Below, piece after piece: positions 1-60,000 of a stretch of DNA of 60,000 bases. Position numbers and translations under genes: made by a program. Source of the DNA: Strigamia acuminata (lineage: Eukaryota > Arthropoda > Chilopoda > Geophilomorpha > Linotaeniidae); assembly GCA_949358305.1 (NCBI GenBank), contig OX442315.1, forward strand, positions 10,134,427-10,194,426, written 5' to 3'. The notes under the pieces were generated by a model, which saw only the letters and a program-made list of their open reading frames with translations, was not told the origin of the DNA and made no database searches. The stretch's first letter is position 1. Each line of letters begins with the position of its first letter.

Positions 1-521
1 ATAAAATAACACTTGCACACTGTAAACTCACTGTAACCAAAGGAAGATTTTTTTTGTCCACAATTTTCACCGATTTTTTTCTATCGAATTTGTTAGTATG
101 CCATTTGCCATCAAGAAGGAAACAATTATGTGCAATTCTTCATCAATGGCCAAAGATGTGCGCTTATTGTATCACAAAATTCATTTCTCAACTGATGTTG
201 AAAAAAAATGTGCATGTCGACGTCGCTGTTAAATATTGACTTACAAACTTACTGCATTTAATGTACCAGAAAAAAATGAGCCCCCTTTCCTCATCGCAAT
301 GTTCAACATGGTTGTGACGGTTATAAAACCGTATTATCCAATGTTCACACTAGGTGGCGCTGTTTATCTAACGCGCGCAGTTTAAACTCGATAAAGTTAC
401 GAGTTATTTGTTTTTTAAAAAAATTTAATATAATTAATTTTAATTTTTTAACATATATAAAATAACAAACATCAACTTTACTGCTAAAAATAAATAAAAA
501 ATTAAAGTAAAAATTTTCGAA
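1..521. other. No gene recognised
   Basis: AT-rich sequence with short open frames only. None has a recognisable domain, a convincing start context or splice signals. I see no gene here. Confidence 0.5.
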
Positions 522-589
522 GACAACAGGATTTGAACCTGTATAAAAAGATTCCTGGTGCATTGCCTTAACCACTGGGCCCCCGCAAC
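522..589 (-). repeat. tRNA-like sequence (SINE head or tRNA pseudogene)
   Basis: Read on the minus strand this begins GTTGCGGGGGCCCAGTGGTT, close to the start of a serine-type tRNA with box A, and ends with GGTTCAAATCC, a good box B. The acceptor ends do not pair well and no clear anticodon arm forms, so it is not a working tRNA. It is followed on the minus strand by AT-rich sequence, as expected for a tRNA-derived SINE. A decayed tRNA gene is the alternative. Confidence 0.5.
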
Positions 590-2344
590 ACACTATTGTT
601 ACCTTCAAGCAGGCAGTCATGTTGGTGAACAAAGTTGTAATGTCATATGTCATGTGATATCAAATTACCTGGATTCCAGAGTAAGGTTTGAACAGGCTAA
701 TCACCAAGTGTAGTGCTACACTTGACCTTTTTACTCAAAAAATCAAAAAATGGTGTTTCAACACACAGTAAGGAATCCTGTGTGTTGTAACTGTTTGTAA
801 CAATATGAGAGAGAGGTGCATTTTAATATGAGAAAAATAGATTGTTTAGGTCATGTGAATGTTTTATTTACAAACAATTTTAACAATTGTGGATTACACT
901 CTCTTGCGGTCTCCTTGTTAGACAGAGAGAATAGCTTAATTTTCGCCTTCGACGAGTCAACATCTCCAGTCTTAACTGAGAGATTTCCTAGTGCGATTTA
1001 TGTTGCGTATTAGCGCATATGGCCATTGTGCAGCCCAAATTCTCATGGTTGGCTATCTATCCGCTACATTTATTATTTGCCCATTATTTGCGTATAATTT
1101 ACTGGAGAAACGGCGTATTCGACGGTCTTAATTCTTCCGTACATTTTATGCCACGACTGTGACTTCCTCCTCAGCCTAGACATTTTGAATTGCATGTCGT
1201 CTCAATTGCATGTTCATTTCATTATCGACGGTTCGACGACGTTGTCTGCGGTTCGGTACCTGTTTGCGCGTTCACCCAACGTTTGCGCGTATCCAGGTGA
1301 GGAAATATACTCTTCGTAAGTACGCCTAGCGAATGACGACATTTTCCCTTAGTGAAGAGCGATATTTTGGTCTCAATTCGAAATATCAACGTTCGCCATT
1401 TTGTGCGGCGCCCGAATTGATATCCTGCACCCATAAAAATACAGATTTCACGAATAGACGCTGTCTTAACCTAGCTACCACCCCCGGCAAAGTTTTAAGA
1501 GTTGCGGCGCCTGCGAACCTAAATTTTCTGGTTATTACAAACCCTGGAAATTCCCAAATTTCCGAAACTATTGTTGAAAAGTCGAACACGACGTGACAGT
1601 TTGTTAATATTGTCTGTTTTTTATTTACCTTTATTGTTTCAAATAAAATATATGTAAAACGTGTAGGAGGGGTTTCAAGTTTGAATGTATTTGGGAAATT
1701 TGGATTTTCAGGTGAACTGAAAAAAATCTGAAACAAAATATAAAAGCGATTCACACTGAAAACTTGCCAATTGCAATTGTCCTTACATTTGAAACGTCTG
1801 GTTTGCAAATGTTATCAGCTTCGATTACACCAAGAATAACTATCAACATTGTTTTATACCTTTGAAGCACTAACAAGTTTGAAAAAATAATTTTGAAATG
1901 GAATTGAATGATTCATTTCAAGGGTAATTACCAAATAAATATTTCATGCAAACACCATCCGTGTAGTTTAATGTGGTCATGTTATTGGTACAAATTTCAA
2001 AAATAATATTCTGAAAAATTTATATAATACAGTGGAATAAGAATTAGATGTGTAGGGGCTCGTGGTTTTTCTCGTGGAACTACAACTGTGCAACAGTGTT
2101 TTATGGTTATGTGATTCTTCCAGACCGACTTATATACTACAAAATCTAACCGTAGCCAAGACGTAACAATGGGGAACGTGTTTGAAACGTAGGGGGTTGT
2201 ATAAATAATTCTTGGGGGTTCGTTTACAAATAAATGGGGGTTAATTGGTTGGGGGAAAAATACAATAGTAGGGGATATTACAGTTAGGGGGCCCTTTAGT
2301 TTACTTGGGGGAGTTTGGATGGGGGGAAAATTAAAATTAAATTT
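590..2344. other. No gene recognised
   Basis: About 1.75 kb with only short, unconvincing open frames on both strands. A G-run-rich stretch lies at about 2050-2330 (repeated GGGGG runs every 20-40 bases). No splice-supported exon or known domain is visible. Confidence 0.4.
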
Positions 2345-2660
2345 GTATGTACAACCTTGGACATAAAAATCGTCCCAGTCCAGTTTGAAGCTCACCGCAG
2401 AATGAGCGTTTTCGGCTGTATCCACCAGGTAGTGCAAAAACTTACTGATAAGTTGTGACAAATTGACATTTAAATGATGTCTCACAATCATCTAAGCCCA
2501 TGACGTGAAGGTGATTGAGTTACATCATTTAAATGTCAATTTATCACAACTTAACAGTGAGTTTTTGCACTACCTGGTGGCTACAGCTAAAAATATGCTC
2601 ATTCTGCAGGTGAGCTTCAAGCTGGACTGGGACGATTTATATGACCAAGGCTATACATCT
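2345..2660. repeat. Imperfect inverted repeat (hairpin of about 150-bp arms)
   Basis: The reverse complement of 2345-2490 matches 2505-2660 at roughly 85 percent by eye. Both arms carry the block ACATCATTTAAATGTCAATT and a later block GACTGGGACGATTT. The spacer is only about 15 bp. Both arms are open in the same reading (peptides sharing HHLNVNLSQL and SFKLDW), so the duplicated sequence may once have been an exon. It could also be a foldback transposon. No host gene is identified. Confidence 0.75.
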
Positions 2661-2759
2661 GCCTTAAATAAACGCCGGGGGGGTTTAAAAGTTTCATACT
2701 AAACAGTACTGTTTTGTCAATTTTTGTTTACATTGGATACAATAATTTTATTTTTGCAG

Positions 2760-2883
2760 ATAGGCCAAAACTTAAATTATTTGTTCTTAACGCATCTGGA
2801 CTGTACACACAAATTGTGTATGGAATAAGGAAGATTTTTTATTCTGGACCCATTCAATGTAATTTTTTTTCCGATAATTATTG
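2760..2883 (+). pseudogene. Possible exon remnant interrupted by an LTR element
   Basis: A polypyrimidine tract and acceptor (TATTTTTGCAG) precede an open stretch reading RPKLKLFVLNASGLYTQ and onward. The frame runs into the LTR element at 2884 and resumes for about 19 codons after its right end at 5131 before a stop. I do not recognise the protein. It may be an orphan exon or chance. Confidence 0.2.
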
Positions 2884-3138
2884 TGTGGAGTTTTCGGGTT
2901 TTGACGGGCGATAACGATCGCCAGGGGGCGGGCGGACATACACAAATATGTCCAATAGACGTTTTTGGGGATAAACAGCCAATTGGGAACTGTTCCTTAT
3001 GGTCAGCCAATCAGGGCTGACCAGCAAGATATTTAAAGAGGAAATCTTGTTAATAAAATCACTTTGAATTTAACTAAGCTTGTAGTCATGTCTTGGTAAT
3101 TTTCGAGTCAGCTAGTCTCAGCTTTGAGATAGTTTACA
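2884..3138 (+). repeat. 5' LTR of the 2.24-kb element
   Basis: Begins TG and ends CA and contains GATATTTAAAG (TATA-like) followed by AATAAAAT (polyadenylation-like). It is about 95 percent identical to 4874-5127 by eye. Confidence 0.9.
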
Positions 3139-3455
3139 TCAGAAGTGGGATAGATGAATTTTATGCGACTGGACGAATAAGTAGATGAATAAGCAAGACG
3201 AAAACGAAATTCGGGCTAACAAATAGCACGTGGACGGTTTGGGAAATTAGAGACAATTCGCTGGAACAACACGCGTTACGAGGGTTAGCCGAGTTACGAA
3301 ACAAAGAATAGAAGAAAAACGAGAAGAAGAGGGAGAAGATGATTTGTTTGGCGACGGAAGCAGAGTTCGGGTTAACAATTAGCACGTGGACAGTTTGGAA
3401 AACGAGAGACGATTCGCTAGAACAAACACGTGTTACGAAGGTTAGCCGAATTACG

Positions 3456-3776
3456 ATGGCCGGAACAAAGACAAGTTTACTAGAAGAGAAGATGCGACGA
3501 GGAGAAATTCTAACAGTTAGCGAATGGACGAAGTACGTAGAAGAAAACGTAAAACCAACAGCGAACAGCGTGTTTAGTGCGGATCAAATGACGCAGATGA
3601 TGCAGATACTGAAGATGATGAAAACGATAGAGAACGAACCGAAAGAAGTGAAGAACGCGCCAAAATTACCGCGATTTGTGCGCAAAACCAAGAAAAAGCA
3701 AGTGACGGTGCCGGTAATCAACAACGAACCAAGGGAAATCGCGATGAACGAGGTCGACACGAAGGCAAATCGGTGA
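3456..3776 (+). CDS. Small internal ORF of the 2.24-kb LTR element (gag-like candidate)
   Basis: An ATG-started 106-codon frame beginning MAGTKTSLLEEKMRRGEILT. It is helical in character, with repeated Met-Gln in the middle (QMTQMMQILKMMK) and a basic segment near the end (RKTKKK). It ends in TGA overlapping by 4 nt the next frame, which lies in the -1 register, so the two could be joined by a frameshift into one protein. I recognise no family. By position it would be the Gag-like N-terminus. Confidence 0.45.
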   Translation: MAGTKTSLLEEKMRRGEILTVSEWTKYVEENVKPTANSVFSADQMTQMMQILKMMKTIENEPKEVKNAPKLPRFVRKTKKKQVTVPVINNEPREIAMNEVDTKANR

Positions 3777-4894
3777 CAGCGGAAGAGACGGGAGATGCGA
3801 TTGGATCGAATCAGAGCAAAGACGCGATCGAGACGAGTCGAGAGGAAATTGCGATCGAGACAAGTCGAAATGAAGATGCGATTGGATCGGACCGAAACGA
3901 AGACGCGTACGAGACGTTTCGAGGGAAAGACGTGACAAATCAAGTCAAAGATGCGACCGAGACGGATCGAAACGAAGAATTGGGCGGTGAATTAAATGGC
4001 GATAACGAAGACGAGATGATCCGAAACGGCGACGGTGATATAGTTGAGGACGAGAGTGGCGACAATCTCGATGAAGAGAGCGAAGTAAATCCGGATGTGA
4101 ACAAGGAAAATCGAGATGCGAGTTCGAACGAATTTGATGCGAATCAAGGCGAAGTTGATACGAAGTCGGAGGAGTTGGATGCGCAACCAAACAAACTTAT
4201 CGTCGAAAAGGGGGAGTTTTGTGCGAATCAGATCCGAGATGAAGAGGCAAGCAAAACGCAAAACGAATTTGTCGCGGGGTTAGATGAACTTGACGGGGAC
4301 GAAATTAAATTTGACGCGAACGATGCGTTGGACGAGCTTCTGCTGGGCAGAGAAGCGCGACACGAGACGTTAAAGAACGAAGAAGAGAGCGACAGAAAGG
4401 GATGCGATTTTCAAGCCAAAGAAGACGGCACAAATACCAAAGCATTTGAAGCGAATCTTGGTGCAAAGTTAGAAGAGAGTAGTGCGAGATTGGATGGAGT
4501 CGACGCAGATAAAATTGACGCAAGTCTACAGATTGCTAAGGCGGGAATCGATACGAGATCAAACGACGATGAAGGCAAAAGCGACGACAATAAACACGAA
4601 GACGATCTAGATAAAGGCGATGACGAGCACGACAATCAAAACGAGAATCGAAACGAAGCTGAGATGATTCGAGACGGGAGGAAAGAGCGCAGACGACGAA
4701 GAAATATAAAAACAAATTGGCTCACAAAACGAAGGAACGCGATCACGATGCAGAGCAATGTGGGCAGGCTCAGCAGATTGTATCGGGAGACATTACGAAG
4801 ACGACACGATGTCGAGAGCAGACGAAATGATAAAGCGTCAACGAGGGCGCCGACATTTAGTCAGATGACCGAGTGTGGAGTTTTTGGGTTTTGA
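3773..4894 (+). CDS. Acidic 373-codon protein of the 2.24-kb LTR element
   Basis: A long open frame of very unusual composition. About 290 residues are dominated by Asp, Glu and Asn, with loose internal repeats (DAIETSR, EIAIETSR, DAIGSDR). A strongly basic tail follows (GRKERRRRRNIK), and the last codons run into the right LTR. There is no ATG at its start, which supports expression by frameshift from the upstream frame or as a trapped non-Met fragment. An acidic body with a basic tail is compatible with a structural or nucleic-acid-binding product. I do not recognise a family. Confidence 0.45.
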   Translation: MTAEETGDAIGSNQSKDAIETSREEIAIETSRNEDAIGSDRNEDAYETFRGKDVTNQVKDATETDRNEELGGELNGDNEDEMIRNGDGDIVEDESGDNLDEESEVNPDVNKENRDASSNEFDANQGEVDTKSEELDAQPNKLIVEKGEFCANQIRDEEASKTQNEFVAGLDELDGDEIKFDANDALDELLLGREARHETLKNEEESDRKGCDFQAKEDGTNTKAFEANLGAKLEESSARLDGVDADKIDASLQIAKAGIDTRSNDDEGKSDDNKHEDDLDKGDDEHDNQNENRNEAEMIRDGRKERRRRRNIKTNWLTKRRNAITMQSNVGRLSRLYRETLRRRHDVESRRNDKASTRAPTFSQMTECGVFGF

Positions 4895-5127
4895 CGGGCA
4901 ATAACGATCGCCAGGGGGCGGGCGGACATACCAAATATGTCCAAAATACGTTTTTGGGGATAAACAGCCAATCGGGGGCTGTTCCTTGTGGTCAGCCAAT
5001 CAGGGCTGACCAGCGAGATATTTAAAGAGGAAATCTTGTTAATAAAATCACTTTGAATTTAACTAAGCTTGTAGTCGTGTCTTGGTAATTTTCGGGTCAG
5101 CTTGTCTCAGCTTTGAGATAGTTTACA
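4874..5127 (+). repeat. 3' LTR of the 2.24-kb element
   Basis: Direct repeat of 2884-3138, followed immediately by the ATTG target duplication. Confidence 0.9.
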
Positions 5128-5174
5128 ATTGGTTTTTCAGTAAATGTAAAAATCCTACTCGGTGCACTTGACCT

Positions 5175-5717
5175 TTAATTATTTCTGAAAGTAAATGACT
5201 CACATTTAGATGGAAATATCTGACGATCGATCAGTTCAGTTTGAAATTCTTTACTCCAAAGTGTATCTACGTTGATTTCATTGAAATGTATGAGATCGTA
5301 AGCATCCACTTCACACTTGGTTGAATTTATCTTCAGATAACGATTGAAATAGAGTTTCTTATTGTAATTGAGTTCTTCACTGTGTGGCCCTGAACAAAGA
5401 ATGATGTTTGGAAATGTAACAACTGCAGGTTCTTCAATCTTGACTGTTTTCTGAATGGGTCCTGATAAGTATCTGCTTATTCGATTTTGCAGAATATAAC
5501 AAGAGAATAAAGTGCACATCAAATAAATTGCATAAATCCATTTGGCTTTGCTCTCTGCTTTTTCCATTTCGATTTTCCGAGCAAACATTTTGAATTTTGT
5601 TTTGTGATCGTTGAAGTGGTTTTTAAATTTATTAATGACGGAGCTGTTTTTCCGTCTTATATTTCTTTTTGCGCAACCAATAAGGCAATCAAATAGAGAA
5701 AGTAGGGAAAAACGCAA
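5175..5717 (-). CDS. DEG/ENaC-family sodium channel, N-terminal exon (partial)
   Basis: Degenerin/epithelial sodium channels are trimeric cation channels of the plasma membrane with two membrane spans and a large Cys-rich outer domain. This minus-strand frame carries the N-terminal part: a basic cytoplasmic segment, TM1 (KWIYAIYLMCTLFSCYIL), then the family signature after TM1 (RISRYL, then TFPNIILCS). It aligns with the complete channel at 41766-44275 through R-I-x-x-Y-L, E-P and T-F-P-x-x-x-L-C-S. A methionine at 5588 just before TM1 is the safest internal start; the true start may lie in an upstream exon. The likely splice donor is GTGAGT near 5210-5205. No later exons are found toward lower coordinates, where the 2.24-kb LTR element and the hairpin lie, so the gene may be a fragment. 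Confidence 0.8.
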   Translation of the reverse strand: MRFSLLSLFDCLIGCAKRNIRRKNSSVINKFKNHFNDHKTKFKMFARKIEMEKAESKAKWIYAIYLMCTLFSCYILQNRISRYLSGPIQKTVKIEEPAVVTFPNIILCSGPHSEELNYNKKLYFNRYLKINSTKCEVDAYDLIHFNEINVDTLWSKEFQTELIDRQIFPSKCESFTFRNN

Positions 5718-6451
5718 CCATAGACCAAGATTCTCACCAAAGTCACACAGTAGACCTACTGTATAATGTTATAGAGCCATCTTTCTTGAAACACAGTAAT
5801 GTATTGATCAGTTAAATATAAATTCCACTGAACTTGGTCTACACTTTTTTCATCTACTTGGAAATCATAAACTTAATTTTCACAGCTTCTTGTGCAGTTG
5901 CAGTCATTAGTTGGCATTAGTCCTACTATTCTCTTCTTGTGTTGTACAAACAAGTGAGCTGTAGCTTGTGAATTGTTGCAGGGATTGTTGCATTGTTTCA
6001 GAAATGAATATGGAATGCTAATAGTTAAAAATGAGTATAACACTAATTGTTGTTTTTTTTAAATTAAAAGGTTTTCAGAGTTTAAATAATTTTTGACTTA
6101 GAGGCTACAGTAAGTTTGTAACCTGATGAGAGGTTTATTACATTTTTGATCTAAAGACTATGAGTGTGTTTGATATTCTGATTTTTGAACACCATGTGTC
6201 ATTTTACTATGTAGAGAATAGTTTTACTTAAATATGCACAAGCCTTACGGTAGTTCTGTACGAATGAGGAAAGATGGAACTGTACATGATGTCAACAACC
6301 ATCAACTTTCAACAACAACACATGTAGGATAGTTTGTTAAACAACATTGCTTTATATTATGTGACCGTCAGGCCACCTAGGTGACCTGCGGCACTGCCAC
6401 ACATTACCATACGGCCCCAAAGGTCAACCCCTCTGTGGGTAATTGACCTAG
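5718..6451. other. No gene recognised
   Basis: AT-rich sequence with no open frame worth reporting. It would be the upstream region of the minus-strand DEG/ENaC exon and an intron side of the possible exon that follows. Confidence 0.4.
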
Positions 6452-6691
6452 CCCGGGGAGGAGGGAGTGGAGTGGTGTGGTGAGGAGAGGAGTGGAGGAG
6501 GGAGAGTGCTGCTGGACACAGACTGCAAAGGTCGTGTCTGGAGTGGCTCCCGAGAGGAGAAGGTGTTCGTCTGGGAGGGACGAGAAGTGTCCCAGTTTGA
6601 CTCTGTACTCCTCACCATTCATCACGATGATACTCAATACAGCGGCGGAGCCCGTTGTGCAGCCTCCATGAGTGGACGCGTGGGTCGTAGG
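6452..6691 (+). CDS. Possible internal exon of a WD-repeat-like protein
   Basis: The plus-strand reading contains GRVWSGSREEKVFVWEG, which has the spacing of a WD40 blade (GxVWSGSxExxVxVW). The exon is bounded by an acceptor (TTGACCTAG) and a consensus donor (CGTAG followed by GTAAGT). GC content is well above the surroundings. No flanking exon of the same protein is seen. The minus strand is also open over 300 nt here (6404-6703), so the strand is not certain. I cannot name the gene. Confidence 0.3.
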
Positions 6692-7888
6692 TAAGTACGA
6701 CACAAATGTTTAGCCGAACCGACCATGTCACCCATTGGGTTCCCACCCAGTGTGTGACGGGTCGGTTGCCGGTGCGGCATGCCCTCGTGGCACCACCGCA
6801 GCGGGTGACGGGATTCCCCATACCCCTAGACAACGCAATAAAGGCCAACCAACCAATATTGTGGGTTTCTCCGTCATTTTACGTGAAGTATGCGTTCCTA
6901 CCTAGTGTTCTCAGTCCCCTGACTACACTGGAGAGACCATAGCAGTCACAATTGAGGGCCCTGTCCTGGATTTAAGCTTGAATAAATTTTTTTTCCCTGC
7001 CATTTGGTTTTGCTTTCTGTGCTAACCCTTTGTTACATTGTGGTTGCCGCTTGTTTCATTTTTTTTTGTTGCAGGTTGTTTTACTCTTTGTTTCAGATTG
7101 TTGGTACATTTTTGCTTTACTTTTTTTTGGCGGGGGTCAATTGTATTGTTTTTCATTTTCTTATTTTTTGGATTATGGGTTAAATATTTTTCTTTGAGAC
7201 TGAGGAATTTGAGGGTATTTTGTCTTTCACTTTGGGTCGCAATTTAGGGACTTAGTTGTGAGGGCTGGGTGCTTTTTCATTTGAAAGTCTTGGAATTGTA
7301 TTTTTCTCTGTGCTGTTGTGGTTGGGGCTCTGGAATTTATTTTCAGACGCACTGCAACCAACCAAAGCATTTTGATGTTTGTTCCTCTAATTAGCTTGGG
7401 GAGTCTTGTTCTCTGCCTCAGGCAGCTACAGGAATAGACACCATTGTGTATCTTCTTTTGTGTTCTCCACCCCTTGTACTTAATTGAACTGTGGTGACCT
7501 TGTTTGAATTTTTATTTTCACTGTTTGTTTAATTTCTGTGCCGGGTTGGGAAACATTTGTTTCTTCTGCCACATTTTTTTCTTTTGTTTTGGCTGGGTAA
7601 TGCTCAAGTCTTGGGTTAATTTGTGCAATTTTGTATTATTTTTTGGTTTATTTTTCTTTTGTGTTTGGTCTGGTTAGGACTGGATTGAGTTTTTTTTTTT
7701 TATTCATCTCATGAAGGTAATGTCCAGCCAGCACATTAGTTCAATTACCAATTTTTATTTTGTTTTGTTTGGTGTTTTTCTTCGTGTGTTTGGCTTGGCT
7801 TGGGTCTGACCTCGTTAGTTCCTTAAATTAGCCTGGGGGACAAGGGTCGGCCAGCACACAAGTTGGACACCCCCTTATGTTGATTTTA
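6692..7888. other. T/G-rich non-coding region, left side of the 9.4-kb insertion
   Basis: The plus strand is unusually rich in T runs and TTTG/TTTTG words from 6960 onward, with no credible coding frame. It was contiguous with 17313 onward before the 9.4-kb element inserted. It probably belongs to the leader or LTR of the older gypsy element whose gag starts at 19349. A high-GC stretch at 6720-6830 has locally self-complementary words (CCCATTGGG, CCCACCCAGTG). Confidence 0.35.
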
Positions 7889-9798
7889 TGACGGTTTACA
7901 ATGGCTATAAATGCCTATTTTCTATCAAGAAAGCGCTGTTGCGCCAATATGATGGTATTTTTACAATATTCTGTGTAAAACTGATAAATGTCTAGAATAA
8001 AGTCATTTATGATGTTTCAAATACAAAGATGTTCGTTTATTAAGAATAAACACTAATTTCCACATGATACTAAAGTATCACGGCATAATTACGAAGATTC
8101 GTCTGCTAAAACCCGCATTTGTCAATGCTCCATATTGCCACTAGATGGCGCGATCGCAATTAGCGATAAATTCGAATACGAACTTGAAAACCTCATGATT
8201 AAATATAAACGTATATTTAATCAAGTGAATAAATTGTGTTAAATATTAATATAAATATATATTAAGTATCTGACATTGTTAAATACAATGTAACTTCCAT
8301 TTCTGCGGGACAGAATGTTTAGCGATCAATCGGTCAACCGATCAATCTGATTGGTGGAACCCATTTCCGGTCCTGGGTATCCAGTTCCGGTTGTAACAAG
8401 GATTAGCATAATTTGCATAAATGCTCCTCCGTATCCACTTCCGGTGATACGGGATTGGAGGGATTCGTGGAACCCATGTTCCAATTGGATGACTGGATTA
8501 ATCCTTAAATCCAGTCAGGTTATATAAACCCAAACAATCGGCCATTCCGCAGCTCTGTTTGATTATTTCTGTTTGGTATTGTTACTTAAGAAGTATGATT
8601 CGTTGTTCACGTAAAAAACCTTTTGGTTCTTTGTTGATTTATTCGCAAAGAACCGTTGCATGATTCTACAGAATCATGCCACCGCCGGCAATTGAAGTCG
8701 AAGTGCTGGGATTATTATGTTGCATAAATGTTACAGTCTACGGTTGCGACGCCGAAGGAGAACCCGCCGTTGTGCAATTCAGTATCCTCCGGACAGGACC
8801 AAGTTGTCTTTTTCGGTATGAACGTATTCCGTTACCACGAGTAGCATCGGTATTGTTGAGAATCGGTTCCTTCACCTGATGGTGCCAAAGCAGTCTGTTT
8901 TACAGTAACCACGAGTAGCACCAAGTGTTTGGCAAGCTGATTCTCATGGTATTCGATGCCAAAGCAGTCGGTCTATTATTAGTACCGCGAGAGATAAAAC
9001 TGCTGTGCGGAGCCGCGAGCTATCGACCCCTGTGTACGTGGTACCGTCAACCACTCGATGGACGACCGTGCTGCGACGCCGGGGACGCTTGATACCGTTC
9101 TGCATGGCAAGGCGTATATTCTAATCGATGGCAATTGTGTGTTGCGACGGGAAGCTTAATCTTCATTTTATTTATAACAGAAAAACTTAAACTCGACAAC
9201 CAGTTGGACCAAAATCAAGTCAGAAGACTTAATCTCATATTGAACTCAATATAACCGATAAGTTGACGACAACTTATTCCCGAAATATCTAAATAAGAAT
9301 TCACAACGATATGAATTAAATATAATTCATAAGTGGAATATTGATAAGTAAATGAATACATTTACTTACACCAATATCCTCCCAAAGTTGTGGCGGTGCA
9401 GACAAAGTCAACCGCAATGCTCAGATCATTCGATTTATCGACGTGCGATAGTTTACACAGCGAACCAAGGAAACCAGCGAAGCCGTATCGGACTCCAGGA
9501 CACAGCCATCCGGCTTAAGATGACATCTATAATCAGGTCGAGCGATGGGGAAACCGCTCCCATATTCCAGACCCGTAGTGATATTATTCTAGGGCCAGTT
9601 GGCCAATTCTTTGTATAGTTTAATAGCTGATTTAACTTGCCAAATGTCGGCATTAGTCCTATGTATAATTTAGCTCATCCATATTGTTTGCCAACAATAA
9701 ACTGTCTTGTATTTATCTCGTATTGTATTCACTGTTTATTTATTGCGATCTCTTCCCGGTACCATTGTTAAATGGGAGTTGTGGTCGTCACCGTCACA
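7889..9798 (+). repeat. 5' LTR of the 9.4-kb element (1,910 bp)
   Basis: An unusually long LTR with TG and CA ends. It holds a TATA box (8521), repeated TTCCGGT words upstream of it, a short palindrome GATTCTACAGAATC (8661), and a 67-aa frame starting at 8676 (MPPPAIEVEVLGLL) of unknown meaning. The words CCACGAGTAGCA and GCCAAAGCAGTC each occur twice downstream of that frame. Confidence 0.9.
8521..8527 (+). promoter_or_regulatory. TATA box in the LTR
   Basis: TATATAA, in GC-balanced DNA, about 30 bp upstream of CATTCCGCAGCTCTG where transcription of the element could begin. The same site recurs in the right LTR at 16035. Confidence 0.6.
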
Positions 9799-9800
9799 CG

Positions 9801-9818
9801 TGGAGGTCCCACCGAGAT
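9801..9818 (+). other. Primer binding site, tRNA-Gln type (copy 1)
   Basis: TGGAGGTCCCACCGAGAT is complementary to the 3' end of a glutamine tRNA including CCA. It lies two bases from the LTR end, where minus-strand DNA synthesis is primed. Confidence 0.75.
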
Positions 9819-12800
9819 TAGGTTGCAATTAAATTCGATTGAATTGCAACAGTGAATATTGGAGATAAATATTTAACTAAAAGATTTAAGTTAAAAATAG
9901 ACAGATTAAATTTTCAGTTTATATTTCCATGTGAAGAAGTTAAACTGATGAAATAGAAATACGTAGTAGATTTTCCTTCATTATTTTCGTTTGAAGATTT
10001 TAGGGATTTCAAAGACTACCACCTAATCTCACACGTGGAGGTCCCACCGAGATTAGGTTGCAATTAAATTCGATAGAATTGTAAAAGTGAATTTTGAGAT
10101 AAATATTTAACTAAAAGATTTAGTTAAAAAACAGACAAGTTTCAAACCATGTTTATTTTCTTGAGAAACACCAAAACAGTCCTTTAACTAGGAATTTCGG
10201 AAGTTATAGACCTATCACACGATCACTGAAATAGGTTGCAAATTAATTCGATCGAATTGCAAAAGCGAATCTTGAATCCGATATTAACTAAAAAATTTTA
10301 GTTAAAACAGACAAATAGATTTTCAGTTTATATTTTCATGTGAAAAGTTAAACTGACGAAATGGAAACGTTTAGTGAACTCTCTTTACTATTTTCGTTCG
10401 ACAATTTAAGGAATACGAAGTATTTTAAATAAGAAATCAAAAAAGTTTCGAGTGAAATAAGAATACAGATTTTTTTTCGAAGTTTGTTTTATTTTCGAAA
10501 AGCTAAAAACATACAAATTTAGAAGGCGAACTTCTTACGAATTTATCTTTCCACCTGAAAAGTTAAAACGAAGAAAACACCGCAACTATTTGGAAATATT
10601 TACAAGAAATTAAGTTTCTTGTAACTGTACGTCGACGCCGATAGCCAGCGACCACGCGCCATAGCAATACGCGTCGATCTCCGTATCAAACGCAGCAGGG
10701 AAGCTACTCAAACCTTCAACGCAAGGTGCGAACGAATGCTTGGAAATTATGGCGGACAACAGATAAAAGACAGCGGAGAAATGTTACAGAAGGTTCGTAG
10801 AGATTTATTTAAGTGTCGCGAACTAATTTTTCCACTGCCATCGGTACCAAAGATAATTTAGTTGTTGGAGAAAAACAACACACTCCATTTCGCAGAAAAG
10901 ATTTGCAAATCGAAATGAATATTACCTTTATTTGAAGGAATTAACTATTTTCACAAAAATTACATTTTTTCCTTCGGGACAATGGAAATTAAGAAAATAT
11001 AAAATGGCGGCGAATGAAGTTGCCGACCACGTAGAATAGTATTTTTTACATTGAAAGTTACGAATCACGATAAACGCTTTCCCTCGGAAAAGTAAAAGGA
11101 TTTCATTCAATCTTTCCTTTCAGAAATTTAACAGTGTTTTAAGTTTCCAACGATATTTGGGTCTCCCAAATTTTGAGAATTTCTAAAATGAAATTTAGCT
11201 GTTTGAAAAACAACGAATATTTTTAGTAATCTAATCGGACATTTTCCCACATGATTTCTTAAAACCGGAATAACAAATCCATTTGTGGCTATGAACTTTG
11301 CCACATGAAATATTTACGGAGCGAATATTTTTTGATTGGATTGAAGCTTTAAAATCAGATAGCTGATTTAAACGAAGAAAATAAGTTTCAAAGTAATTAT
11401 TTTTCTTTCGGAAAAATCAAATAAATCACCGCTGATGAAAAGTTGTATTTTTCCATTCGAAAAAACTAAGAATTGCACAAGATTTATCTTCTATTTTGAA
11501 CATAGATTTTATTCGGAAAAGGAAAGATTCTAGATACATTATTTTTCTCTAAAAATTAAGAATTTAGTCAATTTTCCTAAAGGTTAATGGAATGTCATCA
11601 TATATTTCGTTCGTAATTTACGTGTTAAAGTTTAATCAGAAAAACGATTGAATATGTTTTATTTGCGATAAGTAAAAGAAAGGTTCTTTAAAAATGGAAT
11701 TTCGATGCAAATCCCACAGTAAAGGGAATGTTATGTGTGAGCAATTAACGAAAAGTTGGAATAACTTCATTTTATTTCATTCAAAAGTAGTTGTGAAAAA
11801 TCAATTTCAAATATTTTTCAAAGAAAAATTATTTTTATCGGAAAAAAGTAATTTACATGTCCTCGCGCGGACCGAGTAGTAAACTGCTTAATTGTGACAT
11901 CGATACTGTTATTGTGTCACGTGTTATACGGAATTCCAAACCAGTGAATTACGAATTTTGGCGCGATAGGAATAGAAGTTTGACAGTGAAAGTTCTCCAG
12001 ATTTGTCTTTTCATTTGAAAAGTTCAAATTGAGGAAATGCTGCAGCAGATGAAGGTATTTACGACAATTGAGATTTAAATATTCTTTCATTCAAAAGATA
12101 AAAGATCTCTGCAAAAACATCTCGTTATTAGAGATAAGGGGGACGAAAATTATTAAAACGAATAATCAAAGACACGTCCTTCGTAAATATCGCAAAGGAA
12201 TAACTAATTGTGAAAACAATTGTCCGCTCAGGAAAAGTGGAATTTAGCTAGATATTTTCTTTCGAAAAATCAAAGCAATTGTCATCAAAAAAGAAAGATT
12301 TGATGAATAATTTTTACCCAAAAGTCTAAAGGATTGTCGAATAGTTTTCTCCCGAAAAACAAGTACACATTTGTACCAATAACTTTATCGTTTAAAGTAA
12401 AATTTCGAATATTTTCTTTTGGAAGATTAGAGAATTAGATAATTTTTCTCGCAAAACAAATTTAAAGAATTTTAACGAATTTTTATTTGTTAAAAAAATT
12501 TGTTAAAAAAGGGGGAGATGGATGGTGAAAATTTATTTTTTTCACACTCGAAAAATGGAATTTAAACCCGAAAAAGTAAAGACTTGGTCAAATTATTCTT
12601 CCTATTGGAAATGAATACACAATGTTGGGAATCGAAAATAGATTTCAATTACAAAGGAATGATTATTTGAACGATAATTGAATAAGAATAAGAAAAATTG
12701 AGAGTTTGAGAAAACTTTATTAAAGTTGTGGTTGTAACGATATCACACACTAACGGAATAATTAAAAGAAAAATATTTTTTGAAGAAAAGTTATTTAATT

Positions 12801-13323
12801 ATTTGGATTGGTAAAAATCCCAAAGTTCAAGAAGATTGAAGTAAGTTTATTTTATTTTCATTTGAAAAATACAATATTTTACGAATGTCTTCCCGAAGGA
12901 ATTTTATTTTATCGGTAAAATTGAATCTCGAAGGGAACGGACTTAGTAGAGAACTACTAAATAGATGTAACGTCCTTTATACCATTGGCCGACACTAACA
13001 TCCGCCAATCAGAAGTTGGGAGATCTAGGGATCCCCAGCCCCCTGCTATTAAAGGAGGACCAGATCAGATACTGATCATTCGCATCCAGACCAGACCAGA
13101 AGACGTGTTCCAGAGTCATCTTGACCACGCCGTCCCGATTTCAGTCACGATTCGAATTTTGTGTGCCGTGTAACCTGCAAAAGCTAACACGTGTCAAACA
13201 AACGCGAAGTTTAATTTTATTTTGTCAAAAGTAAAGTTTAGAAGTGTTTCTTGTTGAAAAGTGTATTATATTCGTCTTCTTTATAAATTAAAGAATTAAA
13301 ATCGTCAGATTTTGAATTTTTTT
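9819..13323 (+). other. 3.5-kb non-coding leader of the 9.4-kb element
   Basis: No coding frame of note. The stretch is built from a degenerate iterated motif of the type TTTTCATTTGAAAA followed by GTTAAA-like bases, seen dozens of times (for example near 10340, 10550, 12015, 12535, 12855). Two internal purine tracts resembling the polypurine tract lie at 12135-12143 and 12505-12518. It may serve for packaging or RNA structure; this is inference. Confidence 0.5.
10036..10053 (+). repeat. Second copy of the primer binding site
   Basis: The same 18 bases recur 235 bp downstream, again preceded by an LTR-end-like CACACG and followed by the same run (TAGGTTGCAATTAAATTCGAT). A third, decayed unit without the primer site starts near 10207. 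It is a tandem duplication of the leader start. Confidence 0.85.
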
Positions 13324-14805
13324 ATGGCTCAAAAACCATTGAATATGATCGATCCAAAAGGAAATAATAAGCAGACAAACTTAAATTTAAGTTCTGTACC
13401 ACTTGGCGATCAAACAGAAAAGATTCCCGATCATTTTACTCTGTATTGTAATCGTCATGGACTGGATAAAACCAAGTTTAAAAATATAATCGAAGCTTCA
13501 GACTATGTAAAAGCTAGGAACTGGCGAGATCGTACCCAATCTCAATCTTCACATCAAGATCCAGTACGGAATCCACAAACATACAGCCGAAACTTAGTGA
13601 ATCAAGATTCTCATACTATGTTTCAAACATCCAGTAGGGGATCTAAGTTAGAAAAGTTTAAACCACCTAATTCGGTAGATAAGGGGGAAGAGAATTATAA
13701 ACCTAATAATTCTCGTCCAGAGAGTTCGTTAACTAACCAGTCGGTTGTTCAGAACAAATTAAAACTCGTTTACAATCGAGATCAGCTAATTTCAGTTCGA
13801 TATGCTAATCCAGCTGAAGCACAACGATATGTGGCTAGCCTTAATCTGTCGATTAACCTACCGCTATCAAAAGAATTGGGAACCGTAAACAAAAGTTTTG
13901 GGCCACCAATATCAACGCAAAGGAAAGATATTCGGACTCCAAACAAACATTTGCAGTCAAATAACGTACAACAACGTGCCCGATCGCCGATCACAAACTC
14001 ATGTTTGCGGACGTATGATTTGTCTACCAAGAAGAGTCCCCAGCCAAGACAATTCTACCTAACGCCCATTTCAAATCGAAAAAAGGTCAAGCAAACTTTT
14101 CCCTTGAAAAAGTATTACCAACACGATAATGAGAATGATTTTAAACCTAAAAAAGAAAGTTTTTTGACTAACCCACGGGAGATCCGGTATCAATTCGAAC
14201 AGTATTGTAAACAATACCAGTTAAATTCAGCTGAATTTAAAAATATAAACGAAGCGCAACAATTCGTATTTCGAAATCAATACCGTAACCAACGACTAAA
14301 ACCCGTCCCAGTCGTCAATCTGACGGAGATACAACAATTTGCGTCTGGAAAGCAACCCTGCAATATCCAGAATAATTCATCTCAACGAGAGGAATTAAGA
14401 ACTTCAAAAAAGCGTTTTCGGTCACCAAGTCCAGCTGGTGATGAAGAAACTTCAAGTACAAACCAACATGTTCAAAAACTGACTGAAAACCCAGGTTTCC
14501 AATCATCAGTTCCACGACTTAGAGTCAAATATAGATCCCCTCGTTTGTTGCGGGATTTCACAATTCCAAATATGGGTCCTTTCCACGTATGGTTTTCCAA
14601 TGAGGGTCCCATTCATGTATGGTTTTCCAGAGATGACCTAAAACAAAAAGTTGGGTCGTCACGGTCATTTACACTGCCAAGTCAGTACACTGTATGTAAC
14701 TGCCCAAAGGAAAAACGTCGAAAGAAATCAGTACAGCAGGCTGAGAGATCTCGGAAATTCGCAAATATGCGAGCTCAATATTTAGCAAAGAATCATGTTG
14801 ATTAA
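13324..14805 (+). CDS. Unknown 493-aa basic protein of the 9.4-kb element
   Basis: The only long frame in the element, starting at ATG 13324 (MAQKPLNMIDPKGNNK). Two regions share a pattern: near residue 35, FTLYCNRHGLDKTKFKNI followed by EASDYV, and near residue 295, FEQYCKQYQLNSAEFKNI followed by EAQQFV. A third, weaker unit with the AEAQRYV signature lies near residue 165. The C-terminus has a tandem GPFHVWFS / GPIHVWFS and a short Cys-containing basic end (VCNCPKEKRRKK). The protein is rich in Gln, Asn, Lys and Arg. By position it should be the Gag-like or nucleic-acid-binding product. I do not recognise any known family, and no CCHC knuckle is present. Confidence 0.7.
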   Translation: MAQKPLNMIDPKGNNKQTNLNLSSVPLGDQTEKIPDHFTLYCNRHGLDKTKFKNIIEASDYVKARNWRDRTQSQSSHQDPVRNPQTYSRNLVNQDSHTMFQTSSRGSKLEKFKPPNSVDKGEENYKPNNSRPESSLTNQSVVQNKLKLVYNRDQLISVRYANPAEAQRYVASLNLSINLPLSKELGTVNKSFGPPISTQRKDIRTPNKHLQSNNVQQRARSPITNSCLRTYDLSTKKSPQPRQFYLTPISNRKKVKQTFPLKKYYQHDNENDFKPKKESFLTNPREIRYQFEQYCKQYQLNSAEFKNINEAQQFVFRNQYRNQRLKPVPVVNLTEIQQFASGKQPCNIQNNSSQREELRTSKKRFRSPSPAGDEETSSTNQHVQKLTENPGFQSSVPRLRVKYRSPRLLRDFTIPNMGPFHVWFSNEGPIHVWFSRDDLKQKVGSSRSFTLPSQYTVCNCPKEKRRKKSVQQAERSRKFANMRAQYLAKNHVD

Positions 14806-15402
14806 CATGATATGATACACAAAGATTCCCCGATTATAGTGTAAACAGAAAATCCTCTTCTAAAAATCATGACCTCTCTTCTAAAGAAAAGGGGGACAAA
14901 ATATAAAGTTAAAATTAACAATTCTCGAAAAGTAATATTACAGTATTAAAAGACAACTAGTTTAAATTAAAATTAGTCAATTGTACAAAGAATACCAAGT
15001 GACTCCGGTCATGACAATTAAGGGGGACATTTTGATTCTTAAATTGTCAACTCTTATCATCTAAAAGCTATTTATTGTATATTTATAGCGATACATCTGA
15101 CTAGGCATATGAAATAAATATTTTGTGATAACACAAATGATGATTTTATGTATGACGAAAGTTTCTTCAAAAAGAAGACTTGGAAATAAATTCTGGACTT
15201 GAATTTAGGCTATTAGAAAAGATTATTTCGGCAGAAAATCAGAACTTAGATAATTCAAGTTAGTTTATGTAAACTCAAATTCGAAATTGGAAGTCACGGT
15301 ATCTCCAAGATACATCAAGTCCGAAAATAGCATTTATGCTAATTAGGAGAATAACGAAAACTCTATAAAATATTATATAGTTGTGTTATTAAGGGGGATG
15401 TA
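14806..15402 (+). other. 3' non-coding part and polypurine tract of the 9.4-kb element
   Basis: AT-rich. Three purine tracts of the same type occur: AAAAGGGGGACAAAA (14887), AAGGGGGACA (15020) and AAGGGGGA (15391). The last lies immediately upstream of the right LTR and is the likely plus-strand primer. Confidence 0.6.
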
Positions 15403-17312
15403 TGACGGTTTACAATGGCTATAAATGCCTATTTTCTATCAAGAAAGCGCTGTTGCGCCAATATGATGGTATTTTTACAATATTCTGTGTAAAACTGATA
15501 AATGTCTAGAATAAAGTCATTTATGATGTTTCAAATACAAAGATGTTCGTTTATTAAGAATAAACACTAATTTCCACATGATACTAAAGTATCACGGCAT
15601 AATTACGAAGATTCGTCTGCTAAAACCCGCATTTGTCAATGCTCCATATTGCCACTAGATGGCGCGATCGCAATTAGCGATAAATTCGAATACGAACTTG
15701 AAAACCTCATGATTAAATATAAACGTATATTTAATCAAGTGAATAAATTGTGTTAAATATTAATATAAATATATATTAAGTATCTGACATTGTTAAATAC
15801 AATGTAACTTCCATTTCTGCGGGACAGAATGTTTAGCGATCAATCGGTCAACCGATCAATCTGATTGGTGGAACCCATTTCCGGTCCTGGGTATCCAGTT
15901 CCGGTTGTAACAAGGATTAGCATAATTTGCATAAATGCTCCTCCGTATCCACTTCCGGTGATACGGGATTGGAGGGATTCGTGGAACCCATGTTCCAATT
16001 GGATGACTGGATTAATCCTTAAATCCAGTCAGGTTATATAAACCCAAACAATCGGCCATTCCGCAGCTCTGTTTGATTATTTCTGTTTGGTATTGTTACT
16101 TAAGAAGTATGATTCGTTGTTCACGTAAAAAACCTTTTGGTTCTTTGTTGATTTATTCGCAAAGAACCGTTGCATGATTCTACAGAATCATGCCACCGCC
16201 GGCAATTGAAGTCGAAGTGCTGGGATTATTATGTTGCATAAATGTTACAGTCTACGGTTGCGACGCCGAAGGAGAACCCGCCGTTGTGCAATTCAGTATC
16301 CTCCGGACAGGACCAAGTTGTCTTTTTCGGTATGAACGTATTCCGTTACCACGAGTAGCATCGGTATTGTTGAGAATCGGTTCCTTCACCTGATGGTGCC
16401 AAAGCAGTCTGTTTTACAGTAACCACGAGTAGCACCAAGTGTTTGGCAAGCTGATTCTCATGGTATTCGATGCCAAAGCAGTCGGTCTATTATTAGTACC
16501 GCGAGAGATAAAACTGCTGTGCGGAGCCGCGAGCTATCGACCCCTGTGTACGTGGTACCGTCAACCACTCGATGGACGACCGTGCTGCGACGCCGGGGAC
16601 GCTTGATACCGTTCTGCATGGCAAGGCGTATATTCTAATCGATGGCAATTGTGTGTTGCGACGGGAAGCTTAATCTTCATTTTATTTATAACAGAAAAAC
16701 TTAAACTCGACAACCAGTTGGACCAAAATCAAGTCAGAAGACTTAATCTCATATTGAACTCAATATAACCGATAAGTTGACGACAACTTATTCCCGAAAT
16801 ATCTAAATAAGAATTCACAACGATATGAATTAAATATAATTCATAAGTGGAATATTGATAAGTAAATGAATACATTTACTTACACCAATATCCTCCCAAA
16901 GTTGTGGCGGTGCAGACAAAGTCAACCGCAATGCTCAGATCATTCGATTTATCGACGTGCGATAGTTTACACAGCGAACCAAGGAAACCAGCGAAGCCGT
17001 ATCGGACTCCAGGACACAGCCATCCGGCTTAAGATGACATCTATAATCAGGTCGAGCGATGGGGAAACCGCTCCCATATTCCAGACCCGTAGTGATATTA
17101 TTCTAGGGCCAGTTGGCCAATTCTTTGTATAGTTTAATAGCTGATTTAACTTGCCAAATGTCGGCATTAGTCCTATGTATAATTTAGCTCATCCATATTG
17201 TTTGCCAACAATAAACTGTCTTGTATTTATCTCGTATTGTATTCACTGTTTATTTATTGCGATCTCTTCCCGGTACCATTGTTAAATGGGAGTTGTGGTC
17301 GTCACCGTCACA
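15403..17312 (+). repeat. 3' LTR of the 9.4-kb element (1,910 bp)
   Basis: Same length and, where compared, same sequence as 7889-9798. It is followed by the ATTTTA duplication. Confidence 0.9.
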
Positions 17313-19348
17313 ATTTTATAATTTTTCTTTTCTTGGTGAGCAACCTATAGGGGAAGAGACCATTTGTAGGTGCTCAGATGTTGTGGTTTGGAATGTTGAA
17401 ATAGATCTGTTTCATCATTTCAAACACAATTTGAAGGTGGGGTGTGTAGAGGTTAGGTTCTCACGAACCAACAATGTGTTACTCATGACATTCCTGAGGT
17501 TACGCAGACGTAATGAGTGTCTTAGAGGGTCTTCACCACACCAATCAATTGGTAGATTAAGTTCTTTTATTTCTCTCTCTAAGTTGGGCGATTTGGTACT
17601 TTTTCCGAGTGTGTTTTTTTGGCGGGAAATGTGTTTGTGGTGTTGTTGTGGTGGACAAGCATGCTGCTGGGTGCGGTGTATCCCAGTTCAGCCCTGTCCT
17701 GCGCCCGGACGACGAGAAACTAATGCGGTATATTTAGGGGAGCTCTGTTCATTACTGGCCGGAGGGACATTACTGGTTGCAGCGGTTTGAGTAATCTTTT
17801 GAATTACAGGCACACGTACCAACTTGGAGCACACGGAGACTGGGTTTCCAACCCTGTCCCGGGCACTGGTGGAAGCAGTTTGGCGTGGTTTTGACGTTTT
17901 TGTGTTTTTGTGGCCACTTATGGCACATTTTTGTCAATCTCACTGCCCTACTGTCGAAATTGGGTCTCGGATAGCAGGGAGGGCGGCTCTTGCAGGGGAC
18001 TGCTGGAGTGTCGAGCCTAACGGTGTTTGCTTTCAAACCGCGCGTGGGATGCTTGCAAATACGAATTGGGTGGCTAACAGCTTCGAAAGGAGACTGTGAA
18101 TCCAGCCCAACATCTTTTTTATCTTTATTTTTCAATGTGTTGTGTGTGGATCCCTTTTCCCAAATTTTGTGAAACACACCACATTTTTCTTGTTCCCGTC
18201 TTTTATCCTATTTCTACTCTAATTTCATATCCGGGTTAGAAAAGAGTGAGGCTCCCGGGGATTGGACCTAACTTTCCCTGGCGCTGGACCGTGTTCAGTT
18301 GCAATATTCTCCAATCTGACTCAGGCTCAGTTCGCCAATTTCTCTTCACTCTTAGTCTGAGGCGACTGAACCAAATTTATTTTGCCTCATCAGGATTATC
18401 GCGATCTTGATGGTGTTTTGGGTGTGATTTCGGTGCAGGAGCAGGCAATATCGAAGGAATCCTAAAACACGCAATTTTAGCGTTTTCAGCAGAGGTTAAA
18501 ACTGGTGGTAGACGTGTACATCAGTGCAAAGAAAAACGTACGCCGTAGCATTCGTAGCTGTGGGACGCGAGGATAAAATACCATTAAAAAGTGATATACG
18601 CAGTTTTTTCTACTTGGTTCTGGCGCGAATAATTTAGAACACGAAGGGAAAGACAAACCGTGGGATTGTGTTTGTAAGTTTGGGAGTGTCAGAGAACTTC
18701 CAGTCGCCGATTTTCTATCTTTGGGGCGTGGATAAGTACCAAAAGGTGTTCGCTAATTTTTTATTTTGGGGCGTGGATTAAGAACCAAAGTTTGACCGCT
18801 AATTTGATTTTTTGGGGCGATGAGATGAGCCAAAACTTAATGTTTTATTGTTTTTCAATAAAAAGACTTTCATTTTAATTTATTATATTTTATTTTCGAA
18901 GGTACACTTAAAGCAGTAACAGTTTTTAATGGCGAGGGCAGGGTTTCGACCATTGACCCCGCCGTTCCTCTGTTCAATCGGTTTTAGCATAAAGGGCAAG
19001 GACTCTGTTGAAAGAACAGGACGGCACCCCGGTGTGCGCCTTTGGTCTCAACCAGATGCTCTGTTGCCAATTAGCTAAAAATAGAATCAAGGGCCCTTGA
19101 AGCACTGAAAAGCGCTCGAAGGTCCAACACATGGCCAGTGGTCAGACATTCCTTTGAAAGGGATGCTGAGACCTTTTGTAAAAATTGTGGTCGACCTAGT
19201 TGTAGGCGTCTGTAATTGGTCAAGGTACCCCTGACGTTGGTTTGGCTGTAGGAAGTGGAGGTTTCTTCGGATTCTGTCTCACTCCTTGCCTGTGCGTGGT
19301 CTTGACCACACTCACTTGGATTCCACTGGTTGCAAAACTGAAAAAAAG
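17313..19348 (+). other. Leader of an older gypsy element, interrupted by the 9.4-kb insertion
   Basis: Non-coding. Two good copies and one decayed copy of a unit of about 45-60 bp starting TTTGGGGCG occur at 18720-18845. A T-rich stretch with AATAAA-like words ends at 18920. TGGCGAGGGCAGGGTTTCGA at 18931 looks like a tRNA 3'-end complement (T-arm GGTTTCGACC) and may be the primer site, in which case the LTR ends just before it. The LTR start is not identified. Confidence 0.35.
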
Positions 19349-19864
19349 ATGGCAAGCAAGGATCTTGATCCGGCTTGGGCCAGAGAACTGGCCATTCTTT
19401 GCGACGTGAGTCCATGCGACGTTAAGACGCAGGGCGACGTTGTGGAACTCATCAAATCGTATCAAAGCCAAAAGCAGCTAGCAGCACTTGATGCCGCCGC
19501 TGCACATGGCAAAGCAATTTGGTCAAATTTCGCGGCGGAACAGGCGCCTAAAGCAGCTGTCCGGGCGCGGGATGAGGTCAGCGAGATGGCGGAAACTTGG
19601 GCAAGATCCGCTGTGTCGCAGCAAATAGATTTCAGTAAATGTATCTTTGAGTTGTCCAGCAGGTCGACGATAGCTCGAGTCGCTGCACAGGACAACTCGG
19701 ATACGGAAAGCGAGCTGGAAGAGGTGGATCTGGTCGCGGGGAACGATGTGGTTTGTCCCGCCGAACTCTACAACCGGATCTCACCACTCCAGCCCTGGAA
19801 CTGGTTGAGGCGGATGAAGGCGTTGTCGCAGACGGCTCATCACCCGACCAAGTCTGTTTCGTAG
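19349..19864 (+). pseudogene. gag-like frame of a decayed gypsy element
   Basis: Starts at ATG 19349 (MASKDLDPAWARELAILCDV) and runs 171 codons. It is short for a Gag and has no CCHC knuckle. The useful frame then shifts: from about 19745 the -1 frame continues into the protease-like region. It is the 5' gene of the element that continues to 22207. Confidence 0.5.
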
Positions 19865-20055
19865 GCTTAGCCGTTGGCGCGGTCTGGGATACAGTGAGTG
19901 TCGCCGGACTGGGCAGGGATTTCCCACTCCCGTTCATCGACATTCATTTTTCCGACTGTGACGCGGTGGCACTTATGGATACCGCTGCTTCAGGGCAGTA
20001 CATGAGTAATGCCACAGCCGAGGAATACGGACTGTCAGCCTTGATTGAACCGTGA
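19753..20055 (+). pseudogene. Aspartic-protease-like fragment of the decayed gypsy element
   Basis: An open frame of 100 codons with the retropepsin-like segment AVALMDTAASGQYMS, where the family has D-T/S-G. Here the Gly is Ala, expected to be inactive. It ends at a TGA where the homologous reading clearly goes on in the +1 frame (DDFVRVMTGDRV), so a single-base lesion separates it from the RT frame. Confidence 0.6.
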
Positions 20056-22207
20056 TGATTTCGTTAGGGTTATGACAGGCGACAGAGTAACCAGTCCCAT
20101 CGGGACGGTGAAATTATATGTCAGCTGGCAGACGGGAGCAGGCTGGTTACGGTTTGCAGTACTACCTTCCTCGTCTAGCTTCATCTTTTTGGGGTGTAGT
20201 TGGTTTAGGGAGTATGGCATTGTAATTCGCATTTCTCGAAACGATTGGTTTCAAGTCGATAATCCGGAAGTGACGTTTCCTTCCGCCCCTCAGCCCGAAC
20301 CGCTAGACGAAAGCGGTGCAGATGTCGACAAGTGGGCAAGGGTCACGCTGGAGCACGGCGTTGACACGGCTGCACTGTCACTATCATCCAAACAATTGGA
20401 TTTGTTGGAAGACTGCAAAATAGAAGATATGCGGAAAGTGAGACTGGCTCGTGTGCTCGACGAGTTTAGTCACACCTTCAGCGAGTTAGGAGGCTGTCAT
20501 CCGACGATAGAACTTCGGATCCCCACGGGTAATGCGCCACCCTTCTCGTGCAATATCAAACCGACATCCCCTGCTGAAGCAAAAGCTCTTCGCCGTTTGG
20601 TGAGATGCACGCTGAAAAGAGGTGAAATAGAAAAAAGTGTCAGTATTTACAGGAGCCAGCCGGTGATAAGTATATTACCAGGCGGAACCTTTGACGCTTG
20701 TATCGATTTTAGACAGCTCAACTCAGTCACGGAGAGAGACAGGTATCAAGTCCCGTCTATTCCCATGATTTTGGCCTGTTTAGAAGGGAGTGTGTTTTTC
20801 TCTACCTTGGATCTGGCTATGGGTTGCTTTCAAATAAAGATTGCGCCCAGGGACAGACTAAAGACGGCGTTTTACACACCCCAGGGTACCTTTCAGTTTG
20901 TAAAATTACCCTGTGGGTTGTTAAACACCCTTATGGCTTTCCAGCGACTGATGGGAAAGGTACTCGGCGTGTTCAGCAAAACGTTTGAAGAACATCTGAC
21001 GCACCTGTTCGACGTGCTAAGCAGGCTGAGCAAACAGAGCTTGACCGCTAGCCCGTCTGGTTCATGTGTGCTGTCCACTTCTTGGGACTTTCTTGGCTAT
21101 TCTATGACTCCCGCAAGTTTTCGACCGAACGATCGTCGCGTTCAGGCGATTGTGGACTATCCGCGACCGACGAATGTCGCCCAGCTGCGATGTTTCCTCG
21201 GCATGTTTGGAGGAGACACACCGCCGATCGAGGGATTAGAACATCTGTCGAATCCACTGGATGACCTACTTGCTGTGGGTACGGAATGGAATTGGTCCAA
21301 CGAGTGTCAGGGAGTATTCGAATTTTTTAAAGATCATCTTTCGCGTGGGATCGTGCAGGCGATGCCTGATTTCAACAGGACTTTCGTCATCCATGCTGCC
21401 GCAAGTTTGGTTGGGCTCGGTGCAGTCCTCACGCAGATCGATCATCTGGGGGTCAAAAGGCCCGTTGCTTACGCAAGTCGCGCGCTGCAAGGCGCCGAGA
21501 CAGCGTTCAGCCTACCGGAACTCGATTGTCTAGCAGTTCTGCAGGCAGTCGCTTCCTTTCGACCCTTCATCGCGTATTCCGAGTTCGTTATCCAAACTGG
21601 TTGCGTGGCGTTGTTTTGGTTATTGTCATCAACCAACACGTCAGGTCGCCTAGTTCGATGGGCAATGCAACTACAACAGTTGAGATTCTCGATTAAATTC
21701 AAGAGAGATGTGGACGATAGGATCGCAGTGGCTCTTTCTCGTATGGGTCTAGATGACGTGAAGACGACATCGGCGGCCTCACGGGAGGAAATAGCTGCTT
21801 CTATGCTTGCCCACACTCTCGTATCAGAAAGCCTCGCTGGTACGGTCATGTCTTACGAGGAGATTAGGCAGATCCAGCAGGCAGATGCCGACTGTAGCGC
21901 GATCATGAGATGGTTAGACGAGGACCGAGATGACGACAGTCTCTTGGCCCAACTCCCACCATCCATGGCGCAATACATGTCTGATTATACGTTCGGTGAG
22001 TACGGAGAATTGTGCATCAATACCCTGTTCTCATCCAACTCGTTACTAACCAAAGCGGAGCACGGCTCGGACGTGAAAATCCTGATGCCCGCACCGCTAT
22101 CTGATCGTTGCCTCGACGTCATTCGACTGCATCCTCGTTACACGCAGGAAAACGCGGCCGACATGATGAAAAGGTTGCGACGCATCTTTTTCTGGCCAGG
22201 AACTTAG
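20045..22207 (+). pseudogene. RT-RNaseH of the decayed gypsy element, active sites lost
   Basis: A continuous 720-codon frame with Ty3/gypsy order: end of protease, RT, RNase H and the first histidine region of integrase. RT palm residues are visible (ACIDFRQLNSVTERDRY, then FSTLDLAMGCFQIKI). However, the YxDD box is missing: the frame goes from GKVLGV directly to FSKTFEEHL, an in-frame loss of roughly ten or more residues. In RNase H the first Asp is Ala (HAAAS for HTDAS), TDH is TGC and ADALSR is AVALSR, while ELDCLAV keeps its Glu. The frame ends at RRIFFWPGT, and integrase is absent. No stop codon is present despite this loss. Confidence 0.85.
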
Positions 22208-22769
22208 GTATTCCTTGTTTCGGTCGGATTTGAAAAGATGAACGTTCGTCGGGCGTAGACACGGCGAATCTTCGTTATTGTCACGCCAACAAACACAGAT
22301 TGAAATCGATACATTGCCCTGTAACTATGACTTATTGAAATAGATGTTTTTTATTTTTTATCGAACTCACCCGTTTTGTGTAGAAGTCACTTGTTGCACG
22401 GTAAAATTGGAAAAATCGATTAGCTGACCCGTGATTCGTCACAGTGGTCGCAGATCGATCAGTGTTGGTCACTAGACCGATAGCACCTGTTAAATTAAAT
22501 GGATAAATCACTGAAATTGGTCGGAAAAGTTTGTTTAATTACCTGCTTTCCGTGGCCGGTTTCAGCGGTCATGTTACGGTCTCAACTGATGAGAATCAAG
22601 CGTTCATATGACGTCACGAAATCTCGCGGAGGAGAGTAACCATGGTGACGGTCTCAGCACCGCAGCCGCGATTTTTAAGCAGGTTTTCCTTCACTGCCCG
22701 AAGATCGTGGGAATTCTTGCTAAAAAGTTTGAAAAAATGTCGTGGTAATAAAAATAATATTACTCTGTG
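22208..22769. other. No gene recognised; CRE-like site
   Basis: Sequence past the truncated pol. A palindromic TGACGTCA lies at about 22609 within a GC-richer stretch, which could be promoter sequence for the small frame at 22770. Otherwise nothing is seen. Confidence 0.3.
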
Positions 22770-23007
22770 ATGTTTTTCCTGCGCTTTCTGGGAAAGATCG
22801 TCTCTTTAGATTCGGATTTGGTTATTGCACCAATTAGAGTGGTGAGGGTGTCGTGGGACCCAATCACAGGTCACGGGTCGGGAATTGTTCTCTGTTTAGA
22901 CTCGAGGTTTCTTGTTTCTGGACATAGTCCCCGTGTGTCACTTGTTTTCGAGAGAGCGACCATACAGCATCAGCGTGTTCGAAAATTTCTTGAGTTGCGA
23001 TATGAGG
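22770..23007 (+). CDS. Possible first exon, unknown protein
   Basis: ATG-started frame (MFFLRFLGKIVSLDSDLVIA) of 79 codons ending at a consensus donor (TATGAG-G followed by GTAAGCC). A CRE-like TGACGTCA lies 160 bp upstream. No family is recognised and no following exon is found. Chance is a real alternative. Confidence 0.25.
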
Positions 23008-23043
23008 GTAAGCCATAATTTTTTTCTTCTTTTTGCATCATAT

Positions 23044-24803
23044 CACTGCAAAAAATATTAGATTTTATGATTGATATACATAAATAAATATATTGTAAAC
23101 AATATGATTTAATCATTGTAAATCATGTTTATCAAGATTGTTTGATATAATATTTATCATTGCGTTTACAAGTTTTAAAAGGACCACTTTACAATCCATA
23201 TTAACATCGCATTTACATTTGTTTAGCAAAATATTTTCTACGTATTTATGAAAGATTTTCATAATGTTTAATTAAGCTTTATAATAATTTTTTCATTTGA
23301 TTTAACTTTATTTATTTTTTGTGTTACAGATTTATCAATTGTTTTAATAACATTTAAACATACAGTACGGTATACTACACTTCATACTAGTATACTAGTA
23401 TACTACAACTTCATAGAGTATAGAACCGAAGGTTACTCTATGCCCAACTTGCTTTGTATCCGACAATTTGAGAATTGAATACATTTGCTTCATTTGAATT
23501 TCCCTCCGCGTTGGCTTGCCATAGATCGTTGTATCGGCTTTCGAGTCATCCTTGGCCAATTTGCTGCTCAAATGCCTGCAAATCAAACTTTAATCTTTTT
23601 AGTTACACCTTTCATAGTGTTTCCGTGCATTTACGCACCTTACGCGGTCGACTGACGGCTACTGCATCGCCCAAACCCGCGGCATCGTTGCACCCGCCGT
23701 CCTCCAAGTCGGCTGCTTTTCGCACCTGTCGCGCACTCGCTCCTGGAGCGATCTTTTTGTCCCGCTCCAAAGTCGTTGTCGCGGATAAAGATCGCTGCTG
23801 AGGCTGTTTAACCACTGCAAAGGGGTTATTCGGCACCCTTCTCTCGTTTCCGCCTCTTGTTTGACCAGATCTCGGACCCAACAGTTCGATATCGGCGTCG
23901 CAAGAGGCATTTAGCTGTAATGCGCCTGGCAACGCCGCCATTTTGAACGACCTTGGTCGTTTTCCAACTCTATTTTAGATTGTTTCGACTTTTCGCCCAA
24001 TTTACTAGTAATTCGAACTCTCTTCCGCCGTGTTAGCATTTATTTAAATACTAATCGCTTATTTGTCCGTTCTAAAAAGCCTTCACTTCGATCAAAACGA
24101 GTCACGTGACTCCAGCACCTTCGCTTCGGTTCGTTTCGCCTGCCAACCAGGTTTTAGCACTACCGGAGTAGCTCACCACGTTCTAACGTGCATTTCGGCC
24201 CGTTTTGGTTTGTTTTCGGTCTGTTTGACCACTCCTAAACGTTTGAGGAGGTTCCTAAACCTCTCGTCGGGTCTTTCCCGGAGGTTTGGCGGCCTTAATT
24301 GTCGTTTTTCAACGTTTGGATCGCGCATCCCGCCTCGCGTCGGGTTATAGTAGCCGCACAACCCGACTCCTCTCGTCTGCTCGCCCTTTGAGTTTGTTTT
24401 TTACACTAATTTACGTGAATAAACGGTTTTTGGGGAATTTTGGGCTTACTACTAGTTTGATTTAACTAATCAATATTGTGTTTTCAGAGCTCGTAGTTGA
24501 GTTTAACTTAAGTTTGGATGTTTTATTGATTCTGTATTGTGTTGAAGCCCAACCGTTTTTTTGTCGTTTTTACAACATATTTTATCATTGCATAAATATA
24601 AATATTTACAGTTAGTTAAACACGTGAAAACTAAATGAAAATCCTCATGTTTAGCCAATACAGAAAATTAATTTATAAATACATGATAAATGAAATATTT
24701 ACCTATAGATTTATCATTACATTTAAAATAATTGATTATACTAATATTTATCATTATTTTTAAAATATATTTAATTTTGAAAATCAGATCTTTTTTTGCA
24801 GTG
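23044..24803. mobile_element. CACTGC-ended DNA transposon derivative (CMC-like), 1.76 kb
   Basis: Left end CACTGCAAAAAATATTAGAT and right end, read inverted, CACTGCAAAAAAAGATCTGA form imperfect terminal inverted repeats of about 25 bp. Both sides are flanked by TAT (23041-23043 and 24804-24806). CACTG termini with a short duplication fit the CACTA/Mirage/Chapaev group. No transposase is visible. The ends are AT-rich, and the core (23600-24370) is GC-richer and carries a minus-strand coding-like stretch. Confidence 0.65.
23583..23941 (-). CDS. Unknown coding-like exon(s) inside the CACTGC element
   Basis: Minus-strand frame MAALPGALQLNASCDADIEL onward, 100 residues, reaching splice-donor-like GTAAGG/GTGCGT near 23640. 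A downstream minus-strand frame with KADTTIYGKPTRREIQ lies after an acceptor-like TTTGATTTGCAG at 23583. The two frames look like neighbouring exons with a roughly 57-bp intron, but no donor I tested gives a consistent phase. I recognise no family. It may be a captured host gene piece or a decayed element protein. Confidence 0.3.
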
Positions 24804-24923
24804 TATACTGTGGTCCTTTCTCCCAATAAAACCCGTGACCGATTGCTTCCTTTCGTGCCCCGACCCGATATTACGTGCAATCTAGCGCTCGAGCAGGCAA
24901 TCTCGGCCGCCGCTCCTCGCTAA

Positions 24924-25454
24924 GGACGCAGGCAGATCATCTATTTGGATGATCTGTTACTTGCCAGTCCTAGTCTTTCTGCCCATCTTCAAATTTTAGA
25001 GGCTATTTTTCAGCGCTTGCAAATGGTAAGCTTAGGATTAAGAATAAAACCAAGTAAATGTCATTTTTTGCAACCTGAAGTTCAGTATTTAGGTTATGTA
25101 ATTTCAGCTGAAGGTGTAAAACCAAATCCAAAAAAGATTGATGCAGTTGTCAATTATCCTAGACCTAGTACTAATAAAGAAATAAAAGGCTTTGTCGGTT
25201 TAGCTGGTTATTACCGTAGACATGTTAAAGATTTTGCTAAGACAGCTAAAGCTTTGAATGAACTTACAAAACAAGAACATCTTGTATGGACTGAGGGATG
25301 TGAACAAGCATTTCAAGAACTAAAGAAAGCTTTAGTGACTGCACCAGTATTGGTTTATCCCAACTTTGAGAAACAATTTATTGTGTCTACAGATGCATCT
25401 CAGTATGCAATTGGGGCAGTGTTATCTCAAGAAGATGACAAAGGATTAGAGCAT
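24924..25454 (+). pseudogene. Ty3/gypsy RT-RNaseH fragment
   Basis: Contains the RT catalytic box IIYLDDLLLAS, the palm/connection segment (KPSKCHFLQPEVQYLGYVIS and VGLAGYYRRHVKDFAK) and the start of RNase H with an intact first Asp (FIVSTDASQYAIGAVLSQ). It is cut at 25454 by the LTR of another element and has no 5' half, so it is a fragment of a family different from its neighbours (lower GC, AT-rich codons). Confidence 0.9.
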
Positions 25455-25886
25455 TGTGAGCGATAGCTCCCTCTGGGGGTCATTCCGAGACTGGTTCTAT
25501 GTTCTGTATGATTCGTTCTATGTTCTGTATGACTCGTTCTATGTTTGATCTGAATAAATCAGTCTAGCTTAGACAATCATCTTGATCGGTTGTCTTTATC
25601 ATTCTCACATGGCGCAGTCAACATAAAAAGACTTTGGGGAAGGTGAAAATAGTTGAAACAGTTGGAAGTTGATGACGGCGATTTGGATGAAGAGCGCGTG
25701 GGCTTAACATTTTCGAAAATCGAGTTGCGGAGAAATTTGGAGACGGAGACAAAGGAGACGACGCGTGTTACACGTGGAAAACGTCCAGATAACGTTCGAT
25801 TTGGAGACGGAGACGTATATAAGCAGTTGAAAAGTTGTTGGTGATCATTGTTGGTGGTTGACGAGATCGGTGATTGTTGTTAGGAG

Positions 25887-26396
25887 TTGGTGTCGTTTCC
25901 TTTGGCATCTGGCAATATCGGTTCGGTCGAGGAGCTGATACATCGCGCGAGGGGTTTGGACGGGGCGAGAAAAGTGAAGACAACGGATAAGAACGTGAAT
26001 AACGTCGAAATTAAACGAGCGGTGAAGGACGTAGTGAAGGAATCAACGAGGGAAGCTTTTTCGGCAGCATCGACGAACAAAAATTCCCAACGTCATGTTC
26101 AATACAAGTCGGGCATAGACAAGTCGACGCTTACGTGTTTTAATTTCGGAAAACTCGGCCATGTCTCATTCGATTGCTTGTTGCCGATCACAGAAGCTAC
26201 GGACGTTGAGAAAGCGTCCGAGAAAATTGCGGCTTGCGTGATGAAAACCATTAAACCGGAAATGAATCTGACCGTGGTTTCATGTGTTGTGGAGGAGTTT
26301 GAGCATGAAGTAAAGGCGTTGATCGATCCCGGCGCAAATTTAACGTTAATCGACGGGAAATTTTTTGAAAGACAATACGGAATTAAGAGCGAATAG
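25887..26396 (+). pseudogene. gag-protease fragment with degenerate zinc knuckle
   Basis: Open frame with a knuckle-like CFNFGKLGHVSFDC, in which the second Cys of CCHC is Phe. The protease-like segment VKALIDPGANLTLIDGKFF follows, in which D-S/T-G has become D-P-G. Both changes suggest a dead copy. Starts with a non-ATG codon; upstream frames at 25653-25844 look like the broken N-terminus. Confidence 0.65.
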
Positions 26397-26697
26397 ATCG
26401 GGAGCCAGTTTTCATTCCGTTAATGGCCCGTTGAAGATTGATGGATTTCTTGACATTTCGTTTCGTATTGGCGATATTCAATCAAGAATGAGGAATGTAG
26501 CAGTGTCGTCAGGTTTACCCTTTCCTATTATCGTGGGCACAGACTGGCGTAAGCAAGAAGGTCTGAGGCTGATTTTGGAACCGAATGGCGATATGAATAT
26601 TTTAAGAGACCACAGCAAGGTTCGGACTGGCGGTCGCGCAATATTCGAGGAAGAGGCAAACCGAGAAAACGTGTGTTTGGCTCTGGTAGTGGAATAT
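26365..26697 (+). pseudogene. Protease C-terminal fragment, truncated by LTR insertion
   Basis: Continues the protease in another frame, with the family-like segment FPIIVGTDWRKQEGL (position of the ILGxDW motif of retropepsins). The open frame runs on into the LTR of the 13-kb element, but the homologous part stops at 26697. Confidence 0.6.
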
Positions 26698-27691
26698 TGT
26701 GGTGACCCGACTGGGGTGGGGCACGAAGAGTTTCTCTCGTGGCCTACATACGGGTAAAGAGGGGGAGTCGCACGCGCGCCTCCCTTCCCTCAGAGCATTG
26801 ACATCCAGTCAATGGACGGGCGTCTGCCCTGGGGGAGTGGGGGAGATTCGTCTTCCCCACCATTGGGTGGCTTTAGTCACCTGTCACCCCCGCTTTGTGC
26901 AAAGGAATTTGCCTTGCACTGAGCGGGCAGAACCAACACAAACATCAAGCAAGAAACACATGCAAAATCTATCCTCCTACCGATCAGGCCTAAGTCAAGA
27001 ACTAGGAGTGACCCGGGACAAAGGATTCAAATTGCCGTGAGTACGTTTGATTAGTGTTAACCTCCGCAGAGTAACCTGCGAAACAAGATTACCACACTAT
27101 TTTAGCAAGCCAGCTAGAAATAGTAAACCTACTCCAATTTAGCGAGTTGTGCAGACAAACGGTCGCACAAGCCTAAATTGCAGTAACCACGACGAGCGTT
27201 CCCGCCGCTGTGTGTATCGCCGGGAACCACCAAGCGTCCGCCGCTGTGTGATCGCCGGACACCTACACAAAACCCTAAAACCTAGACAACAGCCGAAGTA
27301 AGACCTTTCAGGCATTCACTCGCGCCCGACCAGCGTGAGCCCGAAGGACCGACCGAGAAACGTGAGACGAGGACGCCATTCATTGCCACGCCGGCCCAAG
27401 ACGACACCACGTTGCCACGCGGACGCCATCTTGGATCCAGAGCGCCAACAAAGGACGACCTCGACCAGTTTCCCGCCAACTTCACACACCTTACCTTTTA
27501 CCTTTATTCCCTTACATATTTTATCCCCTTTACCTGTACATTCCCGTATAATAAATACATTTATTATATTTACCATTTTACATTGTTTGCTGTGTCATAT
27601 TCTTTTGGGTAACCGCTTGAGTAAAGCGGTATTACGAGATCAGTAAGTGACTCATACCACGAGTTAGCGACAGACAGAGTTGAGCGCGACA
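26698..27691 (+). repeat. 5' LTR of the 13.3-kb gypsy element
   Basis: Starts TGTGGTGACCCGAC and ends GAGCGCGACA. It contains an ATAATAAATACATTTATTAT block near the 3' end, likely the polyadenylation region. It is close to the right LTR over most of its length, but the block at about 26936-27050 is clearly more diverged. Confidence 0.92.
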
Positions 27692-27693
27692 CG

Positions 27694-27711
27694 TGGGGGC
27701 CTGTTCGGGAT
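27694..27711 (+). other. Primer binding site, tRNA-Pro-like
   Basis: TGGGGGCCTGTTCGGGAT, two bases after the LTR. It differs at a few positions from the well-known tRNA-Pro site. The related element at 58913 has TGGGGGCCCGTCCGGGAT. Confidence 0.7.
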
Positions 27712-27759
27712 CGATTTAAACGACTCGAATAGAACTTGAGATCATTTTCATACCCAAAA

Positions 27760-29586
27760 ATGGCAGACAATATCCGAGCAACGGATTCCGACTCCGACGC
27801 AAACAAGAGAGCCGGTAGCCGTAAAGGCGCCGATTATCATTTGCGATCTGGAGGCCCCTTACCCAAAGCCTCAGCGCACGAAGCGAGGCAAAAACGGCGC
27901 AAGCCTAAACCCGATCGCAGAAGCGCATCAGAGGCATCGCACCCGTCTCACGCCGAGACGAGGCAGCGATCGGACGAGACAGAGCGGGGTGAAGAGCAAT
28001 CTCACTTCAAACTGCCGCGTTCTAACCGTGACGGCGAGACGAGCGGAAACGAGGTTTCATCCCGTAACCAATCGCCTCGTCTAACGCACGACACCGAGGT
28101 GGGCAGTCCGAAAGCGGCGTCTCCAATACAAAAGACGGCCTCAAATACGACAGCTAATTCGGCACTAAACACGCCAATTACGCAAAGCCGCCCAGCTTCG
28201 GTCAGGTCCGGAGGACACAAGTCCAATGCGTCAAATACTGAGCGTGTCCCAAGCCAGCCTTACAGCGTCTCGGCCACGTTAGTTGACACGATGCAGTTGG
28301 CACAGGCAGAAGGTGTACGATACACTCTGCCAACGGGAAAAATAACTGTGTACGAAACGTTACAAATCGTACGTGCAGCTTTAAGAGCGCACAGGTTATC
28401 CCCACAAATCACCATTGTTGAAGACGCCTACGCTCAACAAATGGTAGATTCCGTTCAATTCGAAGCGGATGCCGAGAATGAGGCCCGACAAGCCATCCGC
28501 GAGAGAAAGCGGAAGCTGGCGGAAAGAGAAGCGCGAGCTCTCGAGTACGGCAAATCCCAGCGCGTTCCGACTACTCCAGAAGAAGTCGAAATAGTTGATC
28601 GAGCCTTACATGCACATCGTTATGCATTCCATTCTCAGCAAGAAGCTGAACGAGCTTTCATGGCTAGGCTGCAACGAGACAAACCAAAATCCGTTCGCAA
28701 GCCAGAAATCAGCTCGTCAGAATTGTCCGACGAGAGCGTAGAAGGCGACCCAAAGCGCACGCCGAAGGTCAGCCCCAAACCCGAGCGAAAAAAGGAAGTG
28801 CCAGTCACTCCACGCAAACGGGAAGTCTCGACCGAACAACGCGTTCGACCTCGCATGATGGCGTTAGACGATAACACTAACAACGCTATCAACCAATTAA
28901 TAAATGCGAACAACGCGCGTCGTAACGAAGAACAGACTCACACGAGCCGACAACGCGACGACCCGCGGGGTAGCGACTGGCCACAGCCGGTGCCCATCCT
29001 CAAAGACGACGGACCTTTGAGAAAACATTCCGAAGACCGCACCTCGTCACGAGAGGAACGTCAACGCGAGAGAGGACAGCAACAGTATCACTACGGAAAC
29101 AGTGATTCGTCGTCGGATGGACTGGAGTCAAATGCACCCAGTCATCACGATTCGGAGAGAGGTTCCGGAGAAAGACGAAGGGAGAGAGAACGCGATGAAC
29201 GCAGGGAAAGGGAACGTGACGACCGTCGTAGGGGCCGGAAAGAGTCAAACTCTTCACGGCGCAACCCGCCACGCCGCTCACCGTCTCCCGACCCCAGCTC
29301 CGACCCATCGTCCAACGACGACAGACGGCGTGATAAATCAAATAATCGCCGGAAGAGATCCAACTCTCCGCGCGATAGAGAGAAACGACGTCGATCGGAA
29401 AATGGCGACCACCGACGGGAGGAGTTTCAGGACCTTCCCCGACAAAGCGCGTTTACCGATTCGACGGGTCGACAGTATACGATGGGAGAGCTTGGAAGAG
29501 CCTTGCTTGGCTCGTTAAAAGCCGAGGGAATCGATCTGAGCAAACGAAACGATCGTAATCGTAGTACTGGCGACCGGGAATATTAG
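27760..29586 (+). CDS. Gag, N-terminal part (gypsy element)
   Basis: 608 codons from ATG 27760 (MADNIRATDSDSDANKR; context AAAAATGG). A conserved YHLRSGG lies at residues 26-32, which recurs at the same position in the second element at the window end. The protein is highly charged, with helical Arg/Glu stretches in the middle and an Arg/Ser/Asp-rich segment near residues 470-560 (RERERDERRERERDDRRRG). The frame stops at 29586 just where the canonical retrotransposon Gag core begins in the +1 frame, so this is the N-terminal half of one gag gene interrupted by an indel, or a rare frameshift site within the 68-nt overlap 29519-29586. Confidence 0.75.
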   Translation: MADNIRATDSDSDANKRAGSRKGADYHLRSGGPLPKASAHEARQKRRKPKPDRRSASEASHPSHAETRQRSDETERGEEQSHFKLPRSNRDGETSGNEVSSRNQSPRLTHDTEVGSPKAASPIQKTASNTTANSALNTPITQSRPASVRSGGHKSNASNTERVPSQPYSVSATLVDTMQLAQAEGVRYTLPTGKITVYETLQIVRAALRAHRLSPQITIVEDAYAQQMVDSVQFEADAENEARQAIRERKRKLAEREARALEYGKSQRVPTTPEEVEIVDRALHAHRYAFHSQQEAERAFMARLQRDKPKSVRKPEISSSELSDESVEGDPKRTPKVSPKPERKKEVPVTPRKREVSTEQRVRPRMMALDDNTNNAINQLINANNARRNEEQTHTSRQRDDPRGSDWPQPVPILKDDGPLRKHSEDRTSSREERQRERGQQQYHYGNSDSSSDGLESNAPSHHDSERGSGERRRERERDERRERERDDRRRGRKESNSSRRNPPRRSPSPDPSSDPSSNDDRRRDKSNNRRKRSNSPRDREKRRRSENGDHRREEFQDLPRQSAFTDSTGRQYTMGELGRALLGSLKAEGIDLSKRNDRNRSTGDREY

Positions 29587-30790
29587 GTGGCAATTTTATA
29601 TTCAGAACCGTTTCGACGGGTCATGGAAAGCGGGAGATCGCTTCCTTGACGAAGTAATTCGGATTAAGACTGCCACTAAAGCCACCGTAGGAGACATGCT
29701 CACCCACGGTATTGTCGAGCTGATGACAGGCTCGGCACGTGAGTGGTACCAAGGATTGAAAGGCGTCAGTTGGGACGACTTTTTAATGAGATTCGACCTA
29801 CGCTACGGCGAGACACCCGAAGAGGTGAGCCGGAAGATGCGAGGTCTTCGCCAGATGCCTGGTGAAACCATAATGGATTACGACATTCGCGCCAGATTGT
29901 TGTTCGAAAAGGCCCCGATGGAATTTCATGCCACGGGATTCAACCTTTTCTTTCTCGGCGGTTTGTCGGAGTACTCGCAACGGGTGCTACTAGAAGAAAG
30001 GGCACCGACAGGAGGCAGCTACGAAGAAATGAGCGCCTTCCTGTTCGAGAACACGATAGATATCGAGAAGAGATACTATTCCGCTTTACCAGAAGCGGAG
30101 AAAGCAGCAACCGCTAACCGTCTCAAGTTGAGTGCGGAAAGATATGGGGCGACAGACAAAATCATGCGCCCTACTGAATATCTTAGCGGTATAATGGAGC
30201 TGGCAGAAGCTAGCGTTGGTTTGCAAATAAAAAATAAACTGACATCCACGCTGCCTTCCAACCCTTTGGCCGCCCCTAAAAAGGCACCGACAGCGTCAGC
30301 CATGCAAGCGACACTGGAGGAGGTCAAGGAGGGGGAGGAAGCCGGACAAGATGCCGGAAAATCAGACGAAAAAGAAGAAAAAGACGATTATTCGACGGAC
30401 GAAGAAATACGAAGCTATCGCGATACCTTATCAATGGGTTGCGATGAAGAAGGACCGCTAGTGCATCTCATCCATCGAGATAGAGCGGTAGAAGAATTTC
30501 GCGCCAGGTTAAAACCAAATGCCGGCCGAATTCCGAAGTATTTTCGAAAAAATTACACGCCACCGTCGAAAGCAGACCCTGAAAAGAAGAAATCGATTGA
30601 AGCCCCAAGAGACAAATCAAATATTCGCTGCTTCAAGTGTAACCAACCGGGCCACTACTCCAATGAGTGCCCAAGAACAGCGAAAGAAGACGCTAAGTTT
30701 GACACGATAATGAAGCAGATGGCAGAGATTAAACTCGCCATGGCTAAAAACGAGTCAAAAAACGAGTCAGCGCAGGCGGCGAAGAAATAA
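29585..30790 (+). CDS. Gag core and nucleocapsid (gypsy element)
   Basis: The frame begins in homologous sequence RWQFYIQNRFDGSW (first ATG at 29696) and carries the retrotransposon Gag core (SAREWYQGL, then FDLRYGETPEEVSRKMRGLR, then FFLGGL). An acidic hinge follows, and one canonical CCHC knuckle CFKCNQPGHYSNEC at 30629-30670 binds RNA. It ends in a Lys/Ser-rich tail. It lies 24 nt upstream of the pol ATG and in a different frame, so pol would need frameshifting or reinitiation. Confidence 0.85.
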   Translation, partial: RWQFYIQNRFDGSWKAGDRFLDEVIRIKTATKATVGDMLTHGIVELMTGSAREWYQGLKGVSWDDFLMRFDLRYGETPEEVSRKMRGLRQMPGETIMDYDIRARLLFEKAPMEFHATGFNLFFLGGLSEYSQRVLLEERAPTGGSYEEMSAFLFENTIDIEKRYYSALPEAEKAATANRLKLSAERYGATDKIMRPTEYLSGIMELAEASVGLQIKNKLTSTLPSNPLAAPKKAPTASAMQATLEEVKEGEEAGQDAGKSDEKEEKDDYSTDEEIRSYRDTLSMGCDEEGPLVHLIHRDRAVEEFRARLKPNAGRIPKYFRKNYTPPSKADPEKKKSIEAPRDKSNIRCFKCNQPGHYSNECPRTAKEDAKFDTIMKQMAEIKLAMAKNESKNESAQAAKK

Positions 30791-30813
30791 CTTCTCGACC
30801 GTCTGCGCCACTC

Positions 30814-31857
30814 ATGAAGAAGAAGGGGTTCAACAAAGGGTTCGATAAGCCGCCACCAGTCAAAGAAATGGGTAGTGACATAGCTAACGCCCAGATCCAA
30901 GACAGAGCCAACGCTTTGCAGGTTATTACCGCAAATGCTGAGGCTAAAGCGGAAGAACCGAACCTACTGCTTGAAGAATTACCTCAAGTAGTCGAAGAAG
31001 AGACAGAAGAATTTCGTGTCTTCATGTGCAACGTGTCGGTTGAGAACACCAGCCGCCTATGCATGTTGCCCATGACCATAGAACGTGAGAAAATTATGGG
31101 ACTGCTAGACTCGGGAGCAGATCGTTCGTTCGTTTCCGAAGATATAGTAGAATCATTGGGTCTCACCGATACAATAAAAGGCGTAAATAAGAATGTACGT
31201 CTTAAAACCGCAAACGGATTGGCGCGTCCAAAAGGGGTTGTATTGCTGACCATGGAGTGGATCGGAAGGGTTGAGCAACACCCTTTCCTGGTTCTGCCCA
31301 CGTGCGACAGAATTTTCCTGTTGGGCCTAGACCTCATGGCAATAATGGAAATACAACCAAATCCAATAACAAAATCTTGGAATTATATCAGAAATGATAA
31401 GGAAAGACCCGCAATTGTCGTGCCACCAGCTCTTGTAAAAGAAGCGGCCGACAAGACACAGTGGGAGAAAGGCCTAAAGAAATTCGTTCAAGACTACGAC
31501 TTTAAAGCATTCGTAGCAGAATTGCAACGGGACAATGTAGTGGAAACGCTTGTCGCCGACGCCGCTTTAGAATTAAATGAAGCGGCAGCCCTACGAAGGG
31601 TCCTACTTAAATATGAGGGGATTCTGTCGAAAAAACCGGGCCGAACGAATAGGGCTATTCACGAAATTAAATTGACGGATAATAAACCTATACGAGTTGC
31701 GTATAAGAGAATGAACCCGCAAAAACGTGAAATAGTGCAAAAAATGTGCAAAGAAATGCTGGACAACGGTATTGTCTCCGAGGCCCAGGGAGAATACGCG
31801 ACGCGAGTTGTGCTCGTGATGCGCCCGGGCTCGGATCCGCGTCTATGCATTGATTAG
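30814..31857 (+). CDS. Pol: protease and start of RT (gypsy element)
   Basis: 347 codons. The retropepsin active site is LLDSGADRSFV, with the catalytic Asp at residue 99, and the second signature IFLLGLDLM follows. RT begins in the last 80 residues (IRVAYKRMNPQKREIVQK, then DNGIVSEAQGEYATRVVLV). The frame is ended by a TAG (31855-31857) inside the conserved CID-x-RPLN motif, where an aromatic codon is usual, and the same frame continues at once. This is one nonsense change in a single pol gene. Confidence 0.88.
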   Translation: MKKKGFNKGFDKPPPVKEMGSDIANAQIQDRANALQVITANAEAKAEEPNLLLEELPQVVEEETEEFRVFMCNVSVENTSRLCMLPMTIEREKIMGLLDSGADRSFVSEDIVESLGLTDTIKGVNKNVRLKTANGLARPKGVVLLTMEWIGRVEQHPFLVLPTCDRIFLLGLDLMAIMEIQPNPITKSWNYIRNDKERPAIVVPPALVKEAADKTQWEKGLKKFVQDYDFKAFVAELQRDNVVETLVADAALELNEAAALRRVLLKYEGILSKKPGRTNRAIHEIKLTDNKPIRVAYKRMNPQKREIVQKMCKEMLDNGIVSEAQGEYATRVVLVMRPGSDPRLCID

Positions 31858-33564
31858 CGCCCATTAAACGCGGTGACGGAGATAGATCCCATACAGATGC
31901 CGTCTATCGAATCCATTTTGAGAGAGCTTAGCCCCTTTTCTTGGGTTACGACGATGGATCTGTCAAAGGGATACTGGCAAGTAGAAATGAGGCCAGAGGA
32001 TAAACTAAAGACAGCATTTTACTCGCCAATTGGACGGTTGATGTTCAACGTCATGCCGTTTGGTTTAGTGAATGCTCCCAGTACCTTTCAGAGACTAATC
32101 GAAAGCGTATTGGGTGATATCCTACATCAGTTTGTGTGGGCATACCTAGATGACATAGTTATTGCCTCAAAAACATTCGAAGAGCACATTGAGCACATCG
32201 ACCAAGTGCTCACCCGGCTGGCAAAGGCTGGGTTGCATGTACATCCAGGAAAAAGCAAATTTTGCCGTAAAGAATTAGCTTTCCTGGGTTATCGCATTGG
32301 TGTCAACGGGTTAGCAATTGGCCCCGAGAAAATTGATGCGATTCATCGTTTTCCACCCCCCGAAGATGTTAAGGGGGTTCAGAGGTTTATGGGGATGATA
32401 AACTTCTTCGGCAGACTCTTACCGGGTCTTGCTGAGGTCGCAGCTCCAATAACCGACCTCCTGAAAACTGAAATGGAGTTCGAGTGGACAAACGAGTGTG
32501 ACATCGCATTTAATGCGATAAAGAGGATGTTGACAGAAGTGGGAGTCATGCCTCTACCCGACTTAAACCGGCCGTTCATATTACATACGGACGCCAGCAG
32601 AGTTGGGTTGGGAGCCGCATTGCTCCAAACACACGTGCGCGACGGAGTCGAACAAGACCTGCCGTGCATGTTTATAAGTCGCAAACTCCAAGGCGCTGAA
32701 AAAAATTACAACGCCACAGAGTTGGAGTGTTTGGCAGTTGTGTGGGCTATAAGGAAATTCAGAGATTATCTCGAATATACCAAATTTGTAGTCCACACAG
32801 ATCATCAAGCGTTACAATGGCTGATGAAATTAAAGGAGCCAGCTGGTCGACTAGCCAGATGGCAGTTAGAACTAATGGCATGCGACTTGACCATTCAATA
32901 CAAGCCCGGCAAATATAACGTCGTGGCTGACGCTCTGTCACGAGCACCAGTGTCAGATCCTATCGACGCTGACGATGATGGCGAGGATGATTCCCGCATC
33001 ATTTACTGCCCAACGAGTTGTCACCGTTGGGATTTAAGGAAAATGAATGAAATTCCTACCGCGTCTCCAGCAGATGTAAAATTCTGTGGATTCTGGACGC
33101 GGTTATACCAACCCGCTGCGAACAATTACCCAGATGCAAAGAAGGAATTTAAGCTAGAACAGAGAATAAATGACCCGCTTCTAAGCACCTTCCACGCTCA
33201 TGTCGGCAAGCAAATGCAAAGCAATCCCCCGACAAGGGAGGAAATAATTGTGCAACAAAAATTAGACAAAAAATGTCAGGACAGAGCTAGATTCGTACTG
33301 ACGGGAAAATATCCGCCCAATCTGACCAGAAGGCAGAAGCGCCGTTATGCACACGAATCCATAGATTACCTATTGGATGACGGCCTTTTGGTGAAACATC
33401 ACCCAAATCACCAAGATGACTTGAGTGAAGCAGACACCGCAGTAAAGGTAGTAATACCTGCCTCCTTAATTGGTCGTATACTGTGGTTGTTACACGGGCA
33501 CCCGCTTGCTAGCCATGCGGGAGTAAGCAGAACACTACACAGCTTTTTCACTGGACAGGGATGA
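31858..33564 (+). CDS. Pol: RT and RNase H (gypsy element)
   Basis: Same frame as the preceding protease, from RPLNAVTEIDPI. RT motifs are complete: TMDLSKGYWQVEM (first catalytic Asp), MPFGLVNAPSTFQRL, and YLDD at 32143-32154. RNase H follows with HTDASRVGLGAAL, ELECLAVVWAI, HTDHQALQW and VADALSRAP, so all four acidic residues are kept. A linker leads to the integrase zinc domain (HPLASHAG). The frame stops at 33564 where integrase continues in another frame (one base lost near 33550). Apart from the flanking lesions this would be an active enzyme. Confidence 0.92.
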   Translation, partial: RPLNAVTEIDPIQMPSIESILRELSPFSWVTTMDLSKGYWQVEMRPEDKLKTAFYSPIGRLMFNVMPFGLVNAPSTFQRLIESVLGDILHQFVWAYLDDIVIASKTFEEHIEHIDQVLTRLAKAGLHVHPGKSKFCRKELAFLGYRIGVNGLAIGPEKIDAIHRFPPPEDVKGVQRFMGMINFFGRLLPGLAEVAAPITDLLKTEMEFEWTNECDIAFNAIKRMLTEVGVMPLPDLNRPFILHTDASRVGLGAALLQTHVRDGVEQDLPCMFISRKLQGAEKNYNATELECLAVVWAIRKFRDYLEYTKFVVHTDHQALQWLMKLKEPAGRLARWQLELMACDLTIQYKPGKYNVVADALSRAPVSDPIDADDDGEDDSRIIYCPTSCHRWDLRKMNEIPTASPADVKFCGFWTRLYQPAANNYPDAKKEFKLEQRINDPLLSTFHAHVGKQMQSNPPTREEIIVQQKLDKKCQDRARFVLTGKYPPNLTRRQKRRYAHESIDYLLDDGLLVKHHPNHQDDLSEADTAVKVVIPASLIGRILWLLHGHPLASHAGVSRTLHSFFTGQG

Positions 33565-34874
33565 AAAAAGATATTGCTCTTTTTGTCCACCAATGTCAGC
33601 GATGTCAAGCGTGCAAGCCAAGGAGTAAATCACCATTCGAAACTATTTTCTTAGGCCCTTACGCGCCTTTTGATTGTTTAAGTGTCGATGTGATGGGCCC
33701 AAAACCCGTTACGGGAAATAAAAACGCGTACATTATCGTAATAATGGACGTGGCGACTCGTTGGCCCGAGTTGTACGCCGTCGCGAGACCTTCAGCAGAA
33801 AAAATCGTTGAATGTATCTACGACGTGGCGTTACGTTACGGACTTCCACGTAAAATAATATCCGATAACGGACCCCAATTTATCTCGAAAATTTGGGGTA
33901 AGTTTTGTGAGAAATTCGGGATTGTGGCGTCACATACTTCGACCTACAATCCCAGAACAAATCCCGTTGAGCGACTCAACAGGGACATTAAATATGCACT
34001 AAGCATATTCACTGACATCCACAATAGGTGGGATGAATACTTGAGGGAGATCGCGTTCAGCATACGAACGACGGTCTCAAGGACGAGAGATTTTTCTCCG
34101 GCCTACCTCAACTTTGCCCGAGAGCTACGAGTGCCTTGGGACCCACGAGTGGCAGAGTCGGTAAATGTAGTGGACCCTGAGAAACCACATGAGTACGTGT
34201 ATAAATTGGAACAAACAATTTCGAGCACATACAAGCATATGATGGCGCAAATTTTTAACATGCGCGACCGCATTTTACAAGATAAAAGCGGTGGAAAATT
34301 TGTGAATTTCGAGATCAATGATTTGGTGTGGAAAGATACACACATCCTCTCAAATGCAGCGAGAGGAATTACCGCCAGCTTGGCCGACAAAAGAGACGGT
34401 CCGTATGTGATCATCGGCAAGCATGGCGGTAACGCATATAAATTGCGTAAGCTCGAGGATAATACCGAGCATAAATCGATCCAAGTACGAGAGTTAACTC
34501 CGTACATTCCGGAATTCCCGCAAGAAATGTGGGCCAAGGGCCAAGTCAAGTCCAAAACTGACGGCCAAATCGTCGATATGTTCGCTGGCGAGTCGGAAAA
34601 AGCACCGCCAAGCGACAACGAGGAGTATTTCGACGCCCCTTCACCTCCGGTAAACGAGATCGTTGAATCCGTTCCAGATCCAATTTTGGTCGGGGGGGAA
34701 ACAGGAGAAACTCCTGAAACAAACACAAAAAACACGGATAAAAAAGAAAAGAAACATGAGGAGGTACAGACACAAAAAACAACAAAAAATATCGTACCTG
34801 TCTCAGCCCATCACCTGCGGCCCCGTAGAAGTAATCTGTTTATAAAAGACGGAAAGGTCGTAGGAAAGGAGTAG
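33561..34874 (+). CDS. Pol: integrase (gypsy element)
   Basis: Begins MKKDIALFVHQCQRCQACK, the CC half of the HHCC zinc module; the histidines are at the end of the previous frame. The DDE core is visible: Asp in DCLSVDVMGP, Asp in KIISDNGPQF, Glu in NPVERLNRD. C-terminally there is a GPY/F-type module (RDGPYVIIGKHGGNAYKL) and a charged, low-complexity tail (KNTDKKEKKHEEVQ). No chromodomain is seen. Confidence 0.92.
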   Translation: MKKDIALFVHQCQRCQACKPRSKSPFETIFLGPYAPFDCLSVDVMGPKPVTGNKNAYIIVIMDVATRWPELYAVARPSAEKIVECIYDVALRYGLPRKIISDNGPQFISKIWGKFCEKFGIVASHTSTYNPRTNPVERLNRDIKYALSIFTDIHNRWDEYLREIAFSIRTTVSRTRDFSPAYLNFARELRVPWDPRVAESVNVVDPEKPHEYVYKLEQTISSTYKHMMAQIFNMRDRILQDKSGGKFVNFEINDLVWKDTHILSNAARGITASLADKRDGPYVIIGKHGGNAYKLRKLEDNTEHKSIQVRELTPYIPEFPQEMWAKGQVKSKTDGQIVDMFAGESEKAPPSDNEEYFDAPSPPVNEIVESVPDPILVGGETGETPETNTKNTDKKEKKHEEVQTQKTTKNIVPVSAHHLRPRRSNLFIKDGKVVGKE

Positions 34875-35349
34875 AAAACGTTACGAGTCGATGGCGACGC
34901 TGAAAATAAAAAATTGATCGATCGACAGCGCTAGCCATCAAAATCCGAGACTCTGAAAAAATTTCGCTAAGTCCAACAAGCGATATCGGTCGAATTCACG
35001 TCACAAGATGGCGTGGAAGCGCGGGACCCGTAGCAAAATTATCGGCATGGGTCGGATACCGCGTGCAAAGGACCCCGTAGCAGCAATCGCGCACGGGAGT
35101 AGAAACAAAGGAGCCCCGTAGCGTAACATGCGCACGGCTGCTGCGCACAAGTCATAAACACCTGGTTCTGGAGTAAATTACCCAGAACCCACCACGATAG
35201 CCTCGTTTTCACCCGGACTTCCGCTAAATCAGCTGATCGTCGTCCACACGTGATACACTTCGCGTTTGTTTCAAACCGAGTTTTTTATCCAATTTACGAG
35301 GAGTTTTAATCATTTTTATCGTGGTCTGACTGAACGCGCAATCCTCACG
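34875..35349 (+). other. Region between pol and ORF3 with a repeated CCCGTAGC word
   Basis: Non-coding, GC-rich. The word CCCGTAGC occurs three times (35027, 35074, 35115) in similar surroundings rich in GCGCAC/GTGCGC. It may be an RNA structure or splice control region upstream of the ORF3 exon; the function is unknown. Confidence 0.35.
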
Positions 35350-38300
35350 ATGGCTGAGGAAGGAGGGGACGAGGAAATGCTTGAAATAGAGCATAATGCG
35401 GACGAAAACTGGGACCAGGACGTTAATATGGTTCCACCCGATCAGGTAGTAGTCGGCATCGGCGCACGAGACTCAGCTCCGTGCTGTTGAATAAAATATT
35501 ATGTTTGACTAATACCTGACATGAACGCTCTGCGTTCGCAATAGTGTATAATTGATGTATTAATATCCACGATCGCGAGAGCGATTGTTTTTTCTCCCTA
35601 TTGTTTGTTTTCAAGGACGCGATCGCAGACTCAATGTCGCCTCGCTCCTTGAAAATGACTCACGACGATGTGAACGTGACAAAGGAAACGAGCTTCTTTT
35701 ATATTTCCAAGAATGGGAATAATTTAGCAAACAGATTATTAAATAATTTATAGGACTTTAATTCCTACTTTGCATTCGTCATTTTGTTCGTGAATTTTCT
35801 CCGATGATTCTGATCAGATTCGCTTTTAAATTCGATTTTACTTCCGAATTTTGGGAATAGTTTTAGACAAATTTATTTTTACGATTAATTTACGAAGAGA
35901 ACATTTATTTACATGTTCTCTATTGTCATTTGGGATTTTTACGAACGATTTCGCGAATTTATTTGTTTAATACGTATATACAATTTAATTTTAAATTAAA
36001 TAATCCGAAGAGAATTTCCGGATTAATATGCTCGATTCCGTCGCGTAGCTATCATTGGACGTGAGCCAGATGTGCCAAGAAGACTCTTTTCTTCCTGACA
36101 AGGACGAATCAATGAACAGGAATCGGACTCGACGAACGGCCGCACATTTTGGCGACGTTCCTCGAGCCCACCCTTATTTATCTCCGTGTTATTGGCAATG
36201 TTAGTAATTATTTTGTTTTCCATCATTGCAGATGGAGCTCCGGAACACGTGGGGAGCGCTCAGCCCCGCATGCATTGTGCGGGCCGGCATTTATCGAGGC
36301 GTCTTGCCCGATTTTCTCCGCCGTTGTTTTGGCAGTGATGCCAATCCATATCGCATTCGCGTATTATTTTCGCGCGCCCTCGCCAAGCGATGGGTAGGTG
36401 ACTGCTCTCTCCTGGATGCATTTCCGGAGTCGGTTCGAGCTGTTGTCGCTGCAGAGTTAGCTCGCAGCGACGACCCAAAGTCGCCAATCTTCCACTCGGC
36501 CCTGTCGAGCCAATACTCCGGCAGGCCAGTGGAGGAACATGTATTGTTCGCGTGGCAAGCGGCCGAGACCGAGGAGGCCCGCGAAGAAGTGTACCAACAC
36601 TACCGCCAGCAGCTAATCGACACTGCGCCGGCGGTTGCAGAGCGTGTCTTGCAGGACGAAGGCATGAGTACCGCAGACATACATCTATGGTGCGAGCAGA
36701 TTCGGCGAGGAGAAGTTACGCCACAGTGGCGACCGAGAATGGGGATTCTCACGTCACAAGCCGAAATGTGGCAGTTACATTATTTGGGAATTCTCGGTCC
36801 CAAATATAATTTCCCACGAAAGCGCAAGCGCTCCAAGGGAACCGGGGGCAGCGAATCGCGTTCCCCGGGTCGGTCGAAGAAACAGTGCGTCGAAAGGCAC
36901 TCGACCGTAAACGATGGAGCCGGAACGTCAGCGCAGCCACCGCGCGACTCCGCGAATTACACCAGACCAAGGGTGTTTGTCAACCGTCAGATGAAAGACG
37001 GTAAGGAGACGAGAGAGGTGTGGATCTCGGGCGACGAAGAGCGAGTCTCTCGTCCCCGTGCCGGCAGACGTCCGCTGACTCATCGCGAGCAGCGGAAACA
37101 AGACCGCAAAGAGCGGTATTTCGCTCGCTGCGAAGCGCGGGGAATTCCCCTTCCCGAACACGCTCTCAAAGCAATCGAAGCGAAGGAAGCAAGAGAGGCA
37201 CGATCGAAGTCGAGTGGCAGATCTTCCGGGGAGCGTCGCGTCCTAGCGCCAGACACGCGGGACCTTCGCGAGATCATCACTCAGATGAAACGCAAGAAAT
37301 TGTCGCGTTTCGACCCCGCGATGCAGCACGCCCGCAAGATGGGCATCGTCGAGGATGGTACCGTGATTCCACACGAAGTGGCACGGTGGTTGAGCGAATA
37401 TGTGAATTCGCGACCCACGGCCGTCGTTCCGCCGACGAGCACCGTTACGCCCGCTCCGGCGCCTCAAGTCACGGCGACTGAGGTGCAAGCGATGCTGCCG
37501 TTGCCGGCACAGCAGACATTGACGCTGCCGCCGCCGACGCAGCCTCCGCCTCCGCCGCCGCCGCCGCCGATGCCAGGTTCGAGCACTACGCCGGACTTGG
37601 CCGTCGACGACTGTGCGGGAATGCCATAACGCCCGGCCGGAGAATACTACCCGAGCACGGCAAGACACGACCGCACAGCGATGTGGTATGAACAGCGTGA
37701 CGAAAACGCACGGCTAGCTCGAGAAGCAGCCAATCCATCGGTCGAAGAGCTCTTAGCCTTCTCATTCGTGATGGAGGACCCGAGAGCCGCCGCCGCTGCT
37801 CTGCAGGGCGCCGACGTCACTCAGCGCCATTTCATCGAGTGGGGAATTTCGATGATGCGACATCACTCGCGTGCGTTCGCTGAGGATTCCGACCGCAGCA
37901 ATCCAGTAAACCGCCGTCGTCTGCAGCTGGCCTTGACCGAAATCATGGTCCAGCTGTTAACCCCTTCGCTCTTTGGGGTCGGGCGACAGGCGATGGCCTG
38001 CTGGTCCGTCGTAGACCGAGAAGGTGTACAGGTACCTCGTGCACTTGTTGGGGAATGGAGCGCCATTCTCCCCAACCCGGCGATGACTCGATTCGAGCTG
38101 ACCCGGGACGTGGTGAACCCCGAATGGGAGGGGTACAAGTTGCGGAGCATGGCCTTCCGCCACGCCGTTACCACGTGGGCACCAACACCGTCATCGCAAC
38201 CATGCGCGATGATGGTTACGAGTGAGGAGCCGATGGAGAGCGACACCGCCTCTTCGGCTGCCTCACGTGGAGCCCCGACTCCACCACCGCCGCCGCCACC

Positions 38301-38976
38301 GATGCCACCAGCGGCGGCACCACAGACACCCGTCCTATCAAATGCGGCGGGTAAGCCGAGACGCTTGTTATGTCGGACGCCACCAACGCTGTCCGCCGCT
38401 CGTCAGAGCCTGACGCCTCCCGCTGCCCAACAAGCGCGAGAAGAGACGGTCAAGCAGGCGGTAGTTCCGAAGAGCGCCAAGCCAGCGAAAGCGGCGAAGC
38501 CTCAGACGAACTATTATGAGAAGTTATGTGACGAGTTCTCTCAACTGTCGATGACGACAGCAACGCGGAAGTTCATCCTCGCTCAGAGAGACAATGGGAA
38601 ATCGGTTTTCGTTTGGTTGCACAACCAGGTGCGCCAGACCACCGATTTGATCCTCCATCAGCGTTTGCTGAGGGCCCACCGTGCGCCTCGAACGGCCGCG
38701 GAAGCGAATGCGATCCGGCACACCAATTCCGGGTTTTCGGCATTCATTCCGCGGGTTTGGCTGCACGAGAGGAGACGTGCCCCGTATGAGCCCGCCGGCG
38801 GCCACGAATTGTGCTTCATTTCAGAGCACGAGGACCCCCGCAACCAGTCTTCGGCCTTGGTTGGAGATCTGGTTTTGCCGCCCGGCGTTGTGCCGCCCGG
38901 CGCTGAGCCGCCCGTCCCTGGAGTGAGTTTCGCCCAGGCGATGGATCCAGCGTCGGGTTCCAGCAAGAAGGATTGA
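35350..38976 (+). CDS. ORF3: unknown extra protein of the gypsy element (spliced, one in-frame stop)
   Basis: Located after integrase, where retrovirus-like elements carry env, but with no signal peptide or membrane span. The proposed first exon is 35350-35445 (MAEEGGDEEMLEIEHNADEN, 32 codons) with donor CAG followed by GTAGTA. The intron is 35446-36231, ending TTTTCCATCATTGCAG. The second exon starts with ATG 36232 (MELRNTWGALSPACIVRAG), and the phase is 0 on both sides. The frame reaches a TAA at 37627-37629 and then continues open in the same frame through 37681 (MWYEQRDENARL) to 38976, giving roughly 945 residues without the stop. Features: a nuclear-signal-like PRKRKRSK, long Arg-rich segments, two proline runs (near 37540 and 38280) and a conserved C-terminal region with two VWLH boxes and LLRAHRAP. 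A homologous region exists at 48518-48985. No family is recognised. Confidence 0.7.
35446..36231 (+). other. Putative intron of ORF3 (786 bp)
   Basis: GT-AG bounded, AT-rich from 35650, and ends with a clear pyrimidine tract and CAG. It joins two in-phase frames. Splicing is inferred, not shown. Confidence 0.5.
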
Positions 38977-39001
38977 TCGCTCCGAACACGCGCGGTCAGA
39001 G

Positions 39002-39015
39002 CTGGGAGGGGGACG
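39002..39015 (+). other. Polypurine tract
   Basis: CTGGGAGGGGGACG, directly against the right LTR. This is the plus-strand primer site of the gypsy element. Confidence 0.75.
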
Positions 39016-40007
39016 TGTGGTGACCCGACTGGGGTGGGGCACGAAGAGTTTCTCTCGTGGCCTACATACGGGTAAAGAAGGGGAGTCGCACGCGCGCCTC
39101 CCTTCCCTCAGAGCATTGACATCCAGTCAATGGACGGGCGTCTGCCCTGGGGGAGTGGGGGAGATTCGTCTTCTCCACCATTGGGTGGCTTTAGTCACCT
39201 GTCACCCCCCGCTTTGTGCAAAGGAATTTGCCTTGCACTGAGCGGGCAGAACCAACACAAAAATCAACCAAGATACACGTAAAAGCCAAACGTCCTAAAA
39301 CGATCAAGCCTAAGTACAAAGACTTCAGGAGTGACCTAGGACAAGGGACTTCCAACGTGAGTACGATTGATTTGTGTTAACCTCCGCAGAGTAACCTGCG
39401 AAATAAGATTACCACACTATTTTAGCAAGCCAGCTAGAAATAGTAAACCTACTCCAATTTAGCGAGTTGTGCAGACAAACGGTCGCACAAGCCTAAATTG
39501 CAGTAACCACGACGAGCGTTCCCGCCGCTGTGTGTTTCGCCGGGAACCACCAAGCGTCCGCCGCTGTGTGATCGCCGGACACCTAAACAAAACCCTAAAA
39601 CCTAGACAACAGCCGAAGTAAGACCTTTTAGGCATTCACTCGCGCCCGACCAGCGTGAGCCCGAAGGACCGACCAGGAAACGAGAGACGAGGACGCCATT
39701 CATTGCCACGCCGGCCCAAGACAACACCACGTTGCCACGCGGACGCCATCTTGGATCCACAGCGACAAAGGACGACCTCGACCAGTTTCCCGCCAACTTC
39801 ACACACCTTTCCTTTTACCTTTATTCCTTTACATATTTTATCCCTTTTAACTGTACATTCCCGTATAATAAATACATTTATTATATTTACCATTTTACAT
39901 TGTTTGCCGTCTCACATTCTTTGGGTAACCGCTTGATTAAAGCGGTATTGCGAGATTAGAGAGTGACTCATACCACGTATCAGCGACAGACCGAGTTGAG
40001 CGCGACA
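39016..40007 (+). repeat. 3' LTR of the 13.3-kb gypsy element
   Basis: Matches 26698-27691 and ends GAGCGCGACA. It has several small indels relative to the left copy and one strongly diverged block after AGCGGGCAGAACCAACACAA. Confidence 0.92.
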
Positions 40008-40043
40008 CATTGTCATATGGGAGTTGTGGTCGTCACCGTCACA
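40008..40043 (+). repeat. End fragment of the 9.4-kb element's LTR family
   Basis: CATTGTCATATGGGAGTTGT and the following GGTCGTCACCGTCACA repeat the last 36 bp of the 1,910-bp LTRs with a few changes. It is not followed by that element's primer site. The gypsy element is therefore joined directly to an LTR remnant of another family. Confidence 0.8.
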
Positions 40044-40537
40044 CACATTTCTGATCGAAACCTTAAGAATAACTTTATTCAGGACTTTTTATCAGTTTTA
40101 CTTAAAATACAGCTAAAATACCACGATAATGGCGCAACAGCGTTTTCTGGTGGGAAAAGAGGCATTTATAGCTCTTTTAATTTGTCACATCCTGACTGTG
40201 TTTTATCTTTTTTTATTGTTGATTTTATTAATTTTTATTGCAAAATGATAGTTTTCATTTCAGACATTCAAAACATATTTTAAAAGATTGGAAATATCCA
40301 AACAATATTTCCATCTGAAAGAAAACTGATTGTAAATATAATATTTTAAACAACAAATGTACAATTTATTTGAAATATTAGATTTCACCTTTAAGATTTA
40401 CTACTAATCTCCAAAAGTGTGGAAATGTATAAATATTTACAACACATTTCCAACAAATTTTCTCATAATAGGAAATTCCAAATTTCCATGTTAATTTCCA
40501 ACTTGGAAATGTTTGGAAATTTACTTTTTTTTCAGTG
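40044..40537. repeat. AT-rich MITE-like segment with a CACTG-type right end
   Basis: No gene. The 3' half has repeated GGAAAT/ATTTCC words and ends CTTTTTTTTCAGTG, which read inverted is CACTGAAAAAAAAG, similar to the termini of the CACTGC elements elsewhere in the window. No matching left end is found; it is probably lost. Confidence 0.4.
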
Positions 40538-40680
40538 ACCACTGCACTGCAATATCGGTATTAGCCAAAAGAAAGAACTGAGTTCACTTTATTGACGTCA
40601 ACAAAGTAATAATTTTAATGTTTTTTCCATTTTTTTTCTGTTTTTTTTTTTTCTTTTTTTTCAATTTCTGTTTTAACAAG

Positions 40681-40853
40681 TAAAAATCATATAAAAAGAA
40701 GTACAAACCAAATAAAAAGACGTAGAAATCAAATAAAAAGACGTAGAAATCAAATAAAAAGACGTAGAAATCAAATAAAAAGACGTAGAAATCAAATAAA
40801 AAGACGTAGAAATCAAATAAAAAGACGTAGAAATCAAATAAAAAGACGTAAAA
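40681..40853. repeat. 21-bp tandem repeat
   Basis: About eight copies of GTAGAAATCAAATAAAAAGAC, the central six almost exact. It is open when translated on the minus strand only because 21 is a multiple of three. Confidence 0.9.
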
Positions 40854-40974
40854 AGCACACAAGAAAAAGTTAAAATCACCTAACAAAGTGAAAATCACTT
40901 ATTATCAAATGAAAATGACCTAACATAGTGTGAAAATCACCTAAAAACAAGTAACAACATATAAAAGCAGTAAA

Positions 40975-41622
40975 CAAAATTGCTTTCAAAGGAAAGAGGT
41001 CTTACAACATAAATTCATAATTTATGCGTGTTTATTTCCAGTTTTATTACGGTCATAATTTTCTTGATTGCACGATTTTATCATTATAATCATAATTGTA
41101 GGCCTATTGATTAATATCCATTATGAAAATCAATACCATAAACCCACTAATAGGCTATTCCCGTGATTTATTGGCTCACAGAGCACATTAAAAACACTAT
41201 CTTTTAATGGAAACCAAACATTATAAATTCATGAGGTTTGCATTGGTTCCATTTCTTCTTTGCAATCCACGCCATTCCTTTCAACACATAACTGTGTCTT
41301 TAGCTCACCATACTGAACCATCTTCAGGTTTTGCTTCTCTTATATCTTCATCTCTTTTTTATCTAACTTTCCTAACTCTGACTAGCTCCTGGCCCAAATC
41401 CTCTATTCGGCCCTCCAATAGAACCAATGCAAACTTTATGAATTCTTAATGTATGGTTTCCATTTAAAGAGAGTGTTTTTTAATGTGTTCTGTGGGCCTA
41501 CAATTATAATGATAAAATCGTGCAACAACAAAATTAGGACTATAATAAAAATGAAAATAAACACGCATAAATTATGAATTTATGTTGTAAGACCACTTTC
41601 CTTTGAAGGAAATTTTGTTTTT
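40975..41622. mobile_element. Foldback (long-TIR) element of about 650 bp
   Basis: The left arm (40975-41245) and right arm (41415-41622) are inverted copies; for example TTACAACATAAATTCATAAT in the left arm reappears inverted at about 41571-41590. Outer ends read TTTCAAAGGAAAGAGGTC and, inverted, TTCAAAGGAAAGTGGTC. The centre is a loop of about 170 bp. No protein is visible, so this is a non-autonomous hairpin MITE. Confidence 0.75.
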
Positions 41623-41765
41623 GTTGACATTGTACGGTTATAAAAAGCCACTTTACATTGCATGTTTTTCACTGAGAAATATTCATTGCATCAACTTGAG
41701 TGTCTCTACAACAATTTTCAATTTGCTGCTGTCCTTCGAGCTGACAAAGAGAACGAGTTTAGAGG

Positions 41766-44275
41766 ATGACTACTACGATCAATTCTGTGGGACTGTGGAC
41801 TGCACACAAGCGGCTCAAAGTCACTAATACTACTGACACTAGTCTGCCAAGCATTAGAAAGATGCTGGATCCCAATTACAACTTTTTCTTCAAGGTGCTT
41901 TGGGTTGTTGCAATTATCACTTGTGCTGGTCTTTGCTTCTATCATACAGGCTCAAGGATTCAATACTACCTTCAGGAGCCTACCGCTGTCAAGGTGGAGA
42001 TGGAGCCGTTGACTACGGGCACATTTCCGTCTGTTGTGCTCTGCTCGAGTGAGTTGGAAAACGTAATGAAAAAGCATCACAAGCAACTTTTAATATGCAA
42101 AAAAAACGTATCAGCTTGTAAAGCCTTGTTCGAAGAATGGACAACTCCTTTTGAACAGAAGAATACTACTATGGAAAAAGAGATTGAAGTTCTCAGTGGA
42201 TTTAACCCCACTGCGCTTAAATTTAGTTATCGTGTAAGTACCAAGAAATATTTAAGTACTTTGCACTCATCTTATATGTAAAACGTCCCAAGCAGGGCTA
42301 GTAGGCTGGGAACAAATTTATCACTGGGATATGTGGATAGGTTGGGCCATGGGGACAAATTTCTGATGGAAAATATGGATAGGTTGGACCACAGGAAATG
42401 AATTGAAATTCCCGCTGTCTCACCGGGCCAGCCAGCACTGGTTCCATGTAATTTTGTAGCAAAATTATTTCTTTTGTTTTTGTTTGATTTTAGCACCATT
42501 AATGTCATTAATTAATTAATCATTTGCAAGCGTAAAGCCATTAGTTACTAGGACCACTCCTATCTTAAACCTTGGTTAGCTTGTTTCATTGAGGAAAAAA
42601 TAGGCTAATAAAATTGTAGCTAACTTGTTCAACATTTTGTGGATATGTGTTTGTAATTCAGGATTTATTGCAGGGTCTCTTATTTTCTCAACAAAGTAAA
42701 GTTTATAATGGAGTAGCAGTGAAAACTAAAATGAAAATAGAGAAGTTGGACACCATTTGGGGTCATTGCCTAGTTCTTACTTTGAGTAAGTTTTAATAGA
42801 ATTCTCTTATAAATGGATAGTTTATTATTGCTATTCTTTGCATACCGGTATAGAAAATAAAACGGAATACAGGGCACCTGCTAACTGGATTTTGCTGAGT
42901 TGGGATAATGCCACATTCTCCCAGTCTCCTGTACAGGACATGAAATTATCAACTGAGTATTATGTAGGTGTATAAATCAAAAGTTTTGAAGTAAGCAAAC
43001 ACACAACATTTTTATATATCGTTTAGTTTTTTCTTCAAGAAAGTGAATCATATCTTTCTAGACATGATGCTATTTACTTAGCTAACACTCTTGAGTTAGG
43101 TTATGAAAGAGTGGTGAGAATTACAGCTCATAAGGTAAGCTATGCAATTATGTATCTAACAACGAAAAGTAAACATCTTTACTTGCAATTTTGCAGTTCC
43201 GTGTTTTAAATTCTAAGAAGCGGCCATGCACCGACGACTTGTCATCCGTTAAATGCTTTGACTCATTCGTGGACAATCTACTTGCCAAAAACTTAGGTTG
43301 TCAGTAAGTTTTGCACGTAGACTTAACTATTGGGTCAAAAGGGCCGTAGCTCAGGGGTACCACATGCCAAAGAGCGCCAGGCTTCGAATGATATAACCGT
43401 TCTCTAACAGAATCACAATGGACAATGGGCAGCTTATTGCGGTTTTCTACAATAAAAATGTGATGTCGCAAGAAAAACAAACTCGTTTTGGGTTTTGCAC
43501 AACTTGCCACAAAACGGGCGCCATGTTTAATCATCCAGCGTCAAGATTACAAGACTGGGTTTGAGACTATTTAATCTCATTCCCATCCCATACAAGTGAA
43601 GAGGACAAATTTTTGCAATGATGATTTGTCCTCACAACTCAAAGAAAACAAAATCTAGGATTTACTATGAACTATCACAAAAACAACAAAAACAAAATGA
43701 TGAATAGTTCATACATTACACAAAACACAAGCCAATTATTAAGTAAGTCAACATTAACACAATAAATGAATACCTACTGTATATGGCAAATGTTTAACAT
43801 TAAGGTGGGTTAACACTTGTACATGCAGTAATTAATCGGTTTTGGGCAAAGTGTATAATTCCAATTTTGTTCTGATTTGATAAATCAATCTGTTTACAGA
43901 ATTCCACTTTTGAAGTCAGGAAACGTGGCCTCATGTCCCAATCTCGAGCTAACATTCGATGCATTTGCAAGCTCTTATTTGGTATACTGGTCACTGAAAT
44001 CTTCGTCGGGCAGCTGTATTCGCAGATGTGAGCAAATCATTTACAAAATGACTGTTGGTGGCATGGTGAAAGCGAAGGACAATCAGACCAAACTCAAGCT
44101 CGTATATTATGATGACACCATAGAAGTACGAAAGGAGTTTAATATATTTTCTTTATCAGAACTAGTTTCTGAAATTGGTGGATTGGTTAGCTTGTTCTTG
44201 GGCATATGCTTTTTCACTGTGTTTGGAAGATTTGAAAATTTGGCAACACGGTTTATTCGTAGTTGCTCTCATTAA
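41766..44275 (+). CDS. DEG/ENaC-family sodium channel, complete six-exon gene
   Basis: An amiloride-sensitive-type cation channel subunit of the plasma membrane. Exons by splice signals and phase: 41766-42233, 42674-42785, 42854-42963, 43027-43134, 43197-43303 and 43900-44275, together 427 codons including TAA. Every intron is GT-AG, and donors include GTAAGT three times. TM1 is about residues 41-60 (FFKVLWVVAIITCAGLCFYH), followed by the family motif TFPSVVLCS. The Cys-rich outer domain contains RPCTDD, KCFDSF, LGCQIP, ASCPNL and SCIRRC. The pre-TM2 region is SELVSEIGGLVSLFLG, then TM2 and a very short C-tail. The selectivity position usually G/S-x-S reads GIC. At 426 aa it is short for the family (often 500-700). 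AATAAA at 44404 is a likely polyadenylation signal. It is a paralogue of the minus-strand exon at 5175-5717. Confidence 0.92.
43341..43400 (+). repeat. tRNA-derived SINE head inside intron 5 of the channel gene
   Basis: GGGCCGTAGCTCAGGGGTAC provides box A (TAGCTCAGGGGTA) and GGCTTCGAATG provides a box B-like element about 20 bp further on. The spacing is too short for a tRNA gene. Intron 5 is 596 bp while most of the other introns are 60-70 bp, consistent with an insertion here. Confidence 0.5.
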
Positions 44276-45167
44276 ATATACGCTCTGAAACGTGTGGCAA
44301 AGTTGTTTTTTTGCTACAAATAATGCACTTTAAGGAAAAATTTAATTCGTGTTACAACTGGCTACCGTCAGCTGTGAATACTAGTATTAATTTGCACAAA
44401 ATTAATAAAGCAATAGCATAATCTTAAAAGTGATTGTTATTTTCAGTTCTATATGATTATTGGGTACAATTACTGTAGTTGATATTTAGAAAAATGTTGA
44501 ATCCTGACTAGTTAGATGTCGTTTGAGTAGTAAAAATATCAGGAAATGTGTAAAGTGTTATTGATGAATTAAAAGTATTCACAGTTGTGTCTGTGGTATC
44601 TGGTACTCTACTCACTCAATGTAGTGAAATAGCACAGGTATTAATGCAAACATTTGTTGTACTGGTACAGCATTTTGAATGAATATTTTGTAAAATGTAT
44701 TACCGCTAATGGAGTAAGTCCAATCGGGAGGCTAAATGTATTGTCTGCTGTGTTCGCTTCACCACATTGACCAATGTATTTAGTTAATGTTAAACCTTGG
44801 CGCTACTTTTTCAGCATCCCCTATGTAAATCTATGCTAATAAAATCACTTATAATTCTGGCACGTATTTCATTGGTTCTACAATCATGAAATAAAATTAG
44901 TGCTGTACGAAATGGCGACGAGTGTGAATTCTCGTAATTTGAATAAAACTATTTTTGATGTGAAACTGATTGAAATTTTGACTTATCTGAAGTTTTTCTG
45001 GAGATGAATAAAAACCATGCTTTTTAACGTAAAGACAAGATTTATTGTAACATTATTTGGGGTTTACATACATAAAATCAGGAATAAAGGTCAAACATGA
45101 TAATTCGTGACACAAAACCGGACTTCCTTACGTGCGTCATACAATCTCGTACAGAAAAACACCGAAC
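44276..45167. other. Intergenic region after the channel gene
   Basis: AT-rich, with several AATAAA words (44404, 44830, 44890). A 31-codon ATG frame at 44912 (MATSVNSRNLNKTIFDVK) has no supporting evidence. No gene is called. Confidence 0.4.
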
Positions 45168-45261
45168 ATGAATGCGCGCCCCATACAACTACAACTCACT
45201 GGTTTTCATAACGACGCTGCGAAACAAAATCTTCGTGCAACAATAAGGACTCCAGCAACAA
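45168..45261 (+). CDS. Possible first exon, unknown protein
   Basis: ATG frame MNARPIQLQLTGFHNDAAKQ onward, 31 codons, ending at a consensus donor (CAACAA followed by GTAAGT). The following intron would contain the stack of insertions 45299-48985. An acceptor-like TTACTGCAG lies at 47778, inside the truncated element, so no true second exon is identified. Confidence 0.3.
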
Positions 45262-45452
45262 GTAAGTTTATCAAGTCTTCTCAACTTTTCGGAACTTTCA
45301 CTGCAAAAAATTTTGGATTTCAAAAAAAAAAGTCATTGGAAAGTTAAAGGTGAAATTGGATAAATTCCAGTTTGAAAATATAATGGAAAGAAAATGGGAA
45401 ATATTTTTTAGAAAGTTGAATTTCTGTAAATTTTTAACACTGAAAGATAATG

Positions 45453-47195
45453 TGTCGCGTCCTACTTCGTATAAGTTTAAATACTACTTAAGTATGCTAG
45501 CGTGGTTTACTTTACCTGTGATCGTTTAATTATACCCAAATAAATATGCAAAGTATGTAAATTGAATGTAGATTTATTCAAGTGGCTAACCGCTTTACGA
45601 TGCAATGAATATTAATTCTGTAGAGTTGACTTGGCTGAGTCGAACAAAGGTTTCTTCAAGATGGCGTCCTGAGTTCCGCATGGTCGCTGGAACAATGATG
45701 GCAACTTGAAAACTTGGTCTATTTGTCACGGATTCGTCAAACGGACGCGGTGGAATGCTTGTTGAGTTTTCTATCCGTGCCTGTTGTCTGCGGCGATCCG
45801 GGTTTTTACTTAATAAATTGAGTAAACCTATCAAGTAATCATCGTTGAGATGCCGTACAGGACTTCTACTCTGTGGCCAAATGGTTGTCTAGGGCAATGA
45901 TTTTACACACAAGAGTAAAGGAATAATTTTAAGATTGCTTTAATTGTTCTAAAATTACAAAGGAGGTATATTCGAAATAATGGGGTTGATCTGGCTTCTT
46001 CTTCAATGTACACTCACGATTAACGGTCGGCTCCAAGCTGGCGTCGATGGCGTCGTGTGAGCGAGGATTTTGGCAGAGTAAACTCGATGCCAAAATACGT
46101 CTCTAAATATACTAGAATCCTCGCAGAGCACGCTCAACACGAGAATACTTCTTGCACACAGCGGTTCGATTATTACGGAGCAAGCTCGACGTAACAATCC
46201 GTCTTCACACAGATCGCTTTGTGGAGTTAGACTCAACACAAAGCCTTCATACTAACAGAGCAAGCTCAATGTTAGTTTCACACAGAAATGGCTTAAATTA
46301 TGCGTAGTAATTCAAGCAGAAAGGACGCTATTCCGTACAGTTGGCACGGACCAGCAATGAATCTTAACTCTTCCAGATATCACAGATCACACTTAGCAAT
46401 GTTGGGCATAAGTTTGACACAGATGTGAATGGTTAGGAAGCAGAATCAAGAATGCGGGAAGAGTGGGCCAAAACCGTTTGGCTCACTCCTAAATCTGCTC
46501 AGTAAAGCTGCGCAGATGACGAGTTGGACAAAGATCACACACGGCCGCCTTCGGGTCGTGTGCAACAATTGAGCCAGGCACGTGCGAGAGGAAGGGAGGC
46601 TCCGCCCAGGCACACGCCTAACAGCATCATCAAAGCAATGCATGCTGCAGCGTGATTGGTTGACGCTGTTGCTGGGTCAAAACTTGCTGCAAAACACGAT
46701 ATTATTTGGGTAATATTGTGTCTTGTTTTATATTCGAGTAATATATATTTTATTTCAATTTACATTGAAACAAAACATATAGGAAAGTTAGATATGTTTA
46801 TAAGACAATTTGGAAATATGGTGTTTGCTCAAATAGGAATATTTGAGGTCACCACATGTCTAGGGGGGTATATTTTGGTGTTGCTGAGGCGTCGATTCGG
46901 AACGTGTAGTTCCGTACAATGCGCTGGGATACTGGCGTAGTGGAATAATCGTTAGGTACGATTATTTCGGGTAAATGAACAAAGGCTATTCGCTTGCTTT
47001 CGCGGGAATAGCTCTCTTGTAAATTTGTGAGAGTTACAGTTCACTTTACTCAGCGGTCCTCGATCAATCTGAACTTATACAAGTATTTGAAGTTGTCCTG
47101 ACGGTGAGGTATATGAAGCAACCTGCTTACTTCAGTGACTCAGAGGACAAACATCCGCTCGGGGGGGGGGACGTTTATCCAACTGGGTCACCACA
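45453..47195 (-). repeat. Solo LTR (family of the element at 58092), minus strand
   Basis: On the minus strand it starts TGTGGTGACCCAGTTGG and ends GTAGGACGCGACA, matching the LTR at 58092-58910 over many blocks (ACCGCGTCCG, GACGAATCCGTGAC, GACGCCATCTTGA). It is flanked by AATG on both sides (45449-45452 and 47196-47199). No internal region, so LTR-LTR recombination removed the element. It contains a second solo LTR at 45789-46856. A run of eleven or more G lies at about 47161. Confidence 0.9.
45789..46856 (-). repeat. Nested solo LTR, 1,068 bp, minus strand
   Basis: On the minus strand it starts TGTGGTGACCTCAAATATTC and ends AAAACCCGGATCGCCGCA. It is flanked by TGTC on both sides (45785-45788 and 46857-46860), and the uninterrupted target is visible in the related LTR at 58577 (CCTAGACAACAGG). 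Same family as the LTR at 47733-48437 by its 3' end. Confidence 0.9.
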
Positions 47196-47732
47196 AATGT
47201 TGCAAGTTTTTGTTAAATATATGGAAAGCTAATGTAAACTCCGTTTTAAACTATAAATTTTTCTAAATTTTTTAAGACTGACAGATGATGTAAAGTTATT
47301 GTAATTGTATGGAAAATTAATGAAAACTAGATTTGGAAATTTGTATTTTCATGCATTAGAATGTGTTCAATTTTCATGGGAATTTCTAGGGATTTTTATT
47401 AAAAAATATATTTAATAGAGATTATAGGAATATCAAATATTATATTTGGAAAGTTGTTATTTACTGATGGAAAACTCATAAATTTACATTTGGAAATCTT
47501 AACTTTACTGGCTGAGAAATATGTGTTTAACTGTTTGAAAATTTAATATATCGTGCGATGACAAGTCATCAGGAAACGGTTGCATTCAGTGTTGGAAAGT
47601 CATTGGAAATATGATGTTCTGTACAATTTGGAAATCTAAATTCATGTTTTATTCATTTTATTACATTTCATAACCTTTTTGTTAATTGTTTTTACATTTA
47701 ATGGGGAAATGATTATGCAAGTTATTTTCCTG

Positions 47733-48985
47733 TGCTGCGATCCGGGTTTTATTTGAATATCTTCTAATAAAACACTCAAATTACTGCAGGTGAATGCTAC
47801 GATGAGACTTATATCGTTGCGGCCTGAAATGTCTAGGGTAATTTAAGAGGAAAGAAAAAACAGTTTTTTCTATAAAAACACACAATATACTATATTTATT
47901 AATGTAATTATACAATGATATATATGAATAATAATACATAATAAATGGTATGCAATGGGAAAGGCGAGCAGCGATTGTTACACGCGAAAAAGCACGGAGA
48001 ATGGCTTGCTTAATAACTACAGTTGTTATGAAGACGGCGACAGTCTTCTTCACACTCACGCGTACGATGGTCCTAGGACGATGGTTCACGGCGAGATCGA
48101 TCTCGGTACGATGGCGTTGGCGAGCTTTCCCACGCTCGCAATGGCGGTGGTTCACGTTGAGTCCAACTTCTTCCACACACGACGAAACAGTGTAAATTAG
48201 CTACGGCTAATTTACACGAACGCAATGAAAGCTGTTCTTACACGTTTGGTGCAAGAAATAAAGCAGTGTCTCGTATCACAATACAATTTACACTATCAGA
48301 CAACCTGGGGTGAGATGTGCCTAGGGAAGTTTTCTCCCCTTGGTCACATGCTCTGACTTGGCGTGTGCCAAGCCAAATTAATTAGGAGACAAAATAAATT
48401 TATCTCCTAAGTGGTGAAATACTTTGAGATCACCACACTTCCCCCCATTTAAGACGAATCCTACCTGGGGAAAAATGGACAAACCCAATTTAGGATTCAT
48501 CCATACTCTGAGTCTTCTCAGGCGTCATTAGGCGCATCATGTCCGTCGAACGGATTCAGACGCTCATTTATAGTGCACAGGTCTCGGCCTGCGCACGGCC
48601 CGGCACTCATACCAGGGTTGACATGCAGCCACACCTGGAGAATTCTACAGGCGTTCACCGTGTTGGCAAACCCCATTTCTGCAAATTCGATTGGACTTGT
48701 TGGCGCCACTCGGGCACGCAGCAGCCAGTGATGGAGCATTGTGGGTGGCTCCAACACTCTGATATGGTCCTCTAACCACTGGAGCACTCAAGCTGTGAGT
48801 TGGCTGTCGTTGCACAGCACTGTCCTGGTGTCAGGGGTAAGATGAAAATGAGGGTAGATCCTCACTAGCTTCTTAAAAGCTGATTCCTTCTTTGGCTTCG
48901 ATCCTGCCTCGATTAGCTCTGACAGTGGCGATGGAGGCGGTGGAGTCTCTTCGAATGCTGGCGACTTTGCAGACTCGGCTGGTTC
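47733..48985 (-). mobile_element. Truncated retroelement: ORF3 end, polypurine tract and 3' LTR, minus strand
   Basis: Read on the minus strand: coding sequence for the end of an ORF3 homologue, then polypurine AAATGGGGGGAAG (48450-48438), then an LTR (48437-47733) starting TGTGGTGATCTCAAAG and ending ACCCGGATCGCAGCA. The upstream part of the element is missing; it is cut at about 48985 where a minisatellite starts. Confidence 0.75.
48518..48985 (-). pseudogene. ORF3 homologue, C-terminal fragment
   Basis: Minus-strand reading with a Pro/Ser-rich stretch (EETPPPPSPLSELIE) followed by a region that aligns with the end of ORF3 at about 38560-38840. Shared positions include WL spaced from LLRA, AP, E, N and VWLH, then LC-x-I-x-E. 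The alignment is gapless over the first 22 residues up to the first W-L and needs one gap after it. There is one in-frame TGA (48788-48790) in the middle. After the homology the frame ends at 48518, not far upstream of the polypurine tract. The function is unknown. Confidence 0.7.
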
Positions 48986-49347
48986 CTAACCTTTCCTTAA
49001 CCTCACCTTTGCTTAACCTCACCTTTCCTTAACCTAACCTTAGCTTAACCTAACCTTAGCTTAACCTAACCTTTGCTTAACCTAACCTTTGCTTAACCTA
49101 ACCTTTGCTTAACCTAACCTTAGCTTAACCTAACCTTAGCTTAACCTAACCTTTGCTTAACCTCACCTTTGCTTAACCTCACCTTTCCTTAACCTCACAT
49201 TTGCTTAACCTCACCTTTCCTTAACCTCACCTTTGCTTAACCTAACCTTTGCTTAACCTCACCTTTGCTTAACCTAACCTTAGCTTAACCTAACCTTTGC
49301 TTAACCTCACCTTTTCTTAACCTATCCTTTGCTTAACCTAACCTTTC
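48985..49347. repeat. 16-bp minisatellite related to the arthropod telomere repeat
   Basis: About 22 copies of TTAACCTAACCTTTGC with variants (CTCACC for CTAACC, TAGC for TTGC). Each unit includes CCTAA, the complement of TTAGG. Confidence 0.9.
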
Positions 49348-49351
49348 TTAA

Positions 49352-49959
49352 CCCTCAGATGGCCAACCTCCAAAGACGACACTTTGGTGCCATAATGCAC
49401 CAAATTTGGGACAAAATAATTAAATCCGGAAGGCCGTTAGCTTAAGCGCTGTTAGGGTAATGCGAAAAATTGTCGCACTTGGCGCTACTGTTGTTGAAAT
49501 TAATTTTAAGCCAAGAAAATTAATTTTAAGTGAAAAAGTTTAATTTATCCTAAAAAATTTAATTCTAAATGAAAAAGTTTAATTTGTCCTAAAATATTTA
49601 ATTTTAAATGTATATTTTAGCCAGAAATGGAACCGTAATAATACCGTAATCACATGTGTTGGACTACTAGCGCCACACGGTGTCTGCTGATAAAAATTGG
49701 AAGCACTAAGTGGAAGCGCTTTTAAAAAATTGGGAGAAGCCAACTTAAATTTAAGCTGGAATTTCTAAGGGGCAGAATTTTCAAAGGTGAATAAATAAAT
49801 AAATAATGTTCAGAACACTCCAATTTTTTTTTTAAACAAACATTATTGTTGTGTGAACAAAGTCAGAAATTTTTAGAAAATTATATTAAACCAAAAAAAA
49901 GTTTTCCTATTCAAGAAGAGTGTTGTCCCAAAATTGGTACATTGTTGCCCATCTGAGGG
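49352..49959. mobile_element. piggyBac-type MITE (608 bp)
   Basis: Ends CCCTCAGATGGCCAACCTCC and, inverted, CCCTCAGATGGGCAACAATG. Both sides are flanked by TTAA (49348-49351 and 49960-49963), the diagnostic target of piggyBac elements. Inner similarity continues for about 45 bp. No transposase. It inserted into the minisatellite, part of which continues after it. Confidence 0.8.
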
Positions 49960-49963
49960 TTAA

Positions 49964-52300
49964 ACCTAATATTTCCTTAACTTAATATATCGTTAACCTT
50001 TAAGAAAAATACAATTTTCACTGGATAATGCATTTTTTTCTCTCGGAAATGAATTTTTTTTCACATAAAAATGCATTTTTCACTCGGATTTCACTTGAAT
50101 ACTCGTTTTTTTCTCGAGGGAATGCATTTTGTATTTGGATTTTACTTGAAAATACATTTTTCCACTTGCATTTCATTTGAAAATGCATTTTTCCAATTGA
50201 ATTTCACTTGAAAACACATTTTTTCGTGAAAGTGCATTTTGCCACTCAAATTTGATCTTGAAAATACATTTTTTCTCGTGAAAATGCATTTTTCCAATTG
50301 AATTTCACTTGAAAACGCACCTACCTACCTTTCGGCTTCGTTATGTTATTTGATTACTCATTTGTTCGGATAAATGGAAATGACGAAATGGCGCCCGAGC
50401 GAGCTTTGAGGAAGGAAGACGGTTATTATTCCACTCAAATTTTCAATTTCAAATGTAACTAATGCAATAAAAACTTGTTTTGATCCATTATACAAGATTC
50501 AATTCTCAGTGATGTAACGTTGTAATTATAATGAATAATCTAATAAACATCTCGAACTCCTGGCGTGAAATGCAATGTGTCAAAATGTGTCAAAATCGAT
50601 TAAAATGTCATGTGAAACCTGGCAAAATCTATCCAAATTTCACAAAATGTACGGAAAAGTCTTGAAAGCAATCAAGATTAATTCAATAAATAAATGAACC
50701 TAAGAACAACAAACCTTAAGAACCTAACCTTTCCTAACCTTTCCTAACATTTTATTAACCAAATATTTTCTAAATCTAATGTTTACTTAACCTTTAAGAA
50801 AGGTGCATTCCATTTTTTCTTCTGGAAATGCATTTTTTTCACTTGGATTTCACACAACAACTCTTTTTTTTCTCGTGAAAATGCTTTTTTTCACATGAAT
50901 TTCACGTAAAAACAATTTTTCTCGAGTAAATGCATTTTTTTCACTGGAATTTCGATTGAAAACTCATTTAGTTGTCGTGAAAATGCATTTTTCGCTTGAA
51001 TCACGCTTGAAAATGCATTTTTTCACCTGTATTTCACTAGAAAGCATTTTTTTCACTTAAAAATATTTTTTGTTCTCGTGAAAGTGCATTTTGTCACTTG
51101 AACTTCACTTGAAAATGCTTTATTTCACAATAGAATTTCACGTGAAAACAAACTCATTTTTCTCGTAAAAAAGCCATTTTTTTCACAGGAATTCCACTTG
51201 AAAACTCATTTTTTCCTCGTGAAAGTTCATTTTGTCACTTGAACTTGATTTAAAAATGCATTTTTTCTCGCGAAAATTGATTTTTTTCACGTGAAAATGT
51301 ATTTTGTCATTTGAATTGTACTTGAAAACACATTTTTACTCGAGAAAATGGATTTTTTTCACTGGAATTTTACTTAAAAGCTAATTTTTTTCTCGTCAAA
51401 GTGCATTTTGTCACTTGAACTTGATTTGAAAATGCATCTCTCAACCTAATTATGTCATTTGAATATTCATTTTTGCGGATAAATAGAAATGGCGAAATGG
51501 CGAAATGGCGAAATGGCGAAATGGCAAAATGGCGAAATGGCGAAATGGCGAAATGGCGCCCGAGCGAGCTTTGAGGAAGACGGTTATTATTCAAAATCAA
51601 ATTTTCAATTTCAAATGTAACAAGGTATTAACTAAATGCAATAAAAACTGGTTTCAATCCATTTCGATTCAATTCTCAGTGATGTAACGTTGTAATTGTA
51701 ATGTAATAATTTAATAAACATCTCGAACAACTAACTACCGGTACTGGCTGATCGCACGAAAATGTCGTGAAATGCTACGCGTCAAAAATGTGTCAAGATG
51801 TTGAAAATCGATTAAAATGTGATGTGAAATTGGCAAATTTGATCTACCCAAATTTCACAAAATGTACGGAAATGTCTTGAAATCATTCAAGATTAATTCA
51901 ATAAACTCTGTCAAAATGAAGGAAGGAAATTTCCGAGCGTGCTCGTGAACGAAATGTCATAAAATCGAGCAAAAATATCGCAACTTATGCATGTTATTCG
52001 ATTACTCACTCACTCGCTCATTCGCTCATTTTTCCGGATATACCTCATTTTATTTGACGGATAAGAAAATTGGCATCAGAAACCACGCCATTTTGCTTGT
52101 TTGCTCATTTCGCCGGGAAAACGGAAAACACGAAACGGCAACTGATAACGGCGACGTGGGGAAATGGCTCCCGAATTCTACTTTCTCTTTCAAATTTGCC
52201 AAGGTAATTAAGAATAGGAATAAATGAATAATTATGAGTAAAATTTCATTCCATTCAATTGAATTGAATTGAATTTAATTTAATTTAATTCTCAGTGTTA
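49964..52300. repeat. Degenerate tandem array and a larger duplicated unit
   Basis: Two levels of repetition. Short: degenerate units of about 35-60 bp built of AAAATGCATTTTT, CACTTGAATTTCACTTGAAAA and TTTCTCGTGAAA (50030-50330 and 50815-51440). Long: the block from GGCGCCCGAGCGAGCTTTGA to AATAAACATCTCGAAC occurs at 50389-50556 and 51556-51727, and a weaker third version ends near 52300. No gene is seen. Confidence 0.75.
51489..51560. repeat. 9-bp tandem repeat
   Basis: Eight copies of GAAATGGCG, one with a base change, directly upstream of the duplicated GGCGCCCGAGCGAGC block. The first duplicate has only one or two copies, so this expansion came after the duplication. Confidence 0.9.
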
Positions 52301-52560
52301 TTCATAACAATGTGTTATGGCTGATCGCGCGAAATGAATGTAATGTCGGTTAATTTCGGGCCTAAATCGCCGTATTTGAATGTGATTAAACGTGACAAAG
52401 TTCGAGTGTGGTGCTAAAATATGATGAAAGATGTGAAAATTGATTCATATTTTACGCAATCCACCGAAATGTCTAGAATTGAAATGTGATCAAGGTAATT
52501 AAGATAAAATTTAGTTTTATAAAATTCAGTTCAATTTAATTCTCAATTCTCAATGACGCA

Positions 52561-52765
52561 GGAGCACTTGAAGTACTTGAGCCAGAAGCAGGACGTGATA
52601 TATCCTGATCAAGAATCTGAATCTGCTGGTGAGCGTGCAGCACCGATGGGAGCGGGTGGTGTCCAAGTCGGCTCTCTCTCTCTCTCTCTCTCGACCACGG
52701 ATACAAGTTAGGAGGCGAAGGAGTTGCACGACGAGTACTCGGAGCTGACCAACTGACCAACTGCC
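52561..52765 (+). pseudogene. Broken spectrin-repeat exon of a spectraplakin
   Basis: After an acceptor (CAATGACGCAG) the first frame reads EHLKYLSQKQDVI. The homologous reading then continues in another frame with LIKNLNLLVSVQHRWERVVSK, the typical end of one spectrin repeat of Shot/MACF proteins. A CT microsatellite of about ten units (52674-52693) follows where the next helix should be, and then EAKELHDEYSELTN in a further frame. At least two frame changes are needed, so it cannot be translated as is. Confidence 0.6.
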
Positions 52766-53215
52766 CTTCATTCCCCACTGTGTTGGGCCCGTCATTTTAT
52801 AAGCCAGTGCCGTTGAGCCCCGGCTCTCGAATAATCCCAGTCTACCAATGGGTAAATTAACTAAGGCTCACCCGTCACAAACTTGAGAAAAATTTGTATG
52901 CAATTTTCAAATTTCTAGGCTAGATCAAGTTTGCTCATTTTTATGTTTCTGATGAACATATTATATCTCTTGTGTGTTCACTTTGTTGATGAGAATAAAT
53001 GAAATTTCGAGTTTGCCTGCCTGCCTGCCTACCAGCGAAACGTCTGTTTTCCCTGCAATGAAATAGATAAATGTCGAAATGAAATTCACAACACGTAAAT
53101 GTGCAATACAGAGTAGACGACAAAGAAAAGTAGAAAAGGGAAAAGGTGCAGACGAATGAGTGTTTAATGGTTTTAAATTGCAATGTAGATCCGCGAAAAG
53201 ATAGAGTTCCCGTAG
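52766..53215. other. No gene recognised between spectraplakin pieces
   Basis: AT-rich, with a short CTGC repeat (53014-53030). Nothing coding is seen. It would be intron sequence if the flanking pieces belong together. Confidence 0.35.
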
Positions 53216-53672
53216 CGTGCCTATGGGTCAACCGAGGAGTAGTTGTACCGCAGCAAGTAGCGACCTATCTGGACAGAGTTTCAGTTTCAGAACGACACGC
53301 AAGACACCGACCCCCAGTTTCAGTCTCCACAGCTCGGGTATAAATTAAATTAACTATTAAAATCCAATTAATAAATTAAATTTTTTTTATCAAGGACTGT
53401 CCGGAAGTCGACCCCCGAGTCAACCTCCGAGTCGGCCGACCAGTCGCACGGGACAGACGCCTGGTAGTCGCCCTGGAAGCAGGCCCAACAGTCGACCGCC
53501 GAGCCGAGCCGAGCCGAGTCGAGCCGAGCCGAGCCGGCAGCGAGGCGTCCCTGGACAGCACAGACGGCGTCGGGCCGCGCTCGTCCACCCCCAGACGCGG
53601 TGCTACAACACAACGTAGCACGCCCAACAACGTGAACAACGCCAGTCGCATCCCGCGCAAGGGCAAATTTTA
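53216..53672 (+). CDS. Spectraplakin (Shot/MACF-like) C-terminal exons, out of frame near the end
   Basis: Spectraplakins link actin and microtubules, and their Ser/Arg/Gly-rich tail binds microtubules and EB1. Exon 53216-53337 reads PRSSCTAASSDLSGQSFSF onward. The intron 53338-53394 is only 57 bp. The next exon reads GLSGSRPPSQPPSRPTSRTG and then PGSRPGSRPNSRPPSR, the GSR-repeat tail. At the pentanucleotide tract GAGCC (about seven units, 53500-53535) the homologous reading moves to another frame: GSEASLDSTDGVGPRSSTPR, ending NASRIPRKGKF-stop at 53672. SRIP is an EB1-binding SxIP motif. In the unshifted frame the protein ends at about 53617. One pentamer more or fewer changes the frame by two or one bases, so this could be a true mutation, a polymorphism or a sequence error. 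Confidence 0.7.
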
Positions 53673-55068
53673 AACTGCTCTTGCGCGAATGAATTCAATG
53701 AATCGGAATCTCAGTTAATACTAAGGGGATAGATATACATATATATTTTGATTATTAATTACTAACTTTGTTTTTCTTTTTCTTTTTCTTTTTGTGCCAT
53801 ATATTTATTTCCACGAAAAATAGAATTAATGATAAATTGATGATGAATATTAATTACAATTATTATATTGTTGCTTGTTGTTTATTGTCGATGCTTTTTT
53901 AAACGGTGCTGTTTGAACATTATTCTTTCTATCTTTCTCTTTTTTTTGTCTACTTAATTATGGATGAAATAAGAGTTGTTGGTTTTCCGCAGTTTTCGAT
54001 TCGGGGGAATTTTTCGGGTTCGGGAAAAATCTAGAGAAAACTTCCATCTTCCTCGAGAGCTTAATTCGGTGAATGAAATATGAAAAAATTGGAATTGTTA
54101 ATCAATTAATTTTGTACAACTTGTATTAGTGTAATACTATGTATATTTATTCATAGTGATGCTATTTTATAATGGGTTTTTTGTTATTAATTAATTATTT
54201 TTGCAATTTTTCGGGTGGTTGATTACCATATATAATGAAAAAAAACAAAGCATTTGTTCGAAGCTGAGCCGAGTGTGTACATAAATATGTGAATTTGGAA
54301 TCTTTTGTATTGTATACACACACACACACGAATGAAATGAATAATGTTTAAAATTTGAAAATTTGAATTTTAACAGAAACCAATAGCTTTACGCATTGTA
54401 GAAGTTTAACCAATAAAAATGTTCTTTTAATGCACTTTCGAGTTTGCATTTATGACGTCACAATTCATTTTTGTTCCTCGATTAACGTGCGATTGCGATC
54501 ATTTATGCGGAGATCCGGTTAAAAAGCTTAAAAGAAAGGCAATATAATATAGTGTACATCCGTCACGTGGAGTATGATCAGACATTCCAATCATTCATTG
54601 ATGGATCTCTTTTATTTGCACTTTATGAATTGGAAAATAATTCACGAGAGGTATTCAAAGACGAACTAGTTGCCCCAATTGAAAAACTAGTATGCAATAT
54701 TGGATCCATTCAAATTGGCGCCGGGAGGGCGTCTCAAAAAAAAATTAAACGCCCGGGCTATTAAACGGGGCAGTACGGTATGTAACTTTATTACCTACTT
54801 AATTTCAAGTTTATGCCAAAACTATTATAACTTGAACTTTGATATTAATTACATCCTTCATCCTGATTGCCTTAACAATAAAAAGCAAAGCATGTTATAG
54901 CCATACATTCAATACCAAGTTGCTGGTTCAGTTTCTCTGAAAACAGACAGTATTCCGCAAACGTAATTCTAACGAGTGCGGTAGACACGCATATTTTCAT
55001 CAAATATTGAACATGTTTGATTTCATTTCCGTTAATACAATTTTAAATGTTTGTTTTTTTTCAGCAGG
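53673..55068. other. Mostly non-coding; one unidentified small frame
   Basis: AT-rich, with a CA microsatellite (about 54316). At 54560-54764 an open stretch (EYDQTFQSFIDGSLLFALYE onward, 60-70 codons, no ATG) could be an orphan exon of an unknown protein. A pyrimidine tract with an acceptor (TTTTTTTTCAGCAG) at 55052-55067 just upstream of the next ATG suggests a 5' leader intron for the peptide gene. Confidence 0.35.
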
Positions 55069-55281
55069 ATGAAGCAGTTTATATTTTTTTTGGTCTTTAT
55101 GGCCTTTGTCATGAAGGAAGTGCAGCCGTACAATAGATGTTATTGGGATGGAACTTCACCTTTTTGCGAAGGAAGATGCCCAAATGATTACCATTTTTGC
55201 TTGGCTGCTGATTCCGGTGACGGCGCCCACTGCCTTACTGGACGTAAGCACTGGTGCTGTAGTGCAAGAAGATTATGCTAA
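55069..55281 (+). CDS. Small secreted cysteine-rich peptide
   Basis: 70 residues. Residues 1 to about 20 are a signal peptide (MKQFIFFLVFMAFVMKEVQP). The mature part has eight cysteines, with the arrangement C-x8-C-x3-C-x6-C, then C, a CC pair and a final C. It begins CYWDGTSPFCEGRCP and includes GDGAHCLTGRKHWCC. This resembles a widespread invertebrate family of short secreted proteins with a C-x-W-x-G-T-x-P-F-C start and a G-D-G-x-x-C-x-x-G end, whose role is not established. Start context CAGGATGA. A polyadenylation signal AATAAA (55305) follows the stop by 25 bp, so this is a complete, probably expressed gene. Confidence 0.8.
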   Translation: MKQFIFFLVFMAFVMKEVQPYNRCYWDGTSPFCEGRCPNDYHFCLAADSGDGAHCLTGRKHWCCSARRLC

Positions 55282-55387
55282 CAATGATTATGTAATTATT
55301 TGTTGAATAAATAAAAAATTACTGATGATTAGCCAATCCTGTTCAATTTTGATTCCAAAAGACTCACATACAGTTAGTACATCATTA

Positions 55388-55500
55388 GCCAAGTAATAAT
55401 AATATTTTTTTTCCATTATATTTCCAAACTGGAATTTATCCAATTTCACCTTTAACTTTCCAATGACTTTTTTTTTGTAAATCCAAAATATTTTGCAGTG
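55388..55500 (-). repeat. CACTGC MITE fragment (copy 2)
   Basis: Minus strand begins CACTGCAAAATATTTTGGAT and continues as in copy 1 (AGTCATTGGAAAGTTAAAGG). Only the end of about 110 bp is recognisable. Confidence 0.75.
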
Positions 55501-56010
55501 TAAAATAATTTGGACTTTGTGAAAACCCACTTGGTTTTACGTGTGTTTGAAATAATTTGAGTCGATGTATTATTGCTTTCATCTGTGTTTTTATTTGATT
55601 TTGTTGAAAGTGTAATTTTATTAGGTTTTGGATGGTGAAATTCCATCTCGAACCAATTAACCCTTTGAATTCCCAGAGAGCATCAGCTTTCACATGCTGA
55701 ACCAATTATCTTGGAGAGCATCATATTTTATTCTGAGTGTTCTACTTTGGAGCACTAAGTATTTGTCATCTTTTCTCATTTGTAATTAGTTGTTTGTTAT
55801 TTTTAAAAGAAGAAATCAGTCTAGTTTCTTCCATTCTCACAAATTTTACATTTGATTTGAATATTGATATTGTTATCTAGGGAAACTTAAAACTAACAGT
55901 GAAATATCATCACTAACATTCAAAAACTTAGATATTAATTAAATCCTACATCCTTATTGCATCCCAATAAAAAGCTAAACATTTTATAGCTATACATTCA
56001 ATACATAACA
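55501..56010. other. No gene recognised
   Basis: AT-rich sequence without a credible coding frame or clear repeat structure. Confidence 0.4.
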
Positions 56011-56069
56011 ATGAACGTGACGAAATCGAGCCGCTCAACGACGCCGGCAGGAGCAGCGGCAGGGGCAGC

Positions 56070-56366
56070 GGCAGGGGCAGGCGCAGAGGCAGGGGCAGGC
56101 AGCTGATAGAGTAGGACAAAAGCAGCGAGGAGTCGAGCAAGATGTAGAAGAAACTGACGGAGCTGCAGAAGTGCGCCTCTGTCGGACAGGCAGAGTTAGG
56201 GAGCTCGAGGACGCGCTCAATCAGGAGGTGCAGGACCTTTTGTTGTGGCTGAGCGACGTGGAAACCTTGTCCTTGCTCCATCGCTTCATGGAGGTGTACA
56301 ACGAGTTGGAGGCGACAGCAGGGCGCCAAGTTTGTGAAGATCAGGCTGGGGACGGTTATTATTGAA
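56070..56366 (+). pseudogene. Spectrin-repeat/EF-hand remnant, probably spectraplakin
   Basis: The plus-strand frame contains RELEDALNQEVQDLLLWLSDV, which has the heptad and L-W-L pattern of a spectrin repeat helix. The segment then ends CEDQAGDGYY-stop, resembling the start of an EF-hand loop. The 5' part is a low-complexity GCA/GGG repeat and needs another frame (KKLTELQKCASVGQAEL). It lies downstream of the tail exons, out of the normal gene order, so it is likely a displaced, broken copy. Confidence 0.4.
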
Positions 56367-56377
56367 CATTCAACTCA

Positions 56378-56600
56378 CACTGCAAAACATTTTGGATTTC
56401 CAAAAAAATTGGATAAATTGTAGTTTAGAAATATAATAGAAAGGAAATGGGAAATATTTTATAGAAAGTTGAATTTCTGTAAATTTTCAACACTGAAAGA
56501 TGATGTTTTAAGTTTTTGTTAAATGTATGGAAACCTAATGTAAACTAGGTTTGGAAATTTGTATTTCCATTCATTTCACGAGCCTAGAAATTAATGACTA
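56378..56600 (+). repeat. CACTGC MITE fragment (copy 3)
   Basis: Begins CACTGCAAAACATTTTGGAT and includes AACACTGAAAGATGATG, the uninterrupted version of the site where the AATG solo LTR entered copy 1. The right end is not identified. Confidence 0.75.
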
Positions 56601-57429
56601 AAGATCCATGTTTCCAGCTTGTGAAATGTTTGGGTTTATCACCACATGGCGAACATAATTCAAAACTAAGAAAATTTTTAATTTATTAAATATGGGATTG
56701 GTTTTATCATTTGTAATTCAAGAAATAATTAGATTATTATTGTGGGAGTAAGATAAAAAAAAACGTTAACACAAATTTTGTAGTGCAACATTTTAATTTG
56801 ATTCTAGAATTTGTTACACCATCATATCGATGTGAGTTTTTATTACGGCCTTCAGTTCATTTTGGCCCCCAAGAACACGATAACACAACGGAAAACGGTG
56901 AATAATGCATTATTCTGCAATATTTATGGCCATTAGCAGTCAGAAACTGCTTAAATTCACCAAATTGTGTTATTGAAATGGTGCAAGCTTGTAGTGAATC
57001 CAAGATGGCGGCGCCCTGTGTTTAAGTGTTTGGTGTTTGTGTGTTGTTTATTTATTTTTTTAAACAATGGTTTTTACATAAAAGTTGGAGGACTTTCTCC
57101 TTAACAAATCATTGAAAGAACAAGTCTCTACTCCTCTTACTTGTTAGTTTTCGACCAGCAAGCGCTTGAATATAGCACAAAAAAGACTTGTACGAAATTT
57201 CCGAATTTGGTGCCACAACTTCAAACCCCAATAATTCAACAACCTGACCACGCATTTTTTTCTTTCAAGAACCAAACGACAGAGCACCTTCTCTTCTACA
57301 AACTCTAGGACAACACTCTAGCCCTCTAAAGCCTCCGCACGCACGCACGCAGCAACGCATCGAGCGGCGGACACTTAAACATTGCGCAGCAAAAACTTGG
57401 AACAAATTTACGAATGCTCCTTGCTCCCC
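56601..57429. other. No gene recognised
   Basis: AT-rich to 57000, then mixed sequence with CAAGATGGCGGCGCC at 57000 and a GCAC repeat (about 57336). No coding frame is supported. Confidence 0.4.
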
Positions 57430-57535
57430 GAATGGTCTTTTTGGTCTTTTTGGTTTTTTTGTTTTTTTTGGTCTTTTTGGTTTTTTTTGGTCTTTTTGAT
57501 CTTTTTGGTCTTTTTAGTCTTTTTGGTCTTTGCTC
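57430..57535. repeat. Polypyrimidine GGTCTTTTT repeat
   Basis: About ten degenerate copies of GGTCTTTTT, forming a long T/C-rich plus strand directly before the 12-bp minisatellite. A copy of GCTCCCCGAATG flanks each side. Confidence 0.85.
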
Positions 57536-57565
57536 CCCGAATGCTCCCAGACCCCAAGACGAATT

Positions 57566-57775
57566 GTGGACGACCCCTGGACGACCCCTGGACGAATCCT
57601 AGACGACCCCTGGACGACCCCTGGACGACCCCTGGACGACCCCTGGACGACCCCTGGACGACCCCTGGACGACCCCTGGACGACCCCTGGACGACCCCTG
57701 GACGACCTCTGGACGACCCCTGGACGACCCCTGGATGACCCCTGGATGACCCCTGGACGACCCTTGGATGACCAG
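57566..57775. repeat. 12-bp minisatellite
   Basis: About 17 copies of GACGACCCCTGG, nearly perfect. Several frames remain open through it (WTTPGRPLDDP on the plus strand) because the unit is a multiple of three. That is not evidence of a gene. Confidence 0.95.
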
Positions 57776-58091
57776 TTATAATATTTTGATATTTGACATT
57801 TAGTACAAAAATAAGTGATATACAGGGTGTTCTGAAAGTCTGGTCCCCTCCAAATATTTCCTGAGCAATTGCATCTAGGCCAACTTTGATGAAGGGATCA
57901 TATAGGAAGTTGGGTGAGAGCAATCCAATGATGTCATCAAATTTGACCTTGAAGGTCATTTTCAAGGTCATTCACTTTCTAACTTTTAAACTGTTGAAGA
58001 TACAGCAAAATTTCCAATTACAAAGTTGTAGAGCACAAGTATATTAAAGTATATTCAAGTATATTAAATGAACTCGCTCCATGATCAACTT
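57776..58091. other. Repeat-like sequence upstream of the second gypsy element
   Basis: TACAGGGTGTTCTGAAAGTC at 57821 resembles a terminus seen in many arthropod interspersed repeats. The rest contains a repeated TTGACCTTGAAGGTCATTTT-like palindrome. No gene is seen. Confidence 0.35.
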
Positions 58092-58910
58092 TGTGGTGAC
58101 CCTGCGGGTGGTCGTCCCTCCAGTGGACGCCATCCGCATGAGTCACTAGGAAAGGTCAGTTCCCTCGCGTTGGCTCCGCCTTCCCCCCCCTGGGAAGCGC
58201 GTGCCCCGAGGGGGTGAGGTGACGCGTGGCCGGCCCCCATTGGCCGAGCCAGGCCCCTCACCCTGGCCTATATCAGGTAGAGTTTTGCGCCCTACAAGCA
58301 GAACTTACACAAACGACACCAAGAACACAACAACTACCTCACCGTCAGGCCAACTCCACCAAAAGTTAGGATTGATAGAGGACCGCTGATTCCAGTGCAA
58401 CTGTAACTCTCACGAATTTACACTGTGTGTTATTTCCCCGCGAAAGCAGGAAAATAACCCTTGTGAATTCACACCGAATAACCGACCCACGGTTATTCCA
58501 CCACTAAAGTGTCCGAGTGCCCTGTAAGAAACTCCACGTTTCTGGACGGAGCCTTGCGACGCTAAAACCAACCCCTAGACAACAGGCACGGATAGAAGAC
58601 TCGAAAGAGCATTCCACCGCGTCCGTGAACGACGAATCCGTGACGAATTTACGACAACTCGAGACGCCGCCTTTGTTCCGCCGACCACGCGGAACCGACG
58701 ACGCCATCTTGAGAAATCCTTTGTTCGACTCTGACCAAGTCGACTCTAGTTTTATACTGAGTGTATTTCAAGGCTTACGCCTATTGAATAAACCTATTTG
58801 TTCATTTACATATACTTAGTATTCATTTGGGTAATTTACATATTTAGTAAGATCACAGGTAAAGTAATACACGTTAGCTCATTAAACCTATCACCAGGTA
58901 GGACGCGACA
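58092..58910 (+). repeat. 5' LTR of the second gypsy element (819 bp)
   Basis: TGTGGTGACC to GGACGCGACA. The minus-strand solo LTR at 45453-47195 belongs to the same family. An AATAAACCTATTTG block near 58788 is the likely polyadenylation region. Confidence 0.88.
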
Positions 58911-59005
58911 CGTGGGGGCCCGTCCGGGATTTAGAAATAAATCTCAACTGAACTTGTGATCTCTCATTTAATATAATAACCCAAATCGAAGAATCACTCA
59001 AAGAA

Positions 59006-60000
59006 ATGTCAAACCAAGATGAACAATCCGCGTCTGATAACGAGCGACCTACGCTCGAAAAGGGAAAACGGACCTCCGACTATAACTTAAGGTCGGGCGG
59101 CCCGGTTCCCGAACCATCCGCGAAGGCGAAAGCCCGAGCGAATCGGAGGAAAGCAAAGGCGCAGAAAGAGGAAGCAGCTGCTTCGCTCGAGGCCCTAACC
59201 GAGCCCGAGCGAGAGCCGCTCTCCTCAGATATGCCCTTTGTCGAGGATACCGATACGGAAGTCCTAGAAAATCAAGAAGAAATTCGCGATACAACAACAG
59301 GACGAGTGCCGATACTGGTAGCCGAGGAGAAGACGGAAACTCCGAGGCGAACAACCACAATCGACAGCAACCCATCACCGGCAAAAAGTCACCAATCCGC
59401 CCCCCTAAACGAAACTCCGGTACGAAGCACGAGCGGGACCCCGATGGCCTCCAGCGCCTCGGCGAGACCTGCCCCTGTTTCCCCCGAAGTAGCCCATTTA
59501 ATTCACCTATCGCAACAAGCAGCCCGACTGAAGGCGGTAACCGATATTCCGCCGGGAACGTCAGTCTGGGACTCGATTACTATACTCACAAAAGCAATTT
59601 GCGCAGCACAGGCCCCGACGCCAGTCGCAAGACCAGCGGCGGAGACGCCTGTTTCGCAAGAAACGCCGAGTGACGTAGGTAACTTCGTGCCCGATCCTCA
59701 CAAAGTCCTTCACGAATCTCGAGAGAAAGCCCGCGAAGAAGCGAGGCAAGAAACGATAAACCGCCAACGTAGAGTCAGCGCGGAGAGGAGAGAACTCTGG
59801 AAAGAGGAAGAGGAACGACTACAGCGTGAAAAAAGGACCACGGAGAAAACGGAAGAAATGGTACAGGAGATAAGGGAAAAGCAGGAAGCAAAAATACGAA
59901 GAGAATGGAATAATACAGTAGAAGGAAGGCACAGAGAAGCCCAAGACTACGAAGAACAATTCCGAGCCCTCCTGGCCCAACGAAAAGCCGAGAAATTGCA
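59006..60000 (+). CDS. Gag N-terminal part of the second gypsy element (partial)
   Basis: ATG 59006 (MSNQDEQSASDNERPTLEKG) and 331 codons without a stop to the window end. YNLRSGG lies at residues 26-32, exactly where the 13.3-kb element has YHLRSGG. The rest is Ala/Glu/Pro-rich, then a long charged helix (residues 235-331) with repeated Arg-Glu, predicted coiled coil, matching the layout of the first element's gag. The Gag core and CCHC lie beyond the window. Confidence 0.8.
   Translation, partial: MSNQDEQSASDNERPTLEKGKRTSDYNLRSGGPVPEPSAKAKARANRRKAKAQKEEAAASLEALTEPEREPLSSDMPFVEDTDTEVLENQEEIRDTTTGRVPILVAEEKTETPRRTTTIDSNPSPAKSHQSAPLNETPVRSTSGTPMASSASARPAPVSPEVAHLIHLSQQAARLKAVTDIPPGTSVWDSITILTKAICAAQAPTPVARPAAETPVSQETPSDVGNFVPDPHKVLHESREKAREEARQETINRQRRVSAERRELWKEEEERLQREKRTTEKTEEMVQEIREKQEAKIRREWNNTVEGRHREAQDYEEQFRALLAQRKAEKL

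Follow-up and report, generated by a model that had tools for sequence, protein, structure and literature searches.

A large gene in the env position of a Ty3/gypsy lineage of Strigamia acuminata is very probably a spliced accessory gene rather than an envelope

LTR retrotransposons are usually seen as gag-pol machines, and env is the best known addition to them in insects. A stretch of 60,000 nucleotides from the 237.5 Mb genome of Strigamia acuminata (the window) raises the question of what else can stand in the env position, as an element there carries a large gene, ORF3, 3' of integrase and in sense orientation. The element spans about 26698-40008 and is called family A here; it is assigned to the Ty3/gypsy LTR retrotransposons because it has a pair of LTRs and, in this order, gag, protease, reverse transcriptase (RT), RNase H and integrase domains. 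Its parts outside ORF3 are the following.

26698..27692, + strand: 5' LTR, a direct repeat with 39016-40008 in blocks 90-99% identical; ends approximate
27760..30787, + strand: gag region, from open reading frames and Pfam PF03732 and PF00098
30748..34871, + strand: pol (protease, reverse transcriptase, RNase H, integrase), from open reading frames and Pfam PF13650, PF00078, PF17917, PF00665 and PF17921
39016..40008, + strand: 3' LTR, from the repeat alignment with the 5' LTR; ends approximate

In the window copy gag occupies two overlapping frames, the second of which holds the zinc knuckle and Retrotrans_gag, and the gag and pol frames are both interrupted in the list of open reading frames. 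Beyond the element, a 21-nt direct repeat array (40633-40926) lies a few hundred bases 3' of the 3' LTR, open frames at 41763-44275 appear to resemble an amiloride-sensitive sodium channel, and two GAAATGGC-type repeat blocks stand within AT-rich repeats at 50369-51579.

ORF3 had originally been predicted as a single open region from 35350 to 38976, coding about 945 residues if one TAA is ignored. The length holds, being made up of 32 codons of exon 1 and 465 plus 448 codons of exon 2; the single region does not, as an intron divides it.

35350..35445, + strand: ORF3 exon 1, 32 acidic codons; the exact exon-exon junction is found in one intronless genomic copy
35446..36231, + strand: ORF3 intron, 786 nt, phase 0, GT...AG, 37% GC; donor and acceptor motifs recur across family A copies
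36232..38976, + strand: ORF3 exon 2; TAA at 37627-37629 in the window copy, other family A copies open throughout

The intron starts with GTAGTA, ends with ATCATTGCAG and contains 18 stops in the frame of exon 1, and its GC content contrasts with the 61% of exon 2. The donor motif is kept in all 13 family A copies that have exon 1 and the acceptor motif in 11 of them; the latter is absent from L053 and L058 within the sequence stretch examined. Between the window copy and the intact family A copy L049, exon 1 is 88% identical and does not stand out from the intron (86%) or the stretch upstream (89%), while exon 2 is 92% identical. Exon 2 of family A itself starts with ATG, and exon 1 is therefore not strictly required in this family.

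A related family, B, has a similar layout, in which a 66-nt intron 1 precedes an exon 1 of 30 codons and a 274-nt intron 2 follows it, the latter with the same position and phase as the family A intron. The first Met of family B exon 2 is residue 242 and exon 1 provides an ATG, so that the joined exon 1 very likely supplies the start. One family B copy, L069 (G000:C1:26202401-26206900), has an internal deletion that places gag and ORF3 exon 2 in a single frame of 1271 codons, with pol absent.

The genome itself holds copies from which these introns have been removed. Searches with junction patterns found intronless copies for the family A intron (one), for family B intron 2 (four) and for family B intron 1 (four), and the reversed patterns matched nothing in the same genome. 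Both family B introns are missing in L064, L065 and L067, and only intron 2 in L066. The family B copy at C1:63982119 is without intron 1 and seems to retain intron 2, since it is not among the copies that lack intron 2 and a frame of 761 residues is present there. Intron-bearing copies are far commoner. The family A donor pattern occurs at 157 genomic places within two mismatches (control, 0), and of the 80 matches to the family B intron 1 pattern (control, 1) 72 were judged element copies, 68 with and four without the intron, the other eight being unrelated. Splicing in vivo is thus shown in both families. Because most copies seen retain introns that the cell is able to remove, intron-bearing RNA is the usual template. 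The intronless copies continue unbroken into the end of integrase upstream, so the spliced RNA extended into pol; they prove splicing but, being derived from RNA that reaches pol, say nothing about which mRNA serves for translation or where the ORF3 mRNA begins. By eye, the leaders of families A and B offered no clear donor. The 5' LTR of the window copy has, near its end, a GTAAGT, which recurs in one (L022) of the 13 family A 3' LTRs listed.

ORF3 is a real protein gene under purifying selection with many intact copies. When the second half of ORF3 was used to search the genome, 94 scored matches emerged from 2243 candidates; for family A, 83 of the 94 fall within frames that are 900 codons long or longer, and four have a stop inside the match. 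A real, selected protein had been predicted, to be judged by whether dN/dS lay near 1. The median was 0.149 in family A (range 0.082-0.241) and 0.158 in family B (115 of 120 pairs). The family A values come from 12 of 21 copies, giving 66 pairs, of which 65 showed 10 or more synonymous differences; the nine copies left out were the window copy (L009) and others in which the frame was broken or truncated or the stretch contained no start. In four family A pairs the true frame gave 0.11-0.20, against 1.1-5.4 in shifted frames whose stop codons were skipped. Over all family A pairs pN/pS falls to 0.03 in block 826-900 and to 0.07-0.08 in 526-675, with a maximum of 0.37 in block 376-450, and two C-terminal blocks of family B reach 0.00-0.02. 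The window copy taken by itself, with its stop in ORF3 and its interrupted gag and pol, might suggest an open frame that is chance or decayed sequence, but the many intact copies, dN/dS near 0.15 and shifted-frame controls above 1 refute that reading, to which we assign a negligible probability.

The C-terminal domain ties ORF3 to relatives beyond family A.

38506..38856, + strand: ORF3 C-terminal conserved domain, common to family B and the fragment 48521-48787
48521..48985, - strand: fragment of the ORF3 C-terminal region from another relative; TGA at 48788-48790
47733..48437, - strand: LTR-like stretch after the fragment, which starts with TGTGGTGA as the family A LTR and ends with CGGATCGCAGCA as family B LTRs

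The likeness between ORF3 and the minus-strand fragment, originally noticed by eye, is borne out by BLASTP of 48521-48787 against the window copy (E 7e-10). The domain scores 149 against intact family B, where the maximum of 1000 shuffles was 50, and the profile-profile comparison of families A and B, proposed as a check for similarity above chance, gave a probability of 96.5 and E 8e-10. The homology of this domain in the two families is sure; in RT/RNase H they are 52% identical. For the other parts the real score was reached by 1 (N-terminal), 46 (middle) and 201 (linker) of 1000 shuffles. The fragment 48521-48985 is not itself family B and appears to belong to a third family, as its best matches elsewhere are 78% (L030) and 70% (family B) identical. 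A 16-bp tandem repeat array (48905-49421) overlaps and adjoins the upstream end of the fragment and may mark its break.

Composition and searches give an outline of the protein. It has arginine/proline linkers, a PRKRKRSK stretch and an acidic exon 1, and its cysteine content is 1.2% in family A and 0.8% in family B. ORF3 matched no Pfam or NCBIfam family, and at E <= 5 Pfam gave none in L049, L050 or L026, TRP28 (PF04195) included. PHROGs returned one weak match, to a family of unknown function (E 0.053), and the best PDB sequence match was to designed Pizza proteins (E 0.052). In a set of 5.8 billion proteins no homologue was found at E <= 0.001 among 7998 scored candidates for an intact family B query and 7993 for family A; the worth of this search is limited because scoring is confined to the candidates with the most words in common, and these may, we guess, be crowded by poly-proline words. 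The same set contains some arthropod sequence, since an RT control found arthropod proteins, with Dermacentor variabilis (49%) as the best named match. In IMG/VR, 43 stretches matched a pattern and none encoded a relative, and Rfam gave two matches in the family B interval, both far below the cut-off. The structure model of full exon 2 is helical at low confidence (mean pLDDT 36.6); that of the C-terminal 120 residues reached pLDDT 61.7 and pTM 0.56, and Foldseek returned nothing at E <= 0.001 (best E 4.8 in PDB and 4.2 in BFVD).

These features bear on what kind of gene ORF3 is. If it were an envelope gene, so diverged that the obvious features are gone, this would explain the env position, the sense orientation and the splicing, the last of which insect endogenous retrovirus (ERV) env shares (PMC12992720). 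However, the predicted lack of a membrane span is confirmed, with zero 19-residue windows at Kyte-Doolittle 1.6 or above in exon 2 of L049 and of the family B copy L050; exon 1 is acidic and forms no signal peptide, and the arginine- and proline-rich linkers look unlike an ectodomain. ORF3 is unlikely to be an envelope, and the divergent form of that idea is very improbable. ORF3 might instead be a structural partner of Gag, such as a capsid or RNA packaging factor, and not a regulator. Its basic and proline-rich linkers, the low-confidence helical predictions, the strong constraint and the gag-ORF3 fusion in one family B copy agree with this, but that fused copy has no pol and perhaps reflects a chance deletion, and ORF3 shows no similarity to the gag of family A or B at E <= 0.1; a Gag partner is thus possible but rather unlikely. 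The same absence of gag similarity, along with a gene-like exon-intron layout that in family B includes an intron before the start codon, would suit a host gene captured introns included and retained as cargo or helper. Capture through RNA usually removes introns, no host relative was found in the limited protein searches, and the divergence of families A and B means that any capture would be old. Host capture is likewise unlikely, at about the level of a Gag partner.

The reading preferred here is that ORF3 is a real spliced accessory gene and not env-like, which we hold with high confidence. The original conclusion, that a gypsy lineage has an accessory protein here, withstands both the profile-profile and the dN/dS comparison; the introns, the evidence of splicing and the many intact copies had no part in the reasoning behind it. 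As a working model, ORF3 would serve a Ty3/gypsy lineage as a functional accessory gene of several exons, in which a short acidic exon is spliced to a large one. The large exon would encode one domain at the N terminus and another in the middle, along with linkers rich in proline and arginine, and a C-terminal domain, some 120 residues long, that is highly constrained. The protein would be translated from a spliced subgenomic mRNA, arising either from a separate promoter that lies between integrase and exon 1 or from a 5' splice not found here. The product may be a soluble, probably nuclear regulator of element RNA or host silencing, and not an envelope. Taken as a whole, this statement seems to us somewhat probable.

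Its parts differ in strength. Composition, the low-confidence helical prediction and placement fit a soluble accessory factor, perhaps nuclear, the nuclear location being suggested by composition only; a nuclear or nucleic-acid role is plausible and is put forward tentatively. Two CRE-like TGACGTCA sites lie between integrase and exon 1 of L050 (523-586), a number reached in one of 200 shuffles, and none was found in the matching family A interval; the family B sites are a weak hint of a promoter. Retention of introns in most copies could be explained by a protein favouring unspliced RNA; a simpler explanation is that the germ line splices weakly, and control of unspliced RNA in particular by ORF3 is doubtful. 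Equally doubtful is the fuller proposal that a gypsy lineage without recognisable envelope evolved a circuit like that of complex retroviruses, with a multi-exon regulator, its own promoter, and a protein that decides between splicing into regulator mRNA and the intron-bearing genome.

Here a high-copy lineage retains, under strong selection, a large gene without env features, the splicing of which is recorded by the genome itself. The lineage is a convenient system in which to study why introns that a retroelement could shed are kept, and what the element gains from an accessory protein.

No sequence match of ORF3 to a named family was found, and no element like this one is described in the titles and abstract openings that searches of open-licence literature returned, which is weak evidence of novelty. 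ORF3 shares features with insect ERV env, the additional ORFs of plants, Burro and Penelope-like elements. The env of errantiviruses (ZAM, gypsy) is likewise a Ty3/gypsy sense gene between integrase and the 3' LTR and a product of splicing (PMC12992720). In insect ERVs the splice to env starts at exons that precede gag, at an AU dinucleotide or at a site inside gag (PMC12992720), whereas the introns of ORF3 lie inside or just before the gene, and ORF3 has no membrane span in the one copy of each family tested. The additional ORFs of plants (Grande, Retand TRP28, env-like Bagy2) occupy the same place between pol and the 3' LTR, are kept in most copies and may encode a nuclear regulator (PMC7264820, PMC11963269). 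The protein of one of them is reportedly located in the nucleus, its gene having a separate promoter (work cited in PMC11963269). They belong to another lineage, and the plant nuclear examples are antisense (PMC7264820, PMC11963269) while ORF3 is sense; ORF3 also differs in its local introns, its intronless retrocopies and the absence of a TRP28 domain by Pfam. The giant gypsy-like Burro elements of planarians also have accessory ORFs, but theirs lies upstream and has a recognised MATH domain (PMC6431247), whereas ORF3 follows integrase and has no recognised domain. Copies of Penelope-like elements likewise retain spliceosomal introns (PMC3846280); here the element is an LTR element with integrase and the introns are those of an accessory gene. 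In contrast to Penelope-like elements, intronless copies here reveal a template that is sometimes spliced. In complex retroviruses, Tat/Rev and Tax/Rex are accessory proteins made from joined coding exons, and the genome must also travel unspliced. ORF3 resembles them in having more than one coding exon, in splicing in vivo, seen as intronless copies at exact junctions, and in a genome that must also travel unspliced; it is far larger, and the likeness drawn here is one of gene layout and not of homology or of an RNA response element.
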